Origin: Sphingomonas sp. LaA6.9
GTDB lineage: Bacteria > Pseudomonadota > Alphaproteobacteria > Sphingomonadales > Sphingomonadaceae
Assembly (NCBI RefSeq): GCF_022601895.1
Contig: NZ_JAKVIO010000027.1
Location: forward strand, 1-58,185
Reading direction: 5' to 3'
Length of the DNA stretch: 58,185 nucleotides
Below the pieces are notes generated by a model. The model ran no database searches. It had not been told where the DNA came from and saw only the letters and a list, made by a program, of their open reading frames with translations. This document shows, piece after piece, positions 1 to 58,185 of this stretch. Made by a program: the position numbers and the translations under genes. Every line of letters begins with the position of its first letter. The stretch's first letter is position 1.

Positions 1-411
1 GCAGCAGCGCGTCCGTGCGGTGTGGCAGCATCGGTCACGATACCCTCGGCTGAACCATCGGAAACGATCCATGTCGTCGTCGCACCGGTCAAGGCGGAGA
101 GCGCGGTCGGCATATTCGCCGAGCCGATGGCCATGCTCATTCTCGGCAAGGTCGCCGGCGCGGTAATTCCGGACGACCGGCTTAGAAAGGCCTATGGCCT
201 GACGCCGGCGGAGGCGCGGCTCCTGAGCGCGCTCGTTGCGGGCGAACGCCTCTCAGCCTATGCCGAACGAACGCAGGTCAGCATCACAACCGCCAAGTTT
301 CACCTCTCCGCCCTTTTCGCGAAGACCGGCGTCCGACGCCAGACCGATCTCATCCGGCTGGCACTGGCCGATCCCGTTCTGCGGCTGCACGTTGATACCG
401 CAATGACGTGA
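1..411 (+). CDS. LuxR-type HTH regulator, C-terminal part (cut by window start)
   Basis: The reading frame is open from base 1, so the real start lies upstream; an in-frame GTG at 22 has no reason to be the true start. The last ~65 residues form a LuxR/GerE-type helix-turn-helix: YGLTPAEARLLSALVAG is the usual first helix, then a recognition helix around SITTAKFHLSALFAKTG. The N-terminal part is too short to identify the sensor domain. It is probably a DNA-binding transcription regulator. About 250 bp without a convincing gene follow before the convergent katE. Confidence 0.75.
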   Translation, partial: AAARPCGVAASVTIPSAEPSETIHVVVAPVKAESAVGIFAEPMAMLILGKVAGAVIPDDRLRKAYGLTPAEARLLSALVAGERLSAYAERTQVSITTAKFHLSALFAKTGVRRQTDLIRLALADPVLRLHVDTAMT

Positions 412-662
412 GCGGGCAGGTGGACGAATTCGAGGACGGCAATTCTGTCGCTTCCACTTGATCGCCGCGATCACTTGGCCGGCAACGGCCGCGCGCCGAG
501 CACAGTGAGCTATTCATCAAACCGCTCTGGAAAGCATGACGGGCAAGCCCAAACCCGTGGGTCGACGAGGTGCAAGCGCCGCCGACACGATCGGCAAAAT
601 TCCCTAAGCCCGCGAAACTTGAGCAGCCATGGCCCATGGCTAGGTGATCTTGCAGTCTGTTC

Positions 663-2768
663 TCAGGCCAGCATCCGCAATGTTGGCTCGCGCTCCCAAT
701 AGCGTCTCGAGGCTGCTGTCACGAAGCCCTTGTCGAGGGCAACGACGCCCGAATCCGCTATCACGCCTGCCTTGTCGAGTAGCGCCTGCGCTTCGGGTGT
801 GTGACCGATAGCCTTGAGATGTCCGAATGCATCCATGACAAACTGGATTGCGGCCGCTTCCTTGAGCAAAGCCTTGCAGCCGGCTTCGGACAGTATGATT
901 GCGACTGCATCGACCATGACAGACGGCGTCCCGGCAAGTTGCCCGTCTGCGACGAGCAGCGAGCCGTCCGATAGCTTCGCGCCGCCGACCCTGGGGGCGA
1001 TGATGACCGGCTTTGCGCCCGCGTCCTTGACCAGCTTGCGCACGGACGCGACAGTCCCGGCATCCGAACCATCCGCGACGAGAATACCGATTGCTCTGCC
1101 CTTTATGCTCTCGGGCGCGCGTGGGCCGTCGACGATCCGCAGCGCCGGCGACGGATCGAGATCCCGTACGGGTGCGGCGACTGGCGATGCTTTGGGAACG
1201 GGCATGTTGAGGCCAGAGCCCACGCGTCCGGCGAGATCGGGATCGACGTTCACGAGGTTGGCAAGCATCCGCGTGCGCACATGCGCAAGCCCGACCTTGG
1301 ACAGTTCGAACACAAGCGCCGAGGCAAGATGCGCCTGTTCTGGAACGGCAAGCGAGCGGAAGAACAGGCGTGCCTGACTGTAATGGTCCGCAAAGCTTTC
1401 AGGGCGGATGCGCAGCTTGTCCCCTTGTTCATACTGTTCGGCACGGCCGGGAAAACTCGAGAAACCGGTCATTGGACATTCGCGAGGCCCGCCTGCTTCG
1501 CCCGCCTCGGCCAGGCTGTTCGGCTCGTAATTGGCCCGGCCCTTGGGCTGCAGCATCTGCATGTGCCCGTCACGCTGGAAGTTTATCACCGGGCATCTTG
1601 CCGCGTTGACGGGGATCTGATGAAAGTTGGTGGATCCCAGTCGTTTGAGCTGCGTGTCGAGATAGCTGAACAGCCGTCCCTGCAGCAGCGGATCGTTTGT
1701 GAAATCGATGCCGGGCACGATGTTCGCGGGGCAATAGGCGACCTGCTCGGTCTCCGCGAAGAAGTTGTCGGGCCAGCGATCCAGCACCATCCGCCCGATC
1801 ATCCGTACCGGAAGCACCTCTTCGGGAATGATCTTGGTGGGATCGAGCACGTCGAACGGCAGGCTGTCGGCGAACTTCTGGTCGAACGCCTGGATCCCCA
1901 GCTCCCATTCCGGGAAGTCGCCGCTGTCGATGGCTTCGAACAGGTCGCGGCGGTGAAAGTCGGGGTCCGCGCCTGCAATCTTCACGGCTTCGTCCCAGAT
2001 CGTCGATTGCAGGCCCTGTCTGGGTTTCCAGTGGAATTTGACGAAGGTTGACTTGCCCTTCGCGTTCACCATGCGAAACGTATGGACACCGAAGCCCTCG
2101 ATCGTACGCAAGCTGCGGGGGATGGTGCGGTCCGACATCGCCCACATGATCATGTGGGTCGATTCAGGCATCAGACTGATAAAATCCCAAAAGGTGTCGT
2201 GCGCGGACGCGGCCTGTGGATAGCCGCGATCCGCTTCCATCTTCACCGAATGGACGAGGTCGGGGAACTTGATCGCATCCTGTATGAAGAAGACCGGGAT
2301 ATTGTTGCCGACGAGATCCCAGTTACCCGCCTGGGTGTAGAACTTGACCGCAAATCCGCGCACGTCGCGCGGCGTGTCGACTGATCCTGCCCCACCCGCG
2401 ACGGTGGAGAACCGGGTGAAGACGGGCGTGCGTTTGCCCTTTTCGCTGAAGAGGTCCGCCCTGGTGAGGTCGCTCAGATCCTCATAGCTTTCGAAATAGC
2501 CATGCGCTGCCGACCCGCGGGCATGTACGATGCGTTCGGGAATGCGCTCGTGATCGAAATGGAAGATCTTTTCGCGCAGGACGAAGTCTTCGAGCAGTAC
2601 GGGGCCGCGCGTGCCGGCCTTGAGCTGGTTCTGATTGTCGGAGACGCGAATGCCCTGGTTGGTAGTGAGATGCGCGTCGGCATCGTCATGGCGGCCTTTT
2701 TCAGGGACATGCTGATGGAGTTCGCCTCCGTTGCCATTGTCTGTGTCGAAACCGTTGTTGCTCGCCAT
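663..2768 (-). CDS. katE: Large-subunit (clade II) monofunctional catalase, HPII/KatE type
   Basis: Haem catalase that disproportionates hydrogen peroxide. The 701-residue length and C-terminal DJ-1/PfpI-like domain (from about residue 545) mark the large HPII class. Catalytic His82 ([10 protein letters not shown]), Asn155 (DLVGNN) and haem-ligand Tyr369 (RLFSYLD) have the same spacing as His128, Asn201 and Tyr415 of E. coli HPII. The ATG at 2768 is preferred over an upstream TTG because TTGAGGATTACC supplies a ribosome-binding site. It is the last gene of a minus-strand operon with the flavoprotein 24 bp upstream and the hemerythrin-like gene, so peroxide defence is the likely shared role. 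A low-complexity Gly/Asn/Asp/His N-terminal tail of about 40 residues is typical of the family. Confidence 0.96.
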
Positions 2769-2791
2769 GATGGTAATCCTCAAAACAAGAG

Positions 2792-3784
2792 TCAGGAAGG
2801 AAATGCGGAGTCGAGTGCCGGTGAAGAACGCGCTGTCGCGCAGTAGCGTGGAGACCGATGGGCAAGATCGTTGCGAATGGTCGTGGCCGCGACACCGCCG
2901 TCTCCCATGGCGTGGCTGATCTGATCGAGACCCAGCACAACATCGCCAGCGGCGTAGAGACCCGGCACGCTCGTGCGCTGATGGGCGTCGACGATCAGGC
3001 AGCCCTCATCCGACAACGCCGCACCAACATCGGCAGCGCGTTCGGAACGGATCACCGATCCAAGCGCGGGATAGAGGACATCGAAAGAGAGTGTCCCCTG
3101 TGGCAAGGTCAGGTGGATCCGGTCACGATCAATCCCGATCGTGGAACAGGGGCCGGGGATCGTAATGACACCGGCCTGCGCAAGGCGGTCCGCGCAACCT
3201 TGGTCCAGCACAGCACCATCGGGTGACACAAGTGTCACATCGGCGCTGTACGAGCGCAGGAAAAGTGCTTCTCTTTCACCATGTTCGGCATTGCCAAGCA
3301 CGGCAATGCGGCGATCCCGGATCTCGTAGGCATCGCAGATGGGGCAGTATCGCAACAGACCGCGGGCCAGCGCGTCATCGTGAATGGTTTCGGGCATTGA
3401 AGGACGATTGTTGACGACGCCCGTAGCGAGCAGGACCGTCCGCGCGGCAAGGCATCCATGATCGCCATAAGCCAAAAAAGCGCCGCCCTCGCCTTCGAGC
3501 CTCTCGACCATCCCGTCCAGAATCTGTGTTCCGAACTGGATGGCCTGCGACCGCATGCGGATCAGCAAGTCACCGCCTGCGATGCCATCAGGAAAGCCGG
3601 CATGGTTGTGCGTCCGAGGAATGGAGGCAGCCCTGCTGTTTCCTGCATCGATCAGGATGACGCGCAGCAGAAATCGCGAAAGATAGATGGCGGCGGTGAG
3701 ACCTGCGGGTCCACCGCCGATAATGAGGCAGTCGACCACGTGGGATTCGATCCCGCTGCGGCTCGGATCATCACGAAACGCCAT
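2792..3784 (-). CDS. Thioredoxin-reductase-like NAD(P)/FAD flavoprotein
   Basis: A 330-residue two-dinucleotide-domain flavoprotein. The FAD-binding GGGPAG is at residues 23-28, the redox pair CPIC is at 147-150 in the place of CATC in TrxB, and a C-terminal FAD motif ends in [15 protein letters not shown]. The length fits low-molecular-weight thioredoxin reductases, but the NADPH motif is weak ([11 protein letters not shown]), so the electron partner may not be thioredoxin. The ATG at 3784 follows TTGAGGCGG. It lies between the hemerythrin-like gene (55 bp upstream) and katE (24 bp downstream), which points to reduction of a partner during oxidative stress. Calling it trxB would overstate the evidence. 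Confidence 0.85.
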
Positions 3785-3839
3785 TGCGCCGCCTCAAAAT
3801 GCCAATGCCTGCCAAGCTGCTCTGGGCGTGAAGCGCCAA

Positions 3840-4349
3840 TCAAACGGTCACTTCGGCCAGCGTCGTCGTTTCGGGCTTTGGCAATCCCGACACCTTGTAG
3901 CGTGCCGTCAATTCGGCCTGCCGCTGAGCCAGCTGTTCGCCAAGCGCGTCCATATCGAGTCCGGCCCTGCGCGCCTGAGAGAACATGCCCTCCATGCGCT
4001 TTTCCTCTTCTTCAACATGATGTTCGATCTGTTCAGAAAGGACCTTGACCTTGGCGTCGTAGAAATCGTCGCTGGGCGTGCCCGCCTCGATCTCTGCGAT
4101 CAACACTTTCGCGCCATCATGCTCGACATAGGCTTCCTTGAGCAGATCCTCGTCGATCTTGCCCTCGCAAGCCGGGTAGAAGATTTCTTCCTCGATCGTG
4201 GCGTGGACGCTCAAATCCATGCAGATCTGCATGGCGAGCATTTGTTTCTTACCGTCGCCCTTCGCGCCCGCGAACTGCTCGAAAAGGGCCTCTACTTTTC
4301 GATGATCCGCTTTCAGAAGTGCGATCGCGTCCTGCTTGCTGTCGACCAT
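3840..4349 (-). CDS. Hemerythrin-like HHE domain protein
   Basis: A 169-residue helical protein with hemerythrin-type diiron ligands: His16 (ADHR), His49 and Glu53 in HATIEEEIFYP, His77 (EHDGAK), and His110/His111 with Glu115 (EHHVEEEEKRME). Such cation-binding proteins bind oxygen or nitric oxide or act in iron and stress sensing; the exact role here is not known. The start follows GGAGACGGTGAC. It is the first gene of the operon leading to the flavoprotein and katE, with a possible general-stress promoter just upstream. The C-terminal 40 residues are a variable tail. Confidence 0.88.
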   Translation of the reverse strand: MVDSKQDAIALLKADHRKVEALFEQFAGAKGDGKKQMLAMQICMDLSVHATIEEEIFYPACEGKIDEDLLKEAYVEHDGAKVLIAEIEAGTPSDDFYDAKVKVLSEQIEHHVEEEEKRMEGMFSQARRAGLDMDALGEQLAQRQAELTARYKVSGLPKPETTTLAEVTV

Positions 4350-4399
4350 GTCACCGTCTCCTGTGAGGAGAGATGAATGGGCTCTCCGTCACTAGAGGG

Positions 4400-4425
4400 A
4401 ACAAGTGAATGATCCCCACTGTTCC
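4400..4425 (-). promoter_or_regulatory. Possible EcfG (general stress sigma) promoter of the hemerythrin-katE operon
   Basis: On the minus strand GGAAC (4425-4421), 17 bp and TGTT (4403-4400) precede the hemerythrin-like gene by about 50 bp. The EcfG-type alphaproteobacterial consensus is GGAAC, 16-18 bp, CGTT, so the match is one base short. Regulation of KatE by the general stress response is well known. The same bases also form the inverted repeat GGAACA-N16-TGTTCC, so a repressor operator is an alternative. Confidence 0.45.
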
Positions 4426-4595
4426 TCGGCATTTCCTGTTGCGAGTCGTTAGCATCCAGATCGAAAAGCCCGCGCCCCGTTCATGCCAGGGCGGGAAGTG
4501 AGGACCCGATCACGCACCTCGCAAGCGACGGGCGTTGGCGACGACACCCCTGTGAACGGGAGCGAGCATCTCGCCGGACAGCGTCAACATCGCAG

Positions 4596-4724
4596 TTAGG
4601 GCCGAGGCCGGCGCCAGGCCACTTGAGCCGCTGCCTTAGTCGGGAGGGTCTTGTAGCGGGGCGTATAGCCCTTGCGCCGGACCTGAACGAACCAGCCGTC
4701 CTTGCGCTTCGTTAGGGTCGCCAT
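4596..4724 (-). pseudogene. Phage-type integrase remnant (N-terminal 42 codons)
   Basis: From ATG 4724 the minus strand reads MATLTKRKDGWFVQVRRKGY, continues with a TPRYKTLPTKAAAQ stretch and stops at TAA 4598-4596. This is the Arm-type DNA-binding N-terminus of tyrosine recombinases; the catalytic domain is absent. It lies 104 bp beyond the 3' end of tRNA-Pro and on the same strand, the classical place for an integrase beside its attachment site. The remnant therefore suggests a past integration and later loss. The remaining bases from 4350 to 4828 hold no other convincing gene. Confidence 0.7.
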
Positions 4725-4828
4725 TTGTGTGTGTCACGAGTGTGTCAGGAGCGACGAAAAGCGGCGGCAAGGGTGCTCGGCTATCTTACGATAACCGCAG
4801 CATTTCCCAGATTTCCGCGAGTTCTAAA

Positions 4829-4905
4829 TGGTCGGGGAGAGAGGATTCGAACCTCCGGCCCCTGCCTCCCGAAGACAGTGCTCTACCAGGCTGAGCTACT
4901 CCCCG
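4829..4905 (-). tRNA. tRNA-Pro, anticodon CGG
   Basis: The complement folds as a complete 77-nt tRNA with encoded CCA (4831-4829). Acceptor arm CGGGGAG/CTCCCCG, D arm GCTC/GAGC, anticodon arm CTGTC/GGCAG with loop TTCGGGA, and T arm GGAGG-TTCGAAT-CCTCT. The CGG anticodon reads the proline codon CCG, and the C1-G72 pair with A73 is typical of bacterial tRNA-Pro. The 3' end faces the integrase remnant. Confidence 0.95.
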
Positions 4906-4985
4906 ACCGATCCGGCTGCGCGTGGCGCGCCGGTAAGGCAGGCGGCGGCTTATAACAGCGAAGTCGCGCGGTTCAAGCCCGCTCT

Positions 4986-6284
4986 TCACTTGTGGAGCGC
5001 AGCGATCATCTCGTCGATATTGGTGAACTTTTTCCGCGGAGATCTGTCGCTTGCGCGTGCAACTTCAGCCGCTTCGATCTTCTGCCAGTCGCGGAAGGTT
5101 ACGATTTCAACGTTGCGAGTGGCCAGCAGCGAATCGAGTCCGGCGCGTCCGGGCTTCTGCGAATGGCCCGGCGTGTCGGCCGCGATTGCGTCGGCTATCA
5201 TATAGCCGTCGGGGCGGTTGGTGCCGATCGTGCCCGTCGGCCCCCGCCGCGCCCAGCCGACCGCATAGAGGCCGGGCAATATGCGTCCGTCGACATTGGC
5301 GAAGCGGCCGCGGCCATGCTCATAGGGCACGCCCTCGATCGGCGGGGTGGTATAGCCGATGCAGCTGACGACCAGCCCGCATGGAATGGCATACCGTTCG
5401 CCCGTGCCGTGCGACCGCAATTCGGCGTCGAGCACCGTACGCTCGACAATCATCCTTTCGACCCTTTGGCCGCCCTCGATCGCCACGGGCATCGCAAAGA
5501 AATCGAAGTCGATCGTCACGGGCTTCGCCACGGGGTTTGCGGCAAAGCCGCGCAGGTGCGTCACCGATTTGCGCATGCCCGGCTCGAGCATCGCGTCGTC
5601 GCCTTGGGGCGGCAGGTCGGCGGGGTCGACGCGCGGCGCGGCGCGTTCGAGATGCGCGAGCTCGCCCAGTTCCTTGGGGGTCATCGCGATCTGGTGCGGC
5701 CCACGTCTGCCAAGCACGCTGATATGGCGGATCGCCGAGCCGCCGAGCGCGTGCAGTGCGTATTCGACGATGTCGGAATCGGCGAATTCGGCGGGGGTTT
5801 TCGCGAGTATCCGCGCAACGTCGAGCGCAACATTGCCGTTGCCGATGATGACCGCGCCCGCGGCATCGAGCGGGGGCGCGAGATCGGTGAACTCGGGATG
5901 GCCGTTATACCAGCCGACAAAGGCGGCGGAGCCGATGACGCCCGGCAGATCGCTGCCCGGTATGTCGAGCGGGCGGTCGCGCGGCGCGCCTGTTGCGAGC
6001 ACGACCGCATCATAGAGCGACTGCAACTCGGCGATACTGATATCCTTGCCGACCGCGACATTGCCGACGAAGCGGACATTGTCCGACAGCGCGACCATCT
6101 CGTAGCGCTTGGCGACATTCTTGATCGACTGGTGATCGGGCGCGACGCCGAAGCGGATCAGGCCATAGGGCACGGGCAGCCGGTCTATCACATCGACGCG
6201 GACCTCGTCCCCGAAGGCCTTCTGGCACGCCTCGGCGGTGTAATAGCCCGCCGGCCCGGATCCGATTACCGCGATATGCCGCAT
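4986..6284 (-). CDS. FAD-dependent ferredoxin-NADP+ reductase, adrenodoxin-reductase/FprA type
   Basis: A 432-residue flavoprotein that moves electrons between NADPH and a ferredoxin or similar iron-sulfur carrier. The N-terminal GSGPAGYYTAE binds FAD, PVPYGLIRFGVAPDH is the family signature, GNGNVALDVARIL is the NADP-binding motif near residue 150, and GPTGTIGTNRPDG is the C-terminal FAD contact. The ATG at 6284 is chosen because GGGAGGGCGG lies upstream; a TTG directly before it is disregarded. The gene stands alone between tRNA-Pro and the divergent pnuC, so its redox partner cannot be told from context. Confidence 0.9.
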   Translation of the reverse strand: MRHIAVIGSGPAGYYTAEACQKAFGDEVRVDVIDRLPVPYGLIRFGVAPDHQSIKNVAKRYEMVALSDNVRFVGNVAVGKDISIAELQSLYDAVVLATGAPRDRPLDIPGSDLPGVIGSAAFVGWYNGHPEFTDLAPPLDAAGAVIIGNGNVALDVARILAKTPAEFADSDIVEYALHALGGSAIRHISVLGRRGPHQIAMTPKELGELAHLERAAPRVDPADLPPQGDDAMLEPGMRKSVTHLRGFAANPVAKPVTIDFDFFAMPVAIEGGQRVERMIVERTVLDAELRSHGTGERYAIPCGLVVSCIGYTTPPIEGVPYEHGRGRFANVDGRILPGLYAVGWARRGPTGTIGTNRPDGYMIADAIAADTPGHSQKPGRAGLDSLLATRNVEIVTFRDWQKIEAAEVARASDRSPRKKFTNIDEMIAALHK

Positions 6285-6381
6285 CAACCGCCCTCCCGCT
6301 ATTTTTCAGTGATCGTAACGCGGCCCCGCTACGGCGCAAGGGGCGCTGGCGGGGTGCGCATCGCACTGCTATCGAAGGGCG

Positions 6382-6960
6382 GTGGGAAATCTCGAAGTCA
6401 TCGCGGCCATCCTGGGCGTAATCAATGTCGCGCTGGTCGTTCGGCGCAGTATCTGGAATTTCCCCGTGGCGATGGTGACGGTGTCGCTCTACGCGGTCAT
6501 CTTCTTCAATGCGCGGCTTTACAGCAACGCGATGCTGCAGATCTTCTTTTTCGTCCTGAACATTTACGGCTGGTGGTACTGGGCGCGCTGCAAGGCGGAG
6601 ATGGGCGAAATCCGCGTCGAGGTCATGGATCTCTGGAAGCGCCTCGTCACGCCGGTCGGGATCGCGATCATGGTCCTGCTGTGGGGCTGGCTGATGAGTA
6701 CCCAGACCGATGCCGACTTTGCCTGGTGGGACGCGACAATCGCGATGATGAGCGTGGCTGCGCAGATCCTCCTGTCGCGGCGCTATATCGAGAACTGGAT
6801 CCTGTGGATCGCGGTCGATGTGCTCGCGGTCGGGCTCTACTGGGTCAAGGAGCTCCCGACGACTTCGGCGCTTTATGTCGCGCTGCTTGCGCTCTCGATC
6901 TGGGGGCAGGAGGAATGGCTTCGCGCGTTGCGGGGCAAACGGCTCAAGGCGACCGCCTGA
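6382..6960 (+). CDS. pnuC: Nicotinamide riboside/mononucleotide transporter PnuC
   Basis: A 192-residue inner-membrane protein with about seven hydrophobic segments. The PnuC signature is visible: VRRSIWNFPVAMVTVSLYAV, then YGWWYWARCK, then a late NWILWIAVDVLAVGLYW segment. The family moves nicotinamide riboside by facilitated diffusion for NAD salvage. The GTG start at 6382 follows GAAGGGC. No NadR-like kinase gene lies next to it; it is convergent with the beta-propeller gene 10 bp downstream. Confidence 0.88.
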   Translation: MGNLEVIAAILGVINVALVVRRSIWNFPVAMVTVSLYAVIFFNARLYSNAMLQIFFFVLNIYGWWYWARCKAEMGEIRVEVMDLWKRLVTPVGIAIMVLLWGWLMSTQTDADFAWWDATIAMMSVAAQILLSRRYIENWILWIAVDVLAVGLYWVKELPTTSALYVALLALSIWGQEEWLRALRGKRLKATA

Positions 6961-6969
6961 GCGGTCCTG

Positions 6970-7920
6970 TCACGGTGCGATGCCAAGCCCGTCGCCATTC
7001 TTTCCCGCCGCGATCCGGCGCAGCACCCTGCCGCTCTTCATGTCGATCTCGGCGACCTGGTCGCGCCCGGTCTCGGCAGCGTAAAGCCGCGATCCGTCGG
7101 GCGAGAACAGGATCGTTACCTGCGCGGCTTCGCGCGTTCCGCTGACGGTGATGGTGCGGCGGACCTTGCGGCTGGCACGGTCGATCTCGGTCAGCGTGCC
7201 CGACCCGACATTGGAGGTGACGACGGTCCGGCCATCGGGGCTCATCGTGACGCGGATCGCAACGGGGTCGACCGCCACTTCGGCGACGGGTTTCAGCGTG
7301 CCGGTATCGATCACCTGCACGCGCGGGGCGCCGAGGTCGCCGACCCACAGCTCTTTGCCGTCAGGCGACAGTGCGATTCCCTCGGGCTGTCCGCCTACCG
7401 TGATATCGCCGATCTTGGTGCGGGCATTGGTGTCGATGACGCTCACCGTACCCGCGCGGATATTGGCCACATAGGCGCGCGATCCGTCGGCGGTGATGGC
7501 GACCATATGCGATCCTTCCTGATCGGTCGCCACCGCCGCGACCTCACCCGTGTCGGGATTGGCGATGGTCAGCGTGCGGCTCCCCTCGGTCGTCGCGATC
7601 AGTCGCCCGTCACCGAGCCAGACCAGGCCGTGCGGGCGTGCATTGGGGCTGATGTCGAGTCGCTTCACCAGCTTGCCGCTCGCGACTTCGAAAATGTCGA
7701 TTGTCGATCCGCCGTAAGCGACCACCGCAGCCCGGCTGCCATCGGGTGAAACAGCGATTTCGTGCGGCATTCGCGCGGTCGGCACGCGTGCGCGCTCTTT
7801 TCCCGTCGACAATGTGATGAAGCTCACTGTGTCTTCACCCTTATTGCCTATGATGAGTGTCTCGCAGCGCGCCTCCGCGGCGGCGAGCAGAGGCAATGCA
7901 GACAGGATGAGGCGCCGCAT
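6970..7920 (-). CDS. YncE/YVTN-type beta-propeller periplasmic protein
   Basis: A 316-residue secreted protein made of repeated blades with the motif SPDGSR or similar (SPDGSRAAV, TADGSRAYV, SPDGKELWV, SPDGRTVV, SPDGSRLYA) spaced about 40 residues apart, as in YVTN/NHL propellers. The ATG at 7920 is chosen over the upstream start because AAGGGAGAC precedes it and a signal peptide (RRLILSALPLLAAAEARC) follows directly. No catalytic residues can be named; a binding or scaffold role in the periplasm is inferred. Confidence 0.82.
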   Translation of the reverse strand: MRRLILSALPLLAAAEARCETLIIGNKGEDTVSFITLSTGKERARVPTARMPHEIAVSPDGSRAAVVAYGGSTIDIFEVASGKLVKRLDISPNARPHGLVWLGDGRLIATTEGSRTLTIANPDTGEVAAVATDQEGSHMVAITADGSRAYVANIRAGTVSVIDTNARTKIGDITVGGQPEGIALSPDGKELWVGDLGAPRVQVIDTGTLKPVAEVAVDPVAIRVTMSPDGRTVVTSNVGSGTLTEIDRASRKVRRTITVSGTREAAQVTILFSPDGSRLYAAETGRDQVAEIDMKSGRVLRRIAAGKNGDGLGIAP

Positions 7921-8101
7921 GAACTTGTCTCCCTTGGGGATATTGCCGGTCGGGCCGATGCTAGGCGGCGTGTTCGCCAAAGGAAATGGGGCGCGGAATC
8001 ATTGCGCATTGCTGTGCATTGAAACGGATTGATGGTTGCGCTCGATTGACCCCGTGCAGCGTAAATATTAGGCCTGACACTCAGGTGGGAGGACTTTGGA
8101 T

Positions 8102-8617
8102 ATGTGGCGCGGATTGATGCTCAGCATTCCGCTCGTCATGGCGACATGGCAGGTGCCGGCTTTCGCGCAGGCCGACGAGCCCGCAGCCAGCGAGGAAGGC
8201 GCTCCGTGCAAATTGTCACAGAAGAAGAAGCAGGGCTCAAGCATGCTGGGCGGCATTCTGGGCGGCATTGCCGGCAGCACGCTCGGGCGCGGGAGCGTCG
8301 GCAGCTTCATCCCGTTCAACCTGGTCAGCACGACGCTGACCAACGCCATCGCGTGCAAGCTTGACAAGGACGAGCAGAAAAAGGCGGCGAAGGCGACCGA
8401 TGTCGCAATCTCCAAGGGTGTCGGCGGCAGCGAGAGCTGGACGAGCACGACGCGCGAGGGGGTCAGCGGCACCTCGACCGTCACTGCGCAAGCGCAGGGT
8501 GCCGACGGCGCGGATTGCGTGACGGTCGACGACGTCATCATCGTCAATGGCGAAGAGACGATCGCTTCCAAGCGGATGTGCCGCGCGCAGGGCGGTTCGG
8601 GCTATGCGGTGGTCTGA
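8102..8617 (+). CDS. Secreted glycine-zipper protein of unknown function
   Basis: A 171-residue protein with a cleavable signal peptide (LMLSIPLVMATWQVPAFAQA). A glycine-zipper segment, MLGGILGGIAGSTLGRG, follows near residue 50, as in small outer-membrane or surface-antigen proteins. Three cysteines remain in the mature part. The ATG at 8102 is eight bases after GGGAGGAC; a TTG two codons earlier sits too close to that site. Its end overlaps the start of the ClpP-like gene, so the two are translationally coupled. I do not recognise a characterised family. Confidence 0.72.
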   Translation: MWRGLMLSIPLVMATWQVPAFAQADEPAASEEGAPCKLSQKKKQGSSMLGGILGGIAGSTLGRGSVGSFIPFNLVSTTLTNAIACKLDKDEQKKAAKATDVAISKGVGGSESWTSTTREGVSGTSTVTAQAQGADGADCVTVDDVIIVNGEETIASKRMCRAQGGSGYAVV

Positions 8618-9320
8618 GGCATCACGGCTGCGCCGCGCGGTCGTGGCCATTGCATCGCTGGCCCTGCTGGCGGCGGCGCCTACGGGGATGGATCCCGAAA
8701 ATCCCACCTGCCCCAAGGCGCTCAACTGGACCAGCTATCCCGAGATGCGCTTCACGCTCCGCGAGGAGAAGGGGCGTCGCGTCCTGCTCGCCGAAGGCAA
8801 GATCGACACGGGCATGGTGACCCGACTTGCCGACGCGATCGAGACCAACAAGCCGATCCAGGAGATCTGGCTGCGTTCGCCGGGCGGCAGCGCGTCCATC
8901 GGCAACGAGGCGGGACGGCTCATTCGCAGCCTCAACATCGCGACGCGTATTCCCGCGACCTGGGCGTGCTTCAGCGCGTGCAACTTCGTCTTCATGGGCG
9001 GCCCTGTGCGCTGGGTCGATCCGGGCGGATTGTTCGTCGTTCACATGTTCACGCACCTGTCCGATCGTGATGCGGTGAAGGAAGACCTCGCGCGCGGCAC
9101 CGACGAAGCGATCGAGACGATCGGCGATATCGAGCAGGGTTCGGCGCTGCTCGCGAGCGACGACAATGATTTCCTGATCCGCATGGGCGTCTCGCGCAAG
9201 CTGCTGACCGAGGTGATGTACCGGCAAAAGGCGATTGCGGGGCAGGGGGAGGACCGTTCGACGCGGCGCTGCCTGACGCAGGACGAGCTGTTCAGATACC
9301 GCGTCACCAACGTCCGCTGA
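8604..9320 (+). CDS. Periplasmic ClpP/crotonase-fold protein (COG3904-like)
   Basis: A 238-residue protein with an N-terminal hydrophobic export signal (residues 10-26). The core resembles the ClpP/crotonase fold: [18 protein letters not shown] (SPGG at 92-95), then [13 protein letters not shown] with Ser124 in the place of a catalytic serine, and FVVHMF with His147. COG3904-type proteins share this layout and are predicted periplasmic hydrolases; none of this shows activity. The start ATG at 8604 lies inside the end of the preceding glycine-zipper gene (14-bp overlap). A cysteine before and after Ser124 (CFSAC) could form a disulfide. Confidence 0.75.
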
Positions 9321-9396
9321 TCACCGCGGATCACAATTGCTGACAGCGCGGCGGCGCGATGCTATCGGGCGGCAAATTCCAGAAAGCCTTACACCT

Positions 9397-11205
9397 GTGA
9401 CCGACCTTTCCAAGATCCGCAATTTCTCCATCATCGCGCATATCGACCATGGCAAGTCGACGCTCGCCGACCGCCTGATCCAGCGGACGGGAGGGCTGAC
9501 CGACCGCGAGATGTCGAGCCAGGTCCTTGATAACATGGACATCGAGAAGGAGCGCGGGATCACGATCAAGGCGCAGACCGTCCGCCTCGACTACAAGGCA
9601 AAGGACGGCGAGACCTATACGCTCAACCTGATGGACACCCCCGGCCATGTCGACTTCGCCTATGAGGTGAGCCGCAGTCTCGCCGCGTGCGAGGGCGCGC
9701 TGCTCGTCGTTGACGCGGCGCAGGGCGTCGAGGCGCAGACGCTCGCCAATGTCTACCAGTCGATCGAGCACGACCACGAAATCGTCCCCGTCATCAACAA
9801 GATCGACCTGCCCGCGGCCGAGCCCGAAAAGGTCAAGGCCGAGATCGAGGAAGTGATCGGGCTTGACGCGTCGGAGGCGGTGCTCGCGAGCGCCAAGTCG
9901 GGGATCGGCATCGACGAGGTGCTGGAAGCGGTCGTCAGGAAGATCCCGCCCCCCAAGGGCGACCGCACCGCGCCCTTGAAGGCGATGCTCGTCGACAGCT
10001 GGTACGACCCCTATCTGGGCGTCGTCATCCTCGTCCGCGTGATGGACGGCGTGCTCAAAAAGGGTCAGCAGATCAAGTTCATGCAGGCCTACACCACGCA
10101 CCTGATCGACCGCGTCGGCTGCTTCCGCCCCAAGATCGAGCAGCTCTCCGAACTCGGCCCCGGCGAGATCGGCTTCATCACAGCCCAAATCAAGGACGTC
10201 GCGCAGGCGCGCGTCGGCGACACGCTGACCGACGCCAAAAAGCCCACGGCGCAGGCGCTGCCGGGCTTCAAGGAAGTCCAGCCCGTCGTCTTCTGCGGCC
10301 TCTTCCCCGTCGACGCCAACGACTTCGAGAAGCTGCGCGAAAGCATCTCCAAGCTCCGCCTCAACGACGCGTCGTTCAGCTTCGAGATGGAAACGAGCGC
10401 AGCGCTCGGCTTCGGCTTCCGCTGCGGTTTCCTCGGCCTGCTGCATCTGGAGATCATCCAGGAGCGGCTGACGCGCGAATATGATCTCGACCTGATCACG
10501 ACCGCACCCTCGGTCGTCTACAACATCAAGCTCAGCCACGGCGGCGGCACGATCGACCTGCACAACCCCGCGGACATGCCCGATCCCAACAAGATCGAGC
10601 AGATCGACGAGCCGTGGATCGAGGCGGTGATCTACGTTCCCGACGAATATCTGGGGCCGATCCTGAAACTCTGCCAGGACCGCCGCGGCATCCAGAAGAA
10701 CCTGACCTATGTCGGCGGCCGCGCGCAGCTCACCTACGAGCTGCCGCTGAACGAGGTGGTGTTCGACTTTTACGACCGCCTGAAATCGATCAGCCGCGGC
10801 TATGCGAGCTTCGACTATCACCAGATCGGGCACCGCGCCGGCGATCTCGTGAAGATGAACATCCTCGTCAACAACGAGCCCGTCGACGCGCTGAGCATGA
10901 TCGTCCACCGCAGCGCCGCCGAGGCGCGCGGGCGCCACATGTGCGAGCGGCTGAAGGATCTGATCCCCCGCCACCTCTTCAAGATCCCGATCCAGGCCGC
11001 GATCGGCGGCAAGGTGATCGCGCGCGAGACGATCGCGGCGCTGCGCAAGGACGTGACCGCCAAATGCTATGGCGGCGACATCAGCCGCAAGAAGAAGCTG
11101 CTCGACAAGCAGAAAGAGGGCAAGAAGCGGATGCGCGAATATGGCAGCGTCCAGATCCCGCAGGAGGCGTTCATTGCTGCGCTTCGGATGGGGGATGAAG
11201 GCTAG
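9397..11205 (+). CDS. lepA: Elongation factor 4 (LepA) back-translocating GTPase
   Basis: A ribosome-associated GTPase of 602 residues, the normal LepA length. G1 is AHIDHGKST (14-22), G3 is DTPGH (80-84), G4 is NKID (134-137), and EF-G-like domains follow; the C-terminal LepA-specific domain contains [20 protein letters not shown] (positions about 569-588). The GTG at 9397 is taken as the start because LepA proteins begin at [16 protein letters not shown]; upstream in-frame codons up to 9337 would add an unmatched tail. The gene stands alone. Confidence 0.96.
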
Positions 11206-11357
11206 CACTTTCCTTTCACTGCCGAAGCCGAAAGAGGGCTGGGGGCGGATCAGGCGATAGCGCGGGATGTTTTCGAGCCCCGGCGTTGGTGGAGCCTGAA
11301 CCGGTGCGCACCGGCTTGCCAGCTCCGCTGGTGGTGGCCAGCCCGTCCTTGTCTCCT

Positions 11358-12215
11358 CTACCGCCTCGTCGCGAATGCCCAGCGCAGCGTCGCCGCCATG
11401 CCGAAGGTGGCGGCGCGGGTCAGCAGGGGCGCAGCCGGGGCTTCGAGCCGCAGCATGGTGCGCACCCAGCCGGGGAGCAGGTCGACCGCCGCCAGCGCGA
11501 GCAGGCGCTGGGCCGAGGATTGCATCGCGCCCGGCGCACGCTGGGCGAGGATGAGGCGGGCGACCTCGCGGCATTCGTGGCTGGCGACAAGTTCGGGGCG
11601 CATCGCGGCGATCAGTGCGGCGGCCTCGGCGCGGGTGCGGGGGACGGGATCGGCGCCGAGCCTCAGCGCAACTTCGGCGGATTCGGCGAAATAACGGTCC
11701 TGATCGGCGCGGGTCATGCGCGGCTCGGCATAGGCGATCCGGCTTTTCAGGAAGCTCGTCGCCTCGGCGACATGTACCCATGCGAGCAGGTGCGGATCGC
11801 TGGCGTGATAGGGGGTGCCGTCGCCAAGCGTGCCGCTGACCCGGTCATGGATCGCGCGGACGCGCTCTATCGCGGCCTGTGCCGTAATGTGGTCGGCATA
11901 GGTGGTGATCGCGATGAAGCGCGCGGTGCGGCGCAGGCGCCCCAGCATGTCGTCGCGGAAGTTCGAATGCTCGAGCACGCCCGCGAGCGCTGCGGGGTGG
12001 AGCATCTGCAGCAGCAGCGCGGAGGTGCCGCCCACCATCATCGTCGTGACGTCGCTATGCACGCGCCGGATGACCGAGCCGGGCGGGAAGATCGCGTCGT
12101 CCGAGCTTTTGACGGGCGTTTCGCCCTTCGCCCGATCGTTGAAGACCGCGCGCACCTCTCCCACGATGCGCCCGCGCAGCGCATGAACGGGATTGAAGAA
12201 CGTGCCGGCGGACAT
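11358..12215 (-). CDS. DUF2236 / MpaB-family oxygenase-like protein
   Basis: A 285-residue protein of the DUF2236 family, which includes the rubber oxygenase Lcp and fungal MpaB. The family core is seen: HSDVTTMMVGGTSALLLQMLHP near residues 54-75, RTARFIAITTYAD, then HLLAWVHVAEATSFL with a conserved histidine. Lcp uses a b-type haem; whether this protein binds haem cannot be told. The start ATG at 12215 has GGAG ten bases upstream. Neighbours give no pathway. Confidence 0.78.
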   Translation of the reverse strand: MSAGTFFNPVHALRGRIVGEVRAVFNDRAKGETPVKSSDDAIFPPGSVIRRVHSDVTTMMVGGTSALLLQMLHPAALAGVLEHSNFRDDMLGRLRRTARFIAITTYADHITAQAAIERVRAIHDRVSGTLGDGTPYHASDPHLLAWVHVAEATSFLKSRIAYAEPRMTRADQDRYFAESAEVALRLGADPVPRTRAEAAALIAAMRPELVASHECREVARLILAQRAPGAMQSSAQRLLALAAVDLLPGWVRTMLRLEAPAAPLLTRAATFGMAATLRWAFATRR

Positions 12216-12237
12216 GGTTGGGGCTCCATCGACGCCA

Positions 12238-12546
12238 TTATGCGCTAAACGCGCGAAGCGGGCGCGGGGTGCATTGCCGGATCATATAGATGGCCGCGCG
12301 CGTCAGCCGGTTTCGTCCGCATCCGCGCGCGCCGCCGGGCCGGCGGCGGAGATAATAGGCGCCCTCGCTCGACATGTTGATCCGGCTCGCGGCGTGGCGG
12401 ACGCTGCCCGTCTCGGCGAGCGCGTCGACAAAGGCGCGCTGGCGTTCGGGCGTCCAGCCATCGTGGCGCTTGCAGAGGCGAGGGACCGGATCGAAGTGGG
12501 GGATCGGCGGGCACTGGTCGCGCGGTGTAGGAACGCGGTTCTGCAT
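12238..12546 (-). pseudogene. Short helix-turn-helix protein, probably 3'-truncated
   Basis: The first 70 residues match a helix-turn-helix protein common in sphingomonads: PHFDPVPRLCKRHDGWTPER, then FVDALAETGSVRHAASRINMS and a recognition helix SSEGAYYLRRRPG. Relatives continue for 60 or more residues with a further helical domain, but here the frame turns into an unrelated Arg-rich tail after residue 72. No other frame continues the family, so a deletion or decay is likely. No clear ribosome-binding site precedes the ATG at 12546. Confidence 0.45.
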
Positions 12547-12767
12547 AATGTCGATAAATAGCCGATATGGTTATCTGCACGACAGTGCGAAATTTCCGGC
12601 GGGCGCGTGGGCGACGGCTGGTGGCGTTATCGGGATTTCCGGTGTCCCGGTGCTGGCACCGCCGGCACGACAGGCGTATCATCGCGGTTCGACGTCGGCA
12701 TCCCGATCAGGGTCCGTCGCGTGGCGAACCCCGGATGCGGCGCGAGCCGTCACGGAAAGGTCTTGTC

Positions 12768-13253
12768 ATGTCCATCGCCCCCCGCCTTCGCCAATATCTC
12801 GACGATCAACGCGCCGATTACGAAGTGGTCGAGCACAAGCCGACCAAGTCGGCGATGCAAAGCGCCGAGGTTTGCCACATCCCCGCCGACCGCATTGCCA
12901 AGGGCGTGCTGCTCGATACCGGCGACGACTATCTGCTCGCGGTGATTCCCGCCGATCACCGGCTCCAGCTGTCGGACCTCAAGGAAGAGCTTGGCCAGCG
13001 GCCGCAACTCGTCGAGGAGACCGCGCTCGAACAGGTGTTCAACGATTGCGAGATGGGGGCGGTGCCCGCGATCGGATCGGGCTATGGCGTCTCGACGATC
13101 ATCGACGACAGCCTCGAAAACCAGCCCGATGTCTATTTCGAGGCGGGCGATCACAAGTCGCTCGTCCATATGAGCCAGCGCGAGTTCGCGCGGCTGACGG
13201 GCGCGGCGCGACATGGCAGCTTCAGCACGCACTGGTCGATGATGGACGGTTGA
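12768..13253 (+). CDS. YbaK/ProX-type aminoacyl-tRNA deacylase
   Basis: A 161-residue single-domain member of the YbaK/ProRS-INS family, which hydrolyses mischarged aminoacyl-tRNAs in trans. The pattern includes EHKPTKSAMQSAEVCHIPAD, then a lysine in RIAKGVLLD, GAVPAIGSGYG near residue 105 and a C-terminal FSTHWSM. The lysine in the RIAKG position is the conserved substrate-binding residue of the family. The ATG at 12768 follows GGAAAGG. Which amino acid it edits is not shown. A 12-bp perfect hairpin follows the stop. Confidence 0.85.
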   Translation: MSIAPRLRQYLDDQRADYEVVEHKPTKSAMQSAEVCHIPADRIAKGVLLDTGDDYLLAVIPADHRLQLSDLKEELGQRPQLVEETALEQVFNDCEMGAVPAIGSGYGVSTIIDDSLENQPDVYFEAGDHKSLVHMSQREFARLTGAARHGSFSTHWSMMDG

Positions 13254-13262
13254 GAAGCCGAA

Positions 13263-13291
13263 GCGGCGGGAAGCACGAGGCTTCCCGCCGC
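13263..13291 (+). terminator. Hairpin downstream of the YbaK-like gene
   Basis: A perfect 12-bp stem GCGGCGGGAAGC / GCTTCCCGCCGC with loop ACGAG, ten bases after the stop. No T-run follows directly; a TTTTT run is 20 bases further on (13311-13315). It could end transcription or protect the mRNA 3' end. Confidence 0.5.
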
Positions 13292-13319
13292 CCTCCGGGG
13301 AGAGAGGGTGTTTTTAGGT

Positions 13320-13380
13320 GAGCCCGATTCACGCCATCGGTGGCACCGCGCAGCGCTGCCACCTCAAACGACCGGGCCCG
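13320..13380. repeat. Structured intergenic repeat family B, copy 1
   Basis: A 61-bp element beginning GAGCCCGATTCACGCC, with an inner hairpin around CGCAGCG, then CCACCTCAAACGACCGGGCCC. It is about 80% identical to 44290-44350. The outer arms are complementary in each copy with compensating changes (CCTGAT/ATCAGG in one, CCCG/CGGG in the other). It lies right after the 3' end of phoX. Confidence 0.6.
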
Positions 13381-13384
13381 GATA

Positions 13385-15268
13385 TCAGGCGCCGACGGGC
13401 TTGCCGTCGGTGCGCCGTACGACGATGGTCGAGGAGCGCGGTGCCTTGCCCGCCTCGGGCCAGTTGCCCGTCGGGTGCTGGATGTTGACGAAGAAGGTCG
13501 TGAGATCGGGGGTATAGGCCAGCCCCGTGATCTCGCAGCCCGTGGGGCCGACGAGGAAGCGCGTCGACTTCTTCGATGTCTGGTCGATGTAGAACATCGC
13601 GTTGTTGCCGAAGGCCTGGTCGATCGTCGTGCCGGCGAGGCCCGAATTGCCGGGGACCGAGTGATCGGTCTGCACCCAGAGCCGGTTTTGCGGATCGATG
13701 CGGATGCCGTCGGGGCTCGACATGGTATCGCCGACGATATTGCCCGTCAGGTTAGCGCCGCCGGCCGCCAGCGAGGGATCGCCCGCGAGCAGCACGATCT
13801 CCCAGGTGAAGTTCATCGCGAGCGGCGAGTCGTTCTGTTCGCGCCACTTGATGATGTGACCGTGGAGGTTGCGCGTGCGCGGGTTGGCCGCGTCGGTGAC
13901 CTGACGCCCCGAATTGTTGGTGAGCGTGCACAGGATCGACTTCTTGTCGGGCGCGACCGTGATCCATTCGGGACGGTCCATGACGGTGCCGCCCGCGACC
14001 CGCGCCGCCGACTTGGTGTTGATGAGGACATCGGCCTGGTTGTTGAAGTTGACCACGGCGGGCGTCGTCGGCCCCTGCGAGACATTGCCCGGATCGGTCG
14101 CGCCCGCGGTGAGGCCGTTCTTGCCGTGGGTCAGCTCGCGCCATTCGCCGGTGCCGTCGGCGTTGAAGCGCGCGACATAGAGCGTGCCGTTGTCGAGCAG
14201 GTCGGTATTGGCGGCGCGGGTGGTGGAATAGGCGCGGCTGGGCACGAACTTGTAGATGCAGCCCGGCGTGCCGTCGTCGCCCATGTAGAAGGCGACCTGC
14301 CGGTTCGCGTCGTCCATATAAGCGACATTCTCATGGTCGAAACGGCCCATCGCGGTGCGCTTGGTAGGTTCGGCCAGCTGGCCCTGCGGGTCGATCTCGA
14401 CGACCCAGCCATAACCCTGCGCGGGCTGCGTGGGATCGAGATAATTGTCGGTCGATTCCTCGCAGGTGAGATAGGTGCCCCAGGGCGTCGCGCCGCTCGC
14501 GCAGTTGTTGAGCATGCCCTTGACGGTCGCGCCGATGATGCCCGAAGCCGGGCCGCCGACGCGGTAGGTCGTGTTGCCCGTGTAGCGCTTGTTGTAGGTC
14601 GAATTCTGGACGACCGACCATTTGCCGTTGCTGCCGCGGCGGACCTCGACCACCGAGATGCCGACCGCCGACAGCACGATCTTGCGCTGGTCCGCGGTGA
14701 GCGCGCCATAGTTGGGGCTCGCGCCGGGCGCGATTCCGGGGATGAGGATGTTGAAATCGGGAAGCTCGTGATTGATCGCGAGCAGGCCGCCCTCGTTCGG
14801 CAGGATGTGCGGCACGGTGAAATAGTGCATCCCGTCATGATTGCCGCCCGCGACCCTCTCGGTCTGGTCGGAGGTCAGATAGGTGCCCTGCGACCAGGCG
14901 ACCGCGCCCGGAACGACCGCATCACCCGCCGAGAACAGCGTTTCGACGACATAGCCGTCGGGAACGGTGACGGTGTCGGCATTCGTCTTGGCGACGGGCT
15001 TGAACTCGACCGCGAAACTCGTCGGCGTCTGGGTGGGAGGCGGCGTCGGCGTGGGGGTCGGGGCCGGGCCGCCATTCTCGTCGCCGCACGCGGCGAGCAG
15101 CGACGTCGCGCCAAAGGCATAGGCGAGCGAGAGGCCCAGGCCCTGCTTCAGAATCGTGCGGCGCGCGGGGTTGGCGGCGACGATGTCCTCAAGCGAGTTG
15201 CCGGGAACGTTGAGATCAGGATTGGCCTCGCGTTGCGACGCGCGGGCCTCGTCCGTCAGATAGGACAT
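13385..15268 (-). CDS. phoX: PhoX-family alkaline phosphatase (DUF839), Tat-exported lipoprotein
   Basis: A 627-residue phosphatase of the PhoX family, whose characterised members use calcium and iron to release phosphate from esters. The N-terminus has a twin-arginine motif (RRTILK, 36-41) and a lipobox ending at Cys61 (SLLAACG), followed by a Pro/Thr linker. The body has PhoX motifs: GGNHDGMHYF, INHELPDFN, TWGTYLTCEEST-like PWGTYLTCEESTDNY, GRFDHENVAY, DRPEWITVAP, and SSPDGIRIDPQNRLWVQTD. The ATG at 15268 follows GAGGGG; a GTG at 15277 is less likely. It is a single gene; a possible Pho box about 100 bp upstream fits phosphate control. Confidence 0.9.
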   Translation of the reverse strand: MSYLTDEARASQREANPDLNVPGNSLEDIVAANPARRTILKQGLGLSLAYAFGATSLLAACGDENGGPAPTPTPTPPPTQTPTSFAVEFKPVAKTNADTVTVPDGYVVETLFSAGDAVVPGAVAWSQGTYLTSDQTERVAGGNHDGMHYFTVPHILPNEGGLLAINHELPDFNILIPGIAPGASPNYGALTADQRKIVLSAVGISVVEVRRGSNGKWSVVQNSTYNKRYTGNTTYRVGGPASGIIGATVKGMLNNCASGATPWGTYLTCEESTDNYLDPTQPAQGYGWVVEIDPQGQLAEPTKRTAMGRFDHENVAYMDDANRQVAFYMGDDGTPGCIYKFVPSRAYSTTRAANTDLLDNGTLYVARFNADGTGEWRELTHGKNGLTAGATDPGNVSQGPTTPAVVNFNNQADVLINTKSAARVAGGTVMDRPEWITVAPDKKSILCTLTNNSGRQVTDAANPRTRNLHGHIIKWREQNDSPLAMNFTWEIVLLAGDPSLAAGGANLTGNIVGDTMSSPDGIRIDPQNRLWVQTDHSVPGNSGLAGTTIDQAFGNNAMFYIDQTSKKSTRFLVGPTGCEITGLAYTPDLTTFFVNIQHPTGNWPEAGKAPRSSTIVVRRTDGKPVGA

Positions 15269-15366
15269 GGAAATCACCCCTCTGGTATGGCTGGATATGG
15301 CTGCCGCAGTTTGCGCCGCGGTGCAGGCCGCTTAAGGGGTGATCATGACTCTGCGCCGTAACGACG

Positions 15367-15384
15367 GTGACGAATGTGTGTCAG
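15367..15384 (-). promoter_or_regulatory. Possible Pho box upstream of phoX
   Basis: On the minus strand CTGACAC-ACAT-TCGTCAC resembles the PhoB site of two CTGTCAT-like 7-mers separated by 4 bp; five of seven bases fit in each half. A weaker third unit, GTTACGG, follows at the same 11-bp period. It is about 100 bp upstream of the phoX start. Confidence 0.45.
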
Positions 15385-15471
15385 TTCAAATGCCTGGCTG
15401 TCACAAAAGGGGGCCGGTCCCCGCTTGGGAGCGCTTGGGGACCGGCAGGGGGGATGCGCTTCTGTCCGCAT

Positions 15472-16035
15472 TCAGGCGATTTCGAGTCGGCCGTTCATCC
15501 GGATGGGCTGGTTGAGATTGAAGAAATTGGGTGACGTCTTCATGACGGCCTGGTGGATCGCCTCAAACTGCTCGGGCGTGCCCGGTCCCGCGATCCGTAC
15601 GGTGTAATCGATCTGGCGGTAGCCAGGGGGTACATTGTCGTCGAGCCCCAGAAAACCGCGCAGGTCGAGCGAGCCGCGCGTGTCGATCTCGAGCGAGGTC
15701 AGCTCGATGCCGTGAAGCGCCGCATTGGCCACGTAACCCACCATCATGCACGCGTTGAGCGCGGTCATCAGCAATTCCTGCGGATTGGGGGCGCTGTTGC
15801 CGCCGAGCAGTTCGGCGGGCTCGTCGGCGACGATCTTGAAGCGCCGCTCGACTTTCTGACCGCCGATCTCATAGCCCTCGATCACCGATTCGCTGCGCGT
15901 CTGCCCGGTCCAGTGCGTCCTGACGCGGAAGCTGACCATGGCGTTGGCGGAATCGGCGCGGATCTCCTCGACCATCTGTTCGAGCGCATCGAGATCGAGC
16001 CCATTGACTTGTGTGCGGGTCATGGTTTCGGTCAT
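15472..16035 (-). CDS. OsmC-family protein lacking the second redox cysteine
   Basis: A 187-residue OsmC-like protein. The family signature PNPQELLMTALNACMMVGYV places one redox cysteine at residue 96. Classical OsmC/Ohr peroxidases have a second cysteine in a SPVS/CP motif near the C-terminus; here the matching stretch is KTSPNFFNL and no other cysteine exists, so two-cysteine peroxide reduction is not supported. The ATG at 16035 follows GGAGGAG. It lies 28 bp downstream of the diiron protein gene and is probably its operon partner. Confidence 0.85.
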   Translation of the reverse strand: MTETMTRTQVNGLDLDALEQMVEEIRADSANAMVSFRVRTHWTGQTRSESVIEGYEIGGQKVERRFKIVADEPAELLGGNSAPNPQELLMTALNACMMVGYVANAALHGIELTSLEIDTRGSLDLRGFLGLDDNVPPGYRQIDYTVRIAGPGTPEQFEAIHQAVMKTSPNFFNLNQPIRMNGRLEIA

Positions 16036-16063
16036 GACTATTCTCCTCCGTTGATAATTGCGG

Positions 16064-16975
16064 TCATGCGAATGCGGGGGCGACCGCCTCGATCCGTGCG
16101 CACGCTTCGCGCGAGAGCGTCTTGAGCGTTGCACGGAATTTGGGGTGCGCCATGCCGGAGCCGAGATAGGTCCAGCGTGCCGCCTGATGCTGATGGCCAA
16201 GAAAGGCCTCGCGCTCGCTGGTCCCGAGCGTCCGGCCGCAGGCGCGTTCGAACGCGGCGAGGTTGAACTCGGTCTGCGTCCTGAGGCCCGCGTCGAGCCA
16301 TGCGCCGATCTCGAGATACTCGTCGATCGCATAGTCGATGCCGCGCGCGTCGCGGCCCTCGGCAAGCGCCTCGACCATCAGTGTGTCCAGCCGCGCGTGC
16401 TGCGCCTCTTCCATCCAGTGATGCTTCAACAGGCTCTTGAAGAGCGGGTCGAGCGCATCATCGTCGCGGACGCTGTCGACATAGTGACTCTGCGTCATCC
16501 ATTCGATCTGCAGGATGACGAGCGCCACCGCGAGCGGATCGTGGCGCAACACTTCGGCCGCCACCGCCTCCGCCGGGCCGATCACCGCGCATTCGGTGGT
16601 GAAGCCCGCGACAAACGCCTCGTGGAAGCGCTTGAAGAGCTGGATGTGCTTGGCTTCCTCGCCGGCGAACTGGAGCAGTGCGCGCACGCGCCAGTCGTCG
16701 CCGCTCAGATGCGGACGCGCATGATCGAGCACGAAGGGCAGGATGAACTCCTCCACGAGCCCGAAGATGCTCAGATACTCATGACCGCGGATCTGGTTGA
16801 GGATACGCTTTTCGTCGTCGGAGAGCCCCTCCATGCCCGCAGTGCGCGCGAGCGCCTGGGGCATGAAGGGGCGGGAAAAGTCGAGCGTGGCATCGGGGCC
16901 GATCACATCGGCGATCTGCCAGGTGGCACGCTGCGACGCGGAAAGCACCGCTTCATAGCTGAAATGCTGGTACAT
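16064..16975 (-). CDS. Ferritin-like diiron protein, possible oxygenase
   Basis: A 303-residue helical protein with two EExxH motifs: EEAKH (106-110) and EEAQH (189-193), plus acidic ligands at Glu75/76 (LVEEF) and Glu158 (QIEW). This is the four-helix diiron layout of ferritin-like oxidases and oxygenases; it recalls AurF-type N-oxygenases but no substrate can be named. The ATG at 16975 follows AGGAG. OsmC follows 28 bp downstream, a 34-codon leader ORF lies 22 bp upstream, and a BTAD-hydrolase regulator is divergent. Confidence 0.78.
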   Translation of the reverse strand: MYQHFSYEAVLSASQRATWQIADVIGPDATLDFSRPFMPQALARTAGMEGLSDDEKRILNQIRGHEYLSIFGLVEEFILPFVLDHARPHLSGDDWRVRALLQFAGEEAKHIQLFKRFHEAFVAGFTTECAVIGPAEAVAAEVLRHDPLAVALVILQIEWMTQSHYVDSVRDDDALDPLFKSLLKHHWMEEAQHARLDTLMVEALAEGRDARGIDYAIDEYLEIGAWLDAGLRTQTEFNLAAFERACGRTLGTSEREAFLGHQHQAARWTYLGSGMAHPKFRATLKTLSREACARIEAVAPAFA

Positions 16976-16997
16976 TAGGGGGGCTCCTGTCCGGCAT

Positions 16998-17102
16998 TCA
17001 GGCGAAGGGCAGAGCAGCGCTCGACAGAGCGATGGCGCTGCAACACATGGCGCAGATGCTGAGCGCAATCGCGCGCAGCAGGGCATTCGAATTGGCTTGC
17101 AT
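16998..17102 (-). CDS. Putative 34-residue hydrophobic leader or membrane peptide
   Basis: A short ORF starting MQANSNALLRAIALSICAMC and ending in a hydrophobic Ala/Ser-rich stretch. GTGGAGG lies eight bases before its ATG (17102), a better site than many real genes here have. It ends 22 bp before the diiron protein gene, so it would be co-transcribed. It could be a membrane peptide or a regulatory leader; there is no homology evidence. Confidence 0.5.
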   Translation of the reverse strand: MQANSNALLRAIALSICAMCCSAIALSSAALPFA

Positions 17103-17160
17103 TACTGGTCCTCCACATCGCGGCCGGGTCGCTGGCCGCGAACGGGTAAATGCGGCACGC

Positions 17161-17181
17161 CTGTGGGAAGCACTGTGGGAA
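17161..17181 (+). promoter_or_regulatory. Direct repeat between divergent diiron and BTAD genes
   Basis: CTGTGGGAA occurs twice (17161-17169 and 17173-17181), period 12 bp. BTAD/SARP-type regulators typically bind direct heptamer repeats at about one helical turn, so this is a candidate site for the divergent regulator. It lies 49 bp before the regulator start and about 60 bp upstream of the leader ORF. Confidence 0.4.
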
Positions 17182-17194
17182 AATACGTGTGAAT

Positions 17195-17208
17195 TGCCGT
17201 GCACGGCA
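17195..17208. promoter_or_regulatory. 14-bp perfect palindrome upstream of the BTAD regulator
   Basis: TGCCGTGCACGGCA is perfectly palindromic and lies 22 bp before the regulator's ATG. It may be a dimer-binding operator or part of a promoter; no protein can be assigned. Confidence 0.35.
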
Positions 17209-17229
17209 GCAAAGGTTAAATTTCCACGC

Positions 17230-18828
17230 ATGGCAGCTTCCACCGATCCGCCGACCCTAGAGCTGACGCTTCTTGGATCGATGGCGCTCGCGCATGCGGG
17301 ATCCGAGGTGCCGTTGCCCGCGTCGAAGAAGACGCGCGCGCTTCTGGCCTATCTGGCGACCAGCGATCGGCCCGTCCGTCGCGACCGGCTGTGCGAACTG
17401 TTGTGGGACGTGCCCGACGATCCCCGCGGCGCGCTGCGCTGGAGCCTTTCCAAGCTGCGCGGGGTGATCGAGATCAACTCGGACCCGCGACTGATCGCGG
17501 ACCGCGAGACGGTGCAGCTGGACTGCGCCGCGATCGCGGTCGACTGGCGTGCGCTGCGCAGCCTGTCGGCGGAGGACATCCGCAAGACCGACACCGCGAC
17601 CTTGCTGTCGGCCACGGCGCGGGGCGGCGAATTTCTCGAAGGGCTCGATCTGCCGCGCTGCGACATATTCCAGGCGTGGCTGGCCGCGATGCGCGAGGAT
17701 GTGCGCCAATGGCGCGTCGCGCTGCTGCGCGAGACCTCGCGGCGCCAGATCGATCCCGAACGCGCGCTCGATCTGGCGCGCGAATGGACGATGCTCGATC
17801 CCTATGACGCGCTGGCGCGCGTCGCGCTGATCGAGCTGCTCGACCGGACGGGCCGGCGGATCGAGGCCGATCAGCAACGCGAGCTCGGGATCCGCAAGCT
17901 CAACGAGGGCGATGTGCCGATCCCCAATGCGATGCGCGGCGCTGTCCGCGCCACGGAGCCCGAGTCGGCCGCCGCGCCCGAGCCGCCGCCATTGCCGATC
18001 CAGCATGTCCGCTTTTGCACGGCGTCGGACGGGACCGGTCTCGCCTATTCGGTGGTCGGGGAGGGGCCGGCGCTGGTCAAGGCGGCAAACTGGCTGAACC
18101 ATCTCGAACATGACTGGGACAGCCCGGTCTGGCGGCACTGGCTGCGCGCGATGCTCGATCATGGCTGCGTGGTGCGTTACGACGAGCGTGGCAATGGCCT
18201 GTCCGACTGGAACACGCCCAATATCGCCTTTGACGATTTCGTCGACGACCTCGAGAGCGTCGTCGATGCAGCAGGGCTCGAGCGATTCGATCTGCTCGGC
18301 ATTTCGCAGGGCGGAAGCGTCTCGATCGCCTATGCCGTGCGCCACCCCGGGCGCGTCCGGCGGCTGATCCTCTATGGCGCCTATGCTTCCGGATGGCGTA
18401 TCCGGGCGGCGCCCGGCGAAATCGAGCGGCGCGAGGCGATGCTGACACTGACGCGGCAAGGCTGGGGACAGAACAACCCCGCATTTCGTCAGATGTTCAC
18501 CTCGCTCTTCTTTCCCGAGGCCTCGCACGAGGAAATGGAATGGTTCAACGAGGTTCAGCGCACGACAACCTCACCCGCCAATGCCGAGCGGCTGCAGCAG
18601 GCCTTTGGCGATATCGACGTGCGCGCGTTGCTGCCCGAGGTGCGCGTGCCGACGATCGTGCTGCACGCGCGCGATGATGCGGTGGTGCCGTTCGCCGCCG
18701 GGCGCGCGCTCGCCGCGGGCATACCGGGCGCAGAGTTCGTCGCGCTTGAAAGCCGCAATCATCTGCTGCTCGAGCATGAGCCGGCATGGCCGAAATTGCT
18801 CGAAAGGGTGCGAGAATTTCTGGCCTGA
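17230..18828 (+). CDS. BTAD-type winged-helix regulator fused to an alpha/beta hydrolase
   Basis: A 532-residue fusion. Residues 8-90 form a winged-helix domain (LTLLGSMALAHAGSEVPLPA, then KKTRALLAYLATSDRPVRRD and GALRWSLSKLRG), followed by a bacterial transcriptional activation (BTAD) helical repeat to about 235. The C-terminal half is an alpha/beta hydrolase with nucleophile elbow GISQG (Ser359), an acid in HARDD (482/483) and His511 (SRNHLL), so the catalytic triad looks complete. It may sense or hydrolyse a small ester or lactone and switch transcription; this is inference. The ATG at 17230 is the first sensible start. It is divergent from the diiron-OsmC operon, its likely target. Confidence 0.82.
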   Translation: MAASTDPPTLELTLLGSMALAHAGSEVPLPASKKTRALLAYLATSDRPVRRDRLCELLWDVPDDPRGALRWSLSKLRGVIEINSDPRLIADRETVQLDCAAIAVDWRALRSLSAEDIRKTDTATLLSATARGGEFLEGLDLPRCDIFQAWLAAMREDVRQWRVALLRETSRRQIDPERALDLAREWTMLDPYDALARVALIELLDRTGRRIEADQQRELGIRKLNEGDVPIPNAMRGAVRATEPESAAAPEPPPLPIQHVRFCTASDGTGLAYSVVGEGPALVKAANWLNHLEHDWDSPVWRHWLRAMLDHGCVVRYDERGNGLSDWNTPNIAFDDFVDDLESVVDAAGLERFDLLGISQGGSVSIAYAVRHPGRVRRLILYGAYASGWRIRAAPGEIERREAMLTLTRQGWGQNNPAFRQMFTSLFFPEASHEEMEWFNEVQRTTTSPANAERLQQAFGDIDVRALLPEVRVPTIVLHARDDAVVPFAAGRALAAGIPGAEFVALESRNHLLLEHEPAWPKLLERVREFLA

Positions 18829-18938
18829 GCCCGGTTTGTGGCTGAAAGCGCCCGATCAGCGCAAAATCGAACAATCTAATTGCGGCCCCGTTTCAAAAGG
18901 AGGATAATCGGCGCAGGTCGCAGAAATGGGGGAACACA

Positions 18939-19907
18939 ATGCTGTTCGCCATCATTGCTCCGGCTAATGCACACTCGCTCGAGTTGTGCGGTATCCTCGA
19001 TGCCCTGGCCGAGGCCAATACCATGCTCCCCCCGCAGCGCGCTTACGAACCCGTCGTCCTGGCGGAACAGGCGCAGGTGATTCCCTGTCACTCGGGCATG
19101 CGCATCGCTCCCGACGGCGTGCTCGAGGATCTCGATGGCCCGGCCAACACGCTGATCGTCGTGGGTGCCTATGGCGTGCCCTTTCCCGCATCGCCCGCCG
19201 GGGCCGACTGGCTCCGGCGCGAAGCGATGGCCTGTCGGCGCTATGGCTCGGCGTGCACGGGCGCCTTCTGGCTGGGCGCGGCGGGGTTGCTCGACGGCCG
19301 GCGCGTAACGACCCACTGGGCCTATGCCGCGGAGCTGGCGAGGCAATATCCCAGGGCGCGCGTCGAGGCCGAACAGATGGTGCTGCGCGACGGCCCGCTC
19401 GTCACCGCCGGCGGGGTGACCGCGGCGATCGACATGACCCTGGCGCTGATCGAGGAGGATCACGGTCACGCGATCGCGCTCTGGGTGGCGCGGCGGCTGG
19501 CCATGTACCTGAGGCGTCCGGGCGGACAGGCGCAATATGCCGTCAACCTCGCCGCGCCCGCGGCGCTGCGCGACAATATCGAGCGCGTGCAGATGCGCGT
19601 GCGCAACCATCCCGAGGAGAATCACTCGCTGGGCGCGATGGCAAGGCGCGCCGCGATGAGCGAGCGCAACTTCTCGCGCGTGTTCCGCCGCGAAACCGGC
19701 ATGAGCGCCGCCGATTTCGTGGAAAAGGCGCGGATCGACGCGGCGCGACGGATGCTCGAATCGGGACCGCCAAACGTCAATTCGATCGCGCTGAAATGCG
19801 GCTTTTCGGGTCAGGATGCGATGCGCCGCGCCTTTGTCCGGCAGATGCAGGTCACCCCCGGCGCATATCGCCGCGCCTTTCGTTCCAGCCTCGCGAGCAA
19901 CCTTTAG
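18939..19907 (+). CDS. GlxA-family AraC-type regulator (DJ-1/PfpI plus HTH)
   Basis: A 322-residue transcription regulator. Residues 1-185 are a DJ-1/PfpI-like domain with the signature YGSACTGAFWLGAAGLLDGR and VTTHW; the cysteine at the elbow is kept. Residues 215-315 form an AraC-type double helix-turn-helix (LGAMARRAAMSERNFSRVFR, then IALKCGFSGQDAMRRAF). The GlxA group senses small metabolites. ATG at 18939 follows GGGGGAAC. It is 110 bp downstream of the BTAD-hydrolase gene, same strand; it may belong to the same locus or control the following receptor gene. Confidence 0.88.
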   Translation: MLFAIIAPANAHSLELCGILDALAEANTMLPPQRAYEPVVLAEQAQVIPCHSGMRIAPDGVLEDLDGPANTLIVVGAYGVPFPASPAGADWLRREAMACRRYGSACTGAFWLGAAGLLDGRRVTTHWAYAAELARQYPRARVEAEQMVLRDGPLVTAGGVTAAIDMTLALIEEDHGHAIALWVARRLAMYLRRPGGQAQYAVNLAAPAALRDNIERVQMRVRNHPEENHSLGAMARRAAMSERNFSRVFRRETGMSAADFVEKARIDAARRMLESGPPNVNSIALKCGFSGQDAMRRAFVRQMQVTPGAYRRAFRSSLASNL

Positions 19908-20102
19908 TGCCTTAAATTGCACGGTGCTGCGGTGCCGCATTCTGGGCCACTGTGGCAAAATTGCACTAGTCTGAAATTTTCTAACGCCCTGTCATCGCGA
20001 CGCAACATTTGGGGCTTCTAGGGGCGCCGGATTTGCTGCAGTGCAGCGCCAAGAACAAGTTGCGATTTCTGCAAGTGGCGTGCGTCACCAAGGGGGAATT
20101 AC

Positions 20103-23100
20103 ATGAAGAACCGTCTTTACGTCGGGCTGGCTTTGGCTGCCCTTGCCGCTCCAATGGCATTTCCGATCGCGCCCGTGCAGGCGCAGCAGATCACTTCGGG
20201 TGTCGAAGGCACCGTGACTGATGACAGCGGCGCACCCGTCGTCGGCGCCAGCGTTGCGATCACCGATACGCGCACGGGCGCGACCCGCACCGTCGTGACC
20301 GGAGCGACGGGCAACTTCAACGCATCGGGCCTGACGGTCGGCGGTCCCTACACCGTCACCGCGACCGCCGAAGGCTTCGAAGGCCAGACCGTCCAGGACA
20401 TCGCGATCAACCTGCAGGGCAATGCGAGCCTGAAGTTCGCGCTGACCACGGGCGCCGGCGAGATCGTCGTGACCGCGTCGCGCGTCAACCTCACCCAGAT
20501 CGCTATCGGACCCGGCCAGAGCTTCTCGACCGAAATTCTACAGACCACGCCGAGCTTCAACCGCGACGTGCGCGACGTTATCCGCATGGATCCGCGCGTC
20601 AGCCTCGACCGCGACGATGGCGGCTCGGGCCAGGACCGTATTTCGTGCCTTGGCGGCAACGATCGTGGTAACGCCTTCACCGTCGACGGCATCAGCCAGG
20701 GCGACATCTACGGCCTGAACGACACGGGCTTCTCCTCGCGAAGCTCGACGCCGGTCCCCTATGACGCGATCCGCGAAACGCAAGTGCAGTTCGCGCCCTT
20801 CGACGTCGACTATGGCCAGTTCACGGGCTGCGCCATCAACGCCGTCACCAAGTCGGGCACCAACGAGTACCAGTTCGGCGGCTTCTTCGAATATTCGGAC
20901 AACGGCATGCGCGGCGACACGGTCGCCGGCCGCAAGGTCGCGCCGATCGAGCCCGACAAGCGCTGGGGTGCCTATCTGGGCGCGCCGATCATCAAGGACC
21001 GTCTGTTCGTCTTCGGCGCCTATGAGCATCAGGAAGCCGGCCAGTCGCAGGACGAAGGTCCGACCGGCGCCGACTATCCGATCGAGATGCCCGGCGTTTC
21101 CAAGGCGCAGTTCGACGCGATCCGCGAAGTCCTGAACCGCGTCTACAAGATCGACACGGGTGATCTGGTCTATAGCCGCCCGTTCGAGAACGACCGTTAT
21201 TTCGTCCGCGCCGACCTGCAGATCAACGACGATCATCGTCTCGAAGCGACCTATCAGCGCCTCGAGGAATCGACGATGCGCGCGGACGATCTCGCGACGA
21301 CGGGCACCTTCGCCAACACCGCAGTTGGCCGCAACACCTTCTACCTGAGCGGCACGAAGTCGAACTATTATTCAGCCCGCCTCTATTCGCAGTGGACCGA
21401 CGCGCTCCAGACCGAACTTCGTTATTCGCGTTCCGAAGTCCGTGACGTTCAGGATCCTGTCGGTGGCGGCGAGGCGCAGTCGGCCAATCCGATCCCGCGC
21501 ATCATCGTCGGCGTCGACAATGCGACCGGGCCGGACGGCGTGGTCGAGGCAGGGCCGGGCTTCTCGCGCTCGGCCAACGACCTGCGCACCAATGTCGACC
21601 AGTTCAAGGCGGTTGCAAAGCTCGATGCGGGCGATCACCAGATCAAGCTTGGCTTCGAACTGAACCACGCGCAGCTCTTCAACCTGTTCGTCCAGAACGC
21701 GACGGGCACGCTGAACTTCCGAAATATCGCGGATCTTGAGGCGGGCCTGCTCTCGCCGGGTCTGGGCAACAACAACACGACCAACAGCGCCGCCAACGTG
21801 GTGGGTGGCCAGGTCGAGGGCGCGTTCGGCAACTATTCGGCCACCGGCGACGTGAACGACGCTGCTGCGGCCTTCTCGCGCGACATCTGGTCGATCTATG
21901 CCCAGGACGACTGGAAGATCAACGACAAGCTCAGCGCGGTCGCGGGCGTCCGCGTCGACTGGTATAATGGCGGTTCGCCAAAGCTGAACACCGAGTTCGT
22001 GCGTCGCTACGGCATCACCAACACCACGGGCTTCAGCAACATCGATCCCGTCGTGATGCCGCGCTTTGCGCTGACCTATGACCTCGACGACTTCGCCGTG
22101 TTCAGCCGTGCGCAGGTGCGCGGCGGCGTCGGCGTCTTCGCCGGCGGCGATCCGGTTGTCTGGTTTGCCAACGCATTCCAGAATGACGGTCGTGGTTTCT
22201 CGCAGGGAACGACGCAGGACGCCGGTTGCCCCGCCGGCCAGGTCGGCGTCGTCGTCAACGGCCAGTTCACCGGCGTGCCGCAGTGCATCGTCACCTCCGG
22301 CTCGGCCTCGGCCGCGCGCGGCCTTGGTGATACCCAGTCGATCGATCCCGACATCAAGATGGCAACCGTCTGGCGCGCCAACCTTGGCTTCTCGTCGGAA
22401 CTGAACTTCGCGGACAGCGGTTTCTTCAACGGATGGCAGCTCAACCTCGACTACATCTACAGCAAGTACAAGAATCCGTTCACGATCGTTGACCTCTCGC
22501 AGGTTCCCGACATCTCGAAGGGGCTGCAGGGCTATTCGATCGACGGTCGTCCGATCTACGCGGCGATCGACCCGACGCGCGCGGGCTGCACGGCCAAGTT
22601 CGTCGGCGTCAATCCGACCCCGACCTATACGAACGTCAATGCTGCCTGCTTCGGCACGTCGCGCGACGACGAACTGATGCTGACCAACGCGGGCAGCTAT
22701 CACAGCCAGATCGCCTCGTTCATCCTGTCGAAGAATTTCGACGGTGGCGTGTTCACCGACGGTGGCTCGACGTACTTCAGCCTCGGCTATTCCTACACCG
22801 ACGCACATGACCGCCGGAACATGTACAACTCGACCGCGGGTTCGAACTTCGACAATACCGCGGCCTTCGATCGCCAGAACCCGGCTGCGTCGCGCGGCTT
22901 CTTCGGCAGCCGTCATAACATTACAGCTCAGATGAACTTCAAGGAGGAGTTCTTCGACGATCTCGCAACGCGTCTGGGTATCACGTTCGTTGCGCGTTCG
23001 GGCCGTCCGTACAGCCTGACCTTCTCGGGCAGCGGCGTGTTCGCGGACAGCGTGTCGGGCAGCGACAACGCACTGGTCTACCTGCCGACCGGCCGTACCG

Positions 23101-23534
23101 ACCCCAACATCGCGCCGACGTCGAACATGGCGGCGGTCGACCAGCTCGTCGCGTTCGCCAATGGTCTCGACTGCGCGAAAAAGTTCATCGGCCGTACCGT
23201 CGAGCGGAACAGCTGCTCGAACGACTGGTATTTCGACATGGACCTGACCTTCTCGCAGGAAATTCCGGGGCCGGGTCGTCTGTTCGGGCACAAGGACAAG
23301 CTCAAGCTTTATGCCACGATGGACAACTTCCTGAACTTCCTCGACTCCGACTGGAACGTTCAGCGTCGTCGCGCCTTCTACGGCGTGCAGGACATCGCGA
23401 ACTCGACGGGCGTCGACGCACAGGGACGCTACATCATCAGCGGCTTCACGGGCGACACGTTCCAGGCCGACAACCAGATCAACTTCAGCTCGTCGGTGTG
23501 GCGTCTGAAGGTCGGCATCAGCTACGACTTCTGA
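20103..23534 (+). CDS. Oar-like TonB-dependent outer-membrane receptor with carboxypeptidase-regulatory domain
   Basis: A 1143-residue outer-membrane protein. The signal peptide ends near VQAQQ (about residue 28). Residues 32-120 form a carboxypeptidase-regulatory-like Ig domain (GVEGTVTDDSGAPVVGASVA), then a plug (DVRDVIRMDPRVSLDRDDGG) and a large barrel ending in an aromatic residue (VGISYDF). This layout is that of Oar-type TonB receptors, which carry peptides or polymers and are abundant in sphingomonads. AAGGGGGAATTAC precedes the ATG. A strong hairpin terminator follows, so it is probably monocistronic. Substrate unknown. Confidence 0.9.
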   Translation: MKNRLYVGLALAALAAPMAFPIAPVQAQQITSGVEGTVTDDSGAPVVGASVAITDTRTGATRTVVTGATGNFNASGLTVGGPYTVTATAEGFEGQTVQDIAINLQGNASLKFALTTGAGEIVVTASRVNLTQIAIGPGQSFSTEILQTTPSFNRDVRDVIRMDPRVSLDRDDGGSGQDRISCLGGNDRGNAFTVDGISQGDIYGLNDTGFSSRSSTPVPYDAIRETQVQFAPFDVDYGQFTGCAINAVTKSGTNEYQFGGFFEYSDNGMRGDTVAGRKVAPIEPDKRWGAYLGAPIIKDRLFVFGAYEHQEAGQSQDEGPTGADYPIEMPGVSKAQFDAIREVLNRVYKIDTGDLVYSRPFENDRYFVRADLQINDDHRLEATYQRLEESTMRADDLATTGTFANTAVGRNTFYLSGTKSNYYSARLYSQWTDALQTELRYSRSEVRDVQDPVGGGEAQSANPIPRIIVGVDNATGPDGVVEAGPGFSRSANDLRTNVDQFKAVAKLDAGDHQIKLGFELNHAQLFNLFVQNATGTLNFRNIADLEAGLLSPGLGNNNTTNSAANVVGGQVEGAFGNYSATGDVNDAAAAFSRDIWSIYAQDDWKINDKLSAVAGVRVDWYNGGSPKLNTEFVRRYGITNTTGFSNIDPVVMPRFALTYDLDDFAVFSRAQVRGGVGVFAGGDPVVWFANAFQNDGRGFSQGTTQDAGCPAGQVGVVVNGQFTGVPQCIVTSGSASAARGLGDTQSIDPDIKMATVWRANLGFSSELNFADSGFFNGWQLNLDYIYSKYKNPFTIVDLSQVPDISKGLQGYSIDGRPIYAAIDPTRAGCTAKFVGVNPTPTYTNVNAACFGTSRDDELMLTNAGSYHSQIASFILSKNFDGGVFTDGGSTYFSLGYSYTDAHDRRNMYNSTAGSNFDNTAAFDRQNPAASRGFFGSRHNITAQMNFKEEFFDDLATRLGITFVARSGRPYSLTFSGSGVFADSVSGSDNALVYLPTGRTDPNIAPTSNMAAVDQLVAFANGLDCAKKFIGRTVERNSCSNDWYFDMDLTFSQEIPGPGRLFGHKDKLKLYATMDNFLNFLDSDWNVQRRRAFYGVQDIANSTGVDAQGRYIISGFTGDTFQADNQINFSSSVWRLKVGISYDF

Positions 23535-23561
23535 TCCCGATCAGAAGCGAAACAAACAAGG

Positions 23562-23591
23562 CCGCCGTCCCTGCAAAGGGGCGGCGGTTTT
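23562..23591 (+). terminator. Rho-independent terminator of the Oar-like gene
   Basis: Stem CCGCCGTCCC / GGGGCGGCGG (one G-T pair) with loop TGCAAA followed by TTTTG, 28 bp after the stop codon. Confidence 0.8.
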
Positions 23592-23723
23592 GCTTTGGGT
23601 GCTGTCCTACAGAATTCGCTCTCTTTATGTTCCTTGACGGCGCGCTGTCAGCGCGTCGCGGGAGCCGGACGCATCAAGATGTACGTTGGTGAGAAATTTG
23701 CGAAGTTAAGTGAAGTTAAGCGC

Positions 23724-24320
23724 TCAGGCCGCGTCGTCGAGCGCCTTGGCGTAGATGCTCTGGCGCGGGCGTTCGAACAGCTTCATCACCATCGGCTCGA
23801 AGAAGCTCAGGGGCGCACTTTCATAAGCGGGATCGAAGGCCGACTGGTCGTATTTCTCGCAGAATTCCGCGCAGGCCTCGAAATGCGGGTGGCCGCGATA
23901 TTGCTCGCGCAGGTCGCGGTCCATGCCGAGATAATGGAAGAAATAATAGCCTTGGAAGATGCCGTGCTGCGCGGTGATCCAGTGGAGCTCCTCCGACACG
24001 AAGGGCTTGATGATCGCGGCGGCAATGTCGGGGTGGTTATACGCGCCCAGCGTGTCGCCGATGTCGTGGATCAGCGCCATGACGACATAGTCGTCGGGGC
24101 GCCCGTCGCGGTGCGCGCGCGTTGCTGTTTGCAGCGAGTGCTGCATCCGGTCGACCGGAAAGCCGCCATAATCGCCCTCGAGCAACCTGAGATGATCGAG
24201 CACGCGCTTGCCGCCATTGGCCGCAAAGGGACCGAAATGGCTGGCGATCTTCATCCAGTCTTCCTGCGTGCCATTCTCCATCGCGGTGAACTGCGCGCGG
24301 TCGTGCGTCTCGAGCGTCAT
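23724..24320 (-). CDS. HD-domain protein, possible mixed-valent diiron oxygenase or phosphohydrolase
   Basis: A 198-residue protein with HD-type metal ligands: His61 (RMQHSLQTA), His85-Asp86 (ALIHDIGD), His96 (YNHPDIAA) and a later histidine in TAQHGIFQGYYFFHYLG. The large aromatic insert and the spacing recall MIOX/PhnZ-type HD oxygenases rather than nucleotidases, but this is inference. The ATG at 24320 follows GGAGAGGACGCC; further upstream codons of the ORF look untranslated. It stands alone between the Oar terminator and a 29-bp inverted repeat. Confidence 0.75.
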   Translation of the reverse strand: MTLETHDRAQFTAMENGTQEDWMKIASHFGPFAANGGKRVLDHLRLLEGDYGGFPVDRMQHSLQTATRAHRDGRPDDYVVMALIHDIGDTLGAYNHPDIAAAIIKPFVSEELHWITAQHGIFQGYYFFHYLGMDRDLREQYRGHPHFEACAEFCEKYDQSAFDPAYESAPLSFFEPMVMKLFERPRQSIYAKALDDAA

Positions 24321-24387
24321 GGCGTCCTCTCCGGCATGTTTTGCCCGAGAGTAGCGCCAAGCGCGTCGGGTTGCAAAATGCACCAGA

Positions 24388-24478
24388 TCCGTTCGGGCTG
24401 AGCCTGTCGAAGCCCTCCCTTCGCCTTTGGCGGCAAGTGGCCGAAGAACAGGGCTTCGACAGGCTCAGCCCGAACGGA
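24388..24478. repeat. Perfect 29-bp inverted repeat with 33-bp loop
   Basis: Arms 24388-24416 and 24450-24478 are exact reverse complements; the core reads TTCGACAGGCTCAGCCCGAA. This sequence type is seen as a dispersed palindrome in sphingomonad intergenic regions. It lies between the PepSY gene's 3' end and the HD gene's 5' end (both minus strand) and could act as terminator or RNA-stability element. Confidence 0.85.
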
Positions 24479-24490
24479 ATTGATATGGCG

Positions 24491-25786
24491 TCAGCCCGGG
24501 CGGGATCTGGCGAGTATGCGCCGCCGGTTCCACAGCCATTCGCCCAGAAGCGCCGCGAGCATCGTCGCGCCGGTCAATGGAAAGAGCGCGCCCAGCACGA
24601 GCATGATCGCGGCCACACCCTGCGTTCTGCCAGCATCGCGCGCGGGGGGCGGCGCGGCGAAGCGGCGCTTCCACCAGAGGATGGGCGCGCTCAGCGCGAG
24701 CAGCAGTATCGCGATGCAGCCCGCGAGCATCACCAGCCGGTTGGCCTCGCCATATTGTTCGCCCTGATGGACCGCGATTCCCCATTCGATCGTCTTTGCG
24801 CCGCCGCCGAAATCGGACCAGCGCGCATCCTGGAGCACATTGCCGTTGCCCGCGTCGATATAGAGGACGCGCGTGTCGGCGGTCTTCGCGCTCGCGTCGG
24901 TGACGAGCCAGGGCGCGCCCGGCGCGGGCGGCATGACCATCGTCCAGCCGGGCCCGATGCCGCGCGCGGCGGCTATCGCGGCAACGTGATCGGGCCCGAT
25001 ATGGCCGGCGCCATGGCCGTGCGGGGCGGGGGACGCCTGCATCGACCAGGGAAGTTCGGCCGCGGCGTGGTGATCACGGTGCTCCCAGGGTGCCGGGCCG
25101 GGCGCGGCCGGGCGGCCCGTGCCCGTCGCGCTGACGACGCCCTGCAATTGCTCTCCCCAGAAGCCCGACCAGGGCATGCCCGTGACCGCGAGGAACAGGA
25201 TCACTACGCCCGCGATCGCGCCCGTCGAGGCGTGGAGATCGCGCCAGAACAGACGGCCGCGCGGGGTTCCGCGCAGCGCCAGCGCCTTCTGGCCCGCGCG
25301 CGGCCACCACAGGTAGAAGCCCGTCAGGCACAGCAGGATCGTCCAGCCCGCGACGATCTCGACCAGCGCATTGCCGATGGGCCCGGTGATGACGAGGCTG
25401 TGGAGATCCTTGACGGTCTTCATCACCCCGCCCTCGGGCACATCGCCCATGACGAGCCCGAGCGCAGGATCGACGAACACCGTACGCTTTTCGCCGTCAG
25501 CGCGCTCGACGGTCATCCGCCAGCTCCCGGCGTCATCGGCGGGGCGTGCGATGCGCGTGATGCGCCCATGCGCCTGCAGGCTGACGCTTTCGACCATCGC
25601 GCCGAGCGTGATCGGGTCGCCGGTATATTGGCGCTGCGTCCACTGGCCATAGACCGCGCGCTCGACCTCGGGCTTGTAGAGATAGAGCGCGCCCGTTGCC
25701 GCCATCCAGGCGAGCACGGGCAGGATGATCAGCCCGGCATAGAAATGCCAGCGCCACACGGCGTGATAGAGGGCGGTAGTGTCCAT
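24491..25786 (-). CDS. PepSY-associated transmembrane protein, siderophore/metal-reductase type
   Basis: A 431-residue inner-membrane protein of the PepSY_TM (PiuB-like) family. TM segments are visible at residues ~15-35 (FYAGLIILPVLAWMAATGAL), ~145-170 (EIVAGWTILLCLTGFYLWWP), ~190-210 (IAGVVILFLAVTGMPWSGF) and ~360-380, with periplasmic PepSY parts and a His-rich loop (HRDHHAAAELPW, PHGHGAGHIG). Histidines in the TM segments (WHFYAG, DLHSLV, DLHAST, AVHQGE) suggest haem or metal coordination. AAGGAGG precedes the ATG. It follows a TonB receptor and DUF2946 gene; iron or copper acquisition is inferred. Confidence 0.85.
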   Translation of the reverse strand: MDTTALYHAVWRWHFYAGLIILPVLAWMAATGALYLYKPEVERAVYGQWTQRQYTGDPITLGAMVESVSLQAHGRITRIARPADDAGSWRMTVERADGEKRTVFVDPALGLVMGDVPEGGVMKTVKDLHSLVITGPIGNALVEIVAGWTILLCLTGFYLWWPRAGQKALALRGTPRGRLFWRDLHASTGAIAGVVILFLAVTGMPWSGFWGEQLQGVVSATGTGRPAAPGPAPWEHRDHHAAAELPWSMQASPAPHGHGAGHIGPDHVAAIAAARGIGPGWTMVMPPAPGAPWLVTDASAKTADTRVLYIDAGNGNVLQDARWSDFGGGAKTIEWGIAVHQGEQYGEANRLVMLAGCIAILLLALSAPILWWKRRFAAPPPARDAGRTQGVAAIMLVLGALFPLTGATMLAALLGEWLWNRRRILARSRPG

Positions 25787-25800
25787 CGGCCCGTCCTCCT

Positions 25801-27807
25801 TCAGAAGCGCGCACGCACGCCGCCGTAAAGGGCGCGGCGCTCCACGGGGTAATAGATCGCGGATGCAGCGGTGGCGCGAACGACCGCAGAGATGTCGCCG
25901 ATCGCCTTTTCGCCCGTGAGGTTGCGCGCGTCGAAGAACAGCGTCAGCCCGTCGGTGACATTGGCCTCGGCACCGAGGCCGAACAGCGTGTAACCCGGCG
26001 CGCGCGTCGCATTGACATAATCTGCCCAGCCGCCCGTCGGCACCCATTCGACATTGGGCGTGACCGCGAAGCGTTCGGTGCCCAGCCGCAAATCGGCGCG
26101 GTAGAGGTGCTTCGGGATCACGGGGAGGCGGTTGTCGCCATAGACCGCGTCGTTCCTGAAGGCGAAGTCGTTGAGCTGATACACCTGCCGGAGCGTCGCG
26201 AATGGCGCGAGGCGGAGTTCGAGCCCCGCCTCTATCCCCTGATGACGCGTCCTGTCGGCATTGAAGGTCGCGGCGGGGATGACGCCGGGCACGACCGAAT
26301 ATTGCAGCATCTCGCCCCTGATGTCCGAGCGGTAGAGCGTGACGTCCCACGCGGCGAGCCCGTGCTGCCCACGCGTGCCCAATTCGATCGTCCAGGCGCG
26401 ATGGGGATCGAGATCGACGAAGCCGGTGAGCCCCCCGACCTGCGTTTGCGCCAGCTCGCCATAGCCGGGCAGCTCGTGCGAGCGGCTGTAATTCGCGTAG
26501 AGCTGGATGTCCTTTGCGGGTTCGTAGAGCAGGCCGAATTTGGGAGAGAACTCGTCGAAGCTGGCGCTGCCGCTGAGCGCGGCGCTGGTGCGGTTGTCGA
26601 TCGTGCGCTCGCCATGCGTCCACACGCCGCCGGCGATCAGGCTGAGCCCGGCCAGGGGCATGACGCGCAGCTCGCCATAGCTGTCGATCGTCTGCGCTTC
26701 CTGCCGCGCGGTCTGGGTGGGGGCGTCGCGGTTGCCGCCAACATTGACGAACTGGCGCGCATCGACATGGCCGAAGCGCGCGGTGGAGCCGATCAGGCCC
26801 TCGACGGGTACGCCGCCGATCTCGCCGGCAAGGTTCAGCCGCGCATAGGCGCCGTAATCCTCCGAGTTCTGGTCGATGACCTGAAAGATCGGGTGGAACA
26901 GGTTCTTGCCATTGTAGAACAGCCCGGCCTCGAGCGTGCCGCTCCCGAGATCGACCGTGGTGCGGTTCTGGAGGCGGATCGAGTCGATGTCGCGTTCCTG
27001 ATCCTGCACGATATTGATCGCGTTCGACTTTTCCGGGTCGGTCAGCGCATCGCTGCGCGTGAGTGCGCCGGGCAGGTCCTGGTCGATCTGGCTCAATGTC
27101 GCGTAGAAGCGCGTTTCGATCATGTCGGTAAGGCGCAGGCCGATATTGGTGTTGAAACGCAGCGAATCGCGGCTGGCGTGCATCCGGTCGCCATCCGAGC
27201 GGTCTGTCGTGATCGCCGCCCAGACATCGGCGCGGTCATCGGCATAGCCGATGGCGGCCCTGGTGCGGATCGTGTCGAAGCTGCCGCCATCGACGCGCAG
27301 TTCGAAGCCGGGCTCGGTGCGGCCCGTGGGGGTCACCGCATTGATCCCGCCGCCGAGCGTCGAGCTGCCGAAACGCAGCGCGTTGGCGCCGCGCAGCACC
27401 TCGATATGCTGGAAGACCTGCGGGTCGAGCTCCTGGAAATCGCCATTATTGTCGGCAAGGTTGATCGGAGTTCCGTCCTGCAGCAGCGTCAGGCCGCGCA
27501 TGTGGAAGCCGCGGCTGATCCCCGAGCCGCGGATCGAGAGGCGCACCTCCTGCCCGAAGCGCGGCTGCGTATAGACGCCCGGGGAAAAGGCGAGCGCGTC
27601 GCGGAGCGAGACCGCGACCTTGTCCTCATATTCGGTGGCGGCAACGGTGTCGGCCCCGCCGGGCGTGCGCGCGGTGGCGGCCTCGGCTTCTTCGACTTGC
27701 TGCGCGGTGACGATGATGGGGCCGCTATCATCGGCAAGCGAGGGGGTGGCGGTGGCGGCAAAAGCAATGAACGACGCGCCCGAAAGCGCGCGGATAAGCG
27801 ACGTCAT
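25801..27807 (-). CDS. TonB-dependent outer-membrane receptor, FecA/siderophore-like
   Basis: A 668-residue receptor with a signal peptide (LSGASFIAFAATATPSLA), a TonB-box-like IIVTAQQ, a plug (VSLRDALAFSPGVYTQPRFG, RLSIRGSGISRGFHMRGL) and a barrel ending in VRARF. The plug and overall size fit ferric or copper chelate transporters such as FecA. The ATG at 27807 follows AGAGGAA. It is the middle gene of DUF2946-receptor-PepSY, so metal-chelate import is the probable role; which metal is not shown. Confidence 0.88.
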   Translation of the reverse strand: MTSLIRALSGASFIAFAATATPSLADDSGPIIVTAQQVEEAEAATARTPGGADTVAATEYEDKVAVSLRDALAFSPGVYTQPRFGQEVRLSIRGSGISRGFHMRGLTLLQDGTPINLADNNGDFQELDPQVFQHIEVLRGANALRFGSSTLGGGINAVTPTGRTEPGFELRVDGGSFDTIRTRAAIGYADDRADVWAAITTDRSDGDRMHASRDSLRFNTNIGLRLTDMIETRFYATLSQIDQDLPGALTRSDALTDPEKSNAINIVQDQERDIDSIRLQNRTTVDLGSGTLEAGLFYNGKNLFHPIFQVIDQNSEDYGAYARLNLAGEIGGVPVEGLIGSTARFGHVDARQFVNVGGNRDAPTQTARQEAQTIDSYGELRVMPLAGLSLIAGGVWTHGERTIDNRTSAALSGSASFDEFSPKFGLLYEPAKDIQLYANYSRSHELPGYGELAQTQVGGLTGFVDLDPHRAWTIELGTRGQHGLAAWDVTLYRSDIRGEMLQYSVVPGVIPAATFNADRTRHQGIEAGLELRLAPFATLRQVYQLNDFAFRNDAVYGDNRLPVIPKHLYRADLRLGTERFAVTPNVEWVPTGGWADYVNATRAPGYTLFGLGAEANVTDGLTLFFDARNLTGEKAIGDISAVVRATAASAIYYPVERRALYGGVRARF

Positions 27808-27864
27808 GACTGGAATTCCTCTGAACAAAGCGATTCGGCCCGGAAGTCCGGGCGCGGACGGGGT

Positions 27865-28275
27865 TCAGAGGGTGGCGGGCGGTCCGATGGCGGGTGGCGG
27901 CGGGGCGGCGAGGCCGCGGCCGATCGCGACCGACGCCGGCAGCGTGATCGCGGTGGCTGTGACGAAGTAGAGCGATGGCGTGAAAGCGACCGCCGGCACC
28001 GCGTCAAACGCGGCGCCGAGCCCCGCAAAGGAGCAGGGCTGATCGGTTTTCGGCTCCGATTTCTGCGGCGCCTTGTCGTGCAGGCTGCCGTCCGTGGCGA
28101 CCCACGCCTCGACCAGCCCCTGACCGGTGCACAATGTGATCCGCACCGCGCCATCGGCATCGGTCGCCGGCATCCAGCCCGCGGGGACGAGCATGCGGAG
28201 CATCAGCGCACACGCGACGATCCAGAGCGCAATGGCCCTGTTCTCGCCCGTCAGTCGTGCGCGGATCGTGTTCAT
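27865..28275 (-). CDS. DUF2946-family membrane protein
   Basis: A 136-residue protein with a hydrophobic N-terminal segment (IALWIVACALMLRMLVPAGW) and a conserved ITLCTGQG motif, then Cys in QPCSFAGLG and a second hydrophobic segment near 100-125. This matches the DUF2946 family often found next to copper or iron receptors. It is the first gene of the metal operon and divergent from the histidine kinase gene (77 bp between starts). Function unknown. Confidence 0.75.
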   Translation of the reverse strand: MNTIRARLTGENRAIALWIVACALMLRMLVPAGWMPATDADGAVRITLCTGQGLVEAWVATDGSLHDKAPQKSEPKTDQPCSFAGLGAAFDAVPAVAFTPSLYFVTATAITLPASVAIGRGLAAPPPPAIGPPATL

Positions 28276-28352
28276 GGCGCGGCGCTATGCGCTCGAACAC
28301 TACGGGACGCAACGGCTTCCCGTGCGCCGCGCAATCGAATAATGCGAAACAC

Positions 28353-29450
28353 ATGGCGCATATCGGCCTTATCGAAAAGCCGTTCTTCGACGACAAGAAC
28401 CGGGCTTTCTGGAACCTCCAGTCGGGCGGCTGGGCGGGCTATCTCGTGCTGCGCGCCATTTCGGGCTTCTCCAACGGCTTCCCGCTCGAATTCATGGTGC
28501 CGCTGCTGATCCATGTGGTGACGGGCTATTCGCTGACGCTGATCCTCGCGGTGATCTACCGGCTCGTCATCAACCAGCGACGGATCGTTACCTGGGGCGT
28601 TTCGGTGGGCGCGGTCGTGCTCGCGACTTTGCTCTATGCGACGATCGACGCGTGGGTGTTCTCGACGATCAACCGTCCGACCACGCCGTTTTCGACGAGC
28701 GTGATCACGGGCATGCTGTTCCTCGATCTCACCATCCTCGCGGCATGGTCTTCGCTTTATTATGCGATCAACTTCTACCTGATCGTCGAGGAACAGGCCG
28801 ACCAGCTCGTCAAGCTCGACAGCCAGGCAAGCGCCGCGCAGCTGGCGATGCTGCGCTATCAGCTCAATCCGCACTTTCTTTTCAATACCCTGAACTCGAT
28901 CTCGACGCTGGTGCTCCTGAAGCAGACCGAGCGCGCCAATGCGATGCTGTCACGGCTTTCCTCGTTCCTGCGCTACACGCTCGCCAACGAGCCGACCGCG
29001 CAGGTGACGATCGCGCAGGAGGTCGAGACGCTGAAGCTCTATCTCGAGATCGAGAAGATGCGTTTCGAGGACCGGCTCAGGACGACCTTCACGGTCGACG
29101 AACGCGTATCAAAGGCGCGGCTGCCTTCGCTGCTGCTTCAGCCACTTGTCGAGAATGCGATCAAATATGCGGTCACGCCGCAGGAGGAAGGCGCGGACAT
29201 TTCGGTCGATGCGCGGCTTGCCGGAGATCGGGTGCAGATCACCGTGTCGGATACCGGGCCGGGGTTGAACGGAGCGGTACTCAGGCCCAGCTATTCAACA
29301 GGAGTGGGTCTCGCTAACATACGTGACCGTCTCGCCCAGGCGTTCGGACCCGAGCATCGATTCGATGCCGGCTCGAAACCAACGGGCGGGTTCAGCGTTG
29401 TCATCGAGTTCCCGTTACTACTGGAAGAACAGCCGAAAGTGGCCGCATGA
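28353..29450 (+). CDS. LytS/YehU-type sensor histidine kinase
   Basis: A 365-residue membrane kinase. Four hydrophobic segments lie before residue ~145; the HisKA_7TM-less LytS kinase box LNPHFLFNTLNSIS has the phosphoacceptor His174, followed by the ATPase domain with LLQPLVENAIKYAV (N box) and DTGPGLNG (G1). The sensor part is only membrane segments, so the stimulus is unknown. It overlaps the response regulator by 4 bp (ATGA). The short distance to the divergent DUF2946-receptor operon suggests it may control that operon. Confidence 0.9.
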   Translation: MAHIGLIEKPFFDDKNRAFWNLQSGGWAGYLVLRAISGFSNGFPLEFMVPLLIHVVTGYSLTLILAVIYRLVINQRRIVTWGVSVGAVVLATLLYATIDAWVFSTINRPTTPFSTSVITGMLFLDLTILAAWSSLYYAINFYLIVEEQADQLVKLDSQASAAQLAMLRYQLNPHFLFNTLNSISTLVLLKQTERANAMLSRLSSFLRYTLANEPTAQVTIAQEVETLKLYLEIEKMRFEDRLRTTFTVDERVSKARLPSLLLQPLVENAIKYAVTPQEEGADISVDARLAGDRVQITVSDTGPGLNGAVLRPSYSTGVGLANIRDRLAQAFGPEHRFDAGSKPTGGFSVVIEFPLLLEEQPKVAA

Positions 29451-30247
29451 CGATACGTACCATTCTGGTCGATGACGAACCCCTTGCGATTCAGGGGCTT
29501 CAACTGAGACTGGAAGCCCATGACGATGTTGAAATCGTCGATACCTGCCTGAATGGCCGCGAGGCGATTCGCTCGATCAAGACCAACAAGCCCGATCTGG
29601 TGTTCCTCGATATCCAGATGCCCGGTTTCGACGGTTTCTCCGTCGTGCAGGGGATGATGGAGGTCGAACCGCCGTTGTTCGTGTTCGTGACCGCCTATTC
29701 GGACCACGCGATCCGCGCCTTCGAGGCGCAGGCCACCGACTATCTGATGAAGCCCGTCGAGCCCGAAAGACTTGCCGACACGCTCGAGCGCGTGCGCCAG
29801 CGTCTGTCGGAGAAGCGCGGGCAGGAAGAGGCAGAGCGGCTGAAGGAAGTGCTCACCGAGGTGGCGCCCGAGGCCGCCGAATCGATGGGCGAGAACCACG
29901 AGACGCACGCATCGAACCGCTATGAGAAGCTGATCAACATCAAGGATCGCGGGCAGATCTTCCGCGTCGATGTCGATTCGATCGAGCGCATCGACGCAGC
30001 GGGCGATTACATGTGCATCTATACCGGCGACAACACGCTGATCCTGCGCGAGACCATGAAGGATCTCGAAAAGCGGCTCGATCCGCGCCGTTTCCAGCGC
30101 GTCCACCGTTCGACGATCGTCAATCTCGACCTTGTCAAACAGGTCAAGCCGCACACCAACGGCGAATGCTTCCTCGTGCTCGATTCGGGCGCGCAGGTGA
30201 AGGTCAGCCGGTCCTATCGCGACGTGGTGGCGCGCTTCGTCCACTGA
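29447..30247 (+). CDS. LytTR-family response regulator
   Basis: A 266-residue regulator. The receiver domain (1-120) has Asp9/Asp10 (LVDDEP), phosphoacceptor Asp55 (LVFLDIQMPG) and a lysine in MKPVEPERL. The LytTR DNA-binding domain covers about 160-265 with IERIDAAGDYMCIYTG and RFQRVHRSTIVNLDLV. It overlaps the kinase gene by 4 bp, so the two form one two-component system. A hairpin follows directly after the stop. Confidence 0.92.
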   Translation: MTIRTILVDDEPLAIQGLQLRLEAHDDVEIVDTCLNGREAIRSIKTNKPDLVFLDIQMPGFDGFSVVQGMMEVEPPLFVFVTAYSDHAIRAFEAQATDYLMKPVEPERLADTLERVRQRLSEKRGQEEAERLKEVLTEVAPEAAESMGENHETHASNRYEKLINIKDRGQIFRVDVDSIERIDAAGDYMCIYTGDNTLILRETMKDLEKRLDPRRFQRVHRSTIVNLDLVKQVKPHTNGECFLVLDSGAQVKVSRSYRDVVARFVH

Positions 30248-30253
30248 GATATT

Positions 30254-30279
30254 CTTCCCCGGGTACGCGCCCGGGGAGG
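30254..30279. terminator. Hairpin between convergent genes
   Basis: Stem CTTCCCCGGG / CCCGGGGAGG (one T-G pair) with loop TACGCG directly downstream of the LytTR gene and facing the end of the minus-strand micropeptide gene. It may serve both directions; T-runs are weak. Confidence 0.55.
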
Positions 30280-30284
30280 AGTTT

Positions 30285-30383
30285 CTACCCCGAAACCACC
30301 AGTGCAACCCCGATCGTCAGCAGCGCCGCGCTGATCGCGATCAGCCAGGGCTTGTGCGCGGCGCAGGTGAAGGGGTGGATCAT
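30285..30383 (-). CDS. 32-residue single-pass membrane micropeptide
   Basis: A small ORF read as MIHPFTCAAHKPWLIAISAA followed by LLTIGVALVVSG. One transmembrane helix (residues ~13-31) with a short N-terminal segment holding one Cys and two His. Its ATG overlaps the stop of the ribbon-helix-helix gene as ATGA, which is the usual form of translational coupling. It is the last gene of the SPFH operon. Function unknown; I infer a membrane partner of the SPFH protein. Confidence 0.65.
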   Translation of the reverse strand: MIHPFTCAAHKPWLIAISAALLTIGVALVVSG

Positions 30384-30595
30384 GCCTCATCCTCCCCGGT
30401 CTTGCCGGGGGGCCGCCCGCGCGGGCGCTGTTCGGGGGCGGCGACCTTCACGCCCCGCCGCGCCAGCGCCTCACGCAGCAATATCTCGATCTCGGCATTG
30501 ACGCTCCTGAGGTCGCTCGCCGCCGCGCGCTCGAGCGCCGCGAACAGCGCGGGCTCGAGACGCAGCGGGAACGCCTTTTTGGGGGGAGCGGCCAA
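30380..30595 (-). CDS. Arc-type ribbon-helix-helix DNA-binding protein
   Basis: A 71-residue protein. KAFPLRLEPALFAALERAAA followed by SVNAEIEILLREALARRG is the ribbon-helix-helix pattern of Arc-family repressors (strand, then two helices with conserved Asn-Ala-Glu-Ile). The tail is basic (RPRGRPPGKT, AT-hook like). Start is TTG at 30595 with AAGGA nine bases before. It lies 12 bp after the SPFH gene and overlaps the micropeptide gene by 4 bp. A role as autorepressor at the 22-bp palindrome upstream of the SPFH gene is inferred. Confidence 0.75.
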   Translation of the reverse strand: MAAPPKKAFPLRLEPALFAALERAAASDLRSVNAEIEILLREALARRGVKVAAPEQRPRGRPPGKTGEDEA

Positions 30596-30607
30596 CGCCC
30601 GATATCC

Positions 30608-31513
30608 TTACTGGTACAGCGTTCCGGTGTTGACGACGGGCTGCGTGTCGCGCTCGCCGCACAGCACGACCATCAGATTGGAGACCATCGCCGCCTTGCG
30701 CTCGTCATCGAGGTGGACGACGTTCTTGGCGCTCAGCTGTTCGAGCGCGGTCTCCACCATCGACACCGCGCCCTCGACGAGCTTCTTGCGCGCGGCGATC
30801 ACCGCCTCGGCCTGCTGGCGGCGCAGCATCGCCTGCGCAATCTCCTGCGCATAGGCGAGGTGCGTCAGGCGGCATTCGTCGATCGTGACCCCCGCGATCT
30901 GGACGCGTTCCTGCAGCTCGATCCGCAGTTCCTCGCTGACATGCTCGGCATCGCCGCGCAGCGTCACTTCCTTGTGCTCGATATCGTCATAGGGATAGCG
31001 CGAGCCGATCGCGCGCACCGCGCTCTCGATCTGGATGTGGACGAACTGCTTGTAGTCGTCGACGTCGAACAGCGCCTGCGCGCTGTCGGTGACGCGCCAC
31101 ACGACGTTCGAGGCGATCTCGATCGGGTTGCCGCGCAGGTCGTTCACCTTCAATTTGTCCGAGGTGATGTTGTGGACGCGTGCCGAAATCTTGGTGCGGG
31201 TGAGCCAGGGGAGAACCCAGCGCAGCCCCGTGGTGCGATCGGTGCCGCGATAATCGCCGAACAGCAGGATCGCCGCGGCCTGGTTGGGCTGGATCAGGTA
31301 GAAGCCGGACAGGATCAGGACCATCGCGATGAGCGCGACGATCATCACGGCAACGACGGTGCCGCTCTGCTGGTCGCTGGCGAACTGGATGAATCCCCAC
31401 GCCTCCGCCGCGATCGTGACCAGCAGCAGGAGCAGCATCAGATAGCCGCTCTGCGTGTTTGCCGGCCGCTCGCTGCTCGCATTGAGCGACGCGGCTGATT
31501 TCCCCTCGGTCAT
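30608..31513 (-). CDS. SPFH (band 7/prohibitin-like) membrane protein
   Basis: A 301-residue protein with two N-terminal transmembrane segments (YLMLLLLLVTIAAEAWGFIQ and VVAVMIVALIAMVLILSGFY) followed by an SPFH domain (NQAAAILLFGDYRGTDRTTG, then DNIVWRVTD-like ASNVVWRVTDSAQALFDVDD) and a C-terminal coiled-coil helix (QAMLRRQQAEAVIAARKKLV). SPFH proteins organise membrane microdomains or guard proteases. The ATG at 31513 follows GGAGGACGAC. First gene of the operon with the RHH protein and the micropeptide; an AT-rich perfect palindrome covers its promoter. Confidence 0.88.
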   Translation of the reverse strand: MTEGKSAASLNASSERPANTQSGYLMLLLLLVTIAAEAWGFIQFASDQQSGTVVAVMIVALIAMVLILSGFYLIQPNQAAAILLFGDYRGTDRTTGLRWVLPWLTRTKISARVHNITSDKLKVNDLRGNPIEIASNVVWRVTDSAQALFDVDDYKQFVHIQIESAVRAIGSRYPYDDIEHKEVTLRGDAEHVSEELRIELQERVQIAGVTIDECRLTHLAYAQEIAQAMLRRQQAEAVIAARKKLVEGAVSMVETALEQLSAKNVVHLDDERKAAMVSNLMVVLCGERDTQPVVNTGTLYQ

Positions 31514-31523
31514 GTCGTCCTCC

Positions 31524-31545
31524 ATAATTATGATATCATAATTAT
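31524..31545. promoter_or_regulatory. Perfect 22-bp AT-only-like palindrome over the SPFH promoter
   Basis: The half-site ATAATTATGAT is followed exactly by its reverse complement. It stands just before the ribosome-binding site of the SPFH gene, in a genome with very few AT-rich stretches. On the minus strand TTGACC lies upstream and TATAAT-like hexamers lie inside the palindrome, so a bound protein would block RNA polymerase. The downstream RHH protein is the obvious candidate ligand. Confidence 0.65.
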
Positions 31546-31591
31546 ATCGTAGACCGATTCGGTCAAGCGCAAACGGGATGCACGCCCGGTC

Positions 31592-31681
31592 GTCATGCCG
31601 AACTTGATTCGGCACATGAACACGGTCGTGTCAGAAGCTGCACCGTTCGCGTTCATGGATGCTGACTTTCGTCAGCATGAC
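31592..31681. repeat. Structured intergenic repeat family A, copy 1
   Basis: Starts GTCATGCCGAACTTGATTCGG, has inner CATGAACAC ... GTTCATGGA arms and ends CTTTCGTCAGCATGAC. It shares this plan with 36205-36296 and 38168-38260. Lies between the SPFH promoter and the pal terminator. Confidence 0.75.
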
Positions 31682-31700
31682 GGCAGGGGGATGGTGCAAA

Positions 31701-31738
31701 GAAAAAGGGCCGCCGGAGCATTGCCCCGACGGCCCTTT
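31701..31738 (-). terminator. Rho-independent terminator of the Tol-Pal operon
   Basis: On the minus strand GGGCCGTCGGGGC / GCTCCGGCGGCCC with loop AAT is followed by TTTTTC, about 20 bp after the pal stop. Confidence 0.85.
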
Positions 31739-31757
31739 CGCCAGTCTTTGGACGCGC

Positions 31758-32270
31758 TTACTGGACCGTGACGGTCACCGCGCGGCGGTTGCGCGCCCAG
31801 CTTGCCTCGTCCGAACCCAGCGCTTCGGGGCGCTCCTTGCCGTACGAGATCACCGAGATGCGCGAGGCGGGGATGCCCAGCGACGCGAGATAGTTCTTCG
31901 CCGCATTGGCGCGGCGCTCGCCGAGCGCGAGGTTGTATTCGCGCGTACCGCGTTCGTCGGCATGACCTTCGATCGTCACGCGGACATTGGGATATTGCTG
32001 CAGCCACTGCGCCTGGCTCGAAAGCGTCGCCTGATCCTCGGCGTCGATGTCGAACTGGTCGAGGCCGAAGAAGATCTTGTCCGAGCTGACCTTGGCAATG
32101 AAATCGGCCTGCGATCCGGGGACGGGCGCGGTGCCCACGCCCGACTGGTCGCCCGTGTCGGGCTGTTCGGTGGCGGGCGGTGGCGGCAGCTGCTCCGGCG
32201 CCTTCTTGGCGCACGCGCCGAGCGCGACGAGGCTCGCGGCGAGGATGATCTTGCTACCCAGACGGGCCAT
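31758..32270 (-). CDS. pal: Peptidoglycan-associated lipoprotein Pal
   Basis: An outer-membrane lipoprotein of 170 residues that binds peptidoglycan and TolB/TolA. Lipobox ending at Cys20 (LVALGAC), a Pro-rich linker, and an OmpA-like domain with VTIEGHADERGTREYNLALG and RRAVTVTV. AAAGGAGAAAGAA precedes the ATG. Last gene of ybgC-tolQRAB-pal, with a strong terminator behind it. Confidence 0.96.
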   Translation of the reverse strand: MARLGSKIILAASLVALGACAKKAPEQLPPPPATEQPDTGDQSGVGTAPVPGSQADFIAKVSSDKIFFGLDQFDIDAEDQATLSSQAQWLQQYPNVRVTIEGHADERGTREYNLALGERRANAAKNYLASLGIPASRISVISYGKERPEALGSDEASWARNRRAVTVTVQ

Positions 32271-32375
32271 TTCTTTCTCCTTTTACTACAAACAACACTG
32301 CCCACCCTGTCGCGGGCCTTGGTCGGGCGAAATCATTACGGGGTCAACCCGAACCCCGCATTTTCGTTCCTGTGA

Positions 32376-33707
32376 TTACGGAAGAATCGGGCCCCATGCG
32401 GGGTCCGAGCCGTCGACGGGCGTCGGAATCCGCCGCTCGTTCACGCCGGTCAGGTCGACCTGCCACACGCTCGACGTGCCACCGCGGCCCTGGCTCGTAC
32501 GGAAGAACTGGATGACGCGGCCATTGGGCGACCAGGTCGGCGCTTCGTCCTGCCAGCTGTTGGTGAGAAGCCGTTCGCCGTCGCCCGAGGGACTCATCAC
32601 GCCGACACGGAAATTGCCCGCCATCTTGGTGAAGGCGATCAGGTCGCCGCGCGGGCTCCATTCGGGGGTCGCATAGCGCCCCCCGCCAAAGCTGATGCGG
32701 TGCTGGTTCGAGCCGTCGGCATTCATGATGTAAAGCTGCTGGCCGCCCGAGCGATCGCTTTCGAAGACGATCTGCGAGCCGTCGGGCGAGAAGCTGCCGC
32801 CGATGTCGATGCCCGGCGCGGTGGTGAGCCGCCGTGGCGTGCCGCCGGTAATCGGAATGCTGTAGATATCGGTATTCCCGCCAGTCGCCATCGAGAACAG
32901 GATCGTCCGGCCATCGGGCGAGAAGCGCGGCGCGAGCGTGGCGCCCTGTGCCTCATAGACGAGCCGCTGCTTGCCCGTGCCGATGTCGTAGACGAACACG
33001 CGCGGGCGGTTGTTGAGATAGCTGAGATAGACGATCTGCTTGTAGTCGGGCGAGAAGCGCGGCGTCAGCGCGATCGCCTGACCATTGGTGATGAAACGGT
33101 GGTTGGCGCCATCCGAATCCATGATCGCGAGGCGCTTGGTGCGGTTCCCCTTGGGGCCGGTCTCGGCGATGTAGGCGATGCGGCTGTCGAAGAAGGGGCT
33201 TTCGCCCGACAGGCGCGAATAGATGGTGTCGGCGCATTTGTGCGCGGCGCGACGCCAGTCGGAGGGCTGGACGACGAAGCCCTGCCGCACGAGTTCGCTG
33301 CGCAGCGCGACGTCGTAGAGATAGCAGCCCACGGTCAGGTTGCCGTCGCCATTGGCGCGCACGAAACCCTGGACGAGCGCCTGTGCGCCCGTACCGGGCC
33401 AGTAATCGAATTGCGGCGCGGTCACCTCGGGAAAGGTGATGTTCCGCACCTGTGCCGGACCGATCGGGCGGAAGAGCCCGCTGCCGCGGAGATCGGAGGC
33501 GACGACTTCGGCGACCTGCCGGCCGAGCGCATCGGTGGTGCCTGCTGCGGTAGGCGCGCTTTGCGGGGTCGGCATGGCGGGGATCGCGATGACGAGGTCA
33601 TTGCCGCTTTCGTCGGTGACGTCGACGCTGAGCTGGGCGGCCGCCGGCTGAATGGCGGTCAGCAACGCTGCGGCGAAGCCAGTGGTGAGCAGCTTGAAAT
33701 GGGTCAT
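32376..33707 (-). CDS. tolB: Tol-Pal system periplasmic protein TolB
   Basis: A 443-residue periplasmic protein: signal peptide (LLTTGFAAALLTAIQPAAA), N-terminal domain and a six-blade beta-propeller with repeats such as LTPRFSPDYKQIVYLS, LAPRFSPDGRTILFS and GSFSPDGSQIVFESD. It contacts Pal and TolA during outer-membrane constriction. Its start overlaps the tolA stop by 4 bp; pal follows 105 bp downstream. Confidence 0.96.
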   Translation of the reverse strand: MTHFKLLTTGFAAALLTAIQPAAAQLSVDVTDESGNDLVIAIPAMPTPQSAPTAAGTTDALGRQVAEVVASDLRGSGLFRPIGPAQVRNITFPEVTAPQFDYWPGTGAQALVQGFVRANGDGNLTVGCYLYDVALRSELVRQGFVVQPSDWRRAAHKCADTIYSRLSGESPFFDSRIAYIAETGPKGNRTKRLAIMDSDGANHRFITNGQAIALTPRFSPDYKQIVYLSYLNNRPRVFVYDIGTGKQRLVYEAQGATLAPRFSPDGRTILFSMATGGNTDIYSIPITGGTPRRLTTAPGIDIGGSFSPDGSQIVFESDRSGGQQLYIMNADGSNQHRISFGGGRYATPEWSPRGDLIAFTKMAGNFRVGVMSPSGDGERLLTNSWQDEAPTWSPNGRVIQFFRTSQGRGGTSSVWQVDLTGVNERRIPTPVDGSDPAWGPILP

Positions 33708-34525
33708 TGCGATAGCCTCTTGTCAAAACCGATCGGGCACATGGATTTCCAGGTATCGTAGAATTGCGGTGGCAGGTTCTTGAACGGCGACGCCAGCTTC
33801 ACCGCCTTGATCGCGCGTTCCTGATGCAGCTGCACCAGCCCGCGGTTGGACGCGGTGACCCCGGTCGTACCCTGCGTCTCGATATTGGTGACCGCGCCGG
33901 TTTTGGAGACGGTGAGGCAGAGTTTGGTCTGCAGCTTCTCGGCGTCGGCCCCGGTCGGCGCGGTCCAGTGCGGTTTGAGCTGGCGCAGCACCTCGGCTGC
34001 GAGCGCCGACTGCACCGCCGGTCCCGCCTTTTGCGCGGGGGTGCCCGTGGCGCGCGTCTGCGTGGGTGCGTCGGTCAGTCCCGCCAGCATGTCGCGGCTG
34101 AGCCGGCTCTTGCGCTGGGGCTCGGCGGTTGCCTGCTGCTTGCTTGGCGCCTTGGGTGCGGGCTTGGCGGCGGCCTTTTCGGGCTTGGGCTTTTCCGTCG
34201 GCTTCTTCTCGGCGGGCTTGGGCGCGGGCGCCGGCTTCACTTCTGCGCGCTTCATCGGTTCGGGCTCGGGCGGCGCGGGCTGCGCCTCGGGCTCGGGCAT
34301 GTCGAGCGGCGCCGGCTCGGGAGAGAGCGCGGCGGGCGGTTCGCTGATCGGATCGGGCGCGGTGCTTTCAAGCGCGACCTCGTCGGTCAGCGTAACCTCG
34401 ATCGGCTTCTGCTTCAGGTTGGCGGGATTGGGCGTGGCGAGAAAGCCGACCGACAACAGGCCGAACAGCACGGCATGGCCGGCAATGGCTATCCCGAGCC
34501 CTGCCTTCTCGACGCGGTCCATCAT
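33704..34525 (-). CDS. tolA: TolA-like energy-transducing protein
   Basis: A 273-residue inner-membrane-anchored periplasmic protein. One N-terminal TM segment (AGLGIAIAGHAVLFGLLSVG), a long Pro/Lys/Ala/Glu-rich spacer (residues ~55-145), and a C-terminal domain with LKPHWTAPTGADAEKL and LCLTVSKTGAV that resembles TolA/TonB C-termini. It is called by position and layout as sequence is poorly conserved. Overlaps tolR by one base and tolB by four. Confidence 0.88.
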   Translation of the reverse strand: MMDRVEKAGLGIAIAGHAVLFGLLSVGFLATPNPANLKQKPIEVTLTDEVALESTAPDPISEPPAALSPEPAPLDMPEPEAQPAPPEPEPMKRAEVKPAPAPKPAEKKPTEKPKPEKAAAKPAPKAPSKQQATAEPQRKSRLSRDMLAGLTDAPTQTRATGTPAQKAGPAVQSALAAEVLRQLKPHWTAPTGADAEKLQTKLCLTVSKTGAVTNIETQGTTGVTASNRGLVQLHQERAIKAVKLASPFKNLPPQFYDTWKSMCPIGFDKRLSQ

Positions 34526-34965
34526 CAGCCGGCCTGCTCCGCGCCGGTGGTGACGAGCGACACCTTGTTGAGCCCCGCGCGGTTGAGCTCGCCCATCACG
34601 CGCATCACGCGACCGTAATCGAGCCCGCGATCGGCGCGCAGGAACACCTGCGGCTCATCGCCGCCCTGCGGCGGGCGCTTCGATTCGAGGATGGTGGGAA
34701 GCTCGGCCTCCATCACCTCCTGATCGTCGACGAAGACGCGGCCTTCATTGTCGAGCGAGATCTGGATGGGCTTCCGGTCGGGCTCGAGCGCGCCCGCGCG
34801 GCTGTCGGGCAGGTTCACGGGCACGCCGGTGACGAGCAGCGGCGCGGTCACCATGAAGATGATGAGCAGCACCAGCATCACGTCCACCAGCGGCGTGACG
34901 TTGATCTCGGCCATCGGGGCGCGGCGGCCCCGGCCAGCGCGGGAGGGAAGGGGACCCATTGCCAT
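34525..34965 (-). CDS. tolR: Biopolymer transport protein TolR (ExbD family)
   Basis: A 146-residue protein with one TM segment carrying the proton-channel aspartate (INVTPLVDVMLVLLIIFMVT) and a periplasmic ExbD domain (VFLRADRGLDYGRVMRVMGE). It forms the motor with TolQ. Start and stop each share one base with tolQ and tolA (TGATG). Confidence 0.96.
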   Translation of the reverse strand: MAMGPLPSRAGRGRRAPMAEINVTPLVDVMLVLLIIFMVTAPLLVTGVPVNLPDSRAGALEPDRKPIQISLDNEGRVFVDDQEVMEAELPTILESKRPPQGGDEPQVFLRADRGLDYGRVMRVMGELNRAGLNKVSLVTTGAEQAG

Positions 34966-35660
34966 CAGCTGGCGATCTCCAGTTCACGGCTGAGCGTGGT
35001 GTGGAAGCCATCGGCAAAGCGGTTGAGCCGCGCCTCGAGCCGGTTGATGCCGTGGCTGAAGCGGTTGAACGCGATCACCGCGGGGATCGCGGCGAACAGC
35101 CCGATCGCGGTTGCGAACAGCGCCTCGGCAATGCCGGGTGCGACGACCGCGAGGCTCGAATTCTGCTCTGCGGCGATCGCGGTGAAGCTGCGCATGATGC
35201 CCCAGACCGTGCCGAACAGCCCGACAAAGGGCGCCACCGCGCCGACGGTGGCGAGGATGTTCAATCGGTCCGAAAGCTCGTCGATCTGGTGCGCTACCGC
35301 GCTGCCCATCGCGGTGGCCAGGCGCGCGCGCGTGCCGTCGCGGTCGATCGACTTTCCGCCCGTCGAGCGGCGCCATTCGGTGAGCCCCGCGTCGAACACC
35401 TTGGCGCTCGGCAGGTCGGACTTGCTGTGCGCGTTGTGGAAGCGGTCGATATCCTCGGTCTTCCAGAAGTCGCTCTCAAAGCGGTCCGAGCCCTTGCTCA
35501 GCCTTTTCAGCTTGGCCCAGAAGCCGATGATGATCGCCCAGGTCCAGATGCTGGCAAGCAGCAGCCCGAGCATCACGCCCTTCACCACCCAGTCGGCCTG
35601 CATGAACAGCGCCACCGGGGACAGGGTGGCGGCATCCATATTCAACATGATCGATTCCAT
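34965..35660 (-). CDS. tolQ: Tol-Pal system motor protein TolQ
   Basis: A 231-residue inner-membrane protein of the MotA/TolQ/ExbB family with three TM segments (residues ~20-45, ~133-155, ~170-195). The family signature LATVGAVAPFVGLFGTVWGI and PGIAEALFATAIGLFAAIPA is clear. The start may be ATG 35660, 35648 or 35639; none has a strong ribosome-binding site, and 35660 keeps the ORF full length. First inner-membrane gene after ybgC, 18 bp downstream. Confidence 0.95.
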   Translation of the reverse strand: MESIMLNMDAATLSPVALFMQADWVVKGVMLGLLLASIWTWAIIIGFWAKLKRLSKGSDRFESDFWKTEDIDRFHNAHSKSDLPSAKVFDAGLTEWRRSTGGKSIDRDGTRARLATAMGSAVAHQIDELSDRLNILATVGAVAPFVGLFGTVWGIMRSFTAIAAEQNSSLAVVAPGIAEALFATAIGLFAAIPAVIAFNRFSHGINRLEARLNRFADGFHTTLSRELEIAS

Positions 35661-35678
35661 CGCGGTATCAATGTCCCT

Positions 35679-36125
35679 TCATATCAGCCGCTTGAACGCA
35701 TAGACCCAGGCTTGCGGCTGTCGCCTGGGCTTCCCTTGCGGAGAGAGGAAGGCGGCGACGACGTCCGCTTCGGCCAATATCTCATCCCCGCGCATGACTC
35801 TCTGATGAATGCGGCACGATGCCGCGCGAACTTCCTCCACCGTGCTCGCCACCACGAGATCGTCGTCCAGCTTCGCGGGACGGCGATATCTGATCGCGAG
35901 TTCGGTGACCGCATAAACGCCCAGACCCGAATCCAGTGCCATGCGCTGGTCGATACCCGCCTCGCGCAACATGTCGGAACGCGCGCGCTCCATGAACTTC
36001 AGATAGTTGGCGTGATAGACGATCTGCCCGGTGTCGGTGTCCTCGAAATAGACGCGCAGCGCGAAGCGATGCTCGCGGCCGGCGAAATAGCCGGCATAGG
36101 GTCTGTCACGGTCAATACTCGACAT
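35679..36125 (-). CDS. ybgC: YbgC-type acyl-CoA thioesterase of the Tol-Pal operon
   Basis: A 148-residue hotdog-fold thioesterase. RVYFEDTDTGQIVYHANYLK (from residue 24) holds the catalytic Asp and His38, and FMERARSDMLR follows. The ATG at 36125 is chosen to fit the family; the ribosome-binding site is weak. First gene of ybgC-tolQRAB-pal; repeat family A copy 2 lies between it and ruvB. Confidence 0.93.
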   Translation of the reverse strand: MSSIDRDRPYAGYFAGREHRFALRVYFEDTDTGQIVYHANYLKFMERARSDMLREAGIDQRMALDSGLGVYAVTELAIRYRRPAKLDDDLVVASTVEEVRAASCRIHQRVMRGDEILAEADVVAAFLSPQGKPRRQPQAWVYAFKRLI

Positions 36126-36204
36126 GGCGACAGGCTCTAGCCGCTCGATTCCGCGCGGGCAAAGCCAATTCGGCCCGCGCGTGAAACGGTTGGACCACAC
36201 CGCC

Positions 36205-36296
36205 GTCATCCCGGACCTGATCCGGGATCCATGAACACGGGCGTGTCAGGACTTTTGCCGTCCGTGTTCATGGATGCTGACTTTCGTCAGCATGAC
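36205..36296. repeat. Structured intergenic repeat family A, copy 2
   Basis: Starts GTCATCCCGGACCTGATCCG with a hairpin CCCGGACCTGATCCGGG, has CATGAACAC ... GTGTTCATG arms, and ends in a second hairpin ATGCTGACTTTCGTCAGCAT. The plan matches copies at 31592 and 38168. Confidence 0.8.
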
Positions 36297-36313
36297 GAAG
36301 GTGTCTGGCGGCT

Positions 36314-37342
36314 TCAGCCGTCGAACAGACTCTCCTGTCCCGCCTCGGGCGGGGGATTGAGTCCGAGATGCTTCCAGCCGCGGCCGTTGAGCATGCGGCC
36401 GCGCGCGGTGCGCGCGATCAGCCCGAGCTGGATCAGATAGGGCTCGATCACTTCCTCGATCGTGTCGCGCGGTTCGCTGAGGCCGGCGGCGAGCGTTTCT
36501 ACGCCCACGGGCCCGCCACGATAGATGTCGGCGATCATGGTGAGGTAGCGCCGGTCCATCGCGTCGAGGCCGAGCTTGTCGACCTCAAGCCGGTTGAGTG
36601 CCGCGTCGGCGGTCTTCGCATCGACCGTCTCGACCCCCGCGACATTGGCGAAATCGCGCACGCGGCGCAGCAGCCGGCCCGCGATGCGCGGGGTGCCGCG
36701 CGCGCGCGTCGCCACCTCGCGTGCGCCATCGGGTGCGATGCCGAGGTCGAGCAGCGCCGCGGCGCGGCGCACGACGCTTTCGAGCTCGTCGACGGTGTAG
36801 AAGTTCAGGCGCACCGGGATGCCGAAACGGTCGCGCAGCGGCGTGGTGAGCAGCCCCTGCCGCGTCGTCGCGCCGACCAAGGTGAAGCGCGGCAGGTCGA
36901 TCCTGACCGAACGCGCCGAGGGCCCTTCGCCGATCATCAGGTCGAGTGCGCGATCCTCCATCGCGGGGTAGAGCACTTCCTCGACCGCGGGATTGAGGCG
37001 GTGGATTTCGTCGATGAAGAGGACGTCGCCATCCTCGAGATTGGTGAGGAGCGCGGCGAGATCGCCCGACTTGGCGATCACCGGGCCCGAAGTCGAGCGG
37101 AAGCCGACGCCCATCTCGCGCGCGATGATCTGCGCGAGCGTGGTCTTGCCGAGACCCGGCGGGCCGAAGAACAGCACATGGTCGAGCGCGTCGCCGCGCG
37201 ACCGGGCGGCCTCGATAAAGACGCGCAGATTCTCGCGCGCCGCCTTCTGCCCGACAAACTCTTCCAGCGATTTGGGGCGCAGTGCTGCGTCGACATCCTC
37301 GGCGCGGCGGGCGGGGGTGATGATGCGGTCGGCGTCGGTCAT
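36314..37342 (-). CDS. ruvB: Holliday junction branch migration ATPase RuvB
   Basis: A 342-residue AAA+ motor. Walker [15 protein letters not shown] (residues ~58-71), Walker [13 protein letters not shown], sensor 1 [20 protein letters not shown], and a C-terminal winged helix ([17 protein letters not shown]). It drives branch migration with RuvA. Its ATG overlaps the stop of a 56-codon membrane ORF as ATGA. Confidence 0.98.
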
Positions 37343-37509
37343 CGCTCTGCACCTTCACAAACTTCCTGCTGCTCGATCCAGCGTCCCCCTGCGTCCAGAC
37401 ACGCGTCCACCTGCCACCAGGTCGTGCTTGGGAGGACGCCCCAAAGCAGGACCGCGCTGAGCACGACAATGACAGCGGTGGTGGCGAGGCAGCCCAACGC
37501 GGTTGTCAC
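37339..37509 (-). CDS. 56-residue membrane protein encoded between ruvA and ruvB
   Basis: An ORF with a GTG start overlapping the ruvA stop (GTGA) and a stop overlapping the ruvB start (ATGA). It reads [20 protein letters not shown], then [20 protein letters not shown] and [16 protein letters not shown]. One transmembrane helix (residues ~3-27) leads to a small outside domain with two cysteines in a [12 protein letters not shown] arrangement, likely a disulfide. Coupling on both sides makes translation near certain. Function unknown. Confidence 0.8.
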
Positions 37510-38105
37510 TTCGCTGCCTTCTTGAGCGCGAGACGGACCAGCGCGTCGAGGCTGGCGCCTTCGCCCAGTTCATCCTCGGCGGCGGCGACCGCGCTCGAGG
37601 CTTCGGCGGGCCTGAAGCCGAGATTGGAGAGCGCCGAGACGGCGTCGGAGGCGTGGCTGCCGACAGGAGCTGCGGTCGCGACGCCGCCGGGGCCGAGCGC
37701 GATGCCGCCGGTCTTGTCCTTGAGTTCGTTGGCGATGCGCTGTGCAAGCTTGGGTCCGACACCATTGGCGCGCGCGATCATTGCCTTGTCGCCGCTGGCG
37801 ATCGACCGGTGGAGCTCATTGGGATCGAGTGCGGACAGGATCGCGAGCGCGACACGGCTGCCGACGCCCTGCACGCTCGTCAGCAGACGGAACCAGTCGC
37901 GCTCAGCGGCGGTCGCGAAGCCCATCAGCCGGATCGAGTCCTCCGACACGAGCATTTCGGTGTGGATCGTGACCGCGCCGCCCGTGGGGCCGAGCACCGC
38001 CAATGTGCGTGACGAGGCGCCGACCAGATAGCCGACACCGCTAACGTCGATCACCGCATGGTCCATGCCGGTGCTGACGAGTTCCCCCCTGAGGCGCGCG
38101 ATCAT
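37506..38105 (-). CDS. ruvA: Holliday junction DNA-binding protein RuvA
   Basis: A 199-residue protein with the N-terminal OB fold ([20 protein letters not shown]), two helix-hairpin-helix motifs ([17 protein letters not shown] and [16 protein letters not shown]) and the C-terminal domain that contacts RuvB ([11 protein letters not shown] end). It targets RuvB to four-way junctions. The stop overlaps a small membrane ORF. Confidence 0.98.
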
Positions 38106-38167
38106 ATTTTGTTCCTACCCTGTTCCGGGGGAAAAGGGAATCGGGTTCGTTCGCCTTTTTCCCGGCT

Positions 38168-38260
38168 GTCATCCCGGACTTGATCCGGGATCCATGAACA
38201 CCGTCACGCCAGAACTTGCACCCTTCGTGTTCATGGACCCTGAATCAAGTTCAGGGTGAC
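38168..38260. repeat. Structured intergenic repeat family A, copy 3
   Basis: GTCATCCCGGACTTGATCCG opens a hairpin, CATGAACAC ... GTGTTCATG forms an outer arm pair, and CCCTGAATCAAGTTCAGGG closes with a second hairpin. It lies between ruvA and ruvC. Hairpin sequences differ between copies but keep pairing. Confidence 0.8.
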
Positions 38261-38271
38261 GTCGAGCGTGG

Positions 38272-38757
38272 TCAGCGCAGGCGGTGCGCGCTCGCCATAT
38301 GGTGCGCATGGGTGATCGCGACCGCAAGCGCGTCCGCAGCGTCGGCGCCCGCGATCTTTGCGCCGGGCAGGAGGCGCGAGATCATTGCGTGGACCTGCGC
38401 CTTTTCGGCCTTGCCGACACCGACCACCGCCTTCTTGACGAGGCTGGGCGAATATTCGCCGACGACAATGCCGCTGCGCGCCGCTGCGAGCAGGCAGACG
38501 CCGCGCGCCTGACCGAGCTTCAGCGTCGACTGCGGATTGACGTTGACGAACACCTCCTCGACCGCCGCGCCATCGGGGCGATGCTCGAGGAGGATATCGG
38601 TCAATGCGGCGTCGAGCGCGACGAGGCGCTCGCCCAGTGGCGCGGCGCTGTCGGTCTTCACCTGGCCATTGGCGACATGGCTGAGCCGATTGCCGACCGA
38701 GGTGATGACACCCCAGCCCGTGGTGCCGAGACCGGGATCGAGTCCGAGGATGATCAT
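38272..38757 (-). CDS. ruvC: Crossover junction endonuclease RuvC
   Basis: A 161-residue Holliday junction resolvase. [14 protein letters not shown] gives catalytic Asp7; [20 protein letters not shown] gives the acidic Glu near residue 67; [20 protein letters not shown] and [14 protein letters not shown] give the last acidic residues. The ATG at 38757 fits the family length; upstream in-frame codons are not used. Separated from ruvA by repeat family A. Confidence 0.97.
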
Positions 38758-38776
38758 GACGGCAAAAAGGGATGCG

Positions 38777-38886
38777 CGCGGAGGCGCGGAGGCGCGGAGG
38801 ACGTGTGTTCGAGCGAAAGACAGCGGGTGATTGACAATGCAGCCTGCGGCAGCGTTGCTCCCTCCGCGCCTTCGCGGCTCCGCGCG
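38777..38886. repeat. Tandem CGCGGAGG repeat and distant inverted partner
   Basis: CGCGGAGG occurs three times head to tail at 38777-38800. A near-complementary CCTCCGCGCCTTCGCGGCTC stretch starts at 38861, so the two may pair over ~60 bp. It lies between ruvC and yebC. Confidence 0.6.
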
Positions 38887-38893
38887 AACCCGA

Positions 38894-39634
38894 TTATCCC
38901 AGTTTCTCCATGACCTCGTCGGAGACTTCGTAATTGCCCCAGACGGTCTGGACGTCGTCATCGTCCTCGAGCGTGTCGATCAGCTTGAGGAGGTTCTTGG
39001 CGTCGTCCTCGGTGACGTCGACCTTTGTCTGCGGACGCCAGGCGAGCTTCGCGCCTTCCGCGGGGCCGAGCACGGCCTCGAGCGCTTTCGCGACCTCGTG
39101 CAGCGCATCGAGCGCGGTCCAGATCTCATGGCCCTCGTCGAAGGTCACGTCCTCGGCGCCAGCCTCGAGCGCGGCCTCGAACACCTTGTCGTGATCGCCG
39201 GCGCTTGTCGGGTATTCGATCAGGCCGACGCGGTCGAAGCCGTGGCTCACTGCACCCGACGCGCCGAGATTGCCGCCATTCTTCGAAAAGGCGGTGCGGA
39301 CATTGGTCGCGGTGCGATTGCGGTTGTCCGAGAGCGCCTCGACGATCAGCGCGACGCCGCCGGGGCCGAAGCCCTCGTAACGAATCTCCTCGTAATTCTC
39401 GACATCGCTGCCGCTGGCCTTGTCGATCGCGCGCTGGATGTTGTCCTTGGGCATCGACTGCGCCTTGGCGGCGTTGACCGCGAGGCGAAGGCGCGGGTTC
39501 ATGTCGGGATCGGGAAGACCCGACTTCGCCGCCACGGTGATCTCGCGCGAGAGCTTGGAAAACATCGCGGAGCGCTTTTTGTCCTGGGCGCCCTTGCGGT
39601 GCATGATGTTCTTGAACTTGCTATGGCCTGCCAT
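38894..39634 (-). CDS. yebC: YebC/PmpR-family regulator (TACO1-like)
   Basis: A 246-residue member of the YebC family. [20 protein letters not shown] and [19 protein letters not shown] are the N-terminal signature, then [19 protein letters not shown]. The family is reported both as transcription regulators and as factors that relieve ribosome stalling at proline runs. Sits next to ruvC as in many Proteobacteria. Confidence 0.95.
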
Positions 39635-39669
39635 AAGCCTCTCTGGTTCCTGCTGGTGTCTTCAAGCGC

Positions 39670-39987
39670 TCAGATGCGCACCGCGGTGCCCGAAACGGTC
39701 ACCATGAGCATCGAGCCCTCCTTGCCGATGACCTCGTAATCGATGTCGATCCCGATCACCGCATTGGCGCCCTTGCCCTGCGCCTCGGCCTCGAGCTCGG
39801 CGAACGCTTCGCGGCGCGCATCGCGCAGCGTGCTTTCATAGGCACCCGCGCGACCGCCGACAATGTCGCGGATTCCCGCGAAGAGATCCTTGAAGATGTT
39901 CGCGCCGACGATCACCTCGCCGGTCACGATGCCGAGATACTGGTGGACGGGCTGGCCCTCCACCGCTGCGGTCGTCGTCAGGATCAT
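39670..39987 (-). CDS. YbjQ/UPF0145 family protein
   Basis: A 105-residue protein of the YbjQ family, often called heavy-metal-binding. Signature: [20 protein letters not shown], then [20 protein letters not shown] and [16 protein letters not shown]. It forms pentamers in known structures; a function is not established. Located between yebC and the DUF2312 gene. Confidence 0.88.
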
Positions 39988-40025
39988 CGCGGGTTTCCCT
40001 TCCTTAGTCTATGTCGAAGACCGCC

Positions 40026-40265
40026 TCAGTCGAGACCGAGCGCAGCCTTGTAGGTGTCGAGCAGCGCTTCGGCTTCGGCGCGGTGATGCGCTTCCATCTT
40101 GCGAAGACGGACGATGGTGCGCATCGTCTTCACGTCGTAACCGTTGGACTTCGCTTCGTTGTAGACATCCTTGATGTCGTCGGCGATGCCCTTCTTCTCT
40201 TCCTCAAGCCGTTCGATACGCTCGATGAACAACCGCAGCTGATCTGCGGCGACATTGTCGCTCAT
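40026..40265 (-). CDS. DUF2312 / UPF0335 family protein
   Basis: A 79-residue, mostly helical protein: [20 protein letters not shown], then [20 protein letters not shown] and IVRLRKM. This is the alphaproteobacterial DUF2312 family; GapR, a nucleoid-associated protein that binds overtwisted DNA, belongs to it. The ATG at 40265 follows GGGAGAA. Clusters with DUF1244 and pyruvate kinase. Confidence 0.9.
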
Positions 40266-40354
40266 GCTGGTGATTCTCCCAAAGATGTGGAGGGTGCTGT
40301 TAGGCGAGCGCGGCGTCTCGCTCAAGCGCCGCGCGCGTTATTCCGTCCCGCCCC

Positions 40355-40648
40355 TCAAGCGTTGCGCTGGATGCTTTCCTGCATCCGCGCGATCTGCTCG
40401 GGCGTGGCCTCGCCCTGGTGCTTCGCCTTCCACTCCGCATAGGGCATGCCATAGACCGCCTCGCGCCCAGCATCCCTGTCGAGCGCGCCGTCGCTCGCCT
40501 CGGCCAGCCAGTCGCCCAGGCAGTTGCGGCAAAAGCCCGCAAGGCCCATCAGGTCGACATTCTGTGCGTCGGTGCGATGGCGCAGGTGGTGGACGAGCCT
40601 GCGCAAGACCTCTGCCGCTACGGCATCGTCGATCGATTCTATGTCCAA
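40355..40648 (-). CDS. DUF1244 family protein
   Basis: A 97-residue protein with the DUF1244 core LRRLVHHLRHRTDAQNVDLM, then GLAGFCRNCLGDWLAEA and YGMPYAEWKAKHQ. Two cysteines (CRNC) may bind metal. The TTG at 40648 is preferred as GGAG lies eight bases upstream and the family starts about ten residues before RRL; a GTG at 40657 is possible. Divergent from pyruvate kinase; function unknown. Confidence 0.82.
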   Translation of the reverse strand: MDIESIDDAVAAEVLRRLVHHLRHRTDAQNVDLMGLAGFCRNCLGDWLAEASDGALDRDAGREAVYGMPYAEWKAKHQGEATPEQIARMQESIQRNA

Positions 40649-40721
40649 CGTTGTCACTCCAGAGTTGATCTGTCCTAAATAGCGGGTAAGGCCATATCCG
40701 CACAATCCAGCCGGAGCTCTT

Positions 40722-42179
40722 GTGACCACCCATATCGCCCCCCGCAGCCGCAAGGTCCGCGTCCTCGCGACGCTCGGCCCCGCAAGCAGCACGCCCGAGA
40801 TGATCAAGAAGCTCTATGTGGCGGGCGCGGACGCCTTCCGGATCAACATGAGCCATGGCAGCCATGAGGGGCACGCGAAGGTGATTGCGAACATCCGCGC
40901 GCTCGAAGGCGAACTGGGCCGCGCGATGACGATTCTCGTCGACCTGCAGGGCCCGAAGCTGCGCGTCGGCAAATTCGAGGGCGGATCGGTGATGCTCGAG
41001 ACGGGCAAACGCTTCGTGCTCGACCGCGACAGGGCGCCGGGTGACGCGAGCCGCGCGAACCTGCCGCACCCCGAGATCTTCGAGGCGCTCGAGCCGGGCA
41101 CGCGGCTGCTGCTCGACGACGGCAAGCTGTGCCTGCGCGTGCAGAGCGTGACGCGCGAGCGGATCGAGACGCTGGTCGAGACGGGGGGCAAGCTCTCCGA
41201 CAACAAGGGGCTGAATGTGCCCGACGTGATCGTGCCGATGGCCGCGCTCACCGAGAAGGACCGCAAGGATCTGAGCTTCGCGCTCGAACAGGGCGCGGAC
41301 TGGATCGCATTGTCGTTCGTCCAGCGCGCCGAGGACGTCGCCGAAGCGCGGCGGCTGATCGGCGGCAAGGCCGCGCTGCTCGCCAAGATCGAGAAGCCTT
41401 CGGCGATCGACCGGCTCGACGGCATCCTCGAGCTCGCCGACGCGGTGATGGTCGCGCGCGGGGATCTTGGCGTGGAGCTTCCCCCCGAGGCGGTGCCGCC
41501 GCTGCAAAAGCGCATCGTCGAGACTGCGCGCCGCATGGGCCGTCCCGTCGTGGTCGCGACGCAGATGCTCGAATCGATGATCACCGCGCCGACGCCGACG
41601 CGTGCGGAGGTCTCCGACGTCGCCAATGCGATCTATGACGGCGCCGATGCCGTCATGCTCTCGGCCGAATCGGCGGCGGGCGCCTGGCCCGTCGAATCGG
41701 TCGCGATGATGAACAAGATCGCGACCGCGGTGGAGGCCGATCCCGGCTATGCCGAGCGCATCCATTTCACCGAGACGCTGCCCGATCCGACGACGGCAGA
41801 CGCGCTTGCCGAGGCTTCGGGCAACATCGCGGCCACAGTCTCGGCCTCAGCGATCATCTGCTTCACCATGTCGGGCTCGACCGCGCGGCGCGTCGCCCGC
41901 GAGCGCCCCTCGGTGCCGCTGATGACGCTCACCCCGCAGCTCTCGACCGCAAGGCGGCTGGGGCTGCTCTGGGGCGTTCACGCGGTGCACACCAGGGACG
42001 TCGGGTCGTTCGAGGAGATGGTGGCCAAGGCCAAGCGGATGGTGCTGCGCCACGGCATCGCCAAGGCGGGCGATCGCGTGATCCTGATGGCGGGCGTTCC
42101 CTTCGGCACGCCGGGGTCGACCAATGTGCTCCACGTTGTCCGGCTGAGCGGCGACGAACTCAAGGGGCATCGCGGTTAA
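40722..42179 (+). CDS. pyk: Pyruvate kinase
   Basis: A 485-residue glycolytic enzyme converting phosphoenolpyruvate and ADP to pyruvate and ATP. RKVRVLATLGPASSTPEMI and DAFRINMSHGSHEGH open the A domain, VDLQGPKLRVGKF starts the B domain, LAKIEKPSAIDRLD holds the catalytic Lys, and VMVARGDLGVELPPEAVPP and ATQMLESMI follow. The GTG at 40722 follows GGAGCT. Confidence 0.97.
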   Translation: MTTHIAPRSRKVRVLATLGPASSTPEMIKKLYVAGADAFRINMSHGSHEGHAKVIANIRALEGELGRAMTILVDLQGPKLRVGKFEGGSVMLETGKRFVLDRDRAPGDASRANLPHPEIFEALEPGTRLLLDDGKLCLRVQSVTRERIETLVETGGKLSDNKGLNVPDVIVPMAALTEKDRKDLSFALEQGADWIALSFVQRAEDVAEARRLIGGKAALLAKIEKPSAIDRLDGILELADAVMVARGDLGVELPPEAVPPLQKRIVETARRMGRPVVVATQMLESMITAPTPTRAEVSDVANAIYDGADAVMLSAESAAGAWPVESVAMMNKIATAVEADPGYAERIHFTETLPDPTTADALAEASGNIAATVSASAIICFTMSGSTARRVARERPSVPLMTLTPQLSTARRLGLLWGVHAVHTRDVGSFEEMVAKAKRMVLRHGIAKAGDRVILMAGVPFGTPGSTNVLHVVRLSGDELKGHRG

Positions 42180-42222
42180 GCGAGAAGGGCCGCCTCCCTG
42201 GAGGCGACCCTGTCGCGGGCGA

Positions 42223-42963
42223 TCAGAACCTGATCCCGACGCCGACCACGCCCTGGTGACGAACCACGTCGATGTCCTCGAACATGGCGTCGAGATTCAC
42301 ATCGTTGCTGCCGATGCTCAGATTGCCGTTATTATAGTTCGAATAGCGATATTCGACCCGGCCGAAGATCATGTCGGTCAGCTTGATTTCGGACCCGACG
42401 CCAAGCCGGAAGCCATCCAGGCCGATGCCGTCGTCAAAGGTGAACGGCGTCCCGGCCTTGGTGCCAGAACCATCGATGTCGACCTTTTCGTGCGTGTAGC
42501 CGCCCCGCAGATAGAGCAGGATGCCCGGAGAGACGACATAGCCGGCGCGCCCGCCGATATAGAAGTCGCCGCCGACATCGACGTTCGCGGTTGCGGCGAC
42601 CGCCTGCCCGTCAGCCGCGATGCCCTGGAGATCGAACTGATCGCCCGATGTTGCATCACTGAACTCGACGTCTATCCCGAACGACATCGGACCGGTCTGG
42701 AAATCGTAACCCGCGGCAATCCCGTAGAGAAAGCCGCTCTGCGACTGTTTGCCGCCGCCGAAGGCATCATCGTCAAAGTCGACGCCGGTATTGTCATAGC
42801 CACCCAGCGCTTCGACCCGAAAGCCGGAGAAGTCGGTCTCGTCGCTCTGCGCCATCGCCGGAGTTGCGAGGGATATGCCAGCCAGCAGGGCGATTACACC
42901 CGGAATGGCTCGTCGGATCGACCTGCCGTCATGATCGTGCAGCGATGTGTCGTTGATACGCAT
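42223..42963 (-). CDS. Outer-membrane beta-barrel protein (Opa/Omp25-like)
   Basis: A 246-residue protein with a signal peptide (PGVIALLAGISLATPAMAQS) and an eight-strand-like barrel of alternating residues: VEALGGYDNTGVDFDDDAFG, YGIAAGYDFQTG, YIGGRAGYVVSPGILLYLRG, FGRVEYRYSNYNNG, and final VGVGIRF. Such barrels are major outer-membrane proteins in alphaproteobacteria. The ATG at 42963 follows AGGAGACGCGAC. Convergent with pyruvate kinase. Confidence 0.85.
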   Translation of the reverse strand: MRINDTSLHDHDGRSIRRAIPGVIALLAGISLATPAMAQSDETDFSGFRVEALGGYDNTGVDFDDDAFGGGKQSQSGFLYGIAAGYDFQTGPMSFGIDVEFSDATSGDQFDLQGIAADGQAVAATANVDVGGDFYIGGRAGYVVSPGILLYLRGGYTHEKVDIDGSGTKAGTPFTFDDGIGLDGFRLGVGSEIKLTDMIFGRVEYRYSNYNNGNLSIGSNDVNLDAMFEDIDVVRHQGVVGVGIRF

Positions 42964-43405
42964 GTCGCGTCTCCTGTCTGGCATGACGTTTTGCAATCCG
43001 CGTCGGCGATATGCCCGAATACCGGACGGGGTGACGACGGATCACGGGTAAAGTCAAAATGTTCCTTCAGGATTTCCGTGTTACTAAATATTATCTCCGA
43101 TAATTTCCAAGTTGTTATCACGCTTAGCCAATTGCACTCTACATCTAATGTAACATGATATGGAAGGTCGATCGTATTTTTACCAATGGCATATTTGCAT
43201 GGAAGTGACGTCTTGTGATTAAATGCATATGAAATTTTTCAGTATGAGATAGATGTTTAGGAGGCGTGTTGCATTATTGTGACACACGGTCGGCGTAATG
43301 TGTCGAGGCGGCGTCGGTGAAGGTGCATGTCCAGCAACCACCGCGGCATATGGCGGGTCGTGCGTGCGGGATGGGGGGCGCGTCCGCTTCGGGGCGGAGC
43401 AGGTT
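42964..43405. other. 442-bp intergenic region with an AT-rich stretch
   Basis: No convincing gene was found here. From about 43045 to 43300 base composition is near half A+T or more, in contrast to the rest of the window, with runs such as TTACTAAATATTATC and GAAATTTTTCAG. It precedes the outer-membrane barrel gene (minus) and lies beyond the HAD gene's end. A long regulatory region, a small RNA or a foreign fragment are all possible. Confidence 0.6.
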
Positions 43406-44014
43406 TCAGAGCAGGCCGAGCCGCTCCAGCTCGGTCTTCAGCGCCGCGGCGCCGGAAAAGTGATGTCCCGTCATGCCCGCATTGCGCGCGGCTTCGACAT
43501 TGTCCTCGCGGTCATCGATGAAGATCGCGCTTTGGGGAGCGATGCCGAAGCGCGCGATCGCGAGGTCGTAGATCGCGGGATCGGGTTTCAGCATCTTCTC
43601 GTCGCCCGAGACGACGATCTCGCGGAAGCGATCGAAGATATGCGCTTCTGCCAAACGAAAGGGCTTCCAGAATTCGCCCGAGAAATTGGTGATCGCGAAC
43701 AGCGGCACGCGATTCGCGTCGAGCGCCTCGACGATGGGCTGCATCCCCTCGACCATGCCGAGAATCGTCTCATCGAAGCGCTCGCCCCAGGCGCGGATCA
43801 GCTCCGCATGCTGGGGGTGCTCGGCGATCAGCTCGGCGCTCGTTTCGGCAAAGGGCCGGCCGGCATCGTGCTGCAGATGCCAGTCCATCGTGACGACATT
43901 GTCCATGAACGCGTCAAGCGCCTGACCATCGGGGATCAGGCGCTCGTAAAGGGAGCGAGGCTCCCAACGGTAGAGGACGTTGCCGACGTCGAAGACGACG
44001 GCCTCGACCGCCAT
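43406..44014 (-). CDS. HAD-superfamily hydrolase, YihX-like
   Basis: A 202-residue HAD phosphatase. Motif I is VFDVGNVLYRW with nucleophile Asp9 (the DxGN form typical of the YihX group), motif II is FAITNFSGEFW, motif III has Lys in MLKPDPAIY, and motif IV is IFIDDREDNVEAAR. YihX-type enzymes dephosphorylate sugar phosphates such as alpha-glucose-1-phosphate; the substrate here is unknown. Seven bp before rpmJ on the same strand in transcription order rpmJ, then this gene. Confidence 0.88.
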   Translation of the reverse strand: MAVEAVVFDVGNVLYRWEPRSLYERLIPDGQALDAFMDNVVTMDWHLQHDAGRPFAETSAELIAEHPQHAELIRAWGERFDETILGMVEGMQPIVEALDANRVPLFAITNFSGEFWKPFRLAEAHIFDRFREIVVSGDEKMLKPDPAIYDLAIARFGIAPQSAIFIDDREDNVEAARNAGMTGHHFSGAAALKTELERLGLL

Positions 44015-44020
44015 CCCGGA

Positions 44021-44146
44021 TCAGCCCTGGCGGGCTTTGAAGCGGCGGTTGGTCTTGTTGATGACGTAGGTGCGGCCGCGACGACGGATCACGCGATTAT
44101 CCCGGTGACGGTCCTTGAGCGACTTCAGCGAATTGCGGATCTTCAT
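44021..44146 (-). CDS. rpmJ: Ribosomal protein bL36, cysteine-free form
   Basis: A 41-residue basic protein beginning [20 protein letters not shown] and ending NRRFKARQG. It has no cysteines, so it is the zinc-free (C-minus, YkgO-like) form of L36, the normal version in many sphingomonads. The ATG at 44146 follows GGAAG. Seven bp upstream of the HAD gene in the direction of transcription. Confidence 0.95.
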
Positions 44147-44229
44147 GTCGAAACGCTTCCAAAACTTCGTGTTGTTCGAAAAATGAGGCGTCGCCCTATG
44201 GCGGGGGCGCGCCCGAGTCAAGCCCGGAC

Positions 44230-44273
44230 CTTGATCGTTTCCGGCTGATTCAGCCGGGAACGTGTATCAAGGT
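44230..44273. repeat. Imperfect palindrome between galE and rpmJ
   Basis: Outer arms CCTTGAT / ATCAAGG and inner TTCCGGCTGA / TTCAGCCGGGAA form a hairpin. It is adjacent to repeat family B copy 2. Confidence 0.5.
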
Positions 44274-44289
44274 CACAATTATCAGCGTC

Positions 44290-44350
44290 GAGCCTGATTC
44301 ACGCTTTCGGCGGAAGCGCACGGCGCTTCCACCTCAAACGATCAGGCTCC
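44290..44350. repeat. Structured intergenic repeat family B, copy 2
   Basis: Begins GAGCCTGATTCACGC, has an exact inner hairpin GGAAGCGC-ACG-GCGCTTCC, then CCACCTCAAACGATCAGGCTC. It matches 13320-13380 at about 80%. The galE stop codon lies within its right arm. Confidence 0.65.
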
Positions 44351-45352
44351 GGCCCCGCGAATCTCGCTCAATTTGCGTTCCCAGGCGAGCGCGTGGGTGA
44401 CGATGGTGTCGAGATCGTCATGCTGTGGCCGCCAGGGCAGGCGCGCAAGGATCGCGCGATTGTCCGAAATGAGGCTGTCGGGGTCGCCCGCACGGCGGCC
44501 CTCCATCCGGCGCTCGATCTTCATGTTGGTGACGCGGTCGACCGCGTTCAGAACCTCGAGCACCGAAAAGCCGCGGCCATAGCCGCAGTTGAGGATGTGG
44601 CTCGATTCGGGATCGGCGGCGAGCGCATCGAGTGCGTGGACATGCGCGGCGGCGAGGTCGCTCACATGGATATAGTCGCGCACGCCGGTGCCGTCGGGGG
44701 TGTCGTAGTCGGTGCCGAAGACCGAGACAGACTCGCGCTTGCCGAGCGCAGCCTCGACCGCGACCTTGATCAGATGCGTCGCGCCCGCGGTCGACTGGCC
44801 CGAGCGGCCCTGCGGGTCGGCTCCCGCCACATTGAAATAGCGCAGTGCGCAGAAATTCATGGGGTGCGCCTTCGCCACGTCGGCGAGCATCGCCTCGGTC
44901 ATCAGCTTGGACATGCCATAGGGATTGATCGGGCGCTTGGGACTATCCTCGCGCACCGGGCTTTCCTCGGGAATGCCATAGGTCGCGGCGGTCGAGGAAA
45001 AGATGAAGTGCCTGACCCCGCCCTTCACCGCCGCCTCGATCAGCGCGCGGCTCTTCGCGGTGTTGTTGTGGTAATATTTGAGCGGGTTTTCGACCGATTC
45101 GGGGACGATGATCGATCCCGCAAAATGCATGATCGCGCCGATGCCGTGTTCGGCGATCAACCGGCCAACCAGCGCCTGATCCTCGATATCGCCCTCGGCG
45201 AGGACCGCGCGCTCGTCCACCGCCCAGCCAAATCCGGTCGAGAGATTGTCGATCACCACCACGGGCCAGCCGGCATCGAGCAGGGCGAGCACCGCGTGAC
45301 TGCCGATATAGCCCGCGCCGCCGGTCACCAGGACAGGGAATTTGCCGCTCAT
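44342..45352 (-). CDS. galE: UDP-glucose 4-epimerase GalE
   Basis: A 336-residue short-chain dehydrogenase/reductase-type epimerase that interconverts UDP-glucose and UDP-galactose. NAD-binding GGAGYIG at 11-17, catalytic SSTAATYG and NPYGMSKLMTE (Tyr and Lys), then NVAGADPQGRSGQS and DYDTPDGTGVRDYIHVSDLA. The ATG at 45352 follows GGAG. The extra upstream ORF codons are unlikely. It stands alone. Confidence 0.95.
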   Translation of the reverse strand: MSGKFPVLVTGGAGYIGSHAVLALLDAGWPVVVIDNLSTGFGWAVDERAVLAEGDIEDQALVGRLIAEHGIGAIMHFAGSIIVPESVENPLKYYHNNTAKSRALIEAAVKGGVRHFIFSSTAATYGIPEESPVREDSPKRPINPYGMSKLMTEAMLADVAKAHPMNFCALRYFNVAGADPQGRSGQSTAGATHLIKVAVEAALGKRESVSVFGTDYDTPDGTGVRDYIHVSDLAAAHVHALDALAADPESSHILNCGYGRGFSVLEVLNAVDRVTNMKIERRMEGRRAGDPDSLISDNRAILARLPWRPQHDDLDTIVTHALAWERKLSEIRGAGA

Positions 45353-45492
45353 CCGATACTCCAAAGCCTCAATGCCTGCGGTCCTATAGCCGAGCGGGCA
45401 CGGCTGGCGAGATGGCAATGGTGCCGAAGGCAATTTTGAGGCAGACAATGCCGGTCAGGCGTTATCCACGCGGGATGGCTGGAGAAAATGAT

Positions 45493-46089
45493 ATGAGCAA
45501 GGTTGCGCAGCGATCGGTGAAATCCGTAATGGTCGGGGCCGCGCTCGCGCTGGCGGGGTGCGCGGCCAGCATACCGCCGGTCGAAGTGACGCGTTTCCAC
45601 CTGAATCAGCCGATCGCGCCGGGCACGGTGGCGATCGACACGGCCGCGCCGGGCGTGAAGAGCCTCGAATTCACCAACTATACCAATGCGGTGGCCGCCG
45701 AGCTGCAGCGACTTGGCTTCGCCCCCGCAGCGATCGGCGCGTCCGACTATGTTGCGACCGTGGCGGTCTCGCGCGACACGCGCCAGGCGCTCGCGCAGAA
45801 TTCGCCGGTGTCGGTGGGCGTGGGCGGCGCCTCGGGCAGCTATGGCGGTGGGGTCGGCGTAGGCGTCGGCTTCTCGTTCGGCGGCAAGCCCAAGGACCTG
45901 ATCGTCTCCGAACTGCATGTCCAGATCAAGCGCCGTGCGGCGGGCGACGTGATCTGGGAAGGCCGTGCCCAGACCGAGGCCAAGGAGAACGCGCCCGCGG
46001 CACAACCGGGCATCGCCGCAGGAAAATTGGCCAGTGCGCTTTTCAAGGACTTCCCCGGCCGCTCAGGTGAAACTATCAGCGTGCCATGA
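45493..46089 (+). CDS. DUF4136-like lipoprotein
   Basis: A 198-residue protein with a lipoprotein signal ending in LALAGCAAS (Cys about residue 21). The body has VAIDTAAPGVKSLEFTNYTN, then a Gly/Val-rich stretch (GVGGASGSYGGGVGVGVGFS) and a C-terminal VIWEGRAQTEAKENAPAA, as in DUF4136 proteins. It overlaps the M14 peptidase gene by 4 bp (ATGA). Function unknown; probably at the outer membrane. Confidence 0.8.
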   Translation: MSKVAQRSVKSVMVGAALALAGCAASIPPVEVTRFHLNQPIAPGTVAIDTAAPGVKSLEFTNYTNAVAAELQRLGFAPAAIGASDYVATVAVSRDTRQALAQNSPVSVGVGGASGSYGGGVGVGVGFSFGGKPKDLIVSELHVQIKRRAAGDVIWEGRAQTEAKENAPAAQPGIAAGKLASALFKDFPGRSGETISVP

Positions 46090-47204
46090 CGATTAGTATC
46101 ACGAGCGATTTTGACGGCGGAAATATCGAGGTCCTGAAGATCGAGGGGGAGAGCGCCGATCTGGCGATCCGTCGCGATCACATGTCCGATTTCTTCCAAT
46201 GGTTCTGTTTCCGCGTGACCGGCGCGGGGGGGCGCCGGCTGACCCTGCGCATCACCAACTGTTCCGAATCGGCCTATCCCGGCGGCTGGCCCGACTATGC
46301 GGCACGCGCGAGCGAGGATGGCGAAAACTGGAGGCAGGTGGAGACGCATTATGCCGACGGCGTGCTCACCATCCATGTCGAGCCCAGGGGCGACGCTCTC
46401 GAGCTTGCCTATTTCGCGCCCTATTCGAGCGCGCGTCATGCCGCGCTGATCGAATCGCATGCCGCAAAGCCCGGCGTGGCGCGCACGCTGCTCGGCAATT
46501 CGCTCGACGGTCGGCCGATCGAACGTCTGACGATGGGTGAGGGGCCGAAGCAGGTCTGGCTCTATGCGCGCCAGCATCCGGGCGAGACGATGGCCGAATG
46601 GTGGATCGAAGGCGCGCTCGAAAAGCTGACCGATCCCGAGGATGCGATCGCGCAGCTGCTGAGGAGCAAGGCGACGATTCACATCGTCCCGAACATGAAT
46701 CCCGACGGCTCGGCGCGCGGGCATCTCAGGACCAACGCTGTTGGCATAAACCTCAACCGCGAATGGCACGCGCCGAGCGCGGAAAAGAGCCCCGAAGTGC
46801 TCCATGTGCTGAAGGCGATGGATGGCACCGGCGTCGACTTTGCGATGGACGTGCATGGCGACGAGGCGATCCCGGCGGCGTTTCTTGCGGGCTTCGAGGG
46901 GATACCTTCGTGGAACGAGAAGCAGGGCGGTCTCTACTACAGGTTTCGCGATACGCTGGCGGCGCGGACGCCCGACTTCCAGACGCGGCTCGGCTATGTC
47001 GTGGCGGCGGCGGGGCAGGCCAATCTGTCAATGTCGACACCGCAGCTTGCGGAGCGGTTCGGCGCGGTGTCGATGACGCTCGAAATGCCCTTCAAGGACA
47101 ATGCAGCGGCGCCGGACCCGGAATTCGGATGGTCACCCGCGCGCAGCAAGAAGCTCGCGCATGACTGCCTCGACAACCTCGCGGAGATGATTGACCTGAT
47201 CTGA
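46086..47204 (+). CDS. M14 metallocarboxypeptidase, cytosolic CCP-type
   Basis: A 372-residue zinc carboxypeptidase. An N-terminal beta-sandwich (residues 1-120) precedes the M14 domain with zinc ligands His164 and Glu167 (RQHPGET), MNPDGSARGHLRTNA, NLNREW, a third ligand in MDVHGDE and catalytic Glu333 (TLEMPF). This layout is that of the CCP/Nna1 family, which in eukaryotes trims tubulin tails; bacterial substrates are unknown. No signal peptide is seen. Coupled to the DUF4136 gene by a 4-bp overlap. Confidence 0.88.
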   Translation: MTISITSDFDGGNIEVLKIEGESADLAIRRDHMSDFFQWFCFRVTGAGGRRLTLRITNCSESAYPGGWPDYAARASEDGENWRQVETHYADGVLTIHVEPRGDALELAYFAPYSSARHAALIESHAAKPGVARTLLGNSLDGRPIERLTMGEGPKQVWLYARQHPGETMAEWWIEGALEKLTDPEDAIAQLLRSKATIHIVPNMNPDGSARGHLRTNAVGINLNREWHAPSAEKSPEVLHVLKAMDGTGVDFAMDVHGDEAIPAAFLAGFEGIPSWNEKQGGLYYRFRDTLAARTPDFQTRLGYVVAAAGQANLSMSTPQLAERFGAVSMTLEMPFKDNAAAPDPEFGWSPARSKKLAHDCLDNLAEMIDLI

Positions 47205-47381
47205 GAATTGCGAACCTCCCTTCGGGGAGGGGTGTGGAGCAGGGCAAGGCGCAAGCGCCTTGCCCGGTTTTGCACGGGTGGGTGCGATTGCCGCGAGGCA
47301 ATAGGGCGAGGATCCTGGCCAGGATTCCAACACTCACAAGGAAGACAGGCTCGCTTCGCCTGCACCCACCCAAACAGGGCG
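47205..47381. repeat. Nested palindromic intergenic element between convergent genes
   Basis: Contains CCTCCC-TTCG-GGGAGG (47215-47230), a 10-bp stem GGGCAAGGCG/CGCCTTGCCC (47242-47265) followed by GGTTTTG that may be a terminator for the peptidase gene, and outer arms GGGTGGGTGC/GCACCCACCC at 47276 and 47362 enclosing smaller hairpins (ATTGCC-GCGA-GGCAAT, ATCCTGGCCAGGAT, CAGGCTCGCTTCGCCTG). Confidence 0.7.
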
Positions 47382-48107
47382 TCAGCCGGCGCCGAAAGTC
47401 TCGGCGAAGAAATTTTCCATCGCCTGCCAGCTCCGGCGGTCGGCATCGGGCTGATGAAACAGTCCGCGCTCGTGCATATGGACGCCCGGATCGGTAAAGG
47501 CATGTCCGGTATGGCCGTGCGCGTGCAGCTGCCAATCGACGCCCGCATCGGTCAGCTCGCTCGCCAGCGCGACGACATCTTCGGGGGGCGCGAGCGGATC
47601 GTCCCAGCCATGGAGGACAAGAATCTTCGCGGTGATCTTCGCATTGGGCCAGGGCGGCCGTGTATAGATGCCGTGAAAGCTCGCCACCCCCGCGACATCG
47701 GCGCCCGCGCGCGCAAGATCGAGGCAGCAGCGTCCACCGAAGCAGAATCCGATCGCGCCCGTGCGCGCGGCATCAACTTCATCCAGCGTCTTGAGGGTGG
47801 CATGCGCATGGAGCAGCCGCTCGCGCAACAGGTCGTGATCCGCGAGCAGCGCAACCATGTGCCCGGCAAAATCGGCATCCTCGCGCGTCTTGCGCTTGCC
47901 CTGACCGAAAAGGTCGGTCGCCAGCGCGACATAACCGAGCGCCGCCAGTCTTTCGGCGCGCTGATTGTCGAATTCCTTCTGACCGAGGACATTGGGAAAG
48001 ACGAGCACGCCCGGGCGCGGCGCGGTTGTCGCATCGTCCCAGGCAAGCACGCTTTCGAATGTGCCGCCGGGGCCGTCATACACCATCGTCCGCCGCGTGA
48101 TCGCCAT
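47382..48107 (-). CDS. Dienelactone-hydrolase-family protein
   Basis: A 241-residue alpha/beta hydrolase of the DLH family. The nucleophile is Cys122 in GFCFGGRCC, the acid lies in GWDDPLAP (about residue 170) and His202 in HTGHAF; this Cys-Asp-His triad is the DLH mark. It may hydrolyse lactones or esters. The ATG at 48107 follows AGGAGGCAGAC. The AhpD-like gene lies 62 bp upstream on the same strand. Confidence 0.9.
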   Translation of the reverse strand: MAITRRTMVYDGPGGTFESVLAWDDATTAPRPGVLVFPNVLGQKEFDNQRAERLAALGYVALATDLFGQGKRKTREDADFAGHMVALLADHDLLRERLLHAHATLKTLDEVDAARTGAIGFCFGGRCCLDLARAGADVAGVASFHGIYTRPPWPNAKITAKILVLHGWDDPLAPPEDVVALASELTDAGVDWQLHAHGHTGHAFTDPGVHMHERGLFHQPDADRRSWQAMENFFAETFGAG

Positions 48108-48169
48108 GTCTGCCTCCTGTGCCGGGGCGACGGGTCTTGCCACGCCGTCCCGGCCAGGAGCAAGGCGGC

Positions 48170-48613
48170 TCAGTGGGTCGGGTGGACCAGCCGGAAGCCC
48201 ACGCCGAAGCGGTTCCATGCGTTGATCGTGGCGATGAGCAGCGTCAGCCTTGCCTGTTCCTCGGGCGAGAATTCGGCGGCGAGCGCTTCATAATCCTCGT
48301 CAGGCGCGCCCGTGTCGGCGAGCAAGGTCAGGGCTTCGGTGCAGCCGAGCGCCGCGCGTTCGCGGTCGGTGTAGAGCGGCGATTCGCGCCACGCGTTCAG
48401 CAGATAGAGCCGCTCCTCGGTCTCGCCTGCCTTGCGCGCATCCTTTGTGTGCATATGGATGCAATAAGCGCATTGGTTGATCTGCGACGCACGCGTCTTC
48501 ACCAGCTCGATCAGGCTGTGCTCGAGCCCCGAATTCACGGCGGCGTTCTCGAGCGCCATCAGGGCCTTCAGAACCTCGGGAGCGGCTTTGAAATAATCGA
48601 GTCGGGCTTGCAT
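48170..48613 (-). CDS. AhpD/carboxymuconolactone-decarboxylase-like protein
   Basis: A 147-residue helical protein. The CAYCIHMH motif (Cys48, Cys51, His55) is the peroxidase-type active site of AhpD-like proteins, and LLIATINAWNRFGVGFR is the typical end. It likely reduces hydroperoxides by its thiol pair. The ATG at 48613 follows GAAGG; a TTG further upstream is not used. Upstream partner of the dienelactone hydrolase gene. Confidence 0.88.
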   Translation of the reverse strand: MQARLDYFKAAPEVLKALMALENAAVNSGLEHSLIELVKTRASQINQCAYCIHMHTKDARKAGETEERLYLLNAWRESPLYTDRERAALGCTEALTLLADTGAPDEDYEALAAEFSPEEQARLTLLIATINAWNRFGVGFRLVHPTH

Positions 48614-48736
48614 GGCCTTCAATCCTTCGCTGGAGGGACTCAAGCTGGACGAACCAGCGCACTCCTTTGTGACAGCCGGGGATGACTTTTCTCATCGGAC
48701 GGCTAAGAAGCCCGCAAAATCAGTCCGGAGACATCA

Positions 48737-49423
48737 ATGCCCCAGCTCGTCCTCATCCGTCACGGCCAATCCGCGTGGAATCTGGAAAATCGCTTCACAG
48801 GCTGGTGGGATGTCGATGTAACCGAGAAGGGCGCCGACGAAGCACGCGCCGCGGGACAGCTGATGAAGGAGAAGGGGCTCGACTTCGACCGTTGCTTCAC
48901 CTCGCTCCAGACGCGCGCGATCAAGACGCTGCACCTCGCGCTCGAGGAAATGGGCCGGTTGTGGCTGCCCGTCGAAAAGGACTGGCGGCTGAACGAGCGC
49001 CACTATGGCGGGCTGACCGGGCTCGACAAGGCCGAGACCGCGGCGAAGCACGGCGCAGATCAGGTGCATGTCTGGCGCCGCAGCTTCGATGTGCCGCCGC
49101 CGCCACTGGAGGCTGGCAGCCCCTGGGACCTGTCGAACGACCGCCGTTATGCGGGCATTGCCGTTCCCAACACCGAAAGTCTCAAGGACACGATCGCGCG
49201 CGTACTGCCCTACTGGGAGGCGCGGATCGCGCCCGAGCTCAAGGCCGGCAAGCGCGTGCTGATTTCGGCGCACGGCAATTCGCTGCGTGCGCTCGTCAAG
49301 CACCTGTCGAACATTCCAGATGCCGAGATCACCGGGCTCGAAATTCCGACCGGACAGCCGATCGTCTATGAACTTGACGACGCGCTGGCTGCCACCGACC
49401 GCTATTATCTCTCCGAGCGCTGA
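48737..49423 (+). CDS. gpmA: 2,3-bisphosphoglycerate-dependent phosphoglycerate mutase
   Basis: A 228-residue glycolytic enzyme converting 3- to 2-phosphoglycerate. [11 protein letters not shown] has the phospho-histidine (His9), [15 protein letters not shown] and [18 protein letters not shown] follow, and [15 protein letters not shown] gives the second His. Length and spacing fit the dPGM class. CGGAGACATCA precedes the ATG. Confidence 0.97.
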
Positions 49424-49433
49424 GGCCGCGCGC

Positions 49434-50030
49434 TTAGCCGCGCTTGGTGCCGTACATACGCGCATCGGCGCGCGCGAGTGCGGTTTCGGTACTGTCGTCG
49501 GAGCGCAGCGTCGTCGACCCGATTGAGACCGCGAGGGGCAAAATCTTGCCTTTCAGTTCAAGCGGGTTCTTCTCGATGAGCTGTTCGAGCGACCGGGCCT
49601 TGCGCTCGGCATCGGCCTCATCGAGCTGATCAAGCAGCAGGCCGAATTCGTCACCGCCGATCCGCGCGACGACATCGGTCACACGGATATGCCGGCGAAG
49701 CAGATTGGCGACATGAATCAGCGCAGCATCGCCTGCGCCGTGGCCATGCTGATCGTTGATCTGCTTGAGGCCATCGAGATCGACGAACATCGCGACGGCC
49801 GGCGTGCCGTGACGCGCGACATGCGCCAGCACGCGACTCATCGCACGCAAGAAATAGCGCCGATTGGGAAGTGGCGTCAGCGTATCGCTGTCCGCCAGCC
49901 GTTCGAGCTCCTCCACACGCGCGCGCATATCGGCAAGCGTTGTCCGCAGGATCTCGTTCTCGTCGCGCAGCGCGCCTACATCCTCGTGCGTTTCCCGCGC
50001 ACGCGAATTCAGCGGGATCGACTCCGCCAT
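49434..50030 (-). CDS. Diguanylate cyclase with coiled coil and GGDEF domain
   Basis: A 198-residue protein. A helical coiled coil (residues ~18-45) leads into a GGDEF domain with NRRYFLRAM, DLDGLKQINDQHGHGAGD, and the active site RIGGDEFG. An allosteric I-site RVTD lies exactly five residues before it, so product inhibition by cyclic di-GMP is likely. The ATG at 50030 is preferred as GGAGGAAATTGCAT precedes it; ATG 50057 has no such site. No sensor domain is present. Confidence 0.9.
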   Translation of the reverse strand: MAESIPLNSRARETHEDVGALRDENEILRTTLADMRARVEELERLADSDTLTPLPNRRYFLRAMSRVLAHVARHGTPAVAMFVDLDGLKQINDQHGHGAGDAALIHVANLLRRHIRVTDVVARIGGDEFGLLLDQLDEADAERKARSLEQLIEKNPLELKGKILPLAVSIGSTTLRSDDSTETALARADARMYGTKRG

Positions 50031-50209
50031 ATGCAATTTCCTCCGGATTTCCCCCATGCGACCCGGTAATGTTTCCGCCTTATTATCACGTCGTCGGAAT
50101 TAAAAGAAAATTAAGGTGAAATCGACTGAAGCAGCGCATCCGATTGCGCCTTTGGCCGGTGTCTACTAAGGCGCTTTGCTTCGCGGGTTTGAGCAAGGCG
50201 AACGAGAAT

Positions 50210-50698
50210 ATGGGCGAGGCGTCACCAATAGTCGGCATCATCATGGGCAGTCGCTCCGATTGGGAGACGATGCGCCACGCCGCCGAGACGCTGATTACGC
50301 TGGGCGTCGCGCACGAGACCCGCGTCGTTTCGGCGCACCGCACTCCCGACCGATTGTACGAATATGCACGATCCGCGGCCGGGCGTGGCCTCAAGGCAAT
50401 CATCGCGGGCGCCGGCGGCGCGGCGCATCTGCCGGGCATGACCGCGGCGATGACGCGTATTCCCGTGCTTGGTGTGCCTGTCGAATCCAAGGCGCTGAGC
50501 GGCATGGACAGCCTGCTCTCGATCGTCCAGATGCCCGCGGGCATTCCCGTGGGAACGCTTGCGATCGGTCGGGCCGGTGCGGTCAATGCCGCGCTGTTTG
50601 CGGCCTCCATCATTGCCAATGAGGATCTCGCGCTCGCAGGGCGACTTGACGCATGGCGCGCAGCTCAGACCGATGCGGTTGCGGTGGAGCCCGAATGA
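50210..50698 (+). CDS. purE: N5-carboxyaminoimidazole ribonucleotide mutase PurE
   Basis: A 162-residue purine biosynthesis enzyme. [18 protein letters not shown], then [20 protein letters not shown] and [13 protein letters not shown] are its signatures. It moves a carboxyl group on the purine precursor. The stop overlaps the purK start (ATGA), so the two form an operon. Confidence 0.97.
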
Positions 50699-51765
50699 AC
50701 GCGCTGAAGCCGGGATCAACGATCGGGATTATTGGCGGCGGTCAGCTTGGCCGTATGCTCGCATCGGCTGCGGCGCAGCTTGGATATCGCTGCCATGTCT
50801 ACGCGCCCGATGGTGATTCGGTCGCTGCGGAGGTTTCGGCGTTTTTCACGCAGGCGGCCTATGACGATGAGGAGGCGCTGTCGCGTTTTGCCGACAGCGT
50901 CGACGTCGTCACATATGAATTCGAAAACCTGCCGGTGGCACCGCTGCGCGCGCTGGCAGCAAAGGTGCCTGTGCGTCCGTCGCCCGAAGCGCTTGCGGTG
51001 GCGCAGGACCGGCTTTCCGAAAAGGCATTCGTGACCGAGCTGGGCGGGCGGACGGCGCCCTGGGCGCCCGTGTCGGACAGGGACGCACTCGGTGCCGCTA
51101 TCACACGCGTCGGGACGCCCGCCATCCTGAAGACGACGCGTTTCGGCTATGACGGCAAGGGCCAGGCGCGGCTTCACTCCCCCGCCGACGCGGATGACGC
51201 CTGGAAGGCCCTGGGTGGCCGGCCCGCAATTCTCGAAGGCTTTGTGCGCTTCGAACGCGAATTCTCGGTCATCGTCGCGCGCGGAATCGATGGGCGGGAG
51301 GTGAGCTGGGATCCCGCGGACAACCTGCACGATCACGGCATTCTTTCGCACTGTGTCGTGCCCGCGGGGGGGATCGTCGAGCGTCAGGCACAGGAGGCGC
51401 GGCTGCTCGCGATGCGCGTGGCGGAAAAGCTCGATTATGTCGGCGTGCTCACGCTCGAATTCTTCGCCAGCGCCGAGGGACCGGTGTTCAACGAGATGGC
51501 GCCGCGCGTCCACAATAGCGGACACTGGACGATCGAGGGAGCGGTCACCTCGCAGTTCGAAAACCATATCCGCGCGGTGTGCGGGCTGCCGCTCGGCGAT
51601 ACGCGGCTCGCGGCGCGCCGTGTGACGATGGACAATCTGATCGGCGAGGCGGCTGACAATTGGGACGTGATCCTCGCGGACCCGAGCGCGCATCTCCACC
51701 TTTACGGCAAGGACGAGGCGCGGCCGGGCCGCAAGATGGGGCATGTGACCCGACTGGAATTCTGA
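50695..51765 (+). CDS. purK: 5-(carboxyamino)imidazole ribonucleotide synthase PurK
   Basis: A 356-residue ATP-grasp enzyme that carboxylates aminoimidazole ribonucleotide. [20 protein letters not shown] at the N-terminus, [15 protein letters not shown] in the ATP-grasp fold, and [20 protein letters not shown] are typical. Coupled to purE; converges on the HerA-like gene with 7 bp between stops. Confidence 0.97.
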
Positions 51766-51772
51766 CGGGGGC

Positions 51773-53479
51773 TCAGCGCCCCTGGCTGCGCCAGCGCTTG
51801 ATGACGCGGCCGAGGATTTCCTCCTCCCCACCACTTTCGCGCCACAGATCGGTGAAAACGGGATCGCTCGAGGCAGGACGCCGCACCTCTTCCAATGTGT
51901 CGAGCGCGACGCGTATCGGGATCGCGACGCCTTCGCCGCAGATGATCGCCTCGCGGTTGCGCAGCGCCGGGATCGAATCGAGGAAGCCCTTGGCGCCCTC
52001 GGGCATCGCTGCCTTGACGAAGGCCTGGTCGCGTTCGTTGTTGAGGCGCATCGCGATGATCGTGCCGCACTGCGAGAGCACACCTTCGGCAAGGTCCGAC
52101 GGGCGCTGCGTGATGAGGCCCAGCGAGACGCCGTACTTACGGCCTTCCTTGGCGATGCGCTCGAGGATCTTGCGCACCGAGGAACCCGTTGTCACGCGGT
52201 CCGACGGGACATAGCGGTGCGCTTCCTCGCACACGAGCAGGATTGGACGTTGCGGTTCGTTGCGTGACCAGATCGCATAGTCGAACACCATGCGGCTGAG
52301 CACCGCGACCACGACGGACGTGATTTCGGAAGGGACGCCCGACACGTCGATGATCGATATCGGCTTGCCGTCGCCGGGCAGGCGGAAGATGCGGCCGAGG
52401 AAGTTCGCCATGCTGTCGGCGACGAGCATGCCGGAGAACATGAAGCTGTAGCGCGGGTCGGCCTTGATCTCGTCGATCTTGGTCTTCAGCCGCATATAGG
52501 GCCCGCTCTCGCCCGCGCGGTCCAGCTTGCCCATCTCGTTCTGGATGATGCCGGTAAGGTCGGAGAGAAGATAGGGGATAGGCGAGTCGACGGTGAGCTT
52601 GGTGATGCCCTCGGCAGCGCGGTTCTTGGCGCGCGCCGCCAGCAGACACTTGGCGAGGATGTCGCGGTCGAGCTGGCCGTCATTGCCTGTGGTGGTGATG
52701 AAGACCTCGCAATGCTCCTCGAAGTTCATCAGCCAATAGGGCATGGCGAGGTTGTTGACGTCGTAGATCGCGCCATTGGTCTTGAACGCCGCCGAATATT
52801 CGCCGTGCGGGTCGATCATGACGATATGCCCTTCGGGCGCCATGTCGCAGATGCGGTGCAGGATGAGCGCCGCCGATGTCGACTTGCCCGTACCGGTCGA
52901 GCCCAGCAGCGCAAAATGCTTGCCGAGCATCGCATCGACGAAGAGCGCGCCGCGAATATCCTTGGTGGGATAGACGGTGCCGACCTCGATATGCGGCCGA
53001 TCCTCTGCGGCGTACATCTGCTGCATGTCGTCGCTCGACACGGGATAGATGCGGCAACCGGGTACCGGGTAGCGCGTGATACCGCGGCGGAAATGCGTAA
53101 GGCGACCGGTCAGGCGTGCCTCGTTGCCCTCTCCCAGAAAGTCGATGTCGGCGAAGATCAGATCGCTGTCGGCGCTGGCCAGGCGCAGGCTCTTGACGTT
53201 GGAGATCAACCATTGGTTGTTGACCTTCATCTTGATCTGGCTGCCGACCTGGCCCGCCATCGCGATGCTCGGATCGTCATTGTCGCCGAGCTTGCGCAGC
53301 ATTGCGGCGTCGAGCTCGATCCGCGCGCCCGAACCGCCAACCTCGAGAACCTTTCCGATCTCGGCCGAATCATAAAGGCCCGCAGCCGCGACGCCCGTTT
53401 CGACAGGCTCCGATGCCAGCGATGGCGTGTGGCGTTCGGCGCCGTTGCCATAGCCCTGAATGCCCGCATAGTCCGTCAT
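51773..53479 (-). CDS. HerA-like DUF87 ATPase with HAS-barrel
   Basis: A 568-residue motor ATPase of the HerA/FtsK superfamily. Residues ~35-140 look like a HAS-barrel; Walker A GSTGTGKST is at 193-201; Walker B region ILLVCEEAHRYVP and sensor LGLITQRPSDLAEGVLSQCG follow. Known HerA proteins form hexamers that move DNA with NurA; no NurA or defence partner gene lies next to this one. It is a widespread stand-alone version in alphaproteobacteria. Confidence 0.9.
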   Translation of the reverse strand: MTDYAGIQGYGNGAERHTPSLASEPVETGVAAAGLYDSAEIGKVLEVGGSGARIELDAAMLRKLGDNDDPSIAMAGQVGSQIKMKVNNQWLISNVKSLRLASADSDLIFADIDFLGEGNEARLTGRLTHFRRGITRYPVPGCRIYPVSSDDMQQMYAAEDRPHIEVGTVYPTKDIRGALFVDAMLGKHFALLGSTGTGKSTSAALILHRICDMAPEGHIVMIDPHGEYSAAFKTNGAIYDVNNLAMPYWLMNFEEHCEVFITTTGNDGQLDRDILAKCLLAARAKNRAAEGITKLTVDSPIPYLLSDLTGIIQNEMGKLDRAGESGPYMRLKTKIDEIKADPRYSFMFSGMLVADSMANFLGRIFRLPGDGKPISIIDVSGVPSEITSVVVAVLSRMVFDYAIWSRNEPQRPILLVCEEAHRYVPSDRVTTGSSVRKILERIAKEGRKYGVSLGLITQRPSDLAEGVLSQCGTIIAMRLNNERDQAFVKAAMPEGAKGFLDSIPALRNREAIICGEGVAIPIRVALDTLEEVRRPASSDPVFTDLWRESGGEEEILGRVIKRWRSQGR

Positions 53480-53570
53480 CTGAGATCCCCCGAAACCACC
53501 CTGAAAGGCAGTGTCCCGCTGTAGTGCGACGGGGTAAATATTTGATTGACCAGAACGCGGCGCGCCCTGC

Positions 53571-54323
53571 CTAGCCGCGGCGGAACAAGGCGCCCGCTGC
53601 CCATCCCAGCGTCAGCGACAGCATCACCGCGACAATGCCATAGGTGAAGGGGCTGCTCTCGGCGGCGGCCGCCACGAAGCGCTCGAACCCCGACTTGCCG
53701 ATCTCGACGTCGCGGCTCGCGCCCGCAATCACGCGACCGTTCTGGATAAGGAAAGTCTCCGCAGTGTAGCGGCCGACTGGCACGCGCGCGGGAATGGCGA
53801 TGCGCGCGCGATAGAGCACGCCGTCGGTGATCTCGACGGTGGTCGATTCCTGGACGAACAGGCCCGTGCGGCGACGCAGGTCGATCAGTCCGGATTCGAA
53901 GCGCTGCTGCTCGCCTGGCGTTCCGATATTGGCGGGAGACAGCTGGAGATTGTCGAGGCCCAGCTCGAAGATCGACGCGGTGCGTTCGTCCACCATTTCG
54001 TGAATGGGGCGCGACGATGCGACCGCATAAAAGGCGGGCGCCGAGCGAAATCTGGCGCTGTCCGCATTCACCCAGATTCCAGCCATCTTCTGCTTCTCGC
54101 GGACCACGATAGATTGCGTCGGGCCGCGGAGCACCACCGCGATCTCGGCGGGCTTTTCAGGGGTGCGACCGCCGGGATAGAGGATCGCACCAAAGGCCAG
54201 CAATTCGGCACCGGTGAAGCTGTAGATGATCTCGACCTTGCGCTGGGAAACGTCGGGTACGAGCACGGGTTCGTTGGCGCCGATGAGAAGCGGGGCGAAC
54301 ATCAGGATCGCGCGCCGCTTCAT
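53571..54323 (-). CDS. TIGR02186-family transmembrane protein
   Basis: A 250-residue protein with an N-terminal signal or anchor (AILMFAPLLIGANEP) and a C-terminal TM helix (FTYGIVAVMLSLTLGWAAGA). The centre has VEIIYSFTGAELLAFGAILY, VVLRGPTQSIVVREKQKMAG and FYAVASSRPI, as in TIGR02186. The ATG at 54323 overlaps the stop of the TauE gene (ATGA). It is probably a partner of that exporter; function unknown. Confidence 0.85.
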   Translation of the reverse strand: MKRRAILMFAPLLIGANEPVLVPDVSQRKVEIIYSFTGAELLAFGAILYPGGRTPEKPAEIAVVLRGPTQSIVVREKQKMAGIWVNADSARFRSAPAFYAVASSRPIHEMVDERTASIFELGLDNLQLSPANIGTPGEQQRFESGLIDLRRRTGLFVQESTTVEITDGVLYRARIAIPARVPVGRYTAETFLIQNGRVIAGASRDVEIGKSGFERFVAAAAESSPFTYGIVAVMLSLTLGWAAGALFRRG

Positions 54324-55234
54324 TGCAGGGCCACCGTATAGATCTCGTCGGGGCGCCAGCCGAGACCCACCGCCATGCGGACTGCGACGAGCAACACCAT
54401 CACGGCAAGCATCAGGCGCAGATATTCGGGCTTCATCTTCTGCGCGAAGCGCGCGCCATATTGGGCACCGGTAACACTCCCGATCAGCAGCAGTCCGGCC
54501 AGCACGATGTCGACCGCCTTGGTGGTCGTCGCGTGCACCATCGTTGCGGCTATCGTCACGAAGAGAATCTGAAAAAGCGACGTGCCGACAACGACCTGGG
54601 TCGTCATGCCGAGCAGATAGAGCATTGCGGGGACCATGATGAAGCCGCCGCCGACGCCGAGGATGACGGTCAATATGCCCGTCAAAAAACCCAGAATCAG
54701 CGGCGCCAGCGGCGAAATGTAGAGGCCGGACCGATAGAAGCGCCAGCGCAGCGGAAGCGCTGCCACCAATGGATGATGGCGGCGCTTGCGCACCGCGAGG
54801 GGCGCGCCGGTTTTCATCGCGACGATGCTGGTCCACGCCTCCCTGGCCATCATGCCCCCGATCGTGCCGAGCAGCAGCACATAGAGGAGCGCGATGGCGG
54901 TATCGATCTGGCCCGAATCCTGAAGCAGGCGAAAAATGCCCGCGCCCGCGAGCGAGCCCAGAATGCCGCCCACAACGAGCACGCCCCCCATGTGGAAGTC
55001 GACGCCATCGCGTCGCACATGCGCAAATACGCCCGACACGCTTGCCCCGGTCACCTGCGTAGCTGCTGAGGCCGCTGCGACGGTGGGGGGGATGCCATAG
55101 AAGATCAGCAGCGGCGTGGTCAGGAAGCCGCCGCCAACACCGAACATGCCCGAGAGCAGGCCAACGAGTCCGCCGAGCCCGATAATCACGAGCGCGTTCA
55201 CCGAGATATTGGCGATCGGCAGGTAGAGGTCCAT
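54320..55234 (-). CDS. TauE/SafE-family sulfite/organosulfonate exporter
   Basis: A 304-residue inner-membrane protein with about eight TM segments and two family repeats: LSGMFGVGGGFLTTPLLIFY and LTVILGVGGGFIMVPAMLYL. TauE/SafE members export sulfite or sulfonates. It is coupled to the TIGR02186 gene, a pairing seen in alphaproteobacteria. A cytoplasmic loop with RKRRHHPLVAALP lies in the middle. Confidence 0.92.
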   Translation of the reverse strand: MDLYLPIANISVNALVIIGLGGLVGLLSGMFGVGGGFLTTPLLIFYGIPPTVAAASAATQVTGASVSGVFAHVRRDGVDFHMGGVLVVGGILGSLAGAGIFRLLQDSGQIDTAIALLYVLLLGTIGGMMAREAWTSIVAMKTGAPLAVRKRRHHPLVAALPLRWRFYRSGLYISPLAPLILGFLTGILTVILGVGGGFIMVPAMLYLLGMTTQVVVGTSLFQILFVTIAATMVHATTTKAVDIVLAGLLLIGSVTGAQYGARFAQKMKPEYLRLMLAVMVLLVAVRMAVGLGWRPDEIYTVALQ

Positions 55235-55283
55235 TGTCCGTTCAGGCGTAGCCCTTCAGTCGCGCGGCGAAAAGCCGCGAAAT

Positions 55284-55705
55284 TCAGAAACCGCCGTCAA
55301 GTGCGAGGGCAATGCCCGAACGCGGGGTCGCGTTGCCCGAGACGCGCTGCCGCCAGTCCAGCGAAGCGCCGATATTAGGGTTGTCGAGCCGGAAGCGCAG
55401 GCGCGGCCCGATATCGAGCCGCGACACGCCGGGTTGCGCTGCACCCCACACCCCGTCGCCCACCGCGAGACTCGAACCGTCTTGCTCGAGCACGGTCCGC
55501 ATCGCGGTTGCGGCGCCATCGACAAAGCCGTCGCGCCGCTGCAGACCGACAATGCCCGCCTGGCCATAGGCTTCGAGCGCGAAATCCGCGGGCAGGGCGA
55601 CGGGGCCGATGCCACCGGCCGCCATCGCGGCAAACGCGTTGCGTCCGCCCCGACCAAGCGCGATCCGCCGCTCGAAGGTCAGGGTGAGGGGACTGATTGC
55701 GCGGG
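55284..55705 (-). pseudogene. NfrA-type outer-membrane protein, C-terminal remnant
   Basis: The frame around SPLTLTFERRIALGRGGRNA, then GGIGPVALPADFALEAYGQA and WGAAQPGVSRLDIGPRL, and a final SGIALALDGGF, resembles the C-terminal barrel of the large NfrA-type protein (phage N4 adsorption protein A-like). About 130 residues remain of a protein that should be many hundreds long. It follows the nfrB-like remnant directly in another frame, so it is a fusion made by a deletion. Confidence 0.6.
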
Positions 55706-56697
55706 CCGCCAGCCGAGACGATCCCAGCCCGCCAGCGCAATTCCCGTCATCCAGCGCGATTTCTGATTCACCGCATCCGCAAGCCGCGAGGGGAAATGCG
55801 CGCGCACCGCGACGGGCTTGCCCCCGGGCGTCGCAGGCAGCCGCACGAAGATGCCCGAACCGCCATATTCCGCGATGCGAAGGTCGAGTTCATAGTCTTC
55901 GGTCAGGCTGTCGCTGTCGAAGGGAAATCCGCCGTTGGCGAACGCAATCCGTTCAAGCGCTCGCGCGCAAAGGCGCAGCCCACTCCCGCGGACGGAACCG
56001 CGGCGCCCAGCGCTTCGCGCGCCACCACGCTTTTGCCATGCGCCTCGGCAAACTCGTCGCAATAGTGACCCGAGATCCATCGCGATCCGCGGTCGACGAG
56101 CGGCAGCACGGGAAGCTGGACAAGCACGAAGCGCTCGATGAGCGTATCGAAGATCCTGAGTTCGCCCGAGTGGACCACGTCCTCGGCATCGTGCAGGACG
56201 ATCGCCTTGGCGCGGCAGCCACGTTTGCGTTCGTCTCGTTCCAGTGCGCTCCACAGGGCATTGAGGCAATCGGCTTTCGTGGTGGGCCCCGGTCGCGCGT
56301 TGATCACCATGCGTACGCGCAAGTCGCGTGCCGCGACCGAGGCAACCGCCACGATCGTCGCGGGATCATTGGGATAGACGCCGACATACAGGCGATAGTC
56401 GGGATGGTCGAAGCGCGCGAGCGCGGTCGAGAGCAACTGTGCGATCACTGTATCTTCGCGCCAGGCGGGGATGAACACTGCGAGCCAGCCGGGGTCGCGC
56501 GGTGGAGCAAGACTGGTGAGATCGGCACGCGGGCGCCGCCGGTACACGATAAGGCGCCGCCAGAGCGCATTGGCGATCCAGACCAGATCGACCAGCAGAT
56601 CGTCGATGCCACCGATCAAGAACAGCACGGCCGCAAACAGCACGAGTTCGTGCGCGGTCGCGCCGGTCCATGCGGCAATTGTCGCTAAGTCCCCCAT
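55679..56697 (-). pseudogene. NfrB-type glycosyltransferase, frameshifted and truncated
   Basis: From ATG 56697 (GGGGCTG upstream) the protein has two TM-like segments (LVLFAAVLFLIGGIDDLLVD) and a GT2 domain with VFIPAWREDTVIAQLL, VLHDAEDVVHS. Near 55955-55967 the frame changes by one missing base (GCGCGCGAGCGC); the other frame continues with SLTEDYELDLRIAEYGGSG and QKSRWMTGI (TED and QxxRW). It then stops early at 55679, losing the C-terminal membrane and regulatory parts. The frameshift could be a read error, but the truncation could not. Confidence 0.7.
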
Positions 56698-56835
56698 ATC
56701 CGACAGCCCCGATTCGGATTTGATGAGCATCCGAAATGATTTGCTTGTTGGCAAGCCTCGACGAAAATCGCTATATCATGTGGACTTAACGCCCTGTTTA
56801 GCGTCACTCTCCGCGGCGCAAGGATGGAGAGTCGG

Positions 56836-58185
56836 ATGCGCAATCGAGCCTGGCGTTTTGCTCTTCTGGCATTGGCACTGGCGCCCGTCGCCGCGTCGGG
56901 AGACCAGTCGGCGCAGGTTGTCCTCGCGACGCCGGGTGCGGGTGGAGGGGCGATCGAGCGCTTCACGATGCGCTTCTCCGACGACATGGTGGCGCTCGGC
57001 GATCCGCGCGCGACGGTGCCCGTGAAGGTCGGTTGCACGGTTGGCGGGCAGGGGCGCTGGATCGACCCCAAAACCTGGGTCTGGGATTTCGAGCGGGCGC
57101 TTCCCGGTGGACTGGCTTGCGACTTCACGCTCAACGATGGGCTGAAAACGCTTGCCGGGACCGCGATCAGCGGACAGCGCAAATTCACCGTCGACACGGG
57201 TGGCCCTTCGGCCCGCGCGGTGCTGCCCGGGCAATATGACGGCGACATCGAAGAGGATCAGGTTTTCCTCGTCGCCACCAATGTACAACCCGATGCCGCC
57301 TCGGTCGCCGCCAACGGCTATTGCGCTGTGGACGGTATCGGCGAGAAGATACCGCTCGATGTGCTGAAGCCCGAGGTGGTCGACGCCGTCCTGTCGGGGC
57401 TCGGCAAGGACAATTACCGCGTCACGAACTTCCTCAACGAGGCGGGGCTGCCGGAGGCGATCCCCGAAAACGCCGCCGAGCGCGGCAAGGCGTGGCAGAC
57501 CATCACCGCGGTGAAATGCCGCCGTCCACTGCCCCCGGGCCGCGACATGGCGGTGGTCTGGGGCCAGAACATCACGGGTTCGGGCCGGATAGCGGGGCGC
57601 GACCAGCGCTTCGATTTCACGGTACGCAAGGAATTCGCGGCGCGCTTCGAATGTTCGCGCGTCAATCCGCAGGCAGGCTGCAACCCGGTGCAAAAGGCGT
57701 GGGTGCGCTTCTCAGCGCCGGTCTCGGTGGAGACCGCGAAGGCGATCCGGATAGAATTGCCGGGCGGGAAGAGCCTTGAGCCTAAGGTCGATAATGAAGG
57801 CGCCGCAACGGTTTCGCAGGTCGGTTTCGAGGCACCACTTCCCGCCGCGACGACCGCGAAGCTGATCCTGCCCAATGGTGTCAGGGATGAAAGCGGCCGC
57901 CCGCTCACGAACCAGCAGCGTTTCCCGCTCGAGGTGAAGTTCGACGAGGCGCCGCCGCTCGTGAAGTTCGCGGCCAATTTCGGGATCATCGAGCTGGGCG
58001 AGGGGGGCGTGCTGCCGGTGACCGTCCGCAATGTCGAGCCCGAATTGCAGGGGCGCCACATGGGCGTGACCGGTCAGAGCCTGCGCGTCGCGGGTTCGGA
58101 CGGCGAGGTCGCCAGATGGCTGCGCGATATCGACGAGGCCAGCGAGAACGACTTTCGCACCGAGAAGCGGGGCGGCGAGGACGTG
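56836..58185 (+). CDS. Alpha-2-macroglobulin-like protein, N-terminal part (cut by window end)
   Basis: The frame stays open from ATG 56836 (GGAGAG upstream) to the last base, 450 codons. A signal peptide (FALLALALAPVAASGDQ) is followed by Ig-like macroglobulin domains: FTMRFSDDMVALGDPRATVP, WVWDFERALPGGLACDFTLN, and AWVRFSAPVSVETAKAIRIE. This matches the N-terminus of bacterial alpha-2-macroglobulin (YfhM/ECAM-like) periplasmic protease traps; no lipobox is seen. The thioester region lies beyond the window. Confidence 0.85.
   Translation, partial: MRNRAWRFALLALALAPVAASGDQSAQVVLATPGAGGGAIERFTMRFSDDMVALGDPRATVPVKVGCTVGGQGRWIDPKTWVWDFERALPGGLACDFTLNDGLKTLAGTAISGQRKFTVDTGGPSARAVLPGQYDGDIEEDQVFLVATNVQPDAASVAANGYCAVDGIGEKIPLDVLKPEVVDAVLSGLGKDNYRVTNFLNEAGLPEAIPENAAERGKAWQTITAVKCRRPLPPGRDMAVVWGQNITGSGRIAGRDQRFDFTVRKEFAARFECSRVNPQAGCNPVQKAWVRFSAPVSVETAKAIRIELPGGKSLEPKVDNEGAATVSQVGFEAPLPAATTAKLILPNGVRDESGRPLTNQQRFPLEVKFDEAPPLVKFAANFGIIELGEGGVLPVTVRNVEPELQGRHMGVTGQSLRVAGSDGEVARWLRDIDEASENDFRTEKRGGEDV

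Follow-up and report, generated by a model that had tools for sequence, protein, structure and literature searches.

Autoregulated operons are well known, as are both SPFH proteins and repressors of the Arc type. In Bacillus subtilis, the autorepressor SdpR is encoded beside SdpI, a membrane protein able to hold it at the membrane. Both the repressor fold and the membrane protein differ from those of the SPFH-RHH (ribbon-helix-helix) operon considered in this study, for which sequestration of the repressor is only hypothesized. Arc dimers sit side by side on their operator, about one turn apart. The RHH protein studied here resembles P22 Arc in its RHH profile matches and in a common FxLR...RSVN..I pattern, and the likeness would extend to side-by-side dimers one turn apart if the protein binds as proposed below. 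It differs from P22 Arc in its pairing with an SPFH gene, its occurrence in several phyla, its GATATC operator units and, in Sphingomonadales, its AT-hook-like tail.

SPFH1, 2 and 5 have NfeD-type operon partners, as in QmcA-YbbJ, while the other SPFH subgroups lack NfeD and have neighbours that do not look like those with which other SPFH genes form operons, according to the accessible part of Hinderhofer 2009 (PMC2636767). Neither CopG nor DNA-binding appears as a word in the text of that article. SPFH-NfeD operons share with the present operon an SPFH gene that has a conserved operon partner; here the partner is an RHH protein. The Omega protein of the omega-epsilon-zeta operon is of the MetJ/Arc type and places successive dimers on arrays of short repeats (accessible part of PMC4803016). 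That system combines heptad repeats with a toxin-antitoxin partner, whereas in the operon described here the units are palindromic with an 11-bp spacing and the partner is SPFH. PspA-YdjI of B. subtilis is an envelope-stress operon that includes a Band 7 protein, and in this it resembles the SPFH-RHH operon; CopG and RHH do not appear in the article describing it (PMC9239133). Neither the SPFH-RHH pair nor its operator was described in the titles and abstract openings among the matches listed for the open-access literature. One article contains both SPFH and ribbon-helix-helix, and its accessible part makes no link between them (PMC8656257). The recurrence of an SPFH gene, an Arc-like RHH gene and the same DNA signal in distant bacteria suggests a dedicated, self-regulated membrane module.

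Gene order and distribution of the SPFH-RHH pair

The first-pass annotation of the window (the whole stretch of 58,185 nucleotides that was analysed) had described three tightly packed genes on the minus strand, and their coordinates were confirmed. The SPFH (Band 7) gene occupies 30608..31513 (301 aa), the RHH gene 30380..30595 (71 aa, TTG start) and a 32-codon micropeptide ORF 30285..30383, all on the minus strand. The interval between SPFH and RHH is 12 bp, and the start of the micropeptide ORF overlaps the RHH stop by 4 bp (ATGA). A Shine-Dalgarno-like GGAGGA, read from the sequence, lies ahead of the SPFH start codon (31518..31523, minus strand).

SPFH is flanked in the window by RHH and a pal-like gene. 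Genes that are Tol-pal-like by their translations lie just upstream of SPFH on the same strand and span 31704-35660 together with an inverted repeat. This repeat (31704-31738) follows the pal-like gene and is absent from the output of the terminator scan. A Pal match oriented like SPFH lies upstream of it in 24 of the fetched loci, including that of the window. On the plus strand, two genes at 28257-30247, one resembling a sensor kinase and the other a LytTR-type response regulator, run convergently towards the end of the micropeptide ORF.

The SPFH protein was used to fetch 110 loci, of which 106 were non-identical and one was the window's own, and each of the 110 has an RHH gene downstream of SPFH in the same orientation, a count that describes the closer relatives because 80 of these loci were the best of 569 confirmed relatives among the matches listed (one genome per species); the other 30 came from 149 family genomes. 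The distance between the two genes was at most 120 bp in 98 loci and 208-827 bp in 12, several of which had an intervening gene. By their record titles, the loci belong to Sphingomonadales, Hyphomonadaceae, Burkholderiales, Undibacterium, Dokdonella, Acidobacteria, Verrucomicrobia, Akkermansia, Ignavibacteria, Phycisphaerae, Streptomyces and other actinobacteria. These titles span six phyla. Judged by its distribution, the pair is an ancient module.

The two genes also occurred together when whole genomes were searched. Among the 149 family genomes, a strong SPFH match was found in 60 and a strong RHH match in 59, all of them among the 60; in the genome with SPFH but without a strong RHH match, SPFH lies at a contig end. 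Among 299 genomes of the phylum, SPFH was found in 28 and RHH in 26, again all among the 28. No strong RHH match without SPFH was found in the 149 and 299 genomes among the candidates scored. These absences are not strict because the number of candidates scored per genome was capped (at most 41 for RHH in the 149 family genomes, 20 and 7 in the 299 phylum genomes and 15 in a larger draw of 397 family genomes). In the larger draw RHH was present in 181 of 397 genomes, and among the same-genus genomes listed there it was present in three of five and missing in two. The RHH gene gave one match in 13 of 14 diverse genomes, and the 14th has an extra weak match.

Strong SPFH matches comprised 61 places in the 60 genomes, down to an E value of 1.7e-82. 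The dropped matches (4e-28 and worse) were other SPFH proteins and second gene pieces in G146 and G147. Strong RHH matches had E values of 1e-20 or better, and ten weaker places (5e-5 to 1e-3) were dropped. Negative gaps between the two genes at three loci (L214, L217 and L219) were taken as artefacts of over-long RHH frames; the SPFH frames end normally there.

The proposed operator and the promoter-like site

A perfect 22-bp palindrome, ATAATTATGATATCATAATTAT, lies at 31524..31545, as had been noted in the first pass, and is proposed to be the operator of the operon. No other perfect palindrome in the window is as long, and the next longest measures 18 bp. When up to three mismatches were allowed, ATAATTATGATATCATAATTAT had no second match in the window and none in 100 shuffles. 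Exact TATGATATCATA occurs once in the window's genome (4.39 Mb), with one further place at one mismatch. Between the palindrome and the SPFH start codon are 10 bases, GGAGGA among them. The sole promoter-like match in 30200-31800 is a sigma-70-type site, TTGACC-17-AATTAT, at 31538..31566 on the minus strand, with 0.2 such matches expected in shuffles. Because this match spans 31566-31538, its -10 hexamer falls inside the palindrome, so that the earlier claim that the palindrome covers the promoter of the first gene holds for the -10 region of this promoter-like site.

Conservation of the gene order and of the palindrome in relatives had been set beforehand as a test, and both the SPFH-RHH order and a core of the palindrome were clearly found. 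The core, TGATATCA, is 8 bp long and occupies 31531..31538 in the window. Of 141 non-identical loci, 127 have it without mismatch and 12 more with one mismatch, whereas resampled upstream regions gave 0.57 exact cores on average and two at most. Of the 14 loci without an exact core, about 0.85 would be expected to fall within one mismatch by chance, and 12 did. The two remaining loci are L069, which has the core with two mismatches and a phased unit, and L216, whose SPFH frame is interrupted so that its start was not found; the RHH match at L216 is full. An earlier set comprised 122 non-identical loci whose upstream sequence was long enough, and 110 of them had TGATATCA within 250 bp of the gene. 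Second in frequency among self-complementary 8-mers was one present in 20 of the 122, and first-order resampling gave a mean of 0.6 and a maximum of three. Loci that duplicated the SPFH segment of another were dropped to obtain the non-identical sets (128 to 124, and later 148 to 143), and two loci with less than 200 bp upstream were excluded from the site counts in both the 122- and the 141-locus sets.

Comparison of the loci revealed that the proposed operator is composed of phased units. In the window, the central GATATC is preceded at a distance of 11 bp by a second unit, GATATA (31543..31548, minus strand), and the unit at +11 is weak. GATATC-like units with at least five of six bases were found at -11 in 82, at +11 in 53 and at either position in 106 of the 127 loci, while every other offset from -44 to +44 had them in at most 4 of 127. 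Arc-type dimers arranged in a row would be expected to give this phasing of 11 bp. In 34 of 127 loci, as in the window, a TTGACA-like hexamer precedes the core by 28 bp; the figure for the next commonest offset was 14. The full 22-bp symmetry was rejected as a conserved element. The palindrome of the first-pass annotation is kept across relatives as an 8-bp core with units 11 bp away and not in its full symmetry, which derives in part from AT-rich flanks in the window's lineage.

When the 149 family genomes were scanned with a strict 20-bp version of the site, 39 places were found in 38 genomes, and all 39 were directly upstream of SPFH. The strict site was found in none of the 89 family genomes without a strong SPFH match, and a reversed-pattern control gave none. 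It was absent from 22 of the 60 family genomes with SPFH, many of which have looser versions. One genome (G009, contig C2) has two equal-score SPFH and RHH matches with the same site, at 7986-8885 and 2567145-2568044, which represent either a duplication or an assembly effect.

The two proteins and their proposed regulation

The SPFH protein matches Pfam Band_7 with an E value of 3.9e-25 (89.4 bits against a cut-off of 23.6) and has two predicted N-terminal transmembrane helices (residues 23-45 and 51-69). In an AlphaFold2 model of moderate confidence (mean pLDDT 72.7), the membrane helices are followed by the SPFH domain and a coiled coil. A Foldseek search with this model gave HflK, prohibitin and stomatin as best matches, with a best E value of 2.9e-10 and low whole-chain TM-scores. 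By its domain, and in the predicted structure by its fold followed by a coiled coil, the protein belongs to the SPFH/Band 7 superfamily. It scored only 25-31 bits against curated HflK/HflC families with cut-offs of 134-660, and the family profile searches gave no match to a toxin family. The two N-terminal membrane helices would place the SPFH domain and the tail, which reads QPVVNTGTLYQ at its C-terminus in the window, probably in the cytoplasm and near the RHH protein.

The earlier assignment of the second gene product as an Arc-type RHH protein was supported at the level of the family. A profile of 31 members matched the PDB entries pArc 1u9p (E 5.5e-7 over two stretches), the Arc-family 9pio (6.8e-4) and Arc 1arq (2.2e-3), and all its PDB matches were Arc entries except one weak AlgZ entry. 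At E values of 0.01 or better, Pfam found RHH_5 in 15 and Arc in 10 of the 31 members, and neither in the window protein, which was below every Pfam cut-off. As a single sequence it had no match in the PDB, and the Pfam search found no sensor domain. Some members weakly match HicB, ParD_like or FitA-like Pfam models, and NCBIfam was uninformative on the family. A monomer model of the protein has helices at 15-28 and 32-47 and no strand, and Foldseek with this monomer gave no RHH structure. Residues K7, L11, R12, R30, S31, N33, E37 and L40 are invariant across the 31 members. By profile relation, the protein is thus placed in the Arc/MetJ superfamily. It is very probably the repressor of its own module; its binding to the operator and the resulting repression are what we infer from these comparisons.

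The C-terminus of the RHH protein carries RGRP, an AT-hook-like core, in 67 of 68 loci assigned to Sphingomonadales by their list position (as was a Sphingomonad group of 87 loci used below), against one of 56 others. The sole exception in the 68 is an RHH gene cut by a contig end. The operator flanks are more AT-rich in the Sphingomonadales group; as ancestry confounds it, the co-occurrence of the RGRP tail with such flanks serves as a lead only. Position 8 of the RHH protein was also compared with the operator flank. Ser was associated with G/C in 16 of 27 loci, and Ala with A/T in 51 of 82 and with other flanks in 31. This association, being both confounded and incomplete, gave no proof of a contact.

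The C-terminal end of the SPFH protein follows the presence of the RHH gene. A tail of the form P[VI][VIL]N.G[TS][LI][YHF] was present in all 143 RHH-linked loci. Two genomes of the 299-genome phylum draw had SPFH without RHH, and 11 RHH-less SPFH loci, with these two counted among them, were found in the genomes searched from the two orders concerned (in one of 78 and 10 of 105 genomes). None of the 11 had the core upstream, an RHH match or the GTLY tail end. Because ten of the 11 come from one order, they possibly represent one or two events and thus few independent losses. Comparison of the loci ties SPFH, RHH, operator and tail to one another, and it points at a contact of the GTLY tail with the RHH protein or with something that the RHH protein needs. 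We hypothesize from this pattern that the tail docks the RHH protein.

Our reading, to which we assign a probability of about 0.7, is that the locus encodes a dedicated autoregulated membrane-scaffold module in which the RHH protein represses the SPFH operon from the operator. One promoter would drive SPFH, RHH and, in the window's lineage, a small membrane peptide. Arc-like RHH dimers would sit side by side on the GATATC units, which are spaced by one helical turn (11 bp), and would repress the operon by overlapping the -10 element. In Sphingomonadales the AT-hook-like tail may strengthen the hold on the AT-rich flanks. The SPFH protein would be the output and possibly also the input, since the RHH protein may be bound by the C-terminal tail of SPFH and so kept off DNA; the assembly state or the amount of the SPFH protein would thereby set the expression of the operon. 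In its far-reaching form, this means that the GTLY tail docks a dedicated Arc-type repressor and that scaffold assembly directly controls its own transcription in several phyla. We regard this form as tentative and, on balance, unlikely; if it were true, the module would be a membrane-to-operator switch without a kinase, sigma factor or protease. The docking of the tail, the inducing signal and a role in membrane stress are speculative. The self-regulated module put forward in the first-pass annotation stands as far as the gene order, the core, the Arc-type RHH protein and a site suited to repression are concerned; its micropeptide partner does not.

The RHH protein could also be a plain negative-feedback limiter of the amount of SPFH protein, with nothing sensed and the tail kept for SPFH assembly only. 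This differs from our reading in the speculative docking part only, and it is a possibility to be taken seriously, although we give it well under an even chance. The lack of a sensor domain in the Pfam search of the RHH protein suits it, negative feedback alone would account for both operator and linkage, and the tail could serve oligomerisation. It fits less well with the absence of the GTLY end exactly where RHH is missing (present in 0/11 against 143/143), even if few independent losses underlie these figures.

Linkage alone is no proof that the RHH protein, and not another regulator, reads the operator. The operator might belong to an unlinked regulator, with the RHH protein acting elsewhere or on the SPFH protein only, and palindromes with AT-rich flanks would indeed suit many regulators. 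However, the core and RHH are jointly absent in all 11 RHH-less relatives, and an 11-bp phasing of short repeats is in keeping with Arc-type dimers. In the family genomes, moreover, the strict site was found beside this operon only (39/39), which is a misfit with a regulator that has other such targets, and we consider an unlinked regulator improbable. A type II toxin-antitoxin pair with the RHH protein as antitoxin is more improbable still. RHH is among the DNA-binding folds of antitoxins (accessible part of PMC4803016), and the weak HicB, ParD_like and FitA-like matches of some members point the same way. The partner, however, is a 301-aa SPFH membrane protein that matches no toxin family, PADLOC gave no match for the three window proteins, and the RHH gene is second in the operon and mostly single copy per genome. 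A toxin-antitoxin or defence system was rejected on account of the SPFH partner and the PADLOC result.

If the autoregulated module is as we propose, the locus represents a widespread SPFH subfamily with what is likely its own regulator, a precisely built operator and a conserved tail whose presence follows that of the regulator. With the operon's own promoter used as a reporter, what these SPFH proteins respond to becomes directly testable.

The micropeptide and other accessory genes

The micropeptide ORF encodes 32 residues with a single predicted membrane helix. Similar ORFs (29-34 residues with one hydrophobic stretch) were present at the corresponding position in 10 of the 87 Sphingomonad loci, as compared with 6 of 1739 control stop codons. 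Among eight of the micropeptides, 23 of 28 pairs scored more than 2.5 standard deviations over shuffled peptides. The coding constraint was weak, with pN against pS of 0.30/0.44, 0.31/0.34 and 0.43/0.49 in three pairs at the best-aligned shift. In one same-genus locus (L206), in which the SPFH DNA is 86% identical, a stop and deletions interrupt the ORF, of which a recognisable remnant persists. In another (L207), its place is taken by a larger, WFxPK..GYG-type membrane protein, and other loci have at this place a different membrane protein of about 80-110 aa, another gene or nothing.

The micropeptide was thus rejected as a core component, and its proposed role as a working partner of SPFH was not borne out, given its restricted occurrence, its replacement elsewhere and the break in L206. 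From the pairwise likeness, the occurrence and this break, we regard it as a lineage-restricted, dispensable accessory that is probably real. At L064:4301-4543, a second micropeptide-like sequence ends a further ORF downstream of the first.

The accessory genes at the SPFH-RHH loci include DUF1648 and DUF4177 proteins, an alpha/beta hydrolase and small membrane proteins; most received no name from the profile searches. They are in part consistent with an envelope role and do not identify a signal. Genes between SPFH and RHH were observed at L078:4170-4664, L112:3794-4294, L086:3948-4400 and L088:3996-4502, which span Burkholderiales, Undibacterium and Ignavibacteria. Two of them (L078 and L112) encode DUF1648 proteins and the other two had no Pfam match. 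DUF1648 is a domain of SdpI as well, a point of likeness to SdpR-SdpI. The gene after RHH at L061:4090-4842 has a weak likeness, far below the cut-off, to a myxosortase/CPBP-type intramembrane protease.
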